From positions 54,192,910-54,256,909 of the forward strand of contig OY735213.1 of the NCBI GenBank assembly GCA_963457665.1: a stretch of DNA of 64,000 nucleotides, in the 5' to 3' direction. Positions 1 through 64,000 of this stretch are shown piece after piece (positions within the stretch are counted from its first letter, which is position 1; every line of letters starts with the position of its first letter). Origin of the DNA: Thysanoteuthis rhombus (taxonomy: Eukaryota > Mollusca > Cephalopoda > Oegopsida > Thysanoteuthidae). Both the position numbers and the translations under genes were made by a program. The notes beneath the pieces are model-generated. The model was not told the origin of the DNA, did no database searches, and saw only the letters and a list, made by a program, of their open reading frames with translations.

Positions 1-59
1 ATAATAAAAACAAGAACAGGCTTTGTTTAAAACCTGCAACGCTGTTTGCACAATTTAGC

Positions 60-391
60 CTGAAAGAAAGTTTATTTGGCTCTCATGAATCAGGCGACTT
101 TCCTCCTCTCAAACTCTCCTTTCTCTCCACTTCACAAGCAGCCTCTTTATAATACCCTCTCTCTCATTAAAGTACTCATCCAAACTGACAGGTACAGCCA
201 ACAGACAGCTTCTTTCTTTTTCCCACTCTCTCATCAAATTACCTACCCAGCCTGAAGGGTATACCCAGCAGGCAACCTTTGCCCAATCTCTCATCCAAGT
301 ACCTCACCCGTCTACGCAGGCAGCAGCTTTCAACCTTTTTTTCATTTTGGTATGAAAGAAAATCTGGCTCTCATAGGTCTGGCGACATTCG
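60..391. repeat. Degenerate tandem array, ~62-66 bp unit
   Basis: Three pyrimidine-rich units start near 156, 222 and 283. They share TCTCTCAT followed by a TAC..ACCC block and a GGCAG/GACAG block. The array is bracketed by two copies of a GGCTCTCAT...GGCGAC motif (from 78 and from 366). No coding potential is recognised and the family is unknown. Confidence 0.6.
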
Positions 392-615
392 TTGTAGACA
401 ATAAATAATAAAATAATTCACCTTCTGAAAGTTCTGAATGTTTGTTTGTTTGTTCGTTTGTTTTTTATTTGCAGCTGCACGTGCATTGGACCCTCAATGA
501 AATTCGTAAACAATGATATGGCAAATATGTTCTCTCTTTTTAGGGTCAACCATAAGGGGTGCTGCAATAGCAATCGATGTAATAATTTTATGTTGTTCAG
601 TAAGAAAAAGAAGTA

Positions 616-651
616 TTAGAGTGTTCAGAAAGTAATTACATGTTCGAAAAA

Positions 652-701
<50 letters not shown>

Positions 702-1344
702 TCTTTTAACGTCCGTCGTTGGACGTAGACCTTCCCTAGGATTCGCCACAATTCTCTATCATTGGTGTCGCGGAGCCAGTATTTCCTGAATCTGTCTAGT
801 TCATCTCTCCATCTTGTGTTCTGCCGGCCTCAGTTTCTTATGTGATCTCTGGGGATTTATGTTGTGAGACGTGATGTCCATCGGTTGTCTGTCATTCCTG
901 CAACATGGCCTGCCCATTGCCGTTAGAGTTTTTTAATAGTTTCTATGATGTCACGGACACCCGTTTTGTTCCTTATGTACTGTGCTGTATTGTATTTCTC
1001 CACGTGAGGTTGCGGATGATTCTCTCATGCGCACGTTGCATACTTCTCAGTTCGAAAAATTACGTGTGTTCAAAAAGAAGATAAAAAAATACAAATGCCA
1101 GTGAAGTTTAATTAAGTACCATTTATCAATAATGTAATCACCATCGTTATCTTTTTTTGCCCTTTAAAGTCTTTATCCTCCATGTGGTTGAACTTTACTA
1201 TACACTATATAACGACACTACATCGGATAGAAGGGATGATGAACTAAACCCAGACGTCGTTTCGTACTATTTAACATAGGCCTTGGCTTGGTTGCCTCAT
1301 AATTTATAGCAGTGAGATACGTAAATAGTTTCCGAACACCCTAA
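616..1344. mobile_element. Mariner-like non-autonomous element (interrupted)
   Basis: The ends are inverted repeats. The left end begins TTAGAGTGTTCAGAAAGTAA; the right end, read on the other strand, begins TTAGGGTGTTCGGAAACTAT. Similarity continues through TTAC. Both ends are flanked by TA (614-615 and 1345-1346), the target duplication of Tc1/mariner elements. Without the nested LINE and its duplicated target the element is about 320 bp, too short for a transposase, and no transposase frame is seen. Superfamily assignment rests on end sequence and TA flanks only. Confidence 0.7.
654..1049 (-). mobile_element. 5'-truncated RTE/jockey-like LINE 3' end, nested
   Basis: On the minus strand this matches the 3' end of the LINE family at 16.8, 23.8 and 33.7 kb and ends in a (GAT)n tail, seen here as (CAT)n at 654-701. 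It is flanked by a perfect 12 bp target duplication, GTTCGAAAAATT, at 642-653 and 1050-1061. It is non-coding because of frameshifts, and it sits inside the mariner-like element, so it is the younger insertion. Confidence 0.85.
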
Positions 1345-1654
1345 TATATTACTTATGTGAACATGATTTGATATCGGATCGCTATTTTGTTCTAGCGCTA
1401 TTGGTACAAGAAAAAACGGACAGCACTTTCATTACAGCCCAATACATTCAGCTTTCAGAAATATTTGTACCTATCTGACCCAACACGCTATTTCTCGAGC
1501 TTGATCCTTGGTTAGCACTTGAAAAAAGAGGTCTTGAGCTCGACTTTTGTTGCCTATACAGCACATCACGTTCAAATTTTCTTTTCATACTCATAGTTGA
1601 TTTTCAAATGCAAGGTCAAATCTTGAGCGTTAAATCATATATGATACATATACT
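1345..1654. other. AT-rich spacer
   Basis: I see no gene, repeat family or RNA structure that I can support here. Confidence 0.5.
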
Positions 1655-1663
1655 CAAGACTAA

Positions 1664-2261
1664 TATTGACAAATAATCTTTATGTTGACCGCTTGGCTGG
1701 TTCTTCCGTTCTGAAGAGAGTAGACCATTACATCTACCTAGTACGACTAATCTCCATGAAATCCTCAAAAGAAGAAGAGACTAGGCAAAGAATCACTCCG
1801 GATTGGCGAGCTTTCGGTAGAGAAAGCTCAACTTTCCAGAACAAGAAAATCCTATTAGTCCTGAAATGAAATGCATCCTCCTGATAGTCACCTATGGAGC
1901 TGAAACATGGAACCTATCCAAAAGATTGGTCGTCAAAAATGGAAGAATCTCGTTCAAGATCATATGTAGAGATCATGACAGCGCAATATATTAGAGAAAA
2001 AAGAATCAGAGATATCATAGAATCCATTAGGAAACTCAAATGGCAATAGGCTGGTCATGTTGCAAGAATATCGGATAATCGCTGGACTTAACGGCTCACT
2101 ACATGAATCCCCGGAGATCACATGCGAAACTCTGACCAGCCAGAAATAAGATGGTGTAACGGACAAGATGAGGTTCGGAAAATATTGGTTCTGTAAAACC
2201 CGTGATTGCGAGCCCTGGCGAATCATGGGGAAGGACTATATCCAACAACAGACAAAAGGTC

Positions 2262-2298
<37 letters not shown>
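1664..2298 (+). mobile_element. RTE/jockey-like LINE 3' fragment with GAT tail
   Basis: The translated pieces match the C-terminal region of this LINE family: the KSSKEEETRQRITPDWRAFG stretch near 1760-1815, the VTYGAETWNL block near 1888-1915, then the AGHVARI-type and RDHMRN-type blocks. Frameshifts and stops break the frame throughout. It ends in (GAT)n at 2263-2298. Possible 12 bp flanking repeats CAAGACTAAYAT lie at 1655 and 2321, but the right one is about 22 bp beyond the tail, so the duplication is uncertain. Confidence 0.8.
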
Positions 2299-2504
2299 CG
2301 TAATCACTAACAATAGCTTGCAAGACTAACATGATAACCCTTGCGCACCGGCAGACACCCTAGATGGGGTAGGAAGCTTGCACTGTTCTAATCTCCAATG
2401 TAGGTAAGTGCTGCATGTTTTGACAATCAGTGTTTGAAATTCTAGTTCGTTTTTCAACTAGGACTCGAACACCAACCACTGTGGGAAATACGCAGCCCTG
2501 CATC

Positions 2505-2538
<34 letters not shown>

Positions 2539-2985
2539 TGACGGTTAACGTTCGTGTACAAAAAGAGAAATTCTGAGTTGGAAAAGGATTAAAAAAGAGT
2601 CCACTTTTCCATGGGTAAATAGTTAGAAGAGGAAATGATGGGATGCATTTGGGAGTGGTTCATTTAAAAAATGGATGACATGGTTTTAATTTTGCTCCGA
2701 CATTTGCACGGACTGGTCGATATTAAGAAAGAACGCTGACTCCTTACAGGCTAATATTTGAGAAAAGAGAAATAATGAATGGAATGGGTGAAGTAAGCAA
2801 CGAAAGCAAGGAAGGGGATATAAACAGAGCGGGGGGGGCATTAACTAACCTTAGCTACGTCTGACATAAGGCACTAAGAGAGGAGCAAACTCACTAAATA
2901 GTAATAATGATCTTCGAGCCTTGCTCGCTAATCATAACACCATGACGTTGTTTTTAGGATATGTAAATATTGAATTGACTGATGA
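2299..2985. other. Spacer with (AGAT)n and one tRNA-like unit
   Basis: A pure (AGAT)n run occupies 2504-2538. Positions 2860-2945 resemble one unit of the tRNA-like repeat described at 4661-6620. The rest shows nothing recognisable. Confidence 0.5.
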
Positions 2986-3362
2986 AGAAAGGAAAAAATA
3001 AAGAAAGAAAGAAAGAAAGGAAGAAAGGAAGAAAGATAGAAAGGAAGAAAGAGAAAAGGGGCAAAAAGGAAAAGAAAGAAAGAAGGAAAGATAGAAAAGG
3101 GACAGAAAAGAAAAAAAGAAACAAACAAACAAACAAACAAAGAAAAAATTGAAATAAATGATAAAAACTGAGCCACCAACAAGAAAAAAGAAAACGAGAA
3201 AAAGAAAGAGAGAGACAAAGAAAAAAAAGAAACAAACGAAAAAAAGGAAGAAAGAAACAAATGGTAATAATTAAGTAAACAAACAAGAAGGAGAATGACC
3301 AACTGAGGTAAAAACAAACGGAGAAAAAAAGAGAAAGAAAAGAAAAGAAAAGAAAAAAAAAA
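2986..3362. repeat. Purine-rich (GAAA)n-type tract
   Basis: The tract is almost pure A/G on the plus strand, built from GAAA, GGAA and AACA words. The long antisense open frames through it translate to F/S/L-only sequence and are artefacts of base composition. Confidence 0.85.
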
Positions 3363-4221
3363 GGTCTTAAAAAGTAACGAGACATGGTAATTGATTTTTT
3401 TTCCATTTTCCATAATTATTTCTAAAACTTTCGTACGTGCGGGCATGAGAAAAGTTCGAATTCAGAAATGAATTGGAATTGAAAATGAATGCAAACGTGC
3501 ATGACCAGAAGTTCCTTATTTACCATAAAATATTTTAAATTTCATTTGGCTGTGTTAGGGGACCGGAAGAAAGGTGAAGAAGGAACTTCATTCAGCTGAA
3601 TGCACGCAAACACAGCAAAGACAGAAAGAGAACGCGATGGGCTATACGTATACGACAGCTATTTACAAGGAGTAAAACATCAACTGCTCGTTAGCAATAA
3701 ACACAAACTATGAATGTCTCCACCGAGGCTCACCGATACAAGTACAAGTGATAAATTCGCTCAAGTATTTCCGTACTGTTGAAAACTGCAATGTTCAAGG
3801 TCTTATTGTGATTTTATGGCTTAGTTACTTTGATTTGTACAGATAAACCTTGACCGTACTACATCGAAACTCGCACAAATCACAATTGTACTGTTCAAGG
3901 TATTGTTGTAGTTGATTATTGAGTGTTTCCTTTGATATAAGCAGATAGAAATTGAAAGCAACGGACTAGGATTGCTCTATCAACTTTTTTAGTAAATTTC
4001 TATAATTTTTGCACAAGTTAACGAATGGATCAAGTGTGTGTAAAAAAAATGTCCGTATGTATGGGTTCGAGCCTATTCAAGCATTCTCCGGTCATTACCA
4101 AGAACAAGATACATAAATGTTATAAGTTGAAAACCAAGGAAAAATGTGATGTTATTCGTTTTTCGTGAACTTCAAGCACGAAAAACGTTGAAATCCTCAA
4201 ATAAACGAAAAGAAGAATAAA
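3363..4221. other. Spacer with a diverged two-copy repeat
   Basis: Two related stretches (about 3780-3845 and 3889-3951) share a GTTCAAGGT core followed by TTGTGATTT/TTGTAGTTG and end in GTACAGATA/AAGCAGATA. No gene is recognised. Confidence 0.4.
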
Positions 4222-4640
4222 CATTCGAACCTCGCATAAATGAATCACGGTAGCACACGTGTACGCCAGAACTAATAATCAAAAAATTATCTAAACAGAA
4301 TAAAAGAGATCGTCCACTAGAATTGTCTAAACTTATCTAAACAATTATCTAAAATTATCTGACAAAAAATCTTTTATCTAGATTTATCTTGAAAATGGGA
4401 GGTCCGAAATGACCATGGAGACCTCGAAAAGCATATTTTTTTTAAACTAGAAAAATGTTTTTAGATTATGCCTAGCGGTGTACCCATGCAAGTTTCCAAA
4501 GTAGTAGCATCAAACATGAGGCCAGGAGTGCCCGGAGGTATAAAAACACAGACACTCAAAGAGAGAAGAATCAGTAGCCGACTTGGCTTGTTTGTTGACC
4601 ATCTGTGGGACTATAGTGATTCAATTGGTAGATATGTTAT
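4222..4640 (+). repeat. Dispersed repeat family A, copy 1
   Basis: The layout is shared with six other copies in the window: CGCATAAATGAATCAC, a (TTATCTAAA)-like AT-rich stretch, a block reading AATGACCATGGAGACC, GGTGTACCCATGCAAGTTTC, ACCAGGAG-type text (here GGCCAGGAG), a CA-rich segment, then GAGAGAAGAATC and a closing GGCTTG..GTTG block. There is no coding capacity or obvious inverted end, and the class is unknown. Confidence 0.75.
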
Positions 4641-4660
4641 ACAAACAGTGAGTATGCATC

Positions 4661-4834
4661 AATATATATAGATTTTCACTAAGCTTACTTTAATCTGGTA
4701 TAGGACTCCCAGTGAGGATCAAACTCGCTACCGTAGCAATAGACTCCAATATTAGCTTTCCAAGCATTCCTTATTATATTTGTTGTTTTACTTGTTGCCT
4801 GCATTATGTAGGCGTAATCTTGGTTGGCTGATTG

Positions 4835-4889
<55 letters not shown>

Positions 4890-6620
4890 TGTGTGTGTGT
4901 GTGTTTATTGCTCTTTTGTCGTATGAAATAACAAAGAACGTCTGGTAACTTGAACCGGAAATCCGGTTCACTGTGTGTCACCCATAAACAATTTCACTTT
5001 CACACCTGTTTACAATGATTTCAACTTCTGCCTCCAAAACCAAAGTCTGCTCAAAATGTGACTTTGCCCCGAAGCGAGACAAAGCTCATGGCTCATTATC
5101 AACTAAATTGCACTCCAATATTTCTCAGACCTAATAGACACGCTACCAAATAAAATTGTTAGGTGTTCACATCAAAGTTGTAGTGAAAGTACTCAACATA
5201 GAATTACGGCAAGGCGACCCCCCACCCCACCCTGCATGATTTTATTGACACAGAAATGCATACAGTAAGCTTAACTTGGCCTGGTACAAGACTGGTGCAC
5301 CCAGTGAGTACCAAATCACTACAGTAGCGATGAAGCACGAAAAAACTTCTTAATCATTGTTCTACTGTGTAGCACCCCCACATGTTCTAATAAATACAGG
5401 GATGCACATAAAGGTTTTTGCTAAACTAAGCATGTCTGGCACAAGACTGGTGCAGTCAGTGAGTACTGAATTCACTACGGTAGCAATGATGTACAAGAAT
5501 ACCTTACCAACCTTTGTTCTACGGTGTAGCACATCTCACGTTCTTTTATTAGAGACGTGCAAATAGGTATTCACTAAACTTAGCATGTTTGGCACAAGGC
5601 TGCATGTGTGGGGAACCAAATGATGATTGAATTCGCTACCGTAGCTCCAGAGTGGGGTGCCTTCAACATTCTGTCATAAATACAGAGACACAAATGTAAG
5701 CCTTACTTGATCCAACGTTTTAAAGACTATTTCAAAGTCATTCACCCTCAAATCTTTATTATAAAATATCCTTCCCTCATAGCTGAAATTCCCTTATCTT
5801 GTTTAAAATATTTTCATTGTAGTTTAATTCATCACCAAAATTATTTGATTCACCTTTGAGTGAATCATTCAGTAGTTTTAGAATCTCTGGCTAATTCTGA
5901 TACAAGGCTATAAGCGTTAAGCATCCAGTCAGGATCGAACTCACAATAGTAGCAGTACTGTATGAGATATTTGTAACCATACCTGCACGGTGTACCTCCC
6001 TACATATTCTTGCATAAACAAAGAAATGTGTACGCAAACATTTACTAAGACTTACCAATATCTGGCACCCTTTGAGATTCGAGAACTCAACATGTTAGTA
6101 ATGGGGGAGGGAAAAGCAATCGGCAAACCAAGTTCGAATTTCGGCAAGGGCTATTTCTCTTCACTTACCACTAATGCGCATGGGAAAGGTATGACTCCGA
6201 ATCCTTGTGCACTGTCCTATAGCCAGACATACTGAGCGAAAATATTTTATCGTTGGTATGTCATGATGACTGATAGAGAAGAGAGTGAATACTCGGGCAA
6301 AACACTGTAAAAGGTTGTTAAACCCATTGTCAACCTGAACTGGGGTTAGTATCCTGTTTAGCTGGTGTACAAGATTATTTTACTAAACACTGTACCACTA
6401 TTTATAAGTGCTTACACGCTCAAAGGGCAGTTAAGACTTACCATCTTTCAAATAAAGAAGACTTAATATCTATCAGTAGATATCGAAAAGGTATAAAGCA
6501 AGTTATTTACTATGCATAACAGCTTTGGTACAACGCTACAAGTATGAGCCACTCAGTGAGGATCGAGATCACTACTCAGTAATAATGATCTGTGAGCATA
6601 CAACCAATCACACCATAACA
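4661..6620 (-). repeat. Array of tRNA-like ~150-180 bp units
   Basis: Diverged units start near 4661, 5251, 5405, 5564, 5885 and 6480. On the minus strand each carries a B-box-like GAGTTYGATCCTCACTG (plus strand CAGTGAGGATCRAACTC) and conserved flanks, such as the GGTGTAGCAC block and the TAAATACAG block. Related single units occur near 2860, 21640 and 31400; the last also has an A-box-like TAGAGCGATGGTATTATACT on the minus strand. This fits decayed, tandemly amplified tRNA-derived SINE heads. The unit ends are approximate. Confidence 0.55.
4836..4904. repeat. (TA)n(GT)n microsatellite
   Basis: About 25 TA units are followed directly by about 9 GT units. Confidence 0.97.
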
Positions 6621-6710
6621 ATGCGCTGTAGTGATTTCATCGTATTTTATTGTTGATGAAATCCTAATATTTTGAAAAATACGCTTTTCACTCATTGTTA
6701 TTTGGGACAG

Positions 6711-6784
6711 TGGCCGAGTAGATAAAAGTACCTCCTAAGTCTATCTGGGTTATGTGAGGTCAGTGAGTTCAATCCTCGAGTCAG
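6711..6784 (+). repeat. tRNA-Ser/Leu-like SINE head
   Basis: An A-box-like TGGCCGAGTAGATAAAAG and a B-box-like GAGTTCAATCC (6765-6775) are spaced about 45 bp apart, as in long-variable-arm tRNAs. The acceptor stem and anticodon arm do not fold convincingly and the sequence runs straight into an unrelated body. It is called a SINE head or pseudo-tRNA, not a functional tRNA gene. Confidence 0.5.
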
Positions 6785-6790
6785 CCATAT

Positions 6791-7250
6791 GAAATAAAAT
6801 CAAAGTGGCATCACAATGAATAATTGACTTCTTCAGCGGCCATTAAACCTAAAATTGGCGAAAAATGACGTCTGAAAGTGAACAATAAAAGTTCCCGCTA
6901 TATAATCTACACAACCCTGATCCTTTTGTGTTTGGGAAATGAAGTGTTTTGTGTTTCAATGAAACAGCCTGGTTGCATCATCAAATAGAAATCCACTTCA
7001 AATTTTGTGTTCTGTAAAGAATAATTACAAAATACAGTTTTGTCTGAACATGAAATCAAGTAAAAAAAACAAAACAAAAAAAAAGTATTCTAAAATTACA
7101 TCACAGCGTTTCACAACTTGAAACACAAACTTAGGGTCCAGTTCAGCACTGTTGTCATGTAGTGAATAGAACCCCCTAAAAACCTCTTGAAATTTTACAA
7201 ATCGATCCGTTTTATTTTCCTATGCTCTTATCCTAAAGATTTTAGAAGTA
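6791..7250. other. AT-rich spacer
   Basis: It may include the body of the SINE-like unit upstream. Otherwise it holds only short A-runs near 7063-7085, and no gene is seen. Confidence 0.4.
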
Positions 7251-7253
7251 TCT

Positions 7254-7525
7254 TATGATAATAATCATCTCTAGTTGCAATGCTGCAATACTTTAACGTC
7301 CGACATAGACCTTCAAGATCGCAGAGCCAATATTTTCTTCGCTTATCTACGTCGTCATGCCATCTTATTTTTTGCCGGACACAAATTCCACGTATGATCT
7401 CTGGGGATCCACGTTGAGAGTCGTCATGTCTAGCAGCTGTCTGGCATTTGTGCAACATGTCCTGTCCATTACCACTTTGACTTTCGAACGGATTTTATAA
7501 TATCTCTCACTCCTGTTTTTTTCTC
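7254..7525 (-). mobile_element. Decayed RTE/jockey-like LINE 3' fragment
   Basis: On the plus strand it reads the antisense landmarks of the family in order: AACGTCCGACATAGACCTTC, CAGAGCC, GCCGGAC, TCTCTGGGGATCCACGTTG, CATGTCC...CCATTACCACTTTGA. It is more diverged than the other copies and lacks a clear GAT tail. Confidence 0.75.
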
Positions 7526-8130
7526 TATCATACTTTCCTGTCAAGGAATTATTGCAAACTGGTGAATTAATGGAAGGGTCCAGGTTCGAAATTCCCAGAT
7601 TACCTAATATGACAGTCACTTGAAGAAGACCGTAGTAAAACAACTGAAACGTTATGATGATATACAATCAAGATCTGGAAACCAGTCCGAATAGTTTAAT
7701 ACATAAAAAAGTTGCGTATCAACAATTTTTACAACTCTTTTTCGTTCATCTTATTCCCGTTGCTTTTATTGCAACTCTCTGACTGCCATTCGACGAATAA
7801 GCATTTAGATTCTAAATCCATACTTTTCCTGGAGGGAAGTCTGCCTGTTGGGGGCAGCTGTTCTACCTATTATGCTACAAGGACCAAACGGCCACAGGAG
7901 TCCAAATCTAGCCATATAACCTTCATTCTTTATTGCACTATACTACTAGTGTACTTAGCAAAGATGGCGGCGTAGTTGTCGTCCAGGAAATTCAAAGAGG
8001 GGAGGCTATAAGGTTTTATATATCTAATAAATTCAAGTTAATGCAGCCGTAATCAAACTACTCTCCGACCTCTATCCCGACTGAAGATAATTACTACATC
8101 TTTTGTTTTGTATATACTTAATTATCCTTG
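7526..8130. other. Spacer with small repeat fragments
   Basis: Positions 7608-7660 read GAAGAAGACCG...CTGAAACGTTATGATG, a pattern typical of repeat ends with a GAAACGTT motif. Positions 8068-8115 (ACTGAAGATAATTACTACAT) match 39,325-39,365. No gene is recognised. Confidence 0.4.
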
Positions 8131-8139
8131 TTTCGAGGT

Positions 8140-8830
8140 CCAGCCTTTAGCGGCATTCATTCCAAGATCTAAGTGTAGAATCGGTTCTTCTCACATCAAC
8201 GAAACAGAACACTAACTTCCCGATATCAATTTTACATAGTTGTATTTTATAGTAGTATTTTAATTGTGTGTTATTCGTGATTATTGATTTGATTTTTTTT
8301 TTCAATTGCTAAGAAATCAGAAGTTATATTTGAATTGTATTCTTGAACGTTTTTCTCGAATTTTTCTAAAACAATAATTTACATACGAAACACACAATGA
8401 TTTAATGCCAAAGCTACAAAACAAACAATAATTTAGTCTAATACAAAATTTAATAATGATTAATGAGTTGAAAATGAGCTTGAAAAGAGTTCTGAAGGAT
8501 TATACTAAGTTAAAATGATTTAGTGAAATCAAATTACTTGCTTGTTTTTCACAATGTGAAATACGAGTGATGTGAAATTTAAGATCTTAAAAGGGAATGC
8601 TAAGTCACTTGGTTTTCAGTGATAACAATCAATGAGAATTTTAGCAACTTTTGTTTTTGTTAATGTAAAAGTATTCACCTCAAATCAAAATTAATGAAAT
8701 AACATTCAAAATGTAATGATTAAAACGTTCAAGAGAGAAAACAAGAAGCTGATTCTATGTTGACGTGAGAAGAACGGATACTACACTTAGATCTTGATCT
8801 AAAGGCCGCAGACATCATAAAACTATAATA
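8140..8830. mobile_element. Foldback miniature element with 38 bp arms
   Basis: Arms at 8163-8200 and 8759-8796 are inverted and agree at 35 of 38 positions (core CAAGATCTAAGTGTAG...TTCTTCTCACRTCAAC). Similarity continues outward to a CCTTTAG block on both sides with an indel, so the outer limits are approximate. The 558 bp interior is AT-rich and non-coding. No clear target duplication was found. It is a non-autonomous DNA element of unknown superfamily. Confidence 0.65.
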
Positions 8831-9120
8831 ATGCTCAGTTAGCGTTTGCTGCATTTATCGAACTGTGTTCGGTAAATGAGTAGAAAGTTCGTTATGGTCC
8901 ACGTATTTTTTCGTTATAGCGAGAGTTTATTTGTTTAGATTTTGGTTTTGATATCAAGTCTTTTATTTCCTTTATTTCCTTTATTTCCTTCACTTTTTGT
9001 GAACTCCTTTTTTTTGTCCTCCCTCTTTTTCTTAACTTCCTTTGCATGTGTGTGTCTGTGCACGCGTGTGTGTGAGTGTGTGTGAATTCCTCATTTTTCC
9101 CCTCAATCCTACACATTTAT

Positions 9121-9280
9121 CAGCTTTTTAAAAATTCTATTTCCCTCTCTCTCTCTCTGACTGGCTTTATGCTTCTTTCTCCTTCATAACTCGATCTCTC
9201 TCATCTTCTTTCCTGATTCTCTATTGCTCTTTACTTCGAATACCATTATCCCTCTCCTTTTCATTTCTTTCTTTCCCATG

Positions 9281-9316
<36 letters not shown>

Positions 9317-10060
9317 CCCTGTTCTATTATTTCATTGCTTTCGCCATCAACTCGTTCTTATTCCTTCATTTTACTTCCTTCCATCAACTTTCTCTATCTT
9401 TTGTTCTCATCTTTCTTCATTTTGATAACTCTTTCTTCCATATGTATCCATCAACGATAACAATACACAAGATAAACCTATGATTTTAAGAATTTTAATT
9501 TTTTTAAATTTTAATTCAAAATTTTACAATTTCAAGAACAATTTCATAATAAACGCTCAACACTAAAACAAACAGAAAAAAAAACGAAATTATTTCCATT
9601 ATCATAATTTTCTTAATTTATTATCTTACTTCCTGCTTTGTTCGTTTTTTTTGGTTTGGTTTTGTTTTGGTATTGTTTTTCTTTTGCTCGTTTAGTTTTT
9701 TAAGCTGTTATGGGAATCCTCTCACTCCCCGTCTCTAGATTCTCTCTTTGTAACTCTCCTTTCTTCATGGTCCCTCTTTTTTATTCATCTGTCACGCTCT
9801 TTTCTTCTCCGCTTTTTTCCTTCCCTCCTTCTCTTTCTACACCAACACCCCCACTTACATTTCATTTTCTTTACTCTCTCTCTCTCTTACTTTTCTCCGC
9901 CGTAAAGCCTCCCCCTCCACCGTTTCCCAACCCTCCCCGAGTCACACACAGAGACACACACACACATACACAGGCATACACACAGCCACGCCCATTCTCA
10001 CCTCCCCCATCTATGATCCTTTTGTTGTTCCGATAAATCCTTTTTTAACACTGATCAACC
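9121..10060. repeat. Pyrimidine-rich region with (CT)n and (CA)n
   Basis: Plus-strand C/T-rich sequence includes pure (CT)n near 9286-9313 and a short (CA)n near 9945-9975. The open frames across it are low-complexity S/F/L/P translations. Confidence 0.8.
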
Positions 10061-10591
10061 AATCTTCGCCACCCATCACCACCCATATCTCCCCACCACC
10101 ACCCGTGTGCCGCTGCCACTAAACCCACGTTACATCTCCAACCCCCAGCCTACGAGGCAAATTCGAGGGTCGGGGGTTCGAGTGGATGGGTGGGGAAATA
10201 TGATAAGAGTTAAATGAGTAGAATGTTGTCTTAAGAATTGACAGATAACAAAGGATTCGAGTCTTTAAGACTGAAGCATTTTTGAAGGGTTGGGTTTGGA
10301 AAGAGTGCGTAAAATGGCGAATGACACGGTCGAGATAGACGTGAAGAGAGATGCAATTTAAGTTAAAATTAAATGCTTACTTATCCTTTGGCACGTGAAG
10401 TAGGAAGATTATGAAGCGCCAAGCCCCCTACCAGAGAGGGGCAGCATATTTACATGCAGGTAATTCGCAATCTTGACTTTTGGTTAGATTTGGCGAAACA
10501 CAATCCTCCAATTCCAATTCGCGCCTGCCATTTGAACGTGCTGTACTATTAGTTGAGTTCAGCGATCATACGTACTCTCACATGCCTACAT

Positions 10592-10594
<3 letters not shown>
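10061..10594. other. Unassigned spacer
   Basis: A GGGGTTCGAGTGG word near 10174 resembles a B box but has no A box at a suitable distance. Nothing else is supported. Confidence 0.4.
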
Positions 10595-10686
<92 letters not shown>

Positions 10687-10690
10687 CATA
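10595..10690. repeat. (CA)n(TA)n microsatellite
   Basis: About 19 CA units are followed by about 23 TA units. The array abuts a SINE-like body, as at 12.15 and 42.6 kb. Confidence 0.97.
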
Positions 10691-10888
10691 AGAAATGGGC
10701 ATTATTCGGTCCGACAGAAAGAAGTATGAATTGCGTTATATTACATAGAAACTGGATTTCCCGTAGTTACACGGTTAATATATCATTCAATTTAGACAAC
10801 ATAAATTGAATAAACAATTAATAGAATAAACAATTACAACGTTGATAGAATAAACAATTTTCTTCGTAATATGACGCAATTTATAATT

Positions 10889-10890
<2 letters not shown>
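10691..10890 (-). repeat. SINE-like family S, partial body
   Basis: On the minus strand it shows the landmarks of the S body: a TTGTTTATTC word, an ACGGGAAATC-type block, then the ATGTAATATAACGCAATT block and a CCCATTTCTT end next to the microsatellite. The tRNA-like head is missing in this copy. Confidence 0.6.
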
Positions 10891-10925
<35 letters not shown>

Positions 10926-10935
10926 GCATACACAT

Positions 10936-11322
10936 GAAATACGTAACTATTTCAGTCACGTGACAGGCTTATACTAAATACATATAATATTTACAAAACG
11001 TGGCAAGGTGTAGCTAAAGGCCACGAGCAATAATGGTGTCTATTAAATTCACCATATGCACTATGAGAACGACGAATGTTCGTTCATTTGTAACTAACTA
11101 TAGTCTCTGTGCGCATGTGCATATACAAATATAATTGGTATGGGAGTCCCTATCAAAGCGTGATTGCTAGCTGGCTAGTTCACTTGTGTAGTGAATTCAG
11201 TTCCTACTGGCGCTCCATTATTGCGAATGGCCTTGTGCCAGACCTAGCAATGGTTAGCGAATGTCTATACTGTATGTCTATTAGTATGAGCCTGTCACGT
11301 GACTGAAATAGTTGCGTATTTC
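10936..11322. mobile_element. 387 bp miniature inverted-repeat element
   Basis: Near-perfect 41 bp terminal inverted repeats lie at 10936-10976 and 11282-11322. The outer end is GAAATACGYAACTATTTCAG, followed by TCACGTGACAGGCTYATACTA, and the arms differ at only two positions. The interior is single-copy in this window and carries no supported protein. The CACGTG palindrome sits in both arms. A target duplication is not obvious. Little divergence between the arms suggests a fairly recent or conserved non-autonomous DNA transposon; the superfamily is not assigned. Confidence 0.8.
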
Positions 11323-11675
11323 CACCGAATCCGAATGTCGGTGTTCGAGCCTAAGGTAAAAGGCTAGATTCTCAAGAGCTTGTTTTCAAAACAGAACAGG
11401 CCCTTAACGCTGGGAAAGTTGGCGTAGCACAATCTTCCTATATCTTTGTCACAGTAAGCCAAGCATTGTATATATTTATATATATGAGAATTACAAGGAT
11501 GCATACCCGGTGAATGTCAATATTTCATGCCTCATGCACTCAACAACAACTAGCATTACGTTTAAAATATATTTAAAACATATTTGCGAATTAGCATGGG
11601 TTTAGGCCCATTGGTGTGTCTAGTAGTACTGAAAGAAGATTAAAAGAGTTATAGAGACAGCTTACTCTCTCATCC

Positions 11676-11707
<32 letters not shown>

Positions 11708-11903
11708 TCCAATCTCCTGTATCTCCCATCTCAGCCTAACGTGCCAATATTATTGATATTTGGGTCCTGGAATGCTCAAATGTTTTACTTATGAATTTGT
11801 GGTAATTGCCTCTTCGCTTTCGCTATTTCGTCCTACGGAAGGTTTACATAGGAACGCTAGATTTATGGATAGAAAGGGAAATTCAACAAACAATCAATCC
11901 ATA

Positions 11904-11907
<4 letters not shown>
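11323..11907. other. Spacer with (CT)n(CA)n
   Basis: A short (CT)n(CA)n lies at about 11679-11706. The remainder is unassigned. Confidence 0.5.

Positions 11908-11963
<56 letters not shown>
11908..11963. repeat. (CT)n microsatellite
   Basis: An uninterrupted run of about 28 units immediately precedes a SINE-like unit. Confidence 0.97.
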
Positions 11964-12319
<356 letters not shown>

Positions 12320-12680
12320 AATAATGAGTAATGGATATTAGTATTTGACAATGGGAATAAAGAAAGACAAAAGGACAGAAAGATTTTCCGATCATCACCG
12401 TTGTTTCAGTCACAGCCGTAATTGTTCCCAACCTATCTTTCCTTATTCACACACATTCATAATATGTTTTCATTCCAAGTGACAAGACAAAAGAAATTGA
12501 AAAAAATGCTATCCGTTGATGTTTAATCATAGTGCTCAATATTTAACTCAGTAGATAAAGTTATCCATATATTTGGAAAAAAAAGAATAGCAAGACATCA
12601 TCTATAAACTCATGTTTTTTTATTTTCAAGTTGCAATGTTTTTTGTTGTTTTTTGGGGGGTCGGGCAGTTACTATTTTAA
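12320..12680. other. Unassigned AT-rich spacer
   Basis: Poly-T and poly-G runs occur near 12635-12660. No gene is recognised. Confidence 0.4.
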
Positions 12681-12685
12681 TATTG

Positions 12686-12905
12686 TGTCAGCGCTACTTG
12701 ACACATCTTTCGACCAAAAACCTTGAAAATCCTTCACATCTTCGGAAAACATTTTTTTCGGATATTTTTTTTTCAATGGAATTTTAGAGTCCTTGTTTTT
12801 TTTTTTGTCTGCGCTACCGGACACATCTTTTGCCCGAGAACTTTGCAAATTAGCATTGGTACCCATTCCATTAGACATCTTATGAAAACATTTTTTGTCC
12901 TTCCT
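12686..12905. repeat. Two-unit tandem duplication (~122 bp)
   Basis: GTCAGCGCTACTTGACACAT (12686) recurs as GTCTGCGCTACCGGACACAT (12808). Later GAAAACATTTTTT words keep the same order. The units are diverged, and translation gives low-complexity F-rich sequence. Confidence 0.65.
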
Positions 12906-13872
12906 TTTTTCTTTCTTTTATTTACTTTCTCTGTTTTTCTCTCTCTTTTTCTTATGGCCACTTTAGTCTTCACCAACCCTCTTTATCTCCGTCATTCTGT
13001 TTCTTTTCATTTTCTTTCTTTCTCACCTGGTTTCTCTGTTTTATTATTTCTTTTTTTTTTACCCCCTTTTCTTTCCATTCGCACGTGCAAATCTAAAAGT
13101 GAAAGTAAATGAATTAACGTTCCCCGAATTCTCGTCCTGACTGCGAGATTTCACTGATTCTTTCCCCTGCCGACATTTTGTTCTTCGCTTCTCTCGTCGT
13201 AAAATTCCATTTTTTTTCCATTTTTTTTCTACAATGCACATGATTTCTTTTTTTTTTTGTTTCTTTTTTTTCTTTGTACACGAGGCAATGATTTTTTTTT
13301 GTACACGAGGCAATGATTTGTTTATCACCTTGCTACAACCTTTCGGATTGTGTTCGTTTATCTCTGTTGTTTCTTATTATTTAATTTTGCCTTAACACTA
13401 TTTTCTCCAGTCAGCGTTTCATTTCTTTCCATTTTTCTTTGTTTATTCTCAAGGTGATGTGCCGACATTTCCTTTCTTTTTTTTCCAGAGATTGGTTTTG
13501 TTTTAATTTTTAAAAGGAGATAACACTTTTTTTGTTCAGAATCACTTTCTGAGTGATTCTCTTATCAATTGGAAGATGTTTTTTTTCTGACTCATGTGTC
13601 CTTATTTATGTTTTTATTTATTCTTAGAAAAGAAATTCTTTTATACTTTTTACTTGGCAAGCTGAAATTTTAAATGCTAAGATAAAAAGGCCATTTTATC
13701 ACGTTTTGTTTTAAATACATAGGGTAATATATATGCAGTTCCATATAAATATACATATGCGTATATATATGTGTGTGTGTTAACTAACATGGGCATATGC
13801 AAACCATTAATAGTGATATATATATGAATGTGTTTGTGTATATATATAAAGACAAGTAACTCAAAAATGCAT
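12906..13872. other. T-rich spacer with direct duplications
   Basis: The 19 bp word TTTGTACACGAGGCAATGA is directly repeated within 13274-13315. The segment 13329-13460 is repeated near 14283-14413. Otherwise it is pyrimidine-rich and non-coding. Confidence 0.5.
13329..13460. repeat. Diverged direct repeat, copy 1
   Basis: It shares TTATTATTTAATTTTGCCTT, then AACAC.ATTTT, AGTCAGCGTTT and TTTGTTTATTCT in the same order with 14283-14413. It may be two copies of one dispersed repeat or a local duplication. Confidence 0.6.
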
Positions 13873-13879
13873 ACCAGTA

Positions 13880-13911
<32 letters not shown>

Positions 13912-13955
13912 TTGACCAGTGTATCCGTATGAATTGTGCTTAATCTGACATCATG

Positions 13956-14131
13956 GGAATGAAATGACAATATCAGAAAGCCAACTGTATAAATGGTTCA
14001 TTTCATCTCGACGTTTTGCCTATTTCTTGTTGAAGTTAGCTTGGACGAAACGGTGGAATAAAAGAAATCATTTGAACTGTTGGCCTTCTGATATGGTCAT
14101 TTCACTCTCATATATATATATATATATATAA
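13956..14131. repeat. Short foldback unit between (TA)n tracts
   Basis: The arms GAATGAAATGACAATATCAG (from 13956) and GAGTGAAATGACCATATCAG (minus strand, ending near 14104) are inverted and extend over about 32 bp into GCCAAC.GT. The interior, about 80 bp, holds a GACGAAACGG word. TA-rich microsatellites flank both sides. Confidence 0.6.
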
Positions 14132-14282
14132 ATACATATTCTTATTATGTATGAGTGTGAATGTGTGACAGACAAACGAACAGTGTCCCTGTGTATTTAT
14201 ACATTCGCAAGGAATTGATGCAAGCGGTACAGATAGGATAGTATTACTATATGTACGCCTGAGCAAATGATTCGCTTATCAG

Positions 14283-14413
14283 TCTTTTACAACCATGAGG
14301 AATGTGTTACTTTATCATTGTCTCTTATTATTTAATTTTGCCTTAACACCATTTTTCCTAGTCAGCGTTTTCCTTCCTTCCATTTTCTTTGTTTATTCTA
14401 TAGGTGATTTGTA
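14283..14413. repeat. Diverged direct repeat, copy 2
   Basis: This is the partner of the segment at 13329-13460, in the same orientation about 950 bp downstream. Confidence 0.6.
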
Positions 14414-15639
14414 TTGCTAACAAAAGATTGGAAAAATGAGACTGAAAATACATTGTAAATGATTTTACTGTAGGAAAGACATTGACTGTAAGAGAGAAAG
14501 TGATCATCAGGAATCAAGAATGAAAGCGAGCGTCACTGAGGGAACAGGGCTACTTATGTATACTATGAAAGCTTTGTTGCTGATTGAATCGCATAAGTGC
14601 ATTTAAAATCAGGAAGATATTGTCAGTAGGCTGTAAGTAATAATAGTAATCGGAGTATGGTCATATGTATGAGGTTTGATTATTGTTATACGTATAAAGT
14701 AATTCCCTTGAGAATGACTGGATGTCTTTTGAAACATGTCATGATTTACGGCATGGTGCAGAGGACAAAATGAAGACAAAGTACGATTTCCTAAAAGAGG
14801 GAATGTTGCACGATCAACATCGCTTAGGTAAAGTAGAAAAAAAAATACGTCCTTTAGCGCAGAACGTCTTGATAGGAATGTGGCTATCATATGTGTAATG
14901 TGTGTGTGCTTGCACGCACGTGTGTGTGTGTTCATATGCGTGAGAAATCACTTTTGTGATACATGATCATAAATTGCTAAAACGTTGGATAACACTCAAA
15001 AGATGATCAGATGTAAGATATTTCTGGGTGAGATTGAAGAACACGTTGACTGAAACATTGTTATAAAAACAAGCAAGACGGGGAACGTCGTTTAAGTGTA
15101 TGTTATTTTCTTTATCTATATTTCCTATATAAGCGTATTTCTGTTCATGGTTGTACGTCAATAGATTCACTCAGATATATACACACATGAGAGTGTATGT
15201 GCGAGCGCGTGCATGTGTGTGTGTGTACCGAACTTTCTGACTTACAAGGCAATGCGAACTCCATTCACCCTTAATTTTGCTTCAGAACAGCTTATTATAC
15301 ACCGAAGGTCACACTCAGGGGTAAGGCAACAGGTTGAGGTGACTGATCCCCAAACATCAGTAGCTGCTAGAATGACCCTCAGACGACCCGAAAATAAAAT
15401 TAAGATCATACTCATTATATTAAAGAATGCATGGTATATAAGTATCTGATTCTGACCACACATGTAAGGTAGTTATGGGAGAGTGGTTAGCCGAAGTTCT
15501 CACTCACCACTCTCTTTCCTGTCAACTATCGTAGCTATAAATACGAAGGTTTGTAACTTGTTCTATATAATGGGACATAGGCGCAGGGAACGAGGGCGAT
15601 CCTGGGCAAACCCCTTATGTTGGCAATCAGTTTTAAACA
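14414..15639. other. Unassigned spacer
   Basis: Short GT-rich stretches lie near 14898-14935 and 15190-15228. No gene, SINE or inverted end is supported. Confidence 0.4.
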
Positions 15640-16020
15640 ATATCCATACCTTGCATAAATGAATCACCAAATCCCACTCATGTACTAATGAACTAATTAT
15701 TTAAAAAAAACATTAAGTTATCTTATAAGGAGATATTTTATCTAAAAAATACCAGCACAAGATTTGGACATTGTTGGTCCAAAATGACTATAGAGACCAA
15801 TAAAGCACTTGAAAAAAAATTTCTAGATGGCGCCTAGTGGTGTATTCATACAAATTGTCAAGGTTATAACCCACCTGAATAGTACCAGGAGCATCCGGAG
15901 ACACACCCTCATGAGTACATAGACACACACACTCAAAGAGAGAAGAATCTGTGGCCTATTTGGCTGGTTGGTCGGGCCATTTGTACGGACACAGGGATTC
16001 GATAATCAATGGTATTAAAT
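15640..16020 (+). repeat. Dispersed repeat family A, copy 2
   Basis: CCATACCTTGCATAAATGAA begins the unit. The AT-rich stretch, ACATTGTTGGTCCAAAATGA, GGTGTATTCATACAAATTGT, a CA-rich part and GGTTGGTCGGGCCATTTGTA follow in the family order. Confidence 0.8.
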
Positions 16021-16810
16021 CCTACAAACAATAATTAATTGCTTAGGGACGACTAAGACTCTACACTGTCGTTGTCTTTGTTGTCAAAGTTACAGCAAAG
16101 GTCATTGTAAATGCGACCCTATTTCACCCCGCTGGATGACCCGATGAATTGTTAGGCGGACTGACGTCTGATATGTGAGCTTTTAAACGTTCAGGAATTA
16201 GCGGATTTGATATCTAACGACCTTTTGCACGCAGAAATTTGTATTTGCCCTTGTTTTAATGACGGTCAAAGGGACAAAAAAAGGGATCGAAAGTGTAGTG
16301 TGACAAGTAAACTCAACTTAAGTTTCTCCATTTTAGTGTCAAACTCTTACAATTGAGTTCTGACTTTAGTTTTATATATAATAACAATGACGGTTGACAA
16401 TGACCAGACCAAAAACCAGTGACGTTATGCACGAATAACAGTGACACTATGATGTATGCAAAAACTGTTGAAGAATTCATTATCACTTCTATAGCCAACC
16501 ATGTCGACTTGATTAGCAGAAGTTTTCAAATCCCATTTACTGGAACTACTAATAATCGAGTTGAAATTGGAAAAATATTGTATGAGGAAGTGAATTCTGT
16601 TTTGTTTACCTTTTAGACTTTAATGAAGCAAAGGAGTTTGACCCTCGTGCAGCCAAGCTTATTTATTTCTATTGCCTCATTGAGGAGCATAGGGGCCCAT
16701 TGCGGTTTCAGTAGCAGGTAGGTTTTTATGGAGTGGAGTTGGTTGCACCAAGTTGGAATACCTCAAAGGGCTAAAAGGCTTCAAATACTGAATTTGCCCG
16801 TGGCGGCTTA
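16021..16810. other. Unassigned spacer
   Basis: AT-rich with no recognised coding or repeat family. The short open stretches on either strand lack support. Confidence 0.4.
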
Positions 16811-18040
16811 TCATCATCATCATCAACATCACTCTTTTAACGTCCGTCGTTGGACATAGACCTTCCCCAGGATTCGTTTCAGAGCCAGTATTTCCTGAAT
16901 CTGTCTAGTTCATCTCTCCATCTTGTGTTCTGTCGGCCTCGGTTTCTTATGTGATTTCTGGGGATCCATGTTGTGAGACGTGATGTCCATCGGTTGTCTT
17001 TCATTCTTTCAACATGGCTTGCCCATTGCCATTTGAGCTTTTTGATAATTTCTATGATGTCACAGACACCCGTTTTCTTCCTTATATATTATGCTGTCTT
17101 GTGATCTCTCTATGTAAGGTTGAGCATGATTCTCTCATGCGCACGTTGCATGCTTCTCAGTTTGTAGGTCTATCTCTTGGTTAGGTTCCATGTTTCAGGT
17201 CCATAAGTGACTATCGAGAGAATGCATTGGTTGTATACTCTTCTTTTAGGGATTATTGGGATCATCTGGTTCTGGAAAGTTGAGCTTGCTCTGCCGAAGG
17301 CTTGCCATCCCAAAGTGATTCTTCGCTTGATTTCCTCCTCTTTTGAGGGTCTCATGGAGATTCGTTGTCCTAGGTTGATGTAGTGGTCTACTTTGCCGAA
17401 TTTTGCATTTTCTATCTTGACAGTTATGTTCTTATTCTCAACAGGATTATTGCTCATGATTTTCGTTTTACTGAAGTTCATGTGTAGGCCGACTTTTTTG
17501 CTTTCTTTGTTTAGATCGTCTAGCATTTGTTGGAGATCATGTAGGTTCTCTGCGAAAAGGACGACGTCGTCTGCAAATCTAATGTTGCTCAAATATTCGC
17601 CGTCTATTTTGATTCCTCTGTTTTCCCAGTCCATGTTTCGGAAGATCAAGGCAGGTTGTAAAGAGTTTGGGTGAGCTGGTATCACTTTGTCTTACTCCTT
17701 TTTGGAGCTGAAACAGTTCAGAGTCCTTATGTAGCCTAATGAAGGAGTTGCTGTGGTTGCATATGTGTTGCAGTACTTTAACGTATACAGGGTCTACACC
17801 TTGTAGGGTAATCACCTTCATGACTATGGGAATTTCTACCGAGTCGAATGCCATCTTGAAGTCTATAAATGCTGCAGCGAGTGGCATTTTGTATTCTGCT
17901 GCTTTCTCTTTCTGTTGATTTATTGAATGAAGATGGTCCATGGTCGAGTAACTTCTTCTAAATCTAGCCTGTTCTCGCGGTCGGTTTTCGTATACTGTTT
18001 TAGTAATCCGGTTGGTGATGATTTTTGTGCATTAGCGTGA
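16811..18040 (-). pseudogene. RTE/jockey-like LINE, RT and C-terminal region, broken
   Basis: This is the longest copy of the family in the window, read on the minus strand. From upstream: an EQARFRRSYSTMDHLH-type block, AFIDFKMAFDSV (RT motif A, with the conserved D) and QKGVRQSDTSSP, where the usual QG(D) context is altered. A frameshift near 17580-17680 follows. Then come IRFADDVVLFAENL (FADD catalytic motif intact), HMNFSKTKIM, the KEEEIKRRITLGWQAFGRAS block and SIVTYGPETWNLTKR. The segment below 17170 is further frameshifted down to a short (CAT)n/(GAT)n end. The element would supply the reverse transcriptase of a non-LTR retrotransposon. The endonuclease part is absent, so this is 5'-truncated and inactive. 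The clade is not settled; RTE or jockey-like is an estimate from motif flavour. Confidence 0.9.
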
Positions 18041-18149
18041 AATGAACTTGGGCACCCACAGCCGAAACTTGGTTTAACGATTCCATTCTCTACGTATCTT
18101 TCTCTTTAGGCTTTGATAGTTATGTGTGATTTTGGATTCAGTTTCTAAA

Positions 18150-18520
18150 AGAGCATACATCCGTACCTTGCATAAATGAATCACCGTAGCCCACATGAGT
18201 ACCAGAACTAATTATTTAAACAAATTGTCTAAGGTTATCTAAAAAAAAAATTGATCTTTCATCTATAATGACCTATTAAAAATACCAGCACAAAATTCAG
18301 CATTTTGGGTTGAAAATGACCATAGAGATCTGAAAAGCACTTTTTGGAGAAAAAAAGAAAACTTGTGTACTGTGTACTGTAGTAAATTTTCATGTTTGTA
18401 GCTCAAAAAATGTGACCAGGAGCTCCTGGACACTCACACGCATAAACACACACATTGACAAAGAGAGAAGAATACGTAACCCACTTGACTTATTGGCCGT
18501 GCAGGCTATTTGTAGGGTGA
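18150..18520 (+). repeat. Dispersed repeat family A, copy 3
   Basis: CCGTACCTTGCATAAATGAA opens the unit. AACTAATTATTTAAACAAAT, AAATGACCATAGAGATCTGA, TGTGACCAGGAGCTCCTGGA, a CA-rich part and CCACTTGACTTATTGGCCG follow. Confidence 0.8.
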
Positions 18521-19273
18521 ATCTGCAAATATTTCACGATGATTTTCTCAAAATTTTCCGTAAATCTATTAAAATATGTATAATAACTCGTTGTTTTTAT
18601 TTGCATTAATAAAAATGGAATCGTGGATAAATCTGTTCAGGTAATTTCTGAGATGCGTATCATTATTATACAGAGATCTATTCGAAGTTTTCCTCATTTT
18701 GGTTAGAATCAGTGACGTGTGGCATTTTACTTCTCGGGTGCAGTGTGTGCCAAGGGTGCATAATAAGGTGCAAATATTTTAGAGTCTGTCAAAAGCAGTA
18801 GATAGTTGAACTTGATTGACACTATCATCAGCTGATTATAGCGTCCAATCCAAATTTTGTTTTTCTCTCATTGATTCTCTTCTTTTTATTTGTGCGCTGT
18901 TTGTAATATCGAATGAGGGAGGGTGTGAAACATTACAATTTATAATTAGATACAAAGTGGCATACCCCACTGGTTGTTATAGTCGTAACGGGTCGGTCGG
19001 TGTATCTTCGGGGCTTCTCTGAATGCCTGTCGTATTTAATAGTATTCTGGGTATTTTGAATCGAATACTTTATTCAATCCACGATGGCATATAGTTCTCA
19101 TTCCACTGTCCATACAAGAGGATATCTCAAACTAGTCAATTCTTCTAAGTTAATTCATTTTTATGAAACCGCTTCTGGTCGTTCCATAGAACCGGGAAAT
19201 ACGAATTTCACTGCCTCATTGAACTTACTACAAGCAGATAGACTGCATATAATCAACAAACAATGATAAATAA
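18521..19273. other. Unassigned AT-rich spacer
   Basis: No repeat shared with the rest of the window was noticed. Short open frames have no recognisable domain. Confidence 0.4.
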
Positions 19274-19618
19274 CACCGGTATTTCTCAACCTTTTTCAGC
19301 CTAAGGTCCACATGACACCTAGATACATGTCAACGCCCCTCGTAGTTTAAACATGAGAAGTACTCAAAATAGATATTTTAGAGACTTGTGGTAGCTTGTC
19401 ATCGTAAAGAAAACGATCAACATTTAGTTGAAAGTTTTTTTTATCAAAGGAAATTTTATTGTATATCAATAAATTTCTTAGTGGATACTGAAGAACAGCC
19501 ATTCGTACATCAGAATCATAGATGTTTATCGAATCTCCGCAATGCACTGCCTAGAAGCTCAAACGCCTCCTTGAGGTCCTTGGTCACCTCAACACCTCTT
19601 TGAGAACAAGCGCCTACG
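19274..19618. mobile_element. hAT-like non-autonomous element
   Basis: The left end CCGGTATTTCTCAACCTTTT and the right end (minus strand) GGCGCTTGTTCTCAAAGAGG resemble the CAGxGGTTCTCAACC-type ends of hAT elements. The 345 bp are non-coding. No 8 bp target duplication could be verified. Confidence 0.45.
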
Positions 19619-19905
19619 TTGAGAACCTCTTCATTAGACCAACTGTCCCAATCATCTAATGTCAGTTTTTGTACTCCTTCTGAGTCAACTTTCTGTATTC
19701 TCTTTGTGCCTTGTGTTTTTCTTCACAAAACTAACATCTTCTCTTCTATGTTTTGTCTATTTTTGCTATGATATAAACTGGTCTCGACGCATTTGTTCTA
19801 CGCTATGTTATCAACATTATGAACAATTCTTTGTCAGTTCTTCGACAAAATCCAGGTATTTTATCGCTTTTCACTTTCTGTCAATCAAGCACTGTGGCCT
19901 ATTGT

Positions 19906-20252
19906 ATTGGTTTCGAAACTGATATCTGTGGACCCCTAGGGTGTGTCAAATAATCCTCTGGGGTCCGCTGCAGTGTTCTCTCTAAACCTGACAGGACAAA
20001 TCTTGTGGCATAGAAACATTATCATCCAAAACATAGCTATCGAAAAACAGTTATTATTCACAGATTGTACAGCATATTGGAATTCGAATGAATTTAATCG
20101 TTTTGAAATGAATATGATTTTTAAAAGCCAGAAATCGATTTTTATAGTAGTTCATAAATTAGTCTAAAAACTAAATGCTTAGAAAAGGTTCCTACAGAAT
20201 ATTTCCTTTATAGAAGAGAATCTTGCGTTTTCGAAAAGTTTCGAAACCCATG
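19906..20252 (-). mobile_element. hAT-like miniature element, family M, copy 1
   Basis: Its ends read TTGGTTTCGAAACTG and AAGTTTCGAAACCCA, forming an inverted pair with the TGGTTTCGAAAC core. A CTGTGGACCCC block lies just inside, as in the three plus-strand copies at 21.3, 35.4 and 43.1 kb. It is non-coding. Confidence 0.65.
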
Positions 20253-20282
20253 GCCGATTGGAATAGTAACATCCACTAGCTG

Positions 20283-20483
20283 TCAGGCGTTTATAGCTGG
20301 AGAGCGAGTTGTAACAGCAAGATCCCTCAATTCTCCGTATCCTAGCAGACACCAGCAACGCTGTGGTCTGGATAGTTTCACTATTCTTCGAATTTCCAAT
20401 TCATCTAATATCGTCAGTGCTATTCTAGATACGGCTCCAAGAGTGCCAATATTCTCGCCCTCAATTTGCTGGCCTAGCCACAT
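20283..20483 (-). pseudogene. Possible C-terminus of a restriction-like-endonuclease LINE
   Basis: The minus-strand translation contains IGTLGAVSR, LDELEI and a CWCLLGYGELRDLAV stretch. These loosely parallel GALGTVPETL, RLEEIGI and TALLGTGRILRRVLE at the end of the element at 62.1-62.3 kb. Similarity is weak and short, and it may be coincidental or from a different family. Confidence 0.3.
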
Positions 20484-20540
20484 CTACAATCTAGCATAAG
20501 GAAGGAAGAGAATGTTTGACGTAATTAAAATAACATCTAC

Positions 20541-21000
20541 TCTGATTAATAGATGACGTATAAAGCATTTGTTGTTTTATAGGGTTGTCAAACATCGTTT
20601 GTTATTGTTAGCTGAAGCTGTCATAAAAAGTGGCTAAATCGGCTGAATATTTTGATTTCTAGCTTACTTTAGAGCAAAATACTCATTTAGAGCTCACTTA
20701 TCAAATAAAATAACCATACACAAAGATTCAAAACCAAATTATTGATAGAAATTGTTCACCTAAATTAATTCAAACTTACTCATTGTCATTTTTCAATAGC
20801 CGAATTTTTGGGGTGAATCATACTAACTTCCCCTTCTTCATCCTGCTACTACCACCTTCACTAAAACTATTACTTCGTTAAGAATCCTTCTGAAATCGGA
20901 AATCACAGATATGGACGTAAGGATGGTAGACCCATTGTTGAACTTATGTTTTTCCGTCTTTGTTTCTTTTTGAGGGTTTCTTTTTGTTTTTGTTTTCTTC
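20541..21000. repeat. Dispersed repeat family H, copy 1
   Basis: AATAGATGAC, ATCGTTTGTTATTGTTAGCT, GAAGCTGTC...AAAGTGGCTAAATCGGCT, CTACTTCGTTAAGAATC-type text and GATATGGACGTAAGGATGG follow the same order as 45772-46195. It has no coding capacity, and its class is unknown. Confidence 0.65.
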
Positions 21001-21260
21001 TGTAACTATATTCTCCATAGAAGATGCAAAATGCCAATAATAACACGTGGACGTGTTTCATTTCTAATTGCACAGGTGCGATATATTTGATATTTTGGGG
21101 GTTATTTAAAAAAAAAACGCAAAGCCTTCTGTCCCTCAACACCTCTCAAGTTTGAATTAGGTGTCGAAACAGTTTTGAGCATTCCCAAACCATGAAAGAT
21201 GAAACAGCTCACCGTAGCTTATTTTTTTTCCTAATGAAGAAAACGCAACACCTGTAGTCA

Positions 21261-21263
<3 letters not shown>

Positions 21264-21301
<38 letters not shown>
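21264..21301. repeat. (CT)n(GT)n microsatellite
   Basis: A short pure dinucleotide run lies at the truncated left side of the next element. Confidence 0.95.
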
Positions 21302-21310
21302 ATTTTGCTA

Positions 21311-21600
21311 TAAAGGAAATATTCTGGTGGCCCCCTATTTTTAGCATTCAGTTTTTAGACAGTGATCAATGAATTACAATGATCGTTTTACCTTTAAAAA
21401 TCATATTTATTCTAAATGGATTATATTCATTTGAAACTTTATGTAAGGTACAAGTCATGTATGTTGATGATAATGTTTCTCTAAAACCAGATTGGCAACT
21501 TACTTTGCAAGGGGACAACTAGAGAGAACACTGCTGCAGAATCATGAGTATTATTTGTCGTACCCCTGGGGCCAACGGACCTCAGTTTGGAAACCACTGA
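21311..21600 (+). mobile_element. hAT-like miniature element, family M, copy 2
   Basis: The body words TAGCATTCAGTTTTTAGACA, GATCAATGAATTACAATGA, TATTCTAAATGGATTATATT and GATAATGTTTCTCT match the 35.4 kb copy. The right end is CAGTTTGGAAACCACTG. The left end is missing, replaced by (CT)n(GT)n. Confidence 0.65.
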
Positions 21601-22445
21601 AATCGGGTCTTGAAACCCACCCAGCGATTTCATGCTAGTTCAGATACTTAAACCATTGATGCTCAAACGGCTGATATGAGAACAACATCTGTACCGGCAC
21701 TAGCCCACAATTGTGGGACACCCTGTGAAGATCAAACTCACTTGATGCTTGATATCCACGGCGAGTTGCTCTCTTCAGAGCTTCATCTTAGTTATAACGG
21801 TATGAAAAGAACTTTTTTCTTTTGTTCGACGCGTTTTCACTGATACATTTCTGGTTGTCAAATTGTGCCATAAGAACTTTCTCTTTTTTTGCAACCGGAA
21901 TCTATCTTGTAGAAGTCTATGAAAACTGCCAAAACACTTTAAGAGGTTCGTGGCATGTAGGTTTATTTATGGAGTATCTAAAAATAAGAACGGAATTTTG
22001 GGGGGCTAGAACGATGGTTAGCTAGTTGTTCTTGCTTCGCTATTTGTCAGCAGAGTAAGTTCGATTCTAACGAGATGCCCCCCTCTTTTGTAGCCCAGGA
22101 TGTGGCCCATCTCTCTAAGCCCCACGCACATGTAATCTAGGGTGCCTTGCTTAGAACGCAAGCTGTTCTTGCTTCCTAAATCGCTATTTTAGGAAGATCG
22201 ATAAGCAAGAGTACCTGGCCAAGAAACATGGTTAGCAAGCTGTTTTGCTTCACCGTTCGCTAGATTAGTGAGTTCGATACTAACGGGGTGGCCTGTATCC
22301 ATTTCAGCAAGGGTACCTGGCTCAAGACTATGGTCCGCAGACTATTCTTGATATACTATTTTCTAGTATCGTGAAATCAATATCCGCTAGTTTCCCCACT
22401 GTTATCGCCCTGTACTAAACACTAAGTTTAGCAAGCATCTATAAC
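21601..22445. repeat. tRNA-like units in tandem
   Basis: Three related stretches near 22011-22070, 22236-22285 and 22328-22400 start ATGGTTAGCTAG/ATGGTTAGCAAG/ATGGTCCGCAGAC and run into GTTCGATTCTAACGAGATG, GTTCGATACTAACGGGGTG and an eroded third copy. The A-box and B-box-like words suggest pol III-derived SINE heads. A unit of the 4.7-6.6 kb family lies near 21640-21745. Confidence 0.45.
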
Positions 22446-22500
22446 AGGGGTGGGAAACCTGAGGCCTCCAGGCCGCATGCAGCCTTCAAGACTATCCCAC
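22446..22500 (+). mobile_element. hAT-like left end fragment
   Basis: The sequence CAGGGGTGGGAAACCTGAGG, followed by CCTCCAGGCCGCATGCAGCC, closely fits the terminal consensus of Tip100/Zaphod-type hAT elements. I found no matching right end, so this is a solo or interrupted terminus. Confidence 0.5.
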
Positions 22501-22627
22501 GCAGCCTCATTCTAGACCATCACATACGGCCTCCTACGTCCTTGTTGAAGAAATTCTGAATTTCCATCAAAATTTGTAAGTACTCAGAGAGCACATACCC
22601 CACTAAACGCTATTGTCAGAGGGTGTA

Positions 22628-23420
22628 ATTGTGTATGAATTCACTCCAAAATTCAATTTTTCCCATCTATTGTTCACTCTAACCCGAAATATCATTGGAA
22701 GTCATTGGGAAAGACATGAAAATCGGGCGATATTATGTGGTCTAGATATATGATTGCGACGTAGGGGAGATAATTGTGTATTGATCCACCTCAAAATCTA
22801 ATCAGTTCTCCCGTAGTCTATTGTCCATCCTTCCACAAGATCTGATTGAAAATTCATCGATGACCTTTGGTGATATCTTTCGGACAGGGAAAAAAGCAAC
22901 ATCATGTGGTTTTTGGCATATAACAGCAACGTAGAAGAGATATTTTGGCAAGCATCCTCACCAAATTTCAATCATCTCTTTTGTGGCCTATTTTCTATCC
23001 TTCTTCGAGATGCCATAAGAACTTTTGAAGATATAGTGGGTGAAGTCATGAAATCATGGCAATATCATATTTGGACATATAACTCCGACATAGGGGAGGT
23101 AACTATACATGGATCCACTCTAAAATTTCATTCAATTCTCCTGCAGCCTATTATTCCATTGAAGTTCATTGAGAAGTTTTGGAGACATTATGGAGACAAT
23201 AACGAGTGAATATAAGGATGTAATTGGAAAAAAAAACACCAGAAAATATTTCTCAATCAGGAAAGAATTCCAGGATCCACCCCCAAATTTTACCACTTCA
23301 TTTATATCCCAAACACGAAATCTAATCGAAATTGATTCAGAATTTTGTCGTGGAAAGGTGAGCAAACAAACGAACATACGTGACTGAATACATACATCTT
23401 TTTTCAACTTCTTCGACAGA
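22628..23420. repeat. Tandem array of ~145-170 bp units (family T)
   Basis: Units start near 22628, 22772, 22942 and 23101. Each carries AATTGTGTATGGATCCACTC-like text (strongly altered in the third unit), TTCTCC.GTAG.CTATT, CATTG.AGTTCATTG-like text and GCATATAACTGCGACGTAGG-like text. The end near 23355-23400, AAACGAACATACGTGA then ATACATACATC and TTCTTCGACAGAGATTAAAA, recurs near 47.95 and 53.65 kb, so the array is the internal part of a dispersed element. No protein is supported. Confidence 0.6.
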
Positions 23421-23624
23421 GATTAAAAATTAATTATTTACAATACCAGTAATCATAAATGAAAATTGTTCCTAATTTAATGTTTTATATAAAAATGTAG
23501 ATAGGAATGAAATGTTGTACCAGTTAAAGTCTTTATCATTATTAGTTATTTTCAGTTAATATCTAATTCGTTTCCTGGTGTACGTCAGAAAACAGATTTA
23601 AACAGGGCCTTCCAATATGAAAAG

Positions 23625-24560
23625 CTTCTCCACCAAGGGCGTCGGCTACCACTTTTCTTGAGAGGGGCAACAGGATATATTCCGGGGGTGGAAATCAGGC
23701 AAAAGTATAAATTTGGAGGGAGAGAGTCGAAAAGATATGTATCCGAGTGTTGGTTGTCCGATGAAGGACTAATCATCATCATCATCAGTCTTTTAGCGTC
23801 CGTCGTTGGACATAGACCTTCCCCAGGATTTGCCACACTTCTCTATCATGGGCGTCACGGAGCCAGTACTTCCTGAACTTATCTAGTTCATCTCTCCACC
23901 TAATATTTTGCCGGCCTCGGTTGCGCATATGGTCTCGGGGAATCCATGTTGTGAGTCGTGATGTCCATCGATTGTCAGCCATTCTTGCAACATGGCCAGC
24001 CCACCGCCATTTGAGATTTTTTATGGATTCTATGATGTCTCTAACTCTTGTCTTTTCCCGGATGTGTTGTGCTGTTTTGTGGTCTCTCCATGTGAGGCCC
24101 AGCATTATTCTTTCATGTGCACGTTGCATGGTTCTCAGCTTACGGGTCTGTTTCTTGGTTAAGTTCCATGTTTCAGCTCCATAAGTGACTATTGGGAGGA
24201 TGCATTGGTTATACACCCTTCTCTTTAGGATTAATGGGATCTTATTATTTTTGAAGGTTGAGCTAGCTCTGCCAAAGGCTTGCCATCCTAGTGTGATTCT
24301 TCGCTTGATTTCTTCTTCTTTTGAGGGTCTCATGGAGATTCGTTGCCCTAGGTAGATGTAGTGGTCTACTTTCTCGAGTTCTGTGAACTCGTTCTAAGCT
24401 GTCACTGTTCATAGTGACCCCTTGACACCCGACTTCTATAAGGTTCCAACTTTCAAACCGACTCGCCCACGATGAGAAGGTCTGATTCAGAGGAGGGTAA
24501 GCGCCCCTTTTGCACCCCCAACGGACTCCCATGTTCCTGGCCCCGAATCCATACGCGCTT
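23625..24560 (+). repeat. Dispersed repeat family E, interrupted copy
   Basis: The left part (23625-23777) and right part (24374-24560) are collinear with the uninterrupted copy at 44660-45000. Shared words are GGATATATTCCGGGGGTGGA, CCGAGTGTTGGTTGTCCGAT, GAAGGACTA, then ACTCGTTCTAAGCTGTCACT and GGGTAAGCGCCCCTTTTGC. The LINE at 23778-24373 splits it. Confidence 0.75.
23778..24373 (-). pseudogene. RTE/jockey-like LINE C-terminal fragment, open frame
   Basis: The minus strand is open for about 182 codons (24333 to 23785). It contains KEEEIKRRITLGWQAFGRAS, RRVYNQCILPIVTYGAETWN, a TMQRAHERIMLGLTWRDH block, LKWRWAGHVARMADNRW, TTWIPRDHMRNRGRQN, an RWRDELDKFRKYWLRDAHDR block and a YVQRRTLKD end. These follow the RT thumb in this LINE family; no catalytic domain is included. 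It ends in a short (GAT)n on the minus strand. The open frame suggests a relatively young insertion. It is 5'-truncated, so not a functional gene. Confidence 0.88.
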
Positions 24561-24724
24561 TCTGCCTTGAGATTTCAGACGAATCGTTATGATAACTATG
24601 CACGATGTTTTGTTGTTTTTTTTGTAGATTTACGTCCAAGTGTAAAGCTAACCTACTCACATAACACCAACATCTGCCAACAGGCGTACAGAATTGTAGG
24701 GCAAGGACAAAAGAATTACGACAG

Positions 24725-25150
24725 GAGTGGTTAGACACTAAATAGGAACCGTCTTTTGATAGCGTGTCGTGTTTGGGATGATCAATTAAAATATTGGAAG
24801 AATGAATGATTAATGAATAATTTACTTTTCTCAGGTTTAGTTGGACAATAATTACCAAAATATTCTGAATTTTCACAAAAACAAGTGGGCAGAAACCAGA
24901 GTCCAATTTAGCATAAATTTACATTACAAATTGAAGCATCCATCAAAATCCTTTTTCGGGGTGGGCATAAAAAAACATTAAAAAAAGGTTTTTGTACATA
25001 TGATAAGGAGTAAATGTTGGAATTTTCAGCCCTCTAGCTCTATTGGTGCGGCCTGTATGCGTGATACATACATAGCCAGCCGGACCTGAAAACTGATGCA
25101 ACCTGTTTTGACAGTTTTGGTGACAGCTTCAGTTTGTTTTCTAACAGTCA
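24725..25150 (+). repeat. Dispersed repeat family B, copy 1
   Basis: Landmarks shared with four other copies: GGAACCGTCTTTTGATAGCG, GATCAATTAAAATATTGGAA, TTAGTTGGACAATAATTACC, CAAGTGGGC, AATTTAGCATAAA, GATAAGGAGTAAATGTTGG, TTCAGCCCTCTAGCTCTATT, GTGATACATACATAGCCAGC and TTTTGACAGTTTTGGTGACA. It is non-coding, about 400 bp, with no visible inverted ends. Confidence 0.75.
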
Positions 25151-25447
25151 TCCTTCCATGCATCAGAGGCATTTTACAAAAAGTACAGTGGATATGTGAG
25201 CTGTAAAACGTCAGGACAGTATTCAAAAGCTAAAACACTCCATAAGGCCACGTCGCCAGGGTTGGGCCAACATCAAGGGAAATTGTTATCAACAAGTTTG
25301 TGTACAATGTCCAAAATAAATGCAGCAGTGATTACAGAGGTGAAACCAGTTGTCCCTTTCAAAAATGAATAATACGAATATGAAAATCAGGATTGGCTGA
25401 ACAAGTGTGGACGGAGAATGGAGCACACCAGCCCATACAAAACTAAA

Positions 25448-25880
25448 TCAAACATTTATGGCTAGTCACTCAGTAGAAACCGTCATGTAACCAACGTCTT
25501 TTAGCAGCATGTTTGGTATGATCAAATGAAAAAGATGGGAGAAGGGGTGATCAATAAATAAGTTGTTCGTCAGACCTTTTGTTGGTTAAAGATCACTAAA
25601 AGTCTGAATTTTCAACAACAAAAAACTCGTATGAATGCAGCCAGACAGGAACTGATCAATTTAGCATAAACTTACATAGCAAAACCTATTCGAAGGAAAA
25701 AAGTTTTCTTGCGGACATGATTAGGAGTAAATATTGAAATTATCAGCTCTCAAGTTTCAGTTGTAAGACTTTCAACAGCTAGCCCGTAGAACCAAATTGA
25801 AAATTGAAATGACCTATGTTGACAGTTTTAGTGACAGTTTTGGTTAACAGTTTCTAATGATAGACGATGACTAAAACTTA
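25448..25880 (+). repeat. Dispersed repeat family B, copy 2
   Basis: The landmarks keep the same order as copy 1: CAACGTCTTTTAGCAGC, GGGTGATCAATAAATAAGTT, CAATTTAGCATAAACTTACA, GATTAGGAGTAAATATTGAA and GTTGACAGTTTTAGTGACAG. Between copies 1 and 2 (25151-25447) lies unassigned sequence. Confidence 0.75.
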
Positions 25881-25976
25881 AAAATGAACTAGTCAAAAGT
25901 GACACACTGGCAATGCTCTGAAGACCCAGTTAATGAACCCAGTATGAACAGTAACAGTGTAAGGGAGCTTCAAAGC

Positions 25977-26650
25977 CAGGAATTCTCAGCCTTTTTCTCG
26001 TCACCGCCCAATTTCACATGGAAAGTTCTTCCAACGCCCACCTTTATTGTAAATATCAAAAAAAAACTTGAGCATGTGTAACAGTGATTAGGGTCCATAA
26101 CTTTTACTCGTAAGCTTTCTAGAGTGTTATACACACACACATATATATATATGATAATTAAATAATTGAGTCATCCACAGACAGCTGTTTCGTTGTATTA
26201 CAACTCTTCAGTGTGGCTATAGACTACCATTATTCCATCCCGTACCACGAGGTAGGATCGAGACTTTCCCTTGAGACCAAGAGGCTGGCATTTTACCTCT
26301 GCCCTACGCAGAACTGGACGGTCAGTAAGTCTGAATCTGAGCGATATATTTACTTACGCATAATTCCCCATACCTATAGAGAGTGTAGTGCAGATGTGTA
26401 CACCCATGCGCAAACATTTATGCTTTTCTCTTTGCACTTGCATAATATCACAATGTAAATTAATATTAGAGAAAATGCTGCAATGGACACATTTTTTATT
26501 GTCAATTACAGACTTTAATGGTACTCAAAATCCTACGCCGTCCACCAAAATTTCCAAACGCCTACCATTTTACTAGATAGTTGCTCACCGCCCATCAAGG
26601 AGTTGAAATCGCCCATCAGCGGGCGATATCGCCCTAGTTGAGAAACCCTA
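25977..26650. mobile_element. hAT-like element containing a tRNA-like unit
   Basis: The left end CAGGAATTCTCAGCCTTTTT and the right end (minus strand) TAGGGTTTCTCAACTAGGGC are hAT-like. Short GC-rich GGGCGAT/CCGCCC words lie inside both ends. The interior includes (CA)n(TA)n near 26131-26150 and a family D unit, which is probably a later insertion. No transposase is recognised and the 8 bp target duplication is not evident. Confidence 0.5.
26185..26372 (-). repeat. Family D tRNA-like unit, copy 1
   Basis: On the minus strand it reads GGGCAGAGGTAAAATGCCAG (A-box-like) and then GTCTCGATCCTACC (B-box-like). The flanks GCGTAAGTAAATATATCGC and AGTTGTAATACAACGAAACA match 39036-39237 at high identity. 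Conservation between two distant copies supports a real SINE-like family. Confidence 0.6.
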
Positions 26651-26756
26651 TTCTAATGAGGAGAGTATGAGGCGTAAAATCGTAATACCTGGACAGGGCC
26701 TGGTAAATAAAAACGTTGGTCTCTTTTTCCCAGTCATCAGAAATTCTATCCGTGGG

Positions 26757-27132
26757 TTTATCAGTGAAAAGTGAGCCGTGACTCACAGTAGCACGCACGT
26801 ATACCAGAACTAATTATCTAGAAAAAAAAATATCTAGAACTATCTTTTAAAAAATATCGGAAAAAAAAATCCTTCATCAAATTTTTTTTCAAGAAATAGA
26901 TGTTTTATATCTAAATCTATCTATAAAAAATGATACGAGCGCAAGATCTTAGCATTGTTGGTCAAAAGTGACCATAGAAACCACCCACCGAAGCAACTTT
27001 TAGATAGTGCTAATTCTCAGGGTGTGACCAGGAGCGTCCGGAGACATACACACAGATGAGCGCAGAGTGAAGAATCTGTACCCTACTCAGCTGGTTGGTC
27101 GGCCGATTTGTAAGGCTATGGTGATTCAATAT
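26757..27132 (+). repeat. Dispersed repeat family A, copy 4
   Basis: ACTCACAGTAGCACGCACGT, AACTAATTATCTAGAAAAAA, GCATTGTTGGTCAAAAGTGA, GGTGTGACCAGGAGCGTCCG and GGTTGGTCGGCCGATTTGTA appear in family order. It is followed 220 bp later by an inverted copy. Confidence 0.8.
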
Positions 27133-27354
27133 GGAACATTCGAAAAATGTTGTCTTAAACAATTTGAACCTTTTTACTGCCTCGAATTTTAGTTATTCCG
27201 TCTTACATATCGACGAAATTCATTTTTATACTGATGAAAAGGATTTTTCATTATTCTTTTCCTTGATATACATACAATACGTAAGTAGCAGTAATCATCT
27301 GAAGTCGGCATTGAAGTATGAATGGAGACTGAACTTGTAGCAGCCAGGCCTGTC

Positions 27355-27655
27355 GAATCACTGTAGCCCCATAAATGGCCCACCCGACCAACCAGCTAAG
27401 TGCGCTACAGATTCTCTCTTTACTCGTCAGGTCACATTTTAAGGGCCACAACCATGAAAATGTGCATGGGAACACCACTTGGCCCTATCTAAGAATGCTA
27501 TATTTTTTCTTTTCAAAAAAGTGCTTCTGGATGTCTGTATGGTTATTTTAGACCAGCAACGCCGACATTTTGTGCAGATAATTTTGCATACGTTTTTAGA
27601 TAATTAGTTCTGTTACACGTGCGGGGTACGGTTATTCATTTAAGTGAAGTGCGAA
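27355..27655 (-). repeat. Dispersed repeat family A, copy 5 (inverted)
   Basis: The minus-strand order of landmarks is that of family A; on the plus strand they read CACCCGACCAACCAGC, GTCACATTTTAAGGGCCACA, TTTTAGACCAGCAACGCCGA, AGATAATTAGTTCTGTTACA. Together with copy 4 it forms an inverted pair with a 220 bp loop. Confidence 0.8.
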
Positions 27656-27895
27656 TATCTCTTCTTTCTCAGCCTTCAAAGTCCATTGTTGGGTACTGGC
27701 CTTCCCTAAGTAAGTGTAAGATATACGTGGTAATGGGCCTTAACATGCCACGCTGGCCCATGCCGTACAAGAGGAATGAATACATGCCTTTCCCAAGGGT
27801 AATTATGCTAAGTGAATGCTAACTACTTCAGTCGGATTTTGAACTCGGCTCACCCATCTAATCTTCCGTGACCACTCAGCCATCTGTATCATACA
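27656..27895 (-). repeat. tRNA-Ser/Leu-like SINE
   Basis: On the minus strand, an A-box-like ATGGCTGAGTGGTCACGG is followed by a B-box-like GAGTTCAAAATCC with one extra base, then a body including CCTTGGGAAAGGCATGTATT and AAGGCCAGTACCCAACAATG. The overall build is that of a tRNA-derived SINE; the copy is decayed. Confidence 0.55.
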
Positions 27896-28029
27896 AAAAT
27901 ATCATTACGCATTATAAACTCTTGTTAAATGTTGAATGCAAAAATTGCTATACAAACACTGACAAGAGGGAAATTTAATCAAAGCACATGCATACACAAA
28001 TTCAGACAAATTTAAATCAAAATCACCAT

Positions 28030-28480
28030 AAGAATCAATAACTGAACAACCGTAGCGTCAAAATTTGAAATCATGTAAAAATATTCCATCGAAAAAAAAA
28101 TATGGCCAGAATAAATGCTCTTCATGACATCCGTGGCGTTTTCAATTGAAAAATATCTAAGATAGAGTGAGAAAACATCTATAAATATCTAGATTCTGCA
28201 GAATCCAGATGTTATCAATAAACCCGTCAAAATAAAGCCCCCAATTGATTAAAAACCTCCTAGGAAGGAGTCAAGGGAAGTGATGGCGTCAATTTTCAAC
28301 TCTGTGGACATAACAGTATGGCCAGAAGCTCTTGAACACACGAACACACAAACACATAAAGAAAGACACCAACCCACATACAAACGCACAAACACTCGCA
28401 GATATATATTTTTAAAAATGGATAGAACTCTATGCCACCTTTCGTGGCCGCGTTTGTTCGACAAGAAACAGGTCTGGTTG
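28030..28480 (+). repeat. Dispersed repeat family A', copy 1
   Basis: AATCAATAACTGAACAACCG, TAGCGTCAAAATT, AGAATAAATGCTCTTCATGA, a TCTAGATTCTGCAGAATCCA hairpin-like word, GTATGGCCAGAAGCTCTTGA and a CA-rich tail are collinear with 29940-30380. The 3' half resembles family A (GACCAGGAGC then CA-rich), so A' is probably a related subfamily. Confidence 0.7.
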
Positions 28481-28880
28481 GTCATTCAATGAAAACTATC
28501 ATGCATCTAATTCTTTTGGCAGCATTTTGTGTAGGGAATGATCTATTAAAAGATTGGAAAAAAAGATGATCAATGAAATTAAATGTATCGTGTTTTGTTA
28601 GGCAATGATCATTAAAATATCTGAATTTTTAAAAAAAATAAGCAGGCGCAAACAAGAGACTAATTCATCATAAACTTATACAAACTTAAATCTAAAAACC
28701 TATTTAAGGTTCTTCCTGGGTATAATAAAGAGTAAATGTTGGAAATTTCAGCCTTCTAGCTTCATCGGTACAGCCTGTGCGCCGGCCAGCTACACCAACT
28801 TAGAAACTGATAGAAAGTTATGTTGACGGTTATAGTGATAGTTTTGGTTGCCGTTTTCCAACAAGAAACACACTTAGTTT
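28481..28880 (+). repeat. Dispersed repeat family B, copy 3
   Basis: It carries GAATGATCTATTAAAAGATT, TTTTGTTAGGCAATGATCAT, AAGAGTAAATGTTGGAAATT, TTCAGCCTTCTAGCTTCATC and GTTATAGTGATAGTTTTGGT in the family order. Confidence 0.7.
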
Positions 28881-28961
28881 TTCCTAAAAAAAAGAAATAA
28901 GATAAACACTTACACTCATAAGAAAAAACAAATGAACTTACACACATATGTCCACAAGGGA

Positions 28962-29025
28962 TGACGTCACCCAGAAGCAACCAATCAGAAAGTTCTCACG
29001 CCCAACTGCCTCGCTTTCGGCCAAT
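28962..29025 (+). promoter_or_regulatory. Candidate RNA polymerase II promoter: CRE plus two CCAAT boxes
   Basis: A perfect cAMP-response-element palindrome TGACGTCA (28962-28969) is followed by CCAATCAG (from 28981) and CCAATCGG (from 29021). The surroundings are richer in CpG and poorer in repeats than the flanks. No TATA box is seen. The spacing suits a TATA-less promoter reading right, but CCAAT and CRE words also occur by chance, and no transcript evidence is available. Confidence 0.45.
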
Positions 29026-29029
29026 CGGC

Positions 29030-29230
29030 ATTCGTTCTCATTCTCAATCAACCGTTTGGAACGCTGGCTCCAGAAGAAAAGAAGGAAAAAAAAAGAAAAC
29101 TATTTCCAAATCAAGTAAAGTGCTATTGTTACCGAAAGGGCGAAGGCCAGTGCGGAGGTGGACTAACACCTGGCTAATTGTCCTGCAATTATCGGTCGAA
29201 AACCAGGCCTGCAGCACGCAGCGGCGACGG
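29030..29230 (+). other. Candidate non-coding first exon
   Basis: Moderately GC-rich, non-repetitive sequence directly downstream of the CRE/CCAAT cluster ends ...GCGGCGACGG followed by GTAAGA at 29231, a good splice-donor match. It has no convincing coding frame: the plus-strand open frame through it is R/K/S-rich with no domain. The transcription start is a guess. Confidence 0.35.
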
Positions 29231-29240
29231 GTAAGACAGG

Positions 29241-29560
29241 CGGTTGACTGGTAACCAACCGCCAACCAACCTCATCTCGAGTGACGACGCTGTCATCGTT
29301 TATCGTACGCTGTGCAACCTTTTACACACCCACGACGGTGACATTCGTTGGGTCGTTTGTTTTTGCCAGGCGTTGTTATCACTTCCAATTTGGGCTTCAA
29401 TTCTTCTGCACTTCGATTGAATGAATGAATGAATTAAGGAAGGACTCGAGAGTGAAAGCCTCCCGGCTATGGTTGGGTCTGATTTAGTGTCTGGTGTAAA
29501 ATAAATTGATGCGTGGTATTGAGATACAGCAGTATTGGTTGAAAATCGATGGAAGCGAGG
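29241..29560. other. Low-repeat sequence downstream of the candidate exon
   Basis: It is CpG-richer than the surroundings up to about 29400, then unremarkable. No coding frame is recognised. Confidence 0.35.
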
Positions 29561-29935
29561 AAAGAAGGGAAGGAAGAAAGAATGAATGAATGAATGAATG
29601 AAAGGAAGAATGAATGTAAGAAAGAAAGAAGGGGAAATGAACTCAAAGTAAGGAAAGACGAGAAAGAAAGAAAAAAGAAGGAAAGGAGGAAAATGTGCTA
29701 AAAGTTAAAAAAGAGGAGAAAGAAAGAAAGAAAGATAGGAATAAAAACATACTAGTCAAATAAAATAGATAAGGATACTAAAAGTAAGAAAAGATGAGAA
29801 AAAGAGAAAAAGAAAGAAAGAAGGAAAGGGTGGAAGAGAGAAAAAAGAAAAAGAAAGAACGAAAGAAAGAAAAGACTATTGAAATAAAATTAAAAGAACT
29901 CCGAAAGAAAAAAAAATGAAAAAAAAATTTAGAAA
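29561..29935. repeat. Purine-rich (GAAA)/(GAAT)n tract
   Basis: GAAT, GAAAG and GGAA words dominate the plus strand. It resembles the tract at 3.0-3.36 kb. Confidence 0.85.
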
Positions 29936-29939
29936 ATAA

Positions 29940-30380
29940 TATCAAAAACTTGCCATCAAAGTCAATAACTGAACAACCGTAGCGTCAAAATTCGAGGCAA
30001 AATTCCACTGAAGGATAAATATAGTCAGAATAAATTCTATTCATGACATCATCAGCATTTTCCAGTGAAAAATAGAATAAGATACGACTCTAGAAACATT
30101 TAGATTCTGTAGAATCTAGATCTTATTGATAAACCAGTCAGAATAAGGTACCAAAAAACAAAAAAAAAAACTTCTTTTTTTATCAATAATGAAAACAAAA
30201 CATTTTTGGAAGCGATTTAGTGGAGTATTGATGCCAATTTTTAAGTCTGAAGACAAAATGGTATAACCAGAAGCCATGGAACACAAAAATAAACTTACAA
30301 ACACGGGCACATACATTTTTAAAAAAAAGAACCATTCGCCGCCTTTGGTGGTTAGGCTGGTTCAATAAAAAGAGCACCTC
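29940..30380 (+). repeat. Dispersed repeat family A', copy 2
   Basis: It shares GTCAATAACTGAACAACCGT, AGCGTCAAAATTC, TCATGACATCATCAGCATTT-like text, TTAGATTCTGTAGAATCTAG, GGTATAACCAGAAGCCATGG and a CA-rich tail with copy 1. Confidence 0.7.
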
Positions 30381-31061
30381 GTCACAGGAATTAGGACAGG
30401 AAGAAGGCTGGAATGTACAGTGGTTAAAAAATGTGATACAGAAAAAAAAAGAGACGAAGAATCTGGTTCGAAATAATCAATGTGTACAATTCAGATAGAA
30501 AGAAGGCCTTAGAGTAGAGCGGCCAAACAGTTTGGAATGGATCCAAACGGCATATGCAGAAACTGTTTTGAAAGAATCAATGTTTAATAGTGAGTACACC
30601 TAGTCTCAGAAGTTCCAGCAAAAAAATTGTGATGCAGACAGAGTTAGGCCTCGGCCCCGGGCCAAAAGCAAGAGAATTTAACCAAAACTCTGAGAGAGCG
30701 AATCATATTTTTTCCTGCCAAAAGTACTTTCAATGAAGGTCAGTTGTTGCCAGTTCGTGTCCCTTTCATGCCAGGTTCTTTTAATTACCCCCGTACAGCT
30801 GCTCGGTTTGAAGCGTCCGAATTGCGTCATATGTCAATACTTATGTGCGCATTTGCAATTGTTTTACTTGTGTTGACCTACCCACCCCTTTCGATGTTTA
30901 CCCAGATCTATGTAATTAATTTCTTTGTGCAAGTGTGTTCTCATAATTACTTCGTTGTTATTTATTGTTATTATGAACAACGAACGAATACCCTTCTTAA
31001 TTCGTGGTGCCATTTTCACAGGCAAGGATTACTGTGTGAACTGTTGAACTATATGTAATGG
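30381..31061. other. Unassigned spacer
   Basis: It includes a GC-rich word CCTCGGCCCCGGGCC near 30650. An open frame at 30744-31058 has hydrophobic stretches but no recognisable family, start context or splice logic, so it is not called a gene. Confidence 0.4.
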
Positions 31062-31400
31062 CCGTACCTCGCATGAATGAATCACCGTTACCCACACGTG
31101 TACCAGGTCTGATTATCTAACAAAAATATCTTTAAATTTTCTTCAGACAATACATATTTTATCTAAAATTATCTAAATAAAAATACCAGCATAGTATGTC
31201 GAAAATGACAACAGAGACTCCCAAAAGCACTTTTTAGATGGTGCCTGTAGTATATTTATGCAGATTTTCAAGGTTGTGGCCCCCAAAATGTGACCAGGAG
31301 CAGTCAAAGACACAGAAAGACACACAGGCACACACAGAGCAGAGAGAGAAGAATCTATAGTTTTCTTGGCTTTTTGGTCGGGTGATTCGATCAACTTGAT
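31062..31400 (+). repeat. Dispersed repeat family A, copy 6
   Basis: CCGTACCTCGCATGAATGAA, CAGGTCTGATTATCTAACAA, AAATGACAACAGAGACTCCC, GTGGCCCCCAAAATGTGACC and GAGAGAGAAGAATCTATAGT appear in family order. Confidence 0.8.
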
Positions 31401-31505
31401 TTGGAGGAAAGCCTTGGTATATAGTGGGATGCTCAGTGAGGATCTAACTCACAAGAAGTAGATCGTTAGGCAGGAGTATAATACCATCGCTCTATGACTG
31501 TAATA

Positions 31506-31714
31506 CAGGCCTCCCCCGTTAAAACCTGGTCCTTTTAGTGCAATGAACGTTTCAACACGGATGGATGGTGGACCCCAAAATATTAATCTAGGTCCAAAAT
31601 AGATAGATTTAGCTCCTAAATAGCTACATCTAACTCCAAAATAGCTAAATTGACCGCAGCTCGTTTATAATGTGGTGTTGGACACCAGCACTCACGTTGT
31701 AACGGGAAGGCCTG
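31506..31714. mobile_element. Pogo/Tc1-like miniature element
   Basis: The terminal inverted repeats are CAGGCCTCCCCCGTTAAAAC on the left and, read on the minus strand, CAGGCCTTCCCGTTACAACG on the right. TA lies directly outside both ends (31504-31505 and 31715-31716), the target duplication of the Tc1/mariner/pogo group. The 209 bp hold no coding frame. The ends resemble Tigger/pogo termini, an assignment from memory of the consensus style. Confidence 0.75.
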
Positions 31715-31884
31715 TATAAATATTTGCTAAGCTTTGAATGGCTGACGTCGTAGTAGGATAGAGGTTCGAACTCATTAGCAAAGGCTTACCAGACCATATC
31801 ACTGAATATATTGATCGGGTCTGCGCCGAGAGCCCCACTTTCGAGGCCTTGTGCCAAACTAACCAATCTCAGTAATTCTCAACA

Positions 31885-32030
31885 GCATTTACGTCTATGA
31901 AGTACAGAGGTGTATCCTACCATAATTCACCAAATGCCTGTTCGTCTGTGCGTGACAGTGTGACTGAATAACCACGCAACATTTTCTGTGTGTACCAGTG
32001 GGACACTCTGGTAGGTTTTTAGCAAGTGAG
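31885..32030 (+). repeat. Family W fragment
   Basis: CATAATTCACCAAATGCCTG, TTCGTCTGTGCGTGACAGTG, ACCACGCAACATTTTCTGTG and TTTTTAGCAAGTGAG match the order in the copies at 49.9 and 50.5 kb. Confidence 0.6.
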
Positions 32031-32061
32031 TTTTTTTTTTCTATCCAAAAAAAGCACATCC

Positions 32062-32126
<65 letters not shown>

Positions 32127-32450
32127 TGTGTATGTGTGTGCGTGTGTGTGCGCGTGTCTAGGCACTCCCAGTCACATTTTGGGGGCTACAATCTTGAAAA
32201 TTCGCCGGAGTACTCCACTAGGCACCACCTTGAAACGGTATCCATTGCTTCTTTCAAAAAGTCGTTGGGAGTGGGGGGGGGTCTATGGTCATTTTGGACC
32301 AACAATGCCCAAATCTTGTGTTAGTATTTTTTAGATCTATTTCTGTGATGCTTTTTTGGTAAAAGATCTGCTTTTTTCGATAATTATTTAGATAATCACT
32401 TCTGCTACACACGCATGCTTCGGTGATTCATTTATGCAAGATATATATCT
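32031..32450 (-). repeat. Family A, copy 7 (inverted), with (TG)n
   Basis: Plus-strand landmarks run in reverse family order: an expanded (TG)n (32062-32155), CAGTCACATTTTGGGGGCTA, ATTTTGGACCAACAATGCCC, TAATTATTTAGATAATCACT and GGTGATTCATTTATGCAAGA. It faces copy 6 about 650 bp away. Confidence 0.8.
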
Positions 32451-33363
32451 ACCTAACTACTAACTGTCTTATTCAACTCGTATGTGACCTCTAAGTATCC
32501 CAAACAGTGCTACGTAACCAGAAGTGTCAAATTAAGGTACCTATAACAAACACTTTTGATATCTTATTCAGGCTAAAACGTCCCACTTAGAGTTTCCGCA
32601 GGAATTAGCAGGAAACCCATGCCTGTAGGTCGAGTTTTCAGCTAGTAGTGAAATAATTCCAGCTGCCTTTCGCTTCTTACATTTTTTTTATATATATATA
32701 AGAACGCTGTCCCGAGTTTTCCCACGAAAATACCGACAAAACGTGATGTGATGGTTTAGCGAATTGAGTAATGTGAAATAAACGACTCGAAATGGCTCAC
32801 TAATGGAATCAAACTAACGGAGAAAAAAGTAGCCATGTGGTACTATATCCTACTTTGTTGTTATTGCAGTAATAATTCTGGAAATCATTGTGGGTGGGGT
32901 AATACTGACGGGTGCTGTACACCGAAGAGAGAACAAGGGGAAGGAAAAGAGAGTAGAGACTGAGGTTAGTGACGTCGGAAAGAGAAAGGAAGTCCCCCGA
33001 AAGCCCGATGACGGTCGGTCGCTGTCTCAGAGGTTAGGACAATTAACTTCAGCTCCTTTTTAGCTTGTTACCCTTTCGAAAGTTCAGGAGTCCAAATGTC
33101 AGAACTCTACTTCTTTTCCTGTGGATGACGTGGGAAGTCACATAAAATGACCTTATTGTAAGCAAATAAATAAATGAATACATGAAAATCCCGAAAGAGT
33201 TCCGGATAAAGGCTTGGAATTTATACGTAGAAATTGTCCGCTTACCGGAGAGAGTCGCTCCTTGCTTGTCACCATCGGGATGGCAGGTCGGGGGCGGGGT
33301 TGGATTGGTGGATGACATAATCACTATTTTTCTATGTGAATATTTTTCTCGTTCCATCTTAAC
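32451..33363. other. Mostly unassigned, locally GC-richer
   Basis: Positions 32880-33060 and 33240-33310 are richer in G and CpG, for example a GATGACGGTCGGTCGCTGTC word, and lack repeats seen elsewhere. No coding frame, splice pattern or promoter set was convincing. Confidence 0.35.
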
Positions 33364-33415
33364 ACACGTACACGCACATACAGACACACACACACACAAG
33401 TACACACACACATAA

Positions 33416-33446
<31 letters not shown>

Positions 33447-33532
33447 AGTGTGTGTATGTGTGTGTGGCAGGCTGTCTGTCACAAGCACATACACATATAT
33501 ATATATATATGTGTGTGTGTGCGTGTGTTTGC

Positions 33533-33567
<35 letters not shown>

Positions 33568-33577
33568 TGTCTGTGTA

Positions 33578-33639
<62 letters not shown>

Positions 33640-33655
33640 TTAACAAATGTATACA
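33364..33655. repeat. Compound (CA)/(TA)/(TG) microsatellites
   Basis: Alternating dinucleotide blocks include (TA)n at about 33576-33634. All open frames over it are low-complexity artefacts. Confidence 0.95.
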
Positions 33656-33659
33656 CAGT

Positions 33660-33730
33660 CTGACAGGAATAATTATGATTGCATTATATAACTTTGAAAC
33701 TCTATTTGAAACGACCTATCGTTAATAAAC
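33660..33730 (-). repeat. SINE-like family S, end fragment
   Basis: It shares TTGCATTATATAACTTTGAA and ACTCTATTTGAAACGACCTA with the 42.7 kb copy. It is cut off by the LINE fragment that begins at about 33734. Confidence 0.55.
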
Positions 33731-33733
33731 AGT

Positions 33734-33979
33734 GTAGAATCCATAAAAAATCTCAAATGGCGGTGGGCTGGCCATGTTGCAAGAATGGCAGACAATCAAT
33801 GGACATCACGACTCACAACATGGATTCCCCGAGATCACATGCGCAACCGAGGCCGGCAAAATGTTAGATGGAGAGACGAGCTAGACAAGTTCAGGAAGTA
33901 CTGGCTCCGTGACGCCCATGATAGAGAAGTGTGGCAAATCCTGGGGAAGGTCTATGTCCAACGACGGACGCTAAAAGAC

Positions 33980-34011
<32 letters not shown>

Positions 34012-34012
34012 T
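33734..34012 (+). pseudogene. RTE/jockey-like LINE 3' end with GAT tail
   Basis: The plus-strand translation contains ADNQWTSRLTTWIPRDHMRN, RWRDELDKFRKYWLRDAHDR and VYVQRRTLKD, then (GAT)n from about 33981. A short open stretch of about 65 codons is preserved and nearly identical to the fragment at 23.8 kb. It is 5'-truncated. Confidence 0.88.
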
Positions 34013-34029
34013 ATCACTTGGCCTAATTT

Positions 34030-34115
34030 TTCTGTTTTACGCTGCCTTGGCCAAACGATACATTTACTGTATATCAACAGGCAGTCATTTGAAATATCGT
34101 TTCTTAGTAATATAT
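34030..34115 (+). repeat. SINE-like family S, short fragment
   Basis: A GTTTTACGCTGCCTTGGCCA word followed by AACGATACATTTACTGTATA resembles the S body in plus orientation. The fragment is short and diverged. Confidence 0.4.
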
Positions 34116-34124
34116 ATTTATAAT

Positions 34125-34920
<796 letters not shown>

Positions 34921-34922
<2 letters not shown>

Positions 34923-35408
34923 CACCTATAACACCTATGTGTATTCATATGCGTATTCTTCCAGTGTGTAATATATTTTAGTGAGCGCATAGATGTTGGA
35001 CTTGGATCGTACTTACTAGCTTCCCCACAAGAGTAAAATATGACTCAAAGTCGTTTTCAATGTGAGATTCCAGTTACGGGAAGGTGCAAAAATTGCTACA
35101 GTTCCCGCAAGTAGTGTTGGGAAAAGAGTCAGGGCAAGCTGGACCGATCCCTTTCAGTGCAATGGGACGGTACTGCCCAGAGACTGAGCCGAGATATTTT
35201 TGAGGTTGCAGGATTAATCCTAGGCCTCTTGAGCTTTGCAATACTGTGTCCCAGTAAGCCATCATTGAAGCAACCAAAGTCTGTCCTGCAAAGAGATACT
35301 GCGCTCGGAAGATTGGCTGAAGACCGGGGAGCGACAGTTCAAACCTAGGGAGAGTGCTCTGATGCTTCAAGAGAAAACACGTTTCTTTGCATCAAAAATT
35401 GCCTACTT
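34921..35408. other. Unassigned spacer
   Basis: Positions 35080-35350 are less AT-rich and open on both strands, but no protein family is recognised. A GTTCAAACCTAGG word near 35338 resembles a B box without a matching A box. Confidence 0.35.
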
Positions 35409-35718
35409 CAATGGTTTGAAAACTCAAGGACCCTTTATTTTCAGCATTTACATTTTAGAATGTAATCAATGAACTACAATGAGAGCAAATGCTTCTTACT
35501 TCAAAAGTCATATTCTAAATGGATTACATCTATTTGAATTATATGATATGGTAAGGTTTGTGTTCTATAATTATGTTTTTTGATAGTTATATGATAGATG
35601 ATGTTTCTCTGATATAAGATTTGCAACGTCAGGTTTAGAAGAGCCATTACTAAGGATCCCAGAGCATTATTTGTTGGTCCACCGGGGGTTTACGGACCCA
35701 AGTTTCTAAATCACTGGC
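35409..35718 (+). mobile_element. hAT-like miniature element, family M, copy 3
   Basis: It starts CAATGGTTTGAAAACTCAAG and ends AAGTTTCTAAATCACTGG. The interior has TAATCAATGAACTACAATGA, TATTCTAAATGGATTACATC, GATGATGTTTCTCTGATATA and TTTACGGACCC. It is non-coding. Confidence 0.65.
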
Positions 35719-35848
35719 CTACACGTTTAAGTAATGGAAACCGTCTGTCTATAATTTTGAATATTTCGATGATGCCTTCTATTTTCTCTCAAGGTAGATT
35801 TTTGGGCCAATTTTAGCGCAGAAGAGCTATAAAGGAATTGAAACTTTT

Positions 35849-36100
35849 ATGGTTTTTTTTTGTTTTGTTTTTTTTTACTTTCGCTGTATCTCTTTCACGT
35901 TATTTCCTTCTTTCTCTCCCTTGTCCTGGTTACACCTCCTCCCTTCCTCTCTCTTTTGCTTTTTTCTCCTTCTCTTTTCCCTCCTAATCTTCTTTCCTTC
36001 TTCCTCTTCTTTTTTTCTCTTTCTCATCCTTCCGCTTTTTTCTCTCACTCTCCCTTTTGTTTTCTTCCTATTTCTCCTTCTTTCCCTTCTTTCTCTTCCT

Positions 36101-36165
<65 letters not shown>
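35849..36165. repeat. Pyrimidine tract with (CT)n
   Basis: C/T-rich sequence ends in pure (CT)n at 36104-36165. Long S/L/F and R/E open frames on the two strands are compositional. Confidence 0.9.
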
Positions 36166-36169
<4 letters not shown>

Positions 36170-36515
36170 TTGGTGGGAGGAAGTTGTATCCTTTTTTGGT
36201 GTAGTAGGGGAGGACCTCACAAGGCACACGTCCATAAGTAAATACACCTCGAATCAGATCTCAATGCATGTACAACTGACTTGTTTCCGTTATTAATATT
36301 TAATATTTACACAGGTGTGTGTCTGTGTAAGTAAAATGTTATTGGTACCTTTGTGTGTGTATATGTGTGTGTATGTGTGTGTATGTGCGTGTGTGTGTGT
36401 GTGTGAGATTGATGCAAAAGTTCCCGGCATTTTTCACAAAATCTTTTAATGATACAAATTTACAGCATCCTTTTTCGGACATCAGAGAATTTATCCTGGC
36501 TTTTTGTAGAGTCCA
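36166..36515. other. Spacer with (GT)n
   Basis: An imperfect (GT)n lies near 36352-36405. Nothing else is recognised. Confidence 0.5.
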
Positions 36516-36890
36516 GGTCAAAAGACTTAGAAACATAAGGTATCAGTCGAAGAAAATAGCTTAGTACGGACTACAGCTAATTACGACCGCATTCGGTCAA
36601 AAGGAATCAGTAAAAAAAAAAGAAGACAACATCCTTGTATGAATATTTTTACTGAATTAGTACCAATTAAGTAATTCATTTTAGTATATTTTGTAAATTT
36701 ACGTGAATAAAAGTTTTATAGGAATTTCATTAGATTACTTTTTTTAGTTCAAATTCAGTTAAAATATTCACAGTACAGTGTTGACGTTATCACCTGATGC
36801 CTTATGACCGAATACAATTGTAATTTGCAATAGTCTGTACTACGCTCTAGTCCATTTGTCTGATTCGTTTTGACTTGATGCCTCTTGACC
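36516..36890. mobile_element. Foldback miniature element, family F, copy 1
   Basis: Long imperfect inverted arms of about 100 bp: the left reads GGTCAAAAGAC..., then TAGTACGGACTACAGC, ATTCGGTCAAAAGGAATCAG. The right, on the minus strand, reads GGTCAAGAGGCATCAAGTCA, then TAGTACAGACTATTGC, ATTCGGTCATAAGGCATCAG. GGTCAAAAGGCATCA recurs as a sub-repeat within the arms. The interior is about 170 bp of AT-rich sequence. Confidence 0.75.
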
Positions 36891-37596
36891 GGTTACCATT
36901 TGGGGATTTTCTTTTCCACGATTTTACTCAATTTTTCTGCTAGATTTTATATTCCAACATGAAGAAACAATTGAAGTTTTTATTCGTTGAATACTTCAAA
37001 CTGATGCAATGGCTGACCAGACATGGAATTTTATATGGTAGCGAGAAGTGATTGTCTGGAAATGACATTTTGTTCATTATATACTAGCATAATACCCGTC
37101 GAAAATGGCGGTATTATTTACGAATGGATATATAATACGAATATATATTGTTTAGTATATATACATATTGCAAAGATTATGGGAATTGTATTTCTTTTCA
37201 ATTTTAATTTGAACAAATAAATTTAATAAAATTGAAGAAGAGAGAGAATCGGTGACTTTGGGTCAAGTTATAGAGAGAAATGAATTCGTGGTTTCATTTT
37301 TTCATTTTTTCCATTCCTATTGACACTGTTTACTGAGCAACTGGTGCGTGGCAGTTGAGAGTGGGGAGTGGAGTCTAAGGTGACAGATCGCAGGGTATTG
37401 GGAGAGGGGAATATCGGAAGGCACTCATGTTGTTCGTCTTTCTCCTTTCTTTCCACTTTCTTTTAGATTAAAAAAATGCATCATGGGTTTATATAATCAT
37501 TCTCATATTCCCCTGTGATTGAACAGACAAACAAACCAATAGATATGATTCTGAGCTTTCATATAATGAGATTATGAACGTCACTAACGTAATATG
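36891..37596. other. AT-rich spacer
   Basis: No repeat family or gene is supported. Confidence 0.4.
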
Positions 37597-37889
37597 TGGT
37601 TATTTGGTCCTAAAATACAATAGAATAAAGACAACAAAATACGATCCCTCCTGACGGCTAAATGGGGTAAATCTTTCTTTCTTTTCCATTTCCAATCAAC
37701 TTCATGGCATAAAATGTTTTGTGGACTCTAAAATTCATGAAAAGGCTATAAAATTAGAATTAAGGTTAGGATTTTGAGTGTACCTACCATAAAGTTACTT
37801 GGAAAGAAATAATCGAGCCATTTTTTGCAAACGAGAGGGATAACTTTTGGCAATTTTTTATGCTATCGTATTTTAGAACCAAATAAGCA
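37597..37889. mobile_element. 293 bp miniature inverted-repeat element
   Basis: The inverted ends are TGGTTATTTGGTCCTAAAAT and, read on the minus strand, TGCTTATTTGGTTCTAAAAT. Similarity continues through AC.ATAG.ATAAA. It is non-coding. The target duplication is unresolved, so the superfamily is not assigned. Confidence 0.7.
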
Positions 37890-38909
37890 GGGATTACTTA
37901 AAAAAGTATTCAAGTTTTAGATTATAATCATATTTGTTATTGATTAAGTGCCATCTGATATTAACGAAAAATATAGCCTACCTAATACAATAGTGCCTTA
38001 GTCCCATTCAAAGCAGTCCGCTTGGGACTTCACATATCCTAGTGTCTCATCTACTTTACACAGACAGTCTGCAAAGTCCTCTTCCGGGATCACCATCAGC
38101 TACATCGGTACGTTTTTCTCGTACAAGCTCTGGAGTCCTCCCTTTGCAGAGAGCCAAAATCTTGACTGTGCAGTGAAAGGGGGAAACAAACAAACTTGGG
38201 TGGCTCCATTACAAAAAAAAAAAAAAAACATCCCCGGATAAAAACCCTTGGGTTGGACATTGAACGCCAATGGACTGTTCATGACAAAGAAATAAATCGA
38301 TAAAAATACCCGGATCTAGTAACCCTATGAATTTTATTGTAATTATCTTTGTGCTATTATTAAGAATAGAGATTGTAGAAAATTTTCTAAACAATACGAA
38401 CTCTGAGGTAAGTGTGGATGAGAACTGATGTTTATATATTAGAAGAGCATTGTAGAATCTAAAAGTTCAAATTTGAAATATACATCCTTTGCTTTTGTTT
38501 TTTGTTTTTTTTTTTTCCTTTTAAAAAAGGTTTTATCCTGTAAAGGTTAAAAAACATTAGAAACGAGAGCTGTTAATCATAATGATAACAATACTCTTTT
38601 CTATTGAAAAGACATTATTTTTGTCCGTTTCCAAGCATGGGTAATGCAATATCTAGCCAAAACAAAAGATCTACTCGCACGGTCATTATGAATGTGATGG
38701 CCACACAGTACCCAATCTCACGCAATGGTGTCTCACTATCAACCGAGTAACCCAGCGGGAGAGTGTCTACCTATGTATGCACAGTAAGATTCCCTGTGAT
38801 TGGTCGCAAAGTTACCGATTCTCAAGATATTCAAAATGACTAGATACCAACCGGACAAACCGCGTACATATGTGAGTGTTTTTGTACATGCATGTATATG
38901 AAGTATGAT
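37890..38909. other. Unassigned spacer
   Basis: A poly-A run lies at 38213-38228 and poly-T near 38500-38517. No gene was recognised. Confidence 0.4.

Positions 38910-38944
<35 letters not shown>
38910..38944. repeat. (TA)n microsatellite
   Basis: A pure TA run adjoins a family D unit. A second one on the far side, at 39248-39282, completes a TA-bounded unit. Confidence 0.95.
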
Positions 38945-38949
<5 letters not shown>

Positions 38950-39035
38950 CTCTCCCTTATTCAAGGTTGAGCACTCTTTAAGTAATGTAACTCGTTCATT
39001 ATAAGCTTAAGCAATGCTCTTCCAACTTTGGAATA

Positions 39036-39237
39036 GAGTACTTTGGTGGATGGGGAATTGTGCGTAAGTAAATATATCGCTTGAATTCAACCTTACTGGC
39101 CGTCCAGCTCTGCGTAGGGCAGGGTAAAATGCCAGCCTCTGGGTCTGCAGCGAAGGTTTTGGTCCTACTTCGTGGCACTGGATGGAATATTGATTAGTCT
39201 ATAGCCACACTGAAGAGTTGTAATACAACTGAACAGC
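39036..39237 (+). repeat. Family D tRNA-like unit, copy 2
   Basis: GTAGGGCAGGGTAAAATGCC (A-box-like) is followed by GGTTTTGGTCCTACTTCGTG. The flanks GAATTGTGCGTAAGTAAATA and CACACTGAAGAGTTGTAATA match copy 1 on the opposite strand. Confidence 0.6.
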
Positions 39238-39246
39238 TGTCTGTAG

Positions 39247-39288
<42 letters not shown>

Positions 39289-39375
39289 GGTTGCTGTAGG
39301 GTAGAACTCCACTTAAACTTCTATCACGACTGAAGACGATTACTTCAACTTTTGTATTGTATATATAAAAATAAA

Positions 39376-40190
39376 ATCATTAAAAAAATATGTTTCATAG
39401 TATAAATGTATGTATTTATTGGAATTAAATAAGCCCTTACGTATTTGAATGACAAATTTTCACAATAATATCAAAGTCTTGTTTCCCTCAATCAGCAAGA
39501 CAGCCTGCTAACAATCATTTGATTGTAAATTCAAATCACGGTAGGGAAATGTGGATTTTACATTTCGGTTTACACCTTTCACTTTGGCGAGGATTGTTCT
39601 CGTTAAGTTCATGACAAAATCTCGACCAGATCCATCATCATATACGTACTTCAGAATAAAGATTAAAAATTTCAATTTATCATAAAACACAATTAAGATA
39701 AAATTGTTTCGTCAAGTGTTCCAAAGAATCCAATTAAAAGTTAAAATCTTTTTCGTTAATTTAAAATCCCTCTAAAAAAACTATATGATAGACATTAAAA
39801 AACCAAAAGAAAAGCCTGATATTTTTTTGGTTTATATTTATTATCATGAAAGGTTCAATTCATAACTAAGTCTATTTTTCCCGTGGTATATGTTATGAAA
39901 TAAAAAAAATGAAATCACAAGAAAAAACATTTATTCATTTCAGCCCCACCCCCAATACTAAATTATGATCCGGTGAGGTTTTTGTCCGATGATGTTTTTG
40001 TCCATACCTTGTACTTGTTGTTCTTGCTAGGGTAGGGAAACGAAGTCAACTCCAGACTTAGTAGTGGAGTTGAATATTTTCTAAGTTTATGTCTGTGTTG
40101 GTGTTCTGCCTTGCAGATAAAAGAGCAAATGAACATTTTGTGTTCAGGTTCATTTTCATCCGTCTATCAGTTAAAGCTGTTTATGTGTAA
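39376..40190. other. AT-rich spacer
   Basis: No gene or shared repeat was recognised. Confidence 0.4.
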
Positions 40191-40348
40191 TGTCCGTGTG
40201 TGTGCATGGCTGTATACGAGCACCTGTATGCGTATGTATTCATGTGCACATGCGTACGTGCGTGTGGGTACTTGTATGTGCGCATGCGTGCGCGTGTATG
40301 GACTCGTTTTCGGAGTAATCTATTCGTTGAATTGGCATATGTAATGTT

Positions 40349-40381
<33 letters not shown>

Positions 40382-40597
40382 TTTTGAGTGCGTTCGTATG
40401 CAATTGTGTGAATGTTTCTGTACTTGACTATGTGACTGTGTTTATATGTGTATGTATTTATGTGTAGGTGTGTGTATTTATTTTCAGTGCTTTCATTTGT
40501 TGAAGCGGTATACATAACGTTCATACGTGTGTCTGTGGGTGTATGTAAGCATGTGTATTAATATATATATTTATGTGTCCATGCTTCTCTGTGTGTT

Positions 40598-40634
<37 letters not shown>

Positions 40635-40734
40635 TTTACAGTGCGTCTTTTTCCTGGAGTGGGTTGTATAATGATCATGTGTGTGTGATTCTATCTACTC
40701 GCTTATATGGCTCTGTATGTGTGTGCACACCAGT

Positions 40735-40803
<69 letters not shown>

Positions 40804-40830
40804 TGTGTGTGTGTGACTCACTGTGTATGG
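40191..40830. repeat. GT-rich region with (GT)n and (TA)n
   Basis: Pure runs lie at about 40351-40380 (GT), 40604-40633 (TA) and 40737-40796 (GT), set in generally GT-rich sequence. Confidence 0.9.
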
Positions 40831-41794
40831 GTTCCGTGTTTTTCTATGTGAGTGTGTGTCCGTGTTTTCACAGCTGAGAGCACCTGGTAGGTGAGGGATG
40901 TAATAAAACCTCCCAATACCCACTTGGGAACTTAAAGTGGCATAACAACGTAGCGCTCCGCCCGACCCCTAATCTTCTACCATCGCCCGAAGCGATGAGA
41001 GAAGCTGTCAGAGGTGGCGCCATTTACTTATCTCGCTGTCTACACGTCTTTCTGTTGGTCTGTCTGTCTGTCTGTCCGTCTGTCTGCCTCTCTGTCTGTC
41101 TGCCTGTCTGTCTCTTGAAATCTTCTTGTCAGTCAATCTTGTTTACGCTTCTTACTTATTCACCTTTCCCGTCCCAACCCTCCCCTCCCCCCTCCAGGCC
41201 GATCTCGAGGTATTTTCAACCGGTGCCACTGGTTTGGCGTTCGAACCCAGATAAAAAAATTTAAAAAAAAAACAGAATTTCCAATGCTGATTTTCGAAGC
41301 AACCCCCGTTCTCACTTGAGATTGGTGCAACACACCAACTCGTTCAGCCCTGAGCCCGACTAAGCTACGTATGGAAAATAGCGACAAAAAAAGAGCACCT
41401 AACGTTGCCAGATGGTTAGCCCACCAGTCTCGCGGATTAATTCGTTAGTGCAGTGGGTTCATTCACCAGGGTAGGGATGGATCCAGGATTTTGAGCTGGG
41501 TGGGGTCAAAATGGAAAAAATTCATGGAAGGCGCTGTTGGTGATCAATGTCTTGGCTGGTAGTTCAGGGACTTTTTGCAGGTTAGGAATGGTAGGCTTAT
41601 GGTATGCTTATGAGCTTCCATTGTGTAACGATATTTTTGTTTATTTTATATTTATGAATAAGTATTTATACAGTGTACATTTCATGCTGCGTCTTACATT
41701 TATGAATAACTATTTATATAGTGTTCATTTCATGTTAAATCAAAACGTTCTGCAAGTTGAAATATTTATTAAGGATAATAAATGAACAGACTGA
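40831..41794. other. Spacer with CpG-rich patch and (CTGT)n
   Basis: Positions 40945-41035 carry CpG-rich words such as GTAGCGCTCCGCCCGACCCC and GGCGCCATTT. (CTGT)n follows at about 41057-41112. An open frame reads through, but its middle is repeat-encoded C/L/S/V. A promoter is possible but not supported beyond composition. Confidence 0.35.
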
Positions 41795-42066
41795 CAGTGT
41801 TGCCAATTTAGCACTTTTTGCTATAAATTTAGTGCCTTCCTTGTTAGGGCAGGGCAAGAATTCAACATTTGGCGCTATTTTTAGCAAGTTGCTACCTCTA
41901 TATTCCAGCTACTCTAGCCAATTCTTTCAGCTATTTTAGAAAAATCTGACCACTTTCTGCTGTTGCAAAGGGCCATTGCAAACGGTGTTTCCAGCGTGTT
42001 TTGAAGTCTCTAAGGCTTTTTCGAGGTCGAGTTAGCGCAAAAAAAGGTTTAGAGTTGGCAAAACTG
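41795..42066. mobile_element. 272 bp hAT-type non-autonomous element
   Basis: The left end CAGTGTTGCCAATTTAGCAC and the right end (minus strand) CAGTTTTGCCAACTCTAAAC are inverted, followed on both sides by T-rich TTTTTGC words. The flanks CAGACTGA (41787-41794) and CAGACGGA (42067-42074) match at 7 of 8 bases, the 8 bp target duplication expected for hAT. It is non-coding. Confidence 0.75.
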
Positions 42067-42256
42067 CAGACGGAACAAATTCAAGGCCATTTATTTGATA
42101 GATTACACCCTTCAAAGTCGAAACTGCACCGAGACCGTCTGTGATGCCTATGTTTGTTTGATAAAACTTACAAATAAATATGTGGAAAAGAAAAAACTTC
42201 AAACATCAAAAACAAGAAAACAATATTTGATCTGCTTTCTATATCAGTCTCTCTCA

Positions 42257-42303
<47 letters not shown>
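42257..42303. repeat. (CT)n microsatellite
   Basis: A near-pure run of about 23 units. Confidence 0.95.
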
Positions 42304-42304
<1 letters not shown>

Positions 42305-42589
42305 TCTGACCTTCATTCTTTGCTCACCCCCCTTTCTCTCTACTCCCGACACAGGGCTACGGCTGACGAACTCCTTGATAAAGAATAGAATTACAAGTAT
42401 AAATACAAATATAATTAGATTACGTGCACCAAGACCCCGAAATTCAAAAATAAAATGGTTATAAGTTAACACGTTAAAATAACACTGATCAGATTAAAAG
42501 TGACTGGCTGGGCAGATGGTCGTGGTTACCTTGGGACAATATATAGAAATTGTTTTTTAAAAAGTTTTTATGCATCACAAAATGAAAAG

Positions 42590-42697
<108 letters not shown>

Positions 42698-42885
42698 TTG
42701 CGTCATATTACATTGAAATTCTATTTGAAATTATCTCCCGTCATTACCCGGTGAATATATCATTTGGCCTAGACAACGTAAATAGAATTAAACAATTCAA
42801 GAAAATGGGGCTGCACCAGGAATCTAACCGAGCGTTGCTCATACCATTGAGCTAAACAACTGCCGGTAATGCAAAGTGCGTTCAA
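42698..42885 (-). repeat. SINE-like family S with complete tRNA head
   Basis: On the minus strand, TAGCTCAATGGTATGAGC (A box, 42837-42854) is followed by GGTTAGATTCC (B box, 42819-42829), GCAGCCCCATTTTCTTGAAT, TTGTTTAATTCTATTTACGT, TGTCTAGGCCAAATGATATA and AATTTCAATGTAATATGACG. The end lies against the microsatellite. This is the reference copy for the family and has the standard pol III A/B spacing of a tRNA-derived SINE. Confidence 0.75.
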
Positions 42886-43116
42886 CTGATAGCCTTCAAA
42901 AAGATCTCCTTCTTACAACTGTCATATCAGTATCCATGTTTTCCGCAAATAGAATTGTTTAAATTGCCTTATTTTTGTCCATTGGTTCTATCACTGAAGA
43001 TGAAAGAAAATAAATGTTTTCTTTTCATTTTAAGAAAGGTAAAAATATGATTCTGACGCACAAAAAAAAAAAGATTTTTTCACAGTTTACGGTGTATAAA
43101 TGTGAATGACCTAACG

Positions 43117-43386
43117 CAATGGTTTCGAAACTTTTAAAAAACTCAAATACCCCTTCTATAAAGAAAATAATCTATCGGGCTCTTAAATTCAGCATTTAGT
43201 TCTTTTACTGTAGTCAGTGGACTGCAATTATAAACTATTTTTGAACTTAATGGTACAGTTCTTTGTACAATGATTTTATTTTTGATAGCTGTACGATGAA
43301 TGATGATGTTTCTTTGCCACAAGATTCGCAATGGCAGATTCAAAAACGGACCCCAGTGGTCTGTGGACCCCCGTTTCGAAAGCAAC
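43117..43386 (+). mobile_element. hAT-like miniature element, family M, copy 4
   Basis: It begins CAATGGTTTCGAAACTTTTA and ends GTTTCGAAAGCAAC, with TTCAGCATTTAGTTCTTTTA, GATGATGTTTCTTTGCCACA and CTGTGGACCCCCG inside. The inverted core is TGGTTTCGAAAC/GTTTCGAAAGCA. Confidence 0.7.
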
Positions 43387-43393
43387 GTACCAA

Positions 43394-43760
43394 AAGTTCC
43401 ATTATGGAGATGTCTCGCTGAACGGTGCTCCGAGGACACATAAACCAGTTGAGGTTGATATCGATCAAATCAAAACATTGTTCGAGAATAAACCATGTTA
43501 TATGACGTGGTAGATCATCAAAAAATCTAAATCAGGCGTTTAAAATCATTTGCATTATCTTGGTTATTTTAGTCGCCTTAATGTGTGGCTTCCACATAAG
43601 CTAAGCAGGGAAAAAACAAATGTTTTTTCTGGATGCGATTAGCAAATTAAATGTGACTAAAATGTTTCGTTTTTTGCTTATATTGTGACGTATGATGAAA
43701 ATAGCGTACTTTATAACTATGTGAGGCCAACGAGATTATACGACTGTAATGATTCGTATT
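43394..43760 (+). pseudogene. Mariner transposase remnant
   Basis: Two collinear pieces of a mariner (SETMAR-type) transposase are visible. First is the helix-turn-helix region with HYGDVSLNGAPRTHKPVEVD and IKTLFENKPCYMT, then a stop. Second, from about 43567, come RLNVWLPHKLSREKTNVF, two stops, then AYIVTYDENSVLYNYVRPTR. The D of TYDEN aligns with the first catalytic aspartate of the D,D34D triad (usual context VTGDEKW). The remaining catalytic region is missing. It is clearly dead. No terminal repeats were identified, and it directly follows the family M element. Confidence 0.8.
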
Positions 43761-43814
43761 TGTTGAAATTAGAAGGAAAAAAGAAGTCTTTTAATACGAA
43801 CTCCTTCCAGAGAA

Positions 43815-43985
43815 CCAATGTCCCAATGGACAACCTAAAATTTTAAACCAACCGGTGAAAATGTTTTGAAAAATCGAACAATTCGTTCAAAATCATCGAC
43901 GACTGGGCATCAGATTGATTGCAGAAATAGTTTCAATCGACGGAAGAGACGTGAAGTTCGTGGGTGTCCACAACATTCATCACCT
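43815..43985 (+). pseudogene. Second mariner-type DNA-binding fragment
   Basis: In another frame the translation contains KIEQFVQNHRRLGIRLIAEI and VSIDGRDVKF. This resembles the helix-turn-helix of a different mariner transposase subgroup (typical IxxxVxxxRRLTIRxIAxxxxI). It contains one stop upstream and no catalytic domain. Confidence 0.5.
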
Positions 43986-44149
43986 TTGATATCCACTCCA
44001 CCTTCACAAAATCTCTTGTGCCACTCGAACACATGTGCACGTGACATGCATTCTTACCCGTAAATTTCAGTGGGCATACGAAAAGATTCGGTAGCCGCTT
44101 TGTTTTAAAAAGATTAAACTGGGGGTAGGGGGTAAACTAATACTGTAGC

Positions 44150-44230
44150 CAAGTATGCTTTGTTATTGACAGCTGAAACTGTCGTTAAAAATGACTAAAA
44201 GCGGCGAGATTAATTACGACTATCTACTAA
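44150..44230. repeat. Family H fragment
   Basis: AAGTATGCTTTGTTATTGAC, AGCTGAAACTGTCG and AAAAATGACTAAAAGCGGC match the start of family H. Confidence 0.5.
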
Positions 44231-44659
44231 CGATCCAGTACAAATTACTTTTATCACAAATCGCATTATTAGACATAGTCGGCTGTTGTAGATTTTCTTT
44301 GTCTAAATTTGAAAGAAATCGGTCAAATCCAGTCGAAAAATGGCGAATCCAGCCGGTCTGCTTTTTGCTCACTCTGTCGTTAACGTTCCCAACCAGGCCT
44401 GTATTGTCCTCAAAGGTTGGCACAGAATACAAAAATAAATTTAAAAAATCCTACGTATCCCACACAAACATGCAAACAGACATCCAACTTTATATATAAA
44501 AAGATATTTATGTATATTCAACACTTTGAAACGAATTCCTGTTCATTTGATAACTGAGTACCACGCTCTTGTAGTCAATTCATAAGCATACACTCATACA
44601 TGTGTGTATGCATGTGTGTATGTGTGTGTGTGTGCGTGCACACATGTTTCTTCTTGCGC
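44231..44659. other. Unassigned spacer
   Basis: Short GT-rich text begins at about 44598. No gene was recognised. Confidence 0.4.
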
Positions 44660-45000
44660 TGTCAGTCATGGGCGTCCGCTGCCATTCTCCCAGAGAGAGC
44701 TAAAACGATGTATTCGGGAACTGAACGCAAGGGGATATATCCGGGGGGAAGATATATTTGGGGGCGGGGGCAATACGATATATCCGAATGTTGGTAGTCA
44801 GGTAAAGGACTAGAGAGTGTCTAAACTGTGACTCGTTCTAAGCTGTCGCTGTTCGTGGTGGCCTCCTTGATACCCGGCTTCTATAAGTTTTCAACTTACT
44901 AACCGACTTGCCGTCGGTGAAAAGACCTGATCAAGGGGTATGGGGAGGAGAGCTCCTTTTGCTCCCCCAAAAAGAGCGCCCATGCAGTCTGTAAATCCCC
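44660..45000 (+). repeat. Dispersed repeat family E, uninterrupted copy
   Basis: GGGCGTCCGCTGCCATTCTC, GGGGATATATCCGGGGGGAA, CCGAATGTTGGTAGTCAGGT, AAAGGACTAGAGAGTGTCTA, ACTCGTTCTAAGCTGTCGCT and GCTCCTTTTGCTCCCCC are in order. It is unsplit across the site occupied by a LINE in the 23.6 kb copy. Confidence 0.75.
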
Positions 45001-45069
45001 ATTTTTACTAATGTATCAGATAGACGGATACATAGATTCTGTTTTTACTATAGCTTTTTGCAAGATCTT

Positions 45070-45148
45070 AATCTATCTCTCTCTCTCTCCCTCTCTCACA
45101 CGTACACACACACACACACACTTCCTTTATGCTAACAACATATTACTG

Positions 45149-45184
<36 letters not shown>

Positions 45185-45225
45185 ATTTGTATGTGTGTGC
45201 ATGTGTATGTGTATGCGTGTGTGTT
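45070..45225. repeat. (CT)/(CA)/(GT) microsatellites
   Basis: Short (CT)n and (CA)n lie at 45077-45121 and (GT)n at 45152-45182, with imperfect continuation. Confidence 0.9.
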
Positions 45226-45771
45226 ATCCACATTAACCAATTTAAAAATCTACTCCTAACTGCTTGTTGTCTTCTTAATTTTTCTCCAACTTCTCACCGT
45301 CAAGTACATCACATCCACTTCATTCTTTCTCCTCACATCTGTCTCAAGGTTTCAATTTTTCGTTTGTCAGGAGGATATACGCACGATAAGACTGAAAGTG
45401 CTTCCGATAAACATCAGTTCTCGTTAGCAACCAAAGATATGGCTGCAAATAAGAATGGTAAACCGTTAAGGTCGGATATTTCGACATTTTTTATTTACAT
45501 TATGAACAGGTACATAGATTATCTTTACGTTTTTTTTTAATATCTTTTTCATTCATATCAGGAGCGTACGAAATGCAAATGATATGAAAAGTTAATGGGG
45601 AAATTAGAATTCACAAGTGTTTTTGTAGATGTGTTCACAAATCTCTACGAGACGCTTTTTGGTCGGTCGTTCGGTCTGTCGGTCGGTCCCTGTGATGTTG
45701 AACAACAGAAAGAGAGAAGAAGGAGTTTTGTCTTCTGTTTACAACTATTGTATCATAAGAGGTGGGATGTC
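45226..45771. other. Unassigned spacer
   Basis: Open frames of up to about 127 codons begin within the GT repeat and have no recognisable domain. Confidence 0.4.
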
Positions 45772-46195
45772 ATCAATAGATGACTTTTTAAGCGTTTGTT
45801 TTTAACAGTGTTGCCAAGTATCGTTTGTTATTAAGAGCTAAAACTGAGTGCAAAAATGGCTAAAATCGGCTCTCTTTTTCTATTTCCAGCTAAATTTATA
45901 GCTAAAAATGTAATATATACTCATTGAAAGCCCAGTTACCAAATACTATAATCCATGTACAAAGGCCCTAGAACAAATTATTGAAGAAAATTGTACACTT
46001 TCATTAATTTAAACTTACTAATTGCTTTTTTAATGGCCAAATTTCCAGAAAAAATATCCTCACATTTATCTTTCTCCTCCTCCTCTTCCTGTCACTGCTA
46101 CTTCGTCTAGAATCTCTATGAAATCGAAAATTATTGATATGGATGTATAGATGGTGTACACATCGTTGAACTTAGGGTTCTTGTTTCCGTATATT
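45772..46195. repeat. Dispersed repeat family H, copy 2
   Basis: AATAGATGAC, GTATCGTTTGTTATTAAGAG, AATGGCTAAAATCGGCTC, TACTTCGTCTAGAATCTCTA and GATATGGATGTATAGATGGT parallel copy 1 at 20.5 kb over more than 400 bp. Confidence 0.65.
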
Positions 46196-46763
46196 TTCCT
46201 TCATTTTCATTCTCATTTCGCCAAGCTACAGTCGTAGACAGAGGCAGGAGTGAAGAACCCGAACAATAGAAATCCCACGTCCAATTTACGGGGAGGCAAC
46301 TCTTTACTGATTTCATTTCCTAGATTGAAAATGTAATCACTGAATAGTTGCTTCTCCTAAATTAGGTGAGGATTGTTGAAAGAAAGAGGATAGTGTTGCG
46401 CACAGCCACATTGTTTGGGTGGAAGGAAGATTGTAATGCACCAGTCTTCTAAATAAGAAGGTCCTTCAAACCTGGTTGAATCAGCTTTTGAATACCGAAA
46501 TTTACTTGGGCTGGAATACCGTCCAGTGGCACCGGCGTGAAATTCATAAGTATTTCAACTAACAGACAGGTTTTTATGTTTATTTACCAAACATTAATGT
46601 AGTTCAACACAAGGCCGCTAGCTGCTTACAGTATACGGAGTTCCTATTACTCATCTAAACACAGATTTTTTCCCCAATCTTCGACATTTTGCTTTACACC
46701 ATTTCGCCTTTTACGAAAAACTTACTTTAGTGCCTGTTTTCGCAAAACAAAATTAATCAGAAG
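46196..46763. other. Sequence upstream of the candidate coding exon
   Basis: It is largely free of repeats seen elsewhere. It would contain the promoter and 5' UTR of the exon at 46764 if that gene is real. No clear TATA box or initiator was identified. Confidence 0.35.
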
Positions 46764-46892
46764 ATGATCGTCGTTCCTCGTCTGTTTTGTCGCAAGCTGT
46801 CATTGAAGCAGCGCGTGCTCCGAGCGGCGAGAGTGGCGGAACCAAGCTCTTTCGCCAGGAATTATACTCAGCAACTCAGCATCGCTGTGTCT
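46764..46892 (+). CDS. Candidate first coding exon: mitochondrial-type presequence
   Basis: An ATG with A at -3 opens 43 codons that run without a stop to a consensus splice donor, GTGAGT at 46893. The translation starts MIVVPRLFCRKLSLKQRVLR and ends with the residues NYTQQLSIAVS. It holds seven Arg and two Lys in 43 residues, no Asp and only one Glu, and hydrophobic residues are spaced between the basic ones, as in amphipathic mitochondrial targeting peptides. CpG density and GC content are well above the neighbouring DNA. The frame stops five codons past the donor (TGA), which supports an exon end there. The next exon was not found, so the rest of the gene would lie far downstream or outside the window. 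The product is unknown and no family was recognised. A chance open stretch remains possible. Confidence 0.45.
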
Positions 46893-47774
46893 GTGAGTAT
46901 CTGTGTTTGATTTCCATGCATTCGTTGATAAGATGTGCCCTAAGGCACTAGGAATGCTGGAGAGAGATCGTAAAGGTGTTACGCTTAGCGTAAAACTGAC
47001 AGATATTGAAGAAGGTTATTTTTGGAGTCTGGCAACGCTTCAAAATTCTTTTCCCGTTTAAATTAACGGTAATTTATCCTTCGATAATGAATTTCGGCTT
47101 ACGAGTAGATATGTCAATCAGATATAGAATTAACTAACTGAAAACCAGCTAGTTTCGGCGGAAGACCTAAATGGTGCCAACTGATATTTGATCCAGATAT
47201 GAGAAATTATTTACTTCAAAAATTAAATTTATTTATTGTTTTGATTGGTCGAAATTTGTTTTCTTTTTCACGTATCATGATTCAATTCAACTTTATCAAA
47301 TCATGATCTCATACATGATTGGACTGTTTGTGTGTTTTTATCCCTCTACCATTACTGCTACTGGTGTTTCACTGTCCAAGTTAAGTGTGACAATAAACGC
47401 CGAAAACTTTTATAGAAATGAATCTTATTGCAAGAAATCTCTATACAAATTGTAATAAGAATGACCGGAGAAGATTCAGACATAATAATTAATTGTTTCC
47501 TATGTTTAGAACCGGATATTGACAAGTTTCCAGTTGGTGATAAGCAGAAATTGAAACTTTCTTCTTTTTAGGCTGGATTCAAAGAATCTTTTTTCGCTTT
47601 TTTCGCTTCCAGATTCGTGTTACTCGCATGAAATCAAGCTTAGGGTAAAATGCAGTTTTCAGAGAGGAAAATTGTTTCAACCACTAAAGATCATTTTCCT
47701 TTGCTGTAAGGTTTCTAAATGATCTATACCTATGAAGGGGCTTAAATATTTATTTTTCTCTCTTTACATTAGAG
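46893..47774. other. AT-rich sequence, possible first intron
   Basis: No repeat or exon with good acceptor/donor logic was recognised. Confidence 0.35.
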
Positions 47775-48010
47775 GTTCCCGGCCAGGGGGGTCCCCACTC
47801 CCCAAACGGAAATTTTAGGATTGGCAAATTCAAACTGCCAAAATAGTTAGATTTTATCACGTCTTCCTCAACCCATTGCTCACCATTCCACAAAAATCCA
47901 TAAAATTTCATTCAGTACTTTCAGGGATATCGTGTAGACTGACGAACGAATAGACGAAAAGACACGACCGATTACGTATACCTCTTTTCAACCTCGATGA
48001 CAGAGGTAAA
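47775..48010. repeat. Family T-like fragment with hAT-like left edge
   Basis: AGAGGTTCCCGGCCAGGGGG opens it. CCCATTGCTCACCATTCCAC, ATTTCATTCAGTACTTTCAG and a TTTCAACCTCGATGACAGAG end follow, resembling the end of the 22.6-23.4 kb element. Confidence 0.4.
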
Positions 48011-48454
48011 ATATAGTGAAGAGGATGAATGCTCGAAAAGGTTGGGAGCCTCTGTTGTGGATAGATAAAACAATGCGTACTCAGAGCCATACGAATTATG
48101 ACCTACCCATGGTATCATACCAAACAACAAACGTCATTATGATCATCATCATGGCTGCACTTGACGCACTCATCGTTGATGTAACAATAAAAAAAGATAA
48201 TCTCTGATCCATTACAGACTTGGGAGAAAACTTTTTTGATGTATCCGTGGGAACAAAACAAGCCTGGGTACATCGTTGCCGTTCTTCCTGCGCTTTACCC
48301 GAACTGCCTCTCAAATGGTACAAAATTATCCAACGCCATTAGTCACCTGCTTCCGCTTTGTACCAATCGCATCCAGTTTGTACGGCTACTCTGCATTGAT
48401 CCGCTCTGCAGAATACGAAAGTGCACTTCTTTGTTTCAATTTTCTATTCTTTTC
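48011..48454. other. Unassigned spacer
   Basis: Moderately GC-rich near 48240-48420, but open frames there have no recognisable domain and no splice logic. Confidence 0.35.
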
Positions 48455-48890
48455 TTTTTGGGGGAACCGTCAATCGAAACTGTCACCAGAACTGTCAATG
48501 TAGGTTTCTTTCAGTTTTCAAATTCGTCTGGCTGGCTGACTGGCTGGCTGGCTGGCTGGCTAGCTGGCTATGTGTGTATCACAGGCCACACCAATTGAGC
48601 TAGAGGACTGAGGTTTTACACACTCACTCTTTATTATGTCGACGGAAACAGATGCTCTGTTTCTTGAAAATCCACCCCCTAAATAGGTTTTTTAATGGGA
48701 GTTAAGTTTGCGATGTGATTTTATGCTAAATTGATCCCTTAGTTTGAGTCCGCTTGTTTTGTTTGTTGTTTTCTTTGGGGGGGGGATCAGATGTTTATTG
48801 TGATCGTTGCTTAACAAAAAGTGAGAGAAGTAACTTACTTATTTGTCACCCACTTTTCCAATCTTTTTTTAATTGATCACCTCCAAAATG
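48455..48890 (-). repeat. Family B, copy 4 (inverted), with (GGCT)n
   Basis: The minus-strand reading restores the family B order. Plus-strand words include GAAACTGTCACCAGAACTGT, a (GGCT)n expansion at 48528-48569, GTGTGTATCACAGGCCACAC, ATTTTATGCTAAATTGATCC and AGAGAAGTAACTTACTTATT. The GGCT expansion is unique to this copy. Confidence 0.65.
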
Positions 48891-48929
48891 GCAAAGTGCC
48901 AATAGATATTGGTCACATGACGGTTTCTA

Positions 48930-49143
48930 TTGTTTAATTTCCCATTACCAATTCACTCTGTTTTATTTCTTCTTCCTTTCTCTCTTCTGTTTTTCTTTCT
49001 TTTCTTTTTCTTTTCGTTTTTCCTTCTTTCTCTCTTGTTTCCTTTCTTTCGTTTCATCGTTTCACCCCCCCCCCCCCATTCTCCTTCTCTCTGCATTGCA
49101 ATTTCTATCTCTATCTCTATGCCATTCTATTTCTATTTCTCTT

Positions 49144-49214
<71 letters not shown>
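48930..49214. repeat. Pyrimidine tract with (CT)n
   Basis: It contains a C12 run at about 49066-49077 and pure (CT)n at 49151-49213. The open frame over it is compositional. Confidence 0.92.
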
Positions 49215-49217
<3 letters not shown>

Positions 49218-49689
49218 TTCACCACCTCACTTATTACATAAATAACCCCGTCATTTCTGACGGGTATATCCTAGTTACACATATAATAGTCCTATTCTAT
49301 CACTAATACTCTCATCTATTATTGGCCACTGATAGTCCATTTCATGATTTTCGATGCACTCCTGTAATAAAATGAATTACATTATATTAGAGAAAAATAT
49401 TTGCAATAAATTTGCATTATAGATACGATAGCCTTATTCCGTCAAAGGGGAAGTGATGACGTTGCGGAAAGTTACTGGGCAGCGATGAGAAAAAAACCGA
49501 ATTTTTGCAAACTTTCACTTGGCTCAGATTCAGTTGGCGCTAAAGTACGACAGTAATCATTGCATCATTTTTTACCACTACTGCCAGAATTTGCTGTGTC
49601 ATTATTTATGTAATCATTAGATTGAATAGACATTGTGATGTTTATTTAATAAATTCAGACTCGTAATATATCTCAGGCTACACGAACAC
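49215..49689. other. Unassigned spacer
   Basis: No shared repeat was recognised. A GTGATGACGTTGCGG word near 49453 holds a CRE half site only. Confidence 0.35.
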
Positions 49690-50053
49690 TTAATCACAAA
49701 ATGATGATGATGATGATAATTAATTGTAAGAAAAAAATTAACCATGACTGGGTACAAAGCAAAATGGCGTTCGACGTAGTCACCATAGTCAAATTCGTCA
49801 TCACGTGAAGAGCAATAATATTTACGTGTGAATGACTCGGTATTTATAGAAAGTCAAACAAAAACGTTTAATGTATATATATATATATCCCTCAGATGAA
49901 AGAGAAACTGTTACTTTATTTCTGGAATGGAATCTTTTACAAAACAAAACCAACGATCGTCATAGGAGAAAAAGAACAGAATCCTGACATGATTCACCAA
50001 ATGTCTGTCCATCTGTATGTGACCACGCAACATGTCCTCATGGAATTCTGAAT
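49690..50053 (+). repeat. Dispersed repeat family W, copy 1
   Basis: AATGATGATGATGATAATTA, TGAAAGAGAAACTGTTACTT, TATTTCTGGAATGGAATCTT, GATTCACCAAATGTCTGTCC and ACCACGCAACATGTCC are collinear with 50365-50700. A family F foldback element sits between the two copies. Confidence 0.65.
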
Positions 50054-50324
50054 CCAGGTCAAAAGACACCGAGGACAAAGGCATCAGTCAGAAGGACAAC
50101 AGTGTAACACGGACTACTGCTGGTTACAATCGTGTTGGGTAAAAAGGCATCTGTCAAAAGAACGTTTTAGTGCGTATGTTTTAACTGAATTTGTACTAAT
50201 TGAGTAATTTAATGAAATTGAATTTACACTTTCGTTCATTTAAATTTGCAAAAAATAATGAATTAAATGACTTGATAAGATGCCTTTCATCTTGATGCCT
50301 TTCATCTTGATGCCTTTTGACTGG
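50054..50324. mobile_element. Foldback miniature element, family F, copy 2
   Basis: It starts CCAGGTCAAAAGACACCGAG and ends GATGCCTTTTGACTGG. It shares ACGGACTACTGCTGGTTACA, TAAAAAGGCATCTGTCAAAA and TTTGTACTAATTGAGTAATT with the 36.5 kb copy. Near the right end TGCCTTTCATCTTGA is repeated in tandem. Confidence 0.7.
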
Positions 50325-50364
50325 TCATCGATATTATGTCACAGGTTACATAAACAGTTTGCCA

Positions 50365-50700
50365 TATAAAATGATGATGATAATTATTCGCTGAAGAAAT
50401 AAATGTTTGAGATGTCTACTTATAATATATTTATATAAAAATTAAACGGAACGTTTGGTTTATCTTTTAGTTGAAAGAGAAGTCGACACTTTACTTCCGG
50501 AATGGAATGTTTAACAAAACAAAAAAGAATTATGTGATGAAAAAAATGAATAACATCCTAATATGATTCACTCAATGTCTGTCCGTCTATATACGACAGC
50601 GTAAATCAGGAACCACAAAATATATCTACATCAAGTATTCTGTGCTAATGGGACCTCTTGGCGTATTTTTAGCAAGTTAGTTTATGAAAGTTTCTCTATT
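50365..50700 (+). repeat. Dispersed repeat family W, copy 2
   Basis: AAATGATGATGATAATTATT, TTGAAAGAGAAGTCGACACT, TTACTTCCGGAATGGAATGT, GATTCACTCAATGTCTGTCC and TTCTGTGCTAATGGGACC occur in the copy 1 order, with TTTTTAGCAAGTTAGTTTAT at the end as at 32.0 kb. Confidence 0.65.
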
Positions 50701-50809
50701 AAATGTACTAGAGAGGGTTCTGCATTCCCCCGATAATAATGATCTTGTCAGCATATACGTCTCCAGCTGAATTCATTACTTATACATTCACGAATAAATA
50801 ACTGGCAAA

Positions 50810-51250
50810 GTTTCGTATAACTGATTTGACCGATGTCTTTGACAGCATGACGGGGTTAGGAGTGATCAATTAAAACGTGGGAAGAATGGGTAATCAATGA
50901 ATAAGTTACTTCTCTCGCCTTTTGTTGGACAGTAATCACTAAAAAGTCTGGATTTTCAAAACACAAGTGGGCACAAAATTTAGCATAAACCCCTCACTAA
51001 AAACCCATTTGAATGGGGGTTTAAAAAAAGGGGGGTTACATAAGGATATAAAATGGGGTTTTGAAAGCAAAACACCTGTTCTTTCTGGTCATAAGGAGTA
51101 AATGTCCAAATTTTCACCTCTCTAACTCCATTGATACGGTCTGTACGTGCAATACATACATAGATAGCCAGACTCACTTAAAAACTGATGTTTAGTACGC
51201 TGATGGTGACAGTTTTGGGTGACGGTTTCTAATAACAAGAGTAATAACTA
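50810..51250 (+). repeat. Dispersed repeat family B, copy 5
   Basis: GGAGTGATCAATTAAAACGT, TTTTGTTGGACAGTAATCAC, CACAAGTGGGCACAAAATTT, CATAAGGAGTAAATGTCCAA, GCAATACATACATAGATAGC and GGTGACAGTTTTGGGTGACG appear in family order. Confidence 0.75.
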
Positions 51251-51693
51251 AGAGTAAAAAAAAATAATAATAAAACAAAAACATGGCACCAACATTTAAG
51301 AGACAGAAGAGACAGAAGAAATGTTCCAAACGAGGTTTTGAAATTAACTTGGGGATTTTATACGAATGGATGGCTTTTTGGGAAATTCATTAAAATTACT
51401 GGTTGGAGGAAGGGAGTGCGTGTTTTTTGGTCGGTTTTGGAAGATAATCCCAGGAAGGACAGGTCTTATGGGACTTGAAGAAAATTACAAGCATTTCATT
51501 CTGTTCTGACCTCGTTTACAAAAGGTTGTTCATAATGGCTGTCAGCCTCGGCGAATTTTTCACCTTTTCTTCCCTCTTACTTGCACTTCCTTTATTAGTG
51601 GTATTAGAAGAATTTCACCCAAATGTCTGGATCAAGTGATAGGAAGTCTCCTCAAATGATCAGCACCATTCTCAATATTCTTCTTTTTCTTTT
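51251..51693. other. Unassigned spacer
   Basis: No gene or shared repeat was recognised. Confidence 0.4.
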
Positions 51694-51766
51694 CTATTAT
51701 TATTATTATTATTACCATCATTATTATCATTATTATTATCATTATTATTATTATTATTATTATTAT

Positions 51767-51800
<34 letters not shown>
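51694..51800. repeat. (ATT)n(AGT)n microsatellite
   Basis: Trinucleotide runs precede GTTGAACCCCACAGAAGGAT, which may be the end of a further unidentified repeat extending to about 51960. Confidence 0.9.
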
Positions 51801-52099
51801 TGAACCCCACAGAAGGATTCGCAGGCATATCTGAATTTCTGAGATGATTTTTCACCCGCTGAACTCTATTGGAAGAGTCCTTTGTTTCGAATGGTGGGTA
51901 AGGAGAAGAGTCCATTGTAACGGACAAAGAGATGAACAAAGAAATCACACTATTATCATTATATTTTGATCACTCTCTTTCGCAATCTATGGCTGAGACG
52001 ATATCAACGATTTAGGGCATAAGAAGTTTAAAGTGAAGTACTTTTTTTCCTTTCTCCAATCTTATTTTGTGTGTTGCAGTTGATGCAGTTGTTGTTGTT

Positions 52100-53290
52100 G
52101 TTGCTGCCATCATCATCATCATCATCCTGAGTCTGTATGTGACCACCAGTTGCCTGATGGTCCTTGCTGAGTGACAGCAAGTCTCCTCAAGTCTCCAGTC
52201 CACCTATCAACATTCTCACAGTCTACAGCAGAGTTGTAGTTTGCATATTCTAATCCGATGTATAGCAGTCATTGCTGAAGGCAACAACAATAAGTTTTCT
52301 CAGGTCTCCAGCCCTCCACGCAGCGTCCTCGTTAATTACAACAGTGCTGTGGCTTGTACTATTACAACCCTCCCCGCTTTTCTAAAATGTATGCCATGTT
52401 CTTTCCAGTTATTAGACAACTGTCAAATGCTAGAGGACCCTTAGTCTCTAATTTCCAGTACTCTCCTCGGTACCCTTGCAGCAGTGCTGGGGTCTGCAGA
52501 GTCTCGATTTTTACTCTTATCCTTAACCCATCGAATCTTGATTTCAATGTATATGGTACTGTTCCCAATGCGTCTACTTTTATTGGCACCACCTTCGTCC
52601 TCGTGTTCATATCTTTCTCAGTACCCCAGGCCGTCCTGGCACTTTCCCAGCTTTCCACTCTCTTCCGTATTGGCTATGTGGCCAGCAGGCATAGCCACGT
52701 CTATGATTTGACAGGTTCTCCCTTCCTTGTCCACAACCACCAGGTATGGCCTTGTTGTTTGGTAGGGGTTGGTAGGTTTGGATGTCAAAGCCCAAGACTA
52801 ATTCATAGTTTCTACTTCCAAGGTCAGTATCTAGTTTGTGCTGGTGCAATCTGTCTAAATGTCCGAATTCCAATCGTTTGCATAGTTCCCAGTTTATGGC
52901 TGTCGCTACTCTGTCGTGTCTGTGCCTATACTCTTCTTAGGCTAGCTTGTGGCATTCACTGTTTAAGTAGTTTATCATCTCATCCCTTTCTCCACGGAAT
53001 CGGCATTTGCTGTTTTTCTGGGTTCTGTCAATCTTCTCCATAGTTTGTCCAAATGCATTTGCTTTGGGCTGTTATGATGAGGGATTATGTTTCTCTTTTC
53101 AGGCGTCCTTCGCGTAACCATGCCCATGGTCGTTCGTCAACTATATTTACTATCTGTCTTTTGAATTCGCCATGGATTTTATCTTCTGTTCCTATTTTCT
53201 GTCCTTGTTATTTTCTTTACAGCTACCTTTTTATTGTTTTTGGCACAAATTCGAGTGCTTTTGTTGTCATTATCGTTTATAATATTAATC
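52100..53290 (-). pseudogene. 5'-truncated RLE-type LINE (same family as 58.6 kb)
   Basis: On the minus strand this corresponds to roughly the last 270 residues plus the 3' UTR of the element at 58.6-62.6 kb. The plus-strand shadow translation at 53053-53190 (AVMMRDYVSLF, SPWI) matches the antisense of residues around 950-1000. The region near 52607-52870 covers the part before and into the endonuclease (FDIQT, then a broken RRP..IVD block). Positions 52658-52500 give the TKVVPIKVDALGTVP and RVKIETLQTPALL blocks. Frameshifts disrupt it throughout. Its 3' UTR (52120-52330) contains two tail modules and a 9 bp-stem GCAA hairpin. It is non-functional. Confidence 0.85.
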
Positions 53291-53379
53291 ATGTACACTA
53301 ACTGAAGACTGAATGAAAATCAGTTCATATATAGCTACGATACGGGTAAGTGCGTAAGATACGATATTCCAGATCCTGG

Positions 53380-53710
53380 ACTATTGTCTTAATAGGTGAA
53401 AAAATATCTTCCAAAGCAAGAGGAATTCCTGGATCTGCTCAAAGATTAGATCAATTTATCTTTAGCCTATGGTCCACCCTTCCAGAAAATGTCATTGAAA
53501 TCAATTGACAGCCATTAGCGAATACATATGAATATATGAAATACTTTCTACGCCCAAATTCAATGAATGCTCTCTGCACTCAAAGTCTACCCTCCCCTTT
53601 TCATTGCAATTCATCGAGAACCTTTGGAGATATTGAGTGGACAAACAGACAAACCTACGTGAATACATACATCTCTTCTAAATTAATTGACATAGATGAA
53701 TTACCCGGCG
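53380..53710. repeat. Family T-like units
   Basis: Words such as AGCCTATGGTCCACCCTTCC, AGAAAATGTCATTGAAATCA, TTCATTGCAATTCATCGAGA, ACCTTTGGAGATATTGAGTG and CTACGTGAATACATACATCT match the 22.6-23.4 kb array and its terminal block. Confidence 0.5.
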
Positions 53711-54897
53711 AAACTTTTTTATCATTTTTTGTTCTTGGGAATTGAGTGTTACCTTCTGATTGCTTATATCGAAAATTATGATGCGTAGGAAAAAGGGCTA
53801 TTATCCCCTTGAAACCTTGATTGTGTGATTAGAATCTTGATATTTTGCAATTTGCCTATTTTGCCTCGTTTCATTTCAAGATATTTGAAAGCTGCAAATT
53901 CACCATCGAGATAAATCAATCTGACATTTACATCTTCCGAGGATCAACCAGCGTCTCCCACTCGATGTTGCTCATCCCCACGAACAATCCGGGTGGCCGT
54001 GACCAAACCTGTCTTTGGTAGTGTGCCCCAGTCTCCCTGCTAGTTCAAAGGTAAAGATAGCGGGAAACTCGATAAAACCGGCTTGAAGGCTTAGCAGGGA
54101 TATTACTATTTTGAAATCTCTGATGACCTCCCAGCAATACTCAAGGTGTCTAGTGATGTCTTGACTATATTGTATTGCAGGTTAAATGAAGTTCCCAGAA
54201 TTTCCTGATTGACATGTCGAAATATACCTTGAAGGCTTTGCACATGTAAGCAGATGCTTTACGGAGTACTTCCTGGAGCAAAGATCAGAACCATTGTCTT
54301 CGTCGGACTACAGATAAAGAAGACCATGGAGTGCAAGGAATTCCCCAAGAAGTTTACTTGGAAGGAGAAAGCAGCTTAATACATTGATACGGTATTTGAG
54401 CTCTCAGGACAATCACAAGACCGAAAGTTGGGTAGCTAGTTGAGACTATGATGAAGAACTTAGATAATAGGCTGCAGATCGTCCCTGAAATTCCACATCC
54501 TGGGCGCTCTTCAAAGAGAACTTGGGGGTGTATTCGGAGGATTGGGTGGGGGCTTCCATCAGGATAAACTGAACCTTGAACATTGGTACCAAGGAACATA
54601 GTACGAGAATATGATGGATGATTGTATCTTTGGGTCTGGTTCGTTGAAGTGAATTATAGTTCAATCGTATATCTCGAAAGAAATAATTACTTCTTGGTGA
54701 TCACTTTTGTTTAACATTTGTATGAATTTAGATTCATATGTTGTTTTTCTTAAAAAAATGATTTGTGTTTTAATTTGAATGAAATACGCAAATTCACCTG
54801 TACAATGGGTAAATTTCAAAGTATCATTGTGCTGGTCACAAAAGAAAAAAATTGAAGAGAACAATAGACATCTTCAATACTATTTACTGATAAACAA
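53711..54897. other. Unassigned; 53.95-54.65 kb less AT-rich
   Basis: Positions 53950-54650 have a balanced base composition unlike the surrounding repeats and short open stretches in several frames. No known domain, reverse transcriptase or transposase motif was recognised. It may be an old transposon or a diverged gene relic. Confidence 0.3.
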
Positions 54898-55078
54898 TTA
54901 CATGGACATCACGTCTCGCAACATGGATCCCCAGAGATCACATAAAAAATCGTGGCCGATAGAACACAAGATGGAGAGACGAGCTAGACAAATTCTGAAA
55001 GTACTGGTTCTGCGACGCCCATAATAGAGAATCGTGGCGAATCCAGGGGAAGGTTTATGTCCAACGACGGACGTTAAA

Positions 55079-55132
<54 letters not shown>
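54898..55132 (+). mobile_element. RTE/jockey-like LINE 3' end with long GAT tail
   Basis: ACATCACGTCTCGCAACATG, GATCCCCAGAGATCAC, GATGGAGAGACGAGCTAGAC and GTCCAACGACGGACGTTAAA give the family landmarks, followed by (GAT)n to 55132. Only the last ~185 bp of coding sequence are retained. Confidence 0.88.
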
Positions 55133-55134
<2 letters not shown>

Positions 55135-55723
55135 TTAAAAAAAAATAACTCTCACTACCCAGGAACAAACATCACGTTGCACGGTGTTATCACTGCCAGC
55201 AAAAATAATAACGATAGTTTCGCGCAGCTTATGAGAGTGGTTCACGACAATAACGATAATGAATGAAAGAAAGGATAGCGGAGATGATTAGGTTTGTAGT
55301 GGTAGCAGTCGTCGTAGTGGTAGTTATTATTACAGCAGATAATCACAGAAGCAAAGGACAAAAACAATTGAGTTATTCACAATATCCAGTTTCGTCATTC
55401 AACAAAGGAGCATAAAATAGATAATCGTTCGAAGTCTTCTTTTTTTTATTATAATTCTTCTTCGGTACTTTTTATTTCTTTAAACTTCCTTTCTTCAATT
55501 CTCTTCGGTTCATTTTTTTTTTTTTTTCATCTTTTTGTTTTCAATAAATCTTTCTCTCCCTCCCCAACCTCCAGGGAAGACCAAAGTACTCATTCACTCC
55601 ATATTACATTCATCCTTTTTCAGCGAAGCATTCATCCTCTTCGCTCTTACTTCACTCCCCTCTTACTACGATCACGAAGCCAACTCTGAACACTGAAGCC
55701 CCACCTATCCACCCTTTTTATCC
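55133..55723. other. Unassigned spacer, becoming pyrimidine-rich
   Basis: Poly-T runs occur near 55440 and 55516. No gene was recognised. Confidence 0.4.
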
Positions 55724-56075
55724 CCTTCTTCTTCTTCTTCTTCTTCTTCTTCTTCTTCTTCTTCTTCTTCTTCTTCTTCTTCTTTTTCTTCTTCTTCTTC
55801 TTCTTCTTGTCTATTCTCTGATTTCTTCTTTTTCTTCTTCTTCACCCTTTTCTCTGTCTTCTTTCCATTTTTCATATCTTTTGTCTTCTTTTTCTCCTTC
55901 TTCTATTTCTTCTTTTTTTTCTTTTCCTTTTTCCTCAATTCTTCCTTCTTCCCCTTTTTGTCCTTTCTCTGATTTATTCTCTTTTTTCTTCTTCACCCTT
56001 TTTTTTGTCTTCTTTCACTTTTTCATATCTTCTTCTTCTTCTTCTTCTTCTTCTTCTTCTTCTTCTTCTCCCCCC
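55724..56075. repeat. (CTT)n pyrimidine tract
   Basis: Pure (CTT)n lies at about 55728-55780 and 56026-56068, with C/T-rich sequence between. Poly-S/F and K/E frames are compositional. Confidence 0.95.
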
Positions 56076-56239
56076 CCTGTACCATTGCCGTTCAAATAAC
56101 CCAACCTCTTCACCCTCGATTTTTGTACTGTTTCGCCCTCTTCCTCCTCCTTCTTCCTCTTCTTCTTCAAATGAAAAACCATTGTCTTTGTCTTAACAGA
56201 GACATTGACAGCACGAAACAGGAACCAGTATTGTGTTTC

Positions 56240-56385
56240 AGGCATTCATAATCGGGGACGCGCCGTTAGCTTGCCGCCGATTTAATAGCCGTGCCGTCGA
56301 CTACACCGGAAGCAGGTGTCTAATGGGGAGATAATACACCGTAACTTCCGGAAGCTCTTTGCAATAGAAAACGAACTGAATTCAT
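56240..56385. promoter_or_regulatory. CpG-rich block with ETS-type sites
   Basis: The segment has many CpGs (GGGGACGCGCCGTTAGC, GCCGTGCCGTCGAC). It holds ACCGGAAGC (from 56305) and a palindromic CTTCCGGAAG (56345-56354), the core of ETS-factor sites. It lacks a recognisable exon or donor. A promoter or enhancer role is inferred from composition only. Confidence 0.3.
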
Positions 56386-56449
56386 GATCAATGAATGATT
56401 GACCTGACCATTTTTTTCTTTATCTTTTTTCGAATTTATTATAACATTT

Positions 56450-56785
56450 TGCTTCTTTTTGTACTAATAACATGGCTGAATCTTTTTTGTACAGCTAACT
56501 CGGTTGAATCTTTGTGTACGACAAACGCGGCCCAATCTTCGTGTACTACAAATATGATTAGATCTTTTTGTGCTACTAACGTAGTTAAATCTTTCTTTAC
56601 TACTAATTTGGTTACATTTTTGTGTACTACAAACGCAGTTGAATCTTTTTTTGTACAACTAAGGCAGTTAGACCTTCGTATATTACAGACGCGTCTAAAT
56701 CTCTTTGTACAACTATCGTAGTTGATTTTTTTTACTACTAGTTTGTTTAAATCTTTTTTCACTTCTAACGCGGTTAAATCATCAG
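56450..56785. repeat. 27 bp minisatellite, about 12 diverged units
   Basis: The units run roughly GTTGAATCTTTTTGTACTAC then AAACGCG, with 25-29 bp periods. Because most units are 27 bp, both strands remain open over much of it. The plus strand gives nine-residue repeats like TTNAVESFC and the minus strand gives repeats like DSTAFVVHK. Neither has a recognised fold or start context, so it is annotated as a tandem repeat rather than a gene. Confidence 0.8.
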
Positions 56786-57379
56786 TTTCTCCGTCCCATT
56801 GCAACGTTTCCAGGCAATAGCTGGTGATAGGCCCAGACTAGATGAGAAACACAGGCCCCATTTCAAATCGCTCATTAAGTATTTTTAAAATGGAATACAA
56901 GTTTAGCCTATCAATATATACATCATCATCATCAGTCGTTATAAGTTCACAGCGGGCCAAAAGCCATTCCCATCTCGGTACATACAATTCATTTTCATTC
57001 TGCTTGAATTGCTTCCATTGAGCGAGTGTATTGAGCGTTGTTAAGGTCGCTAAAAACATGCAGAGGTGAACTATTTTGATTACGCTAAAGCAAACGAAAG
57101 ATTGATACGAATAATTTTATAAATTTATGAAATAGATTTTCGGCTTTCGTAGATTTTTATCGGTTAATTTGAAAAAAAAGATCCATCAGATAAAGCAGAA
57201 AACGGCTAATTTGGCAACAATGGTGTGATTTTTTTTTCTTTTTTTTTTTCAGAGAAATTCAAGCTGCATTCTGATTGGTTTATAGTCGCAGGCTTTCTCA
57301 TCCGTCTAGTGCACAGATTAGATGCTTCGAATTTTGCTAAATTATTTGACGATGGTTTGATTGTCACATTATCACATTA
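56786..57379. other. Spacer with a possible small hAT-like unit
   Basis: CGTTGTTAAGGTCGCTAAAA near 57036 and, inverted, CATTGTTGCCAAATTAGCCG ending near 57222 could be diverged hAT-type ends of a ~190 bp element. Another (CAT)n-bounded segment lies near 56920-57000. Evidence is weak. Confidence 0.3.
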
Positions 57380-57690
57380 GAGCAAAGTATGTTATCGGGA
57401 GAAAACAAAGATATCCTAAATTCCATTGGAAAATTCAAATAGCAATGGACAGGCCATGTTGCAAGAGTGTCAAACAACAGCTATATATCCCGACTAACAA
57501 CGTGGATCCCCTGAGATCATATATGAAACTGTGGCTGGCAAAAAATGAGATAGCGTGACGATCTAGACAAGCCAAGAAAGTACTAGCTCTGCGACGCCCA
57601 TGATAGAGAGGACGAGTAAATCTTGCGGAAGGTCTATGCCCAAACAACGAACACTAAAAGGCTACTGCTGCTGATGATGATGGTTACTGT
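57380..57690 (+). mobile_element. Decayed RTE/jockey-like LINE 3' end
   Basis: GCAATGGACAGGCCATGTTG, CGACTAACAACGTGGATCCC, CTGAGATCATATATGAAACT, ACTAGCTCTGCGACGCCCAT and GAACACTAAAAGG are in family order, ending in a short interrupted GCTGATGATGATG tail. The frame is broken. Confidence 0.82.
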
Positions 57691-57699
57691 CATTCAACT

Positions 57700-57841
57700 T
57701 TCAGTGAGGACCCTCAGAAGTCTGTTGAGAGAGAGAGAGAGAGAGAGTAAACCATAGCACTGCTGGGGACTGCAGAAATGCTGAAAGGAGAGCTGGAGAC
57801 TTGAGAAGATTTGCTGTCACTCAATCTCCAGACATCATGTA

Positions 57842-57872
<31 letters not shown>

Positions 57873-57905
57873 TCTTATCATTAACAATAATAATAATAAT
57901 AATGA
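57700..57905 (+). mobile_element. RLE-type LINE 3' UTR fragment with (AAT)n tail
   Basis: GCACTGCTGGGGACTGCAGA, GAGCTGGAGACTTGAGAAGA, TTTGCTGTCACTCAATCTCC and AGACATCATGTAA precede (AAT)n. This matches the 3' end of the full element at 62.3-62.6 kb, including its CTGGAG/CTCCAG stem. A (GA)n lies at 57727-57747. Confidence 0.8.
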
Positions 57906-58599
57906 TATTAATAATAACAATGCTATTTTGACTACAGGCTGCCCTGGATGATTTTGTTCTGGGCTTAGTTAAAGAAGTTTTCTTTAGATTCTAATGATAC
58001 TTAACGTTTGGCTTTGAGATGAACTCTGATTATCTTCGAACATTCTAATGATATTCTACTTTGGTTGATTATTCTTGATATTTTGATGGTATCTTTGTAC
58101 CTCTGAGATGGTTTTCTTTGTGAGTCTGAGGAATTTTCTCTTGCAATGAGAAGACCACTGCCAAGTCGAAAAAAGTTGTTTTTTCTTAGACCTGCACGTG
58201 GGTAAGTGGAATTAAAATTAAATTTAAAATTATTATATTTATAATTTATATTTCAAAAGGAGTTGTCCCATAGAAGTATAGAAAAGCGAGGGGCGAGTAT
58301 ATATATATATGTGTGTGTGAATGAACTTTTCCACTTGCAACCTCCTCCCCCCCCCCGCCCCCGAGATTAGTATAGTATAAATTGGCGGTGGCCGCTTGGC
58401 CATCTATCTACCCAGCGGGCATTGGAAGAAGAAGAAGAAGAAAAAAAACAACGAATATCGAAACTTATACTAAGTCAAGACTTATAACATTTAAGGGAGA
58501 CATATGATCTTTTATGCACGCAACCCCCCCCCTCCCCAAGAAAAAGGCTTAGTGTTATTTCTTTAGTTCAACAATCAGGCAAATGTCATATCACTAGAT
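57906..58599. other. Unassigned spacer upstream of the full-length LINE
   Basis: AT-rich with C-runs near 58345 and 58525. The 5' boundary of the element lies near the end of this stretch but could not be fixed. Confidence 0.4.
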
Positions 58600-58661
58600 A
58601 GATATCTCTGCAAGCCTGAATGGCTTGTCCTTGTGAGGCCATACCCTGGGTGGTAGGAGCT

Positions 58662-58833
58662 GGTGGGGCTCTTTGATTACCACTGTGCATATAGGTCTCA
58701 ATGAACCCACCAAGGTATGGCGCTACCTTAAAAGAACCAAAAGGGCCGGTGGGGCTCTTGGGCTATTTCCGACTCACATTGGTCTTAACCAACCCACCAA
58801 GGTCTGGTACTACCTCCAAAGAACCAAAAACCC
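58662..58833. repeat. 86 bp tandem duplication in the element's 5' region
   Basis: Two units each start GGTGGGGCTC and carry a CACCAAGG.(T/C)TGG block and CCAAAGAACCAAAA-like ends. The 86 bp period is not a multiple of three, so the repeat is unlikely to be coding. A further 69 bp in-frame duplication (CAGGAGGGAC..., at 58932 and 59001) lies downstream. Confidence 0.75.
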
Positions 58834-61800
58834 CAATCATGACAGTACAACCAAACCATTTTACCGCAAAAAACGGGGCACAGATCCAAGACCTGTGTGT
58901 CGTAACCGGCAGGTGTTCCCTTGTTAGCCACCAGGAGGGACCCGGTCGTCATCCTGTGACTGCTGGCCAAAATCTCGGCTCGTGTACCCTTAATGGCCTT
59001 CAGGAGGGACACAGTCGTCACACAGCTACTGTTGGCCAAAACTCGTATACCACTAGCGATATCCAGGGGAAGCGCAGTCCTCATGGGGCGACTGCTATAA
59101 AGAACAAGAGAAAGAGATGGACAAGGGAAGAGAATAGACTAGTTATGTACTGTTACTATAAAAGCAAGCCTTCAGTGCGATCTTATAGGGAGCGTATGCT
59201 CCAAATATGGAGGGAAAAATCTGCTGTGGGAGTATCGAACCAACGCCTTGCTGACCAAGTAAAGCAAATTCAGAAGAAGAAATGGTTGTCTGAGACTGAA
59301 CTACTAGAGATTCGCATTAATGTAGAGAGAGATTCAGGTGACACATCTGAAAAATGCCCCCCCAGCACAACTAGTACCAATAACAAAACTAGAATAATCC
59401 CCCATGAGACCCCCACAGTAAGCTACGCACCAGAGGGTGATGACGAGGCACCAACGGAAGAAGAGAAAAGCAAAATACAAGCTTTGAAAGAGATCATGCG
59501 AGGAGAGAAAACAACACTCCCCTCCCTAAGAGACAAAGACAGAAAGAAAGTCGGAGAAGTGACCGAACAGGTCAACTGCCTCTTACAGCACATAGAAACA
59601 GACACCCTCCTAGAACTCAACAACCTAATTTATGCAGGGGCGAAAATGGTAGCACAAAGCTTCACAACACAAGATAGGAACCTGGGCACTAATAGGGAAG
59701 GGAAACCCAACTGGGAGAGAAGGTTACAAAGGCAGATCTCCCAACTACAGAGAGACGAAGTACTGCTTAGAAATACACCACACACAGACAGACCACGAGT
59801 AAGACTTTATAACAAATATAAGGTAGCGCAAAAAGGCATCGCAACTGTAGTCGAAGAGTTACACCAGAAAAGACTAGCTAAAGAGGCAAGACTAAAAAGA
59901 TACAGACTAAGATCGGCCCAATACACACAAAACCGCACATTCCAAAACAATGAGAAAAAGTTTTACCAAGATTTAAATGGGGAAAGAAGGCATGACATAA
60001 AACCAGATGCCACAGAGGCCAAGAACTATTGGAATAGCATATGGGGGCACCCAAAAAGACACAATGTAACACCGCAATGGTTAGGAAACATGAGAAAAGA
60101 ACTAGAAAATATAGACAAGGGAGAACCAATAGTACTGAATGAAACCACATTGAAACATACTCTTAGGAAAGTAGCCAACTGGAAAGCACCGGGTCCCGAC
60201 GGGATCCATGGGTATTGGTTCAAAAAGTTCACCACGTTACACGGCAGACTCACCCACCTACTCCAAAATTGTCTAAATGAAGGCAAAGCACCAGAATGGA
60301 TGACTAAAGGCAGAACCACCCTCATCCAAAAAGACCTGGGGAAGGGGAACATAGCAAGCAACTATAGACCAATCACTTGCCTACCACTTATGTGGAAAAT
60401 CCTGACCGGGCAAATAGCAGAGAGAATATACATGTCAATGGATAGAAGGGGGCTACTACCAGAAGAACAGAAAGGGTGTAGGATAGGAACCAAAGGGGCA
60501 AACGATTTACTCTACATAGACCAGATGATCTTAAAAGAAGTAAGGAAAAGGAGAAAGAATATCGCAATGGGATGGATAGATTACAAAAAGGCATACGATA
60601 TGATTCCACATAGCTGGATACTCGAATGCCTTAGAATGTTCAAAATTAGCGAACCGGTGGTTAAATTTATTGGTAATTCAATGAAAGACTGGAAAGTAGA
60701 TTTGACAGCCGCGGGGGACAAACTAGCCGAGGTAGGGATAAAAAGGGGAATCTTCCAAGGAGACTCGTTGTCCCCACTATTATTTGTTCTAACAATGATA
60801 CCGCTTAACAGAATCCTGAGAAACAGCAAAGGATACCACTTCTCTAAAACAAAAGGAAAGGTCAACCACTTAATGTACATGGACGATATTAAATTGTTTG
60901 CAAAAAACAGGGGAGAGCTTGAGACTCTGTTCAACGAAGTAAGGGAATATAGTGAGGACATAGGAATGGAGTTTGGGATAGAAAAATGCGCAATCATGGT
61001 GATGCATAAAGGAAGGCTTTCAATGACTGAGGGAATTGAACTTCCGGACAACAACAAGATTAGGGCATTGACTGCACAAGACCGATACAAGTACCTAGGT
61101 GTCCTTGAATGTGACACGATAAAACGGGAAGAGATGAAGGAGAAAATTAAGAGAGAATACCTCAGAAGGATAAAGAAAATATTAGAAACCAAATTAAATA
61201 GCAGAAATCTAATAAAAGGAATGAACACCTGGGCTGTGTCAGTAGTTAGGTATACAGGACCATTCCTAGGATGGACAAAGGAAGAGCTCCAATCAATGGA
61301 TAGGCGAACAAGGAAACTTATGACGATGCATAAAGCATTACATCCTAGGGATGATACAGATAGACTATACGTTAAGAGAAAAGAAGGTGGTAGGGGGCTC
61401 ATCAGCATAGAAGATTGTGTCCAGAGAGCTAAAGTAGTCCTAGATAGACATGTGCAAACAAATAGTGAAGAAATCATAAAGAGCGCGAGGGATAGTGCGA
61501 CAAACAATAAAGTAGAAAACAATGGAACAGTACAGCAAACTAGAAAAGAAAAGTGGGAAGGGAAAAAATTGTACGGCGAGTTTAAAAGACAGATAAAAGA
61601 TATAGCAGACGAGAAATCATGGACGTGGTTACGAAAGGGAAACCTTAAGAGAGAAACAGAATCGCTCATCATGGCAGCCCAAAACAAAAGCATAAGGACA
61701 AACTACATAAAAGCAAAAATCGATAGAACACAGACAAACAGCAAATGCCGCATGTGCGGTGAAAGAGATGAGACAGTAAACCACATAACTAGTGAATGTA

Positions 61801-62312
61801 GCCAACTCGCCCAGAAGGAGTATAAGCATAGACACGATAGAGTAGCAACGATGATACACTGGGAACTAAGTAAACAAATGGGATTCAACCATGGGGAAAA
61901 GTGGTATCAGCACAAGCCAGAGGCAGTTTTGGAGAATGACAACCACAAACTACTGTGGGACTTTGACATCCAAACTGACCACCTCATCCAGGCAAGAAGG
62001 CCGGATTTAGTAATAGTAGACAAAAAAAGGAGGGCCTGCCAAATAGTAGACGTTGCTGTACCTGCAGACCATAGAGTAAAGAAGAAGGAGGGTGAGAAAA
62101 GGGAAAAATACCAGGACCTAGCAAGGGAGTTAAAGAAAATGTGGAACATGAAAACCAGGGTAGTACCGGTCATAGTGGGAGCACTGGGAACTGTCCCCGA
62201 AACGCTGAGGGAGAGACTGGAGGAGATCGGGATTAGGGGGAGGATAGAGACCGTACAGACCACGGCACTGCTGGGCACTGGACGGATACTGAGGAGGGTG
62301 CTAGAGATATAA
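58701..62312 (+). CDS. Reverse transcriptase/endonuclease polyprotein of the LINE
   Basis: This is one uninterrupted frame of 1203 codons. Residues about 135-200 form a basic, Myb-like helical region starting RWTREENRLVMYCYYKSKP (W140), a likely DNA-binding segment. The RT domain spans roughly 485-830: NWKAPGPDGIHGYWF (W494), motif A GWIDYKKAYD (D627), FQGDSLSPL (686-693) and the catalytic YMDD (726-729). All key aspartates are present. A CCHC knuckle, C1016-x2-C1019-x8-H1028-x4-C1033, follows. The C-terminal endonuclease has RPD (D1102) and D1117 in CQIVDVAVPAD, with a downstream KREKYQDL block, and the protein ends ...TALLGTGRILRRVLEI. It would nick DNA and prime cDNA synthesis from the element RNA. 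The first ATG lies inside the 86 bp 5' duplication, so the next ATG (58839, residue 47) is the more likely start. It appears intact and may be competent. Confidence 0.92.
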   Translation: MNPPRYGATLKEPKGPVGLLGYFRLTLVLTNPPRSGTTSKEPKTPIMTVQPNHFTAKNGAQIQDLCVVTGRCSLVSHQEGPGRHPVTAGQNLGSCTLNGLQEGHSRHTATVGQNSYTTSDIQGKRSPHGATAIKNKRKRWTREENRLVMYCYYKSKPSVRSYRERMLQIWREKSAVGVSNQRLADQVKQIQKKKWLSETELLEIRINVERDSGDTSEKCPPSTTSTNNKTRIIPHETPTVSYAPEGDDEAPTEEEKSKIQALKEIMRGEKTTLPSLRDKDRKKVGEVTEQVNCLLQHIETDTLLELNNLIYAGAKMVAQSFTTQDRNLGTNREGKPNWERRLQRQISQLQRDEVLLRNTPHTDRPRVRLYNKYKVAQKGIATVVEELHQKRLAKEARLKRYRLRSAQYTQNRTFQNNEKKFYQDLNGERRHDIKPDATEAKNYWNSIWGHPKRHNVTPQWLGNMRKELENIDKGEPIVLNETTLKHTLRKVANWKAPGPDGIHGYWFKKFTTLHGRLTHLLQNCLNEGKAPEWMTKGRTTLIQKDLGKGNIASNYRPITCLPLMWKILTGQIAERIYMSMDRRGLLPEEQKGCRIGTKGANDLLYIDQMILKEVRKRRKNIAMGWIDYKKAYDMIPHSWILECLRMFKISEPVVKFIGNSMKDWKVDLTAAGDKLAEVGIKRGIFQGDSLSPLLFVLTMIPLNRILRNSKGYHFSKTKGKVNHLMYMDDIKLFAKNRGELETLFNEVREYSEDIGMEFGIEKCAIMVMHKGRLSMTEGIELPDNNKIRALTAQDRYKYLGVLECDTIKREEMKEKIKREYLRRIKKILETKLNSRNLIKGMNTWAVSVVRYTGPFLGWTKEELQSMDRRTRKLMTMHKALHPRDDTDRLYVKRKEGGRGLISIEDCVQRAKVVLDRHVQTNSEEIIKSARDSATNNKVENNGTVQQTRKEKWEGKKLYGEFKRQIKDIADEKSWTWLRKGNLKRETESLIMAAQNKSIRTNYIKAKIDRTQTNSKCRMCGERDETVNHITSECSQLAQKEYKHRHDRVATMIHWELSKQMGFNHGEKWYQHKPEAVLENDNHKLLWDFDIQTDHLIQARRPDLVIVDKKRRACQIVDVAVPADHRVKKKEGEKREKYQDLARELKKMWNMKTRVVPVIVGALGTVPETLRERLEEIGIRGRIETVQTTALLGTGRILRRVLEI

Positions 62313-62367
62313 GGACTGCAACGAATCGTAGCTCTGTCATGATATGCGAAAGAGAGAGGAGACGTTA

Positions 62368-62545
62368 GCTGAAGACCTGAGGAGACTTATTGTCACTCAG
62401 CCTTCAGCGATAACCACTGGGCAACCGGTGTGAAACTGTAAATCGCAAAATTACTGCGATCTATGAGTACGAGGAGAGGAGGGCTGGAGACTTGAGGAGA
62501 CTTGCTGTCACTCAAACTCCAGCGGTTACCACCAGGCAACTGGTG
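62368..62545 (+). ncRNA. Repeated 3' UTR stem-loop modules
   Basis: Each of the two modules has an outer stem and a compact hairpin. Outer stems: GCTGAAG/CTTCAGC (62368-62374 with 62402-62408) and GCTGGAG/CTCCAGC (62483-62489 with 62517-62523), with the A-U pair replaced by G-C. Compact hairpins: CACTGG-GCAA-CCGGTG (62415-62430) and CACCAG-GCAA-CTGGTG (62530-62545). Paired changes that keep the stem argue for a conserved RNA structure. It lies where the RT would recognise its template. Annotated as a cis-acting structure, not a separate gene. Confidence 0.65.
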
Positions 62546-62554
62546 TGAGATTCC

Positions 62555-62596
<42 letters not shown>

Positions 62597-62597
<1 letters not shown>

Positions 62598-62996
62598 GCA
62601 AGATTGGAAAAACTAGGGCTGAAAGGAAGGATCGAGACTATACAGACCACTGATGGGGACTGCACGAATACTGTGGAAAGTACTAAAATATGAGATCGAC
62701 GACTCCTACTGTTAGCAGTGGCTAACAGAGAGAAGGAAAAAAAACAGAAAAAAACACTCCAACCACCACAAATGCTGGAGGAGGGGCTAGCCACTGCGCT
62801 GCAGTGATAGGTGAAGGTGAAATGAGAGGAGGGCTGGAAACCCAAGGAGACTTACTGTCACTCAGCCCTCAGCGATAACCACCGGATAACCGGTGTGAAA
62901 GTGCAAATCATAGCACTGCTGTGGACTGTGAAAGTGTTGAGAAGAAGGCTGGAGACCTGACTCACTCCATCTGTGACCACCAGGCAACAGGTGTGA
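62597..62996 (+). mobile_element. Second, very short RLE-LINE copy (C-terminus plus 3' UTR)
   Basis: It begins inside the last ~30 codons (RLEKLGLKGRIETIQTT), directly after the (AAT)n of the full element, then has a broken end and its own 3' UTR. The hairpin CACCGG-ATAA-CCGGTG sits at 62880-62895. It is severely 5'-truncated. Confidence 0.85.
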
Positions 62997-64000
62997 AAAT
63001 ACATAAAGAACAGGGAAGAACTCGAGATGCTGTTCAACCAAGTGAAGGGATACAATGATGACATTGGGACGGAGTTTGGAATAGAAAAAATGTGCAATTA
63101 TAGTAATGCACCAAGGAAGGCTCGAAGCGGCAGAAGGAATCGAACTTCTGGACAGCAGGAAGATTAGAGCACTGTCCACACAAGACCGATACAAATACCT
63201 CGATGTTCTCGAATGTTTCACGTTCCTAGGAAGAACTCCAATCAATGGACCGACGATCAAGGAATCTTATGACAATGCACAAAGCCTTACACCCAAGAGA
63301 TGATACGGGCATACTACACATGAAGAGAAAAGGTGGCAGAGGGCTCATCAACATAGAAGACTGTGTCCAGAGAGCTAAAGCAGATCTATAAAAAAAATAT
63401 GTACAAGCAAACAGTGAAGACATCATAAGGAGTGTCCGAAGTAGCGCAACGATCAACAAAAAAGTAGAAAACAATGGAGCAGCACAGCAAACAAGAAAAG
63501 AAAAATGGGAACAGAAAAAAAATTATTCGGAGGATTTAAAAACAGATACAGAATGTGGCAGACGAGAGATTATGGACATGGCTACGAAAAGGAAACCTGA
63601 TGAGAGAAACGGAATCGCTCATCATAGCAGCTCAAAATTAATGCATCAGGACAAACAGTATCGAAACAAAAATCGACAGAACACAGACAAACAGCAAGTG
63701 CCGCCTGTGTAGTAAAAGAGATGAGACCGTAAACCACGAAACTAGTGAATGTAGTCAACTCACCCAGAAGGAGTATAAGCACAGACACGATAGAGTAGCA
63801 ACGGTAATACACTGGGAACTGAGTAAACGAATGGGATTTAACCATACGAATAAGTGGTACCAGCACGAACTGGAGACAGCCCTGGAGAATGAAAACCACA
63901 AATTACTTTGGGACTTTGACATCCAAACAGACCACCTCATCCAGGCAAGAAGATCGGATTTTGTATCGTAAAAAAGAGGAAAACCTACCAAATTATAGAC
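62997..64000 (+). pseudogene. Third RLE-LINE copy, 5'-truncated and broken, runs off the window
   Basis: It starts at the equivalent of residue ~734 of the full element (KNREELEMLFNQVKGYNDDI) and continues past the knuckle into the endonuclease. A net deletion of about 150 bp removes the part between DRYKYLDVLEC and the FLG...EELQ block. Multiple frameshifts and stops are present. The knuckle region reads KCRLCSKRDETVNHETSEC, so the cysteine and histidine ligands remain. The endonuclease RPD is changed to RSD and followed by a stop. It is inactive, and its 3' end lies beyond the window. Confidence 0.88.

Follow-up and report, generated by a model that had tools for sequence, protein, structure and literature searches.

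Two differentiated structured units in the 3' UTR of a young R4/Dong-type LINE, a putative R2-like recognition structure

Introduction

In a stretch of 64,000 nucleotides from the genome of the cephalopod Thysanoteuthis rhombus (hereafter, the window), a six-pair hairpin closed by a GCAA loop occurs twice behind a reverse transcriptase (RT) gene, and similar hairpins are found elsewhere in the same stretch. The original prediction was that the sequence changes between these hairpins preserve pairing, and that they may be the element, present twice per LINE, by which an R2-type enzyme recognises its RNA. Several readings have to be told apart: the fold could be recognised by the RT at the target, with both units or just one of them being needed; it could serve some other step; or the preserved pairing could reflect common ancestry only.

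Results

An RLE-type LINE inserted into a TAA repeat

The hairpins do lie, as had been proposed, in the 3' UTR of a LINE, downstream of an open frame with RT, CCHC and RLE. The copy occupies 57869..62554 of the plus strand, with an (AAT)n run on its 5' side and (TAA)14 (62555..62596, plus strand), its target or tail, abutting the 3' end. Homology to two near-full-length copies, L032 and L048, begins at approximately 57869, and the sequence common to these two continues upstream of this point; the window copy probably lacks some 5' sequence. The single open frame (58695..62312, plus strand; 1205 aa from stop to stop) contains the RT (RVT_1 match, E=6e-28), a CCHC motif at aa 1018 and the PD..D motif of a C-terminal RLE at aa 1103. 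Its best PDB match is the R2 protein 9nl2 (E=7e-24), the other matches being to R2, L1 and others, and when the C-terminal 240 aa are searched by themselves they still match 9nl2, in its zinc-knuckle and endonuclease part (E=4e-4), in agreement with the predicted R2-type enzyme.

Near the start of the open frame there are two tandem duplications (58659-58742 with 58745-58829, 77%; 58907-58977 with 58976-59045, 76%). In the near-full-length copies part of the 5' region is present a second time (L032:850-1086, L048:513-940), as if the 5' UTR were tandem-built. Fragments on the minus strand at 17170-18031 and 23785-24393 look, by eye from their translations, like another RT-bearing LINE family.

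The query 62320-62560 was searched against the window's own genome (2.73 Gb; 1346 candidates, 40 scored). Counting the window's own, at least 40 places in the genome are identical to it over 241/241 bases (41 matches listed), hence the LINE is young; the predicted hairpins are thus present in identical young copies. The TAA-rich run continues beyond the query in all 18 plus-strand loci inspected, out of 30 loci and including the window's own. Twenty copies were fetched at 6 kb; 18 of them share the 3' end and have lost differing lengths of 5' sequence, and two extend past the 5' start of the window copy. The LINE is therefore young, recently active and inserts into TAA repeats, as reported for R4/Dong elements; the insertions examined lie mostly in TAA repeats and not in the 28S rDNA that is the target of the R2 clade. 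A search of viral_contigs, from which records of this genome are possibly excluded, found no relatives.

Elements of this family also insert into or beside the TAA tails of other copies, producing nested tandem clusters (57783-57921 and 62597-64000 in the window; L012, L015, L019, L022, L042, L045 and L046 elsewhere).

Fold of the 3' UTR

The 3' UTR (62313..62554, plus strand), which recurs in the 40 identical places, contains two structured units and folds better than shuffled controls (z -4.4; 1 of 200 shuffles is as good). The units are 70 nt long and lie 115 nt apart. In each, P1 (7 bp), P1b (5 bp) and P1c (3 bp) form a stack interrupted by small internal loops, and P2, a 6-bp hairpin usually with a GNRA loop, comes after it. 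In unit A (62365..62434, plus strand) P1 is formed by 62368-62374/62402-62408, P1b by 62377-62381/62396-62400, P1c by 62384-62386/62392-62394 and P2, with a GCAA loop, by 62415-62420/62425-62430. In unit B (62480..62549, plus strand), which adjoins the insertion target, the corresponding stems are 62483-62489/62517-62523, 62492-62496/62511-62515, 62499-62501/62507-62509 and 62530-62535/62540-62545, the last again with GCAA. The P2 hairpins of the two units, CACTGG-GCAA-CCGGTG at 62415-62430 and CACCAG-GCAA-CTGGTG at 62530-62545, read as originally quoted, and the longer stem GCTGRAG/CTYCAGC of the prediction is P1. A further hairpin, P0, absent from that description, is located in the linker (62442..62460, plus strand; 62442-62447/62455-62460); it is ATCGCA/TGCGAT in the young family, and at the same position older families have CCACAG/CTGTGG. 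No relevant Rfam family matched.

Sixteen of the 70 positions differ between units A and B, seven of them in stems, and these seven amount to three two-sided changes and one C-G/U-G change, so that each unit keeps 21/21 pairs (p=1.4e-4 under a random-change null, p=0.029 under a transition-only null). Compared with shuffled controls, the fold has z -4.5 for A, -3.3 for B and -2.6 for C; for the other five copies in the window it is not convincingly above shuffles (z from -1.4 to +0.35). Lone 6-bp GNRA hairpins are not rare, with 18 on both window strands if G-U is allowed, and hence the evidential weight rests on recurrence. The predicted GCAA loop is common and not fixed: among distinct rows, 61 of 80 for unit A and 57 of 66 for unit B have a GNRA loop. 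A kissing contact of the unit B loop UUGCU with GCAA was considered and dropped, as unit A has UUAUU or UUACU while GCAA is mostly kept.

Older copies in the window carry the same units. An older diverged copy, with genome relatives 76-88% identical, has unit A at 62830..62899 (plus strand), including the quoted hairpin CACCGG-ATAA-CCGGTG at 62880-62895, and unit B with an internal deletion at 62945..62997 (plus strand; 35.7 bits). On the minus strand, a decayed copy whose ORF fragment lies at 53209-52479 has unit A at 52250..52315 (31 bits) and unit B at 52140..52194 (39.4 bits), the latter with the nine-pair GCAA hairpin 52162-52141, GACCATCAGGCAACTGGTGGTC, exactly as predicted. Finally, the decayed 3' end of an older element is found at 57789..57843 (plus strand; 42.2 bits), and the (AAT)n after it is the insertion site of the present LINE.

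Arrangement of the two units across the genome

Exact matches to a 19-nt core of unit B number 16,516 (8123+8393) genome-wide, and its reversed pattern does not occur at all. Sixty copies were fetched from the first 100 core places listed, close neighbours and the tail of the list being left out. A TAA-type tail was present within 40 nt in 46 of these, and 54 have an upstream unit approximately 115 nt away, bearing out the predicted presence of the structure twice per element. The units were also found in 20 of 20 fetched loci of the older family (76-88% identity to the copy at 62830) and in 18 of 20 loci reached through a 67-78% diverged relative. Three decayed copies (L018, L031, L035), whose ORF C-termini show about 51-71% protein identity, still have the units downstream. 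An origin of the module from a SINE was considered as well; copies read upstream look LINE-derived.

In favour of a passive tandem duplication, with just one unit being needed, is some variation in the number of units: six of the 60 sampled copies have no unit about 115 nt upstream, and both a three-unit copy (L052) and a one-unit copy (L133) exist. The 115-nt spacing nevertheless prevails, being exact in 126 of 165 deduplicated pairs of adjacent units less than 260 nt apart (141 of 176 with overlapping loci counted twice). Also contrary to passive duplication, both units are paired above the null expectation (see below), and they stay distinct. A tree was built of 167 distinct units (383 rows, those having more than eight gaps left out), and on it the A/B label switches twice, compared with 48 times when labels are shuffled (minimum 41 in 200 shuffles); hence the duplication predates the sampled subfamilies, with no homogenisation between the units. 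A and B thus represent old and separate lineages, and we regard a passive duplication as unlikely.

In L052:106-387 the three units are at 115-nt spacing, the third one with a deletion. L133, one of 20 loci picked through the ORF end and unit A, has its single unit before (AAT)n, and its junction (L133:200-279) resembles the end of unit B; a recombinant of A and B, or an older one-unit form, is possible.

Position of the units relative to the priming site

Two units per element, as predicted, are indeed found, and they are not interchangeable: unit B, and hardly ever unit A, adjoins the target, with L133 as the exception. A microsatellite starts within 45 nt downstream of 117 of 151 B-type and 1 of 102 A-type units examined, most loci in this count having been chosen through queries that contain unit B. 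The sole A-type case, in L147, occupies the downstream position in its copy; L133 fell outside the count by a length filter, since its match ends at model position 61. The letters between unit B and the microsatellite vary among many loci (ATTCC, ATTCCA, ATTGCA, ATTCCAA and others), so that reverse transcription may have some slight flexibility in where it begins.

We consider it probable that this R4/Dong-type LINE uses the fold for target-primed reverse transcription, as a 3' UTR recognition structure of the R2 kind, in an unusual form with two differentiated units. By analogy with R2, the RT most likely binds unit B and primes on TAA. In such a scheme, the element's own RT would bind the fold, and unit B would bring the 3' end of the RNA to the nicked TAA site, from which target-primed reverse transcription would proceed; unit A, in our guess, could make a second contact with the protein or engage another protein.

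The fold could instead serve another step, such as RNA stability, export, translation or packaging, rather than recognition by the RT at the target. Selection on pairing, considered in the next section, says nothing of the partner, and unit A, which hardly ever adjoins the target, need not act in priming. Against this, the fold lies immediately beside the priming site and is retained in copies truncated to less than 500 nt (L034, L041), and there is the precedent of R2 as described in PMC12180492. A role in another step seems to us quite improbable.

Covariation and selection on pairing

For units A, B and C alone, the covariation score was reached by 36 of 500 shuffles. In two larger alignments, A2 and A3, 92.2% and 88.7% of cells are paired, with two-sided changes in 10 and 9 pairs, respectively, and shuffling of the 3' letters never reached the covariation score (0 of 500 in each); both alignments had been fitted to the model, with a shuffle control that ignores relatedness. 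Much of this simple signal is one A/B split inherited by many copies.

The ancestry-aware null, in which changes are replaced at random on the tree, gives a different picture. Over the unit, the summed G is not significant (53 of 400; p=0.29 in a later run), contrary to the covariation that had been proposed. Neither are concerted two-sided events in excess (4 observed and 2.4 expected; later 5 and 4.5, p=0.47). Three pairs reach nominal significance only (p=0.034-0.044), and the strongest coupling, between columns 25 and 46, is outside the stem pairs. At the same time, overall pairing exceeds the tree-aware null (0.918 vs 0.723; p=0.002, the smallest possible value), with P1b taken alone having p=0.13. 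We therefore make no claim that the units covary as R-scape would define it.

Similar results were obtained for the whole 3' UTR on 43 distinct rows (58 rows less four out of register and two removed by an identity filter give 52, of which 43 are distinct). Units A and B are each paired above the null (p=0.0033 each), with non-significant G sums (A, p=0.54; B, p=0.30). For P0, pairing is 0.926 vs 0.803 under the null (p=0.013), and G has p=0.040; two of its six pairs have uncorrected tree-aware p=0.007 and p=0.023, and concerted events are not in excess (p=0.21). RNAalifold gave almost no structure on an alignment that contained out-of-register rows, and this result was discarded.

A more direct comparison is that between branches of the tree, as terminal branches represent mostly changes in dead copies, and deep branches, changes in lineages that were still jumping. 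Of 298 stem changes on terminal branches, 90 (30%) preserve the pairing and the other 208 disrupt it, a proportion inside the neutral expectation of 27-35% for a transition bias of 2-4. On branches leading to at least five leaves 13 changes keep pairing, two break it and two restore it (FastTree; Fisher p=1.7e-5), and branches to 2-4 leaves are intermediate (30 kept, 38 broken). The IQ-TREE tree yields 9 kept vs 3 broken on internal branches (p=1.9e-3). In 20 jackknives of 100 rows the kept fraction is 0.84 on internal branches (minimum 0.67) and 0.33 on terminal ones (maximum 0.39). When the changes of each branch are placed at random columns, the kept fraction is 0.40 (sd 0.10, maximum 0.62), and none of 100 such replicates reach the observed 0.87.

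The same tendency is seen for the whole 3' UTR including P0 (103 of 106 distinct rows kept): on branches to at least eight leaves 13 changes keep pairing, two break it and two restore it, compared with 157 kept and 290 broken on terminal branches (p=8e-5). Stem-to-loop rates are 0.93 on terminal branches and 0.27 on those with at least eight leaves. The significance varies with the clade-size cut-off, from p=0.014 to 8e-5 (other cut-offs, 0.014 to 1.9e-4); with at least four leaves, for instance, 22 changes are kept and 16 broken (p=0.0079). Individual pairs illustrate possible paths: 8/40 (G-C, G-U, A-U) and 55/62 (A-U, G-U, G-C) change via wobble, and 13/36 partly via U-G and once via a C-A mismatch that was later restored. 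The linker hairpin P0 demonstrates the same signs of selection as the units.

Thus, pairing is under selection in active lineages, this being seen on few events (15-17) and in one genome. Of the predicted pairing-preserving changes, what stands is this preference on lineage branches (13 kept, two broken), and what does not is site-pair covariation over the unit (p=0.29). That the apparent covariation is ancestry only, ancient A/B and subfamily differences being inherited with no structural selection, agrees with the top coupled columns not being stem pairs and with the non-significant tree-aware statistics for covariation and concerted events, and is already highly improbable given that lineage-branch pairing is far above both the tree-matched null (0 of 100) and the terminal branches, on two tree methods and in all 20 jackknives.

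Discussion

The recognition reading leaves room for a more specific and speculative variant, which we consider doubtful: the 3' UTR could be a two-site docking platform with two functionally different RNA domains, separated long ago, at fixed spacing, where B would prime at the target, and A would serve a second protein molecule or the second-strand step. R2 divides this role between its 5' and 3' RNA; if such a platform existed, the LINE would carry at its 3' end what R2 splits between the two.

The family offers a defined, selected structure in a recently active and very abundant element, and each of the two units can be removed or exchanged on its own. The family would also widen the range of RLE-type RT/template pairs for RNA-templated DNA insertion, with a microsatellite as the target. 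Comparing terminal with lineage branches is of general use as a test for functional pairing in transposons, since it separates such pairing from neutral decay where ancestry confounds covariation.

The window LINE is similar to R4/Dong elements in its one ORF with RT, CCHC and C-terminal RLE, and in its insertion into (TAA)n, the assignment being made from architecture and target. By the usual criterion, a (TAA)n microsatellite target corresponds to Dong, and an rDNA target, to R4. (TAA)n is the reported R4/Dong target in most insects, molluscs and cnidarians, and the same source reports a divergent N-terminal Myb/SANT-like domain for the clade (PMC7998251); a default Pfam scan of the LINE ORF gave no Myb/SANT-like match. 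Dong and R4 are described as carrying an HDV-like 5' ribozyme (PMC3774820); Rfam gave no HDV-like ribozyme match here, with the true 5' end of the window LINE undefined and such ribozymes being diverse. In octopus, Dong-R4 LINEs are reported as abundant, with recent activity (PMC13282606).

With its two 70-nt units and RLE-type architecture, the window LINE differs from the stringent-type LINEs. The tails of the latter are single short stem-loops, and these LINEs are APE-type. In the eel UnaL2 and zebrafish elements, the LINE protein is reported to recognise the 3' stem-loop or tail (PMC4176376, PMC5135761).

With R2, that of Bombyx and of the avian and testudine A-clade, the window LINE shares a structured 3' UTR adjoining the priming site and a related RT and endonuclease, and it differs in the target, which is 28S rDNA in R2 and TAA repeats here. 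The secondary structure just upstream of the priming site is conserved here too, site-pair covariation over the unit not being significant. Structured R2 3' UTRs are reportedly long known, from the work of Mathews in 1997 and Ruschak in 2004. In vertebrate A-clade R2 (avian, testudine), the last 65 nt of the 3' UTR are described as folding into a pseudoknot-hinge-stem and being bound by the protein, with pairing-breaking mutations reducing insertion and compensatory ones restoring it (PMC12180492). The window LINE has two tandem units, each with a stem and a GNRA hairpin, plus the linker hairpin. The literature searched, with subscription papers mostly outside its coverage, gave no account of R4/Dong 3' UTR structure. 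Hence, while structured 3' UTRs are known from R2, a putative recognition structure of the R2 kind in an R4/Dong-type LINE, present in two differentiated copies, appears to be new.
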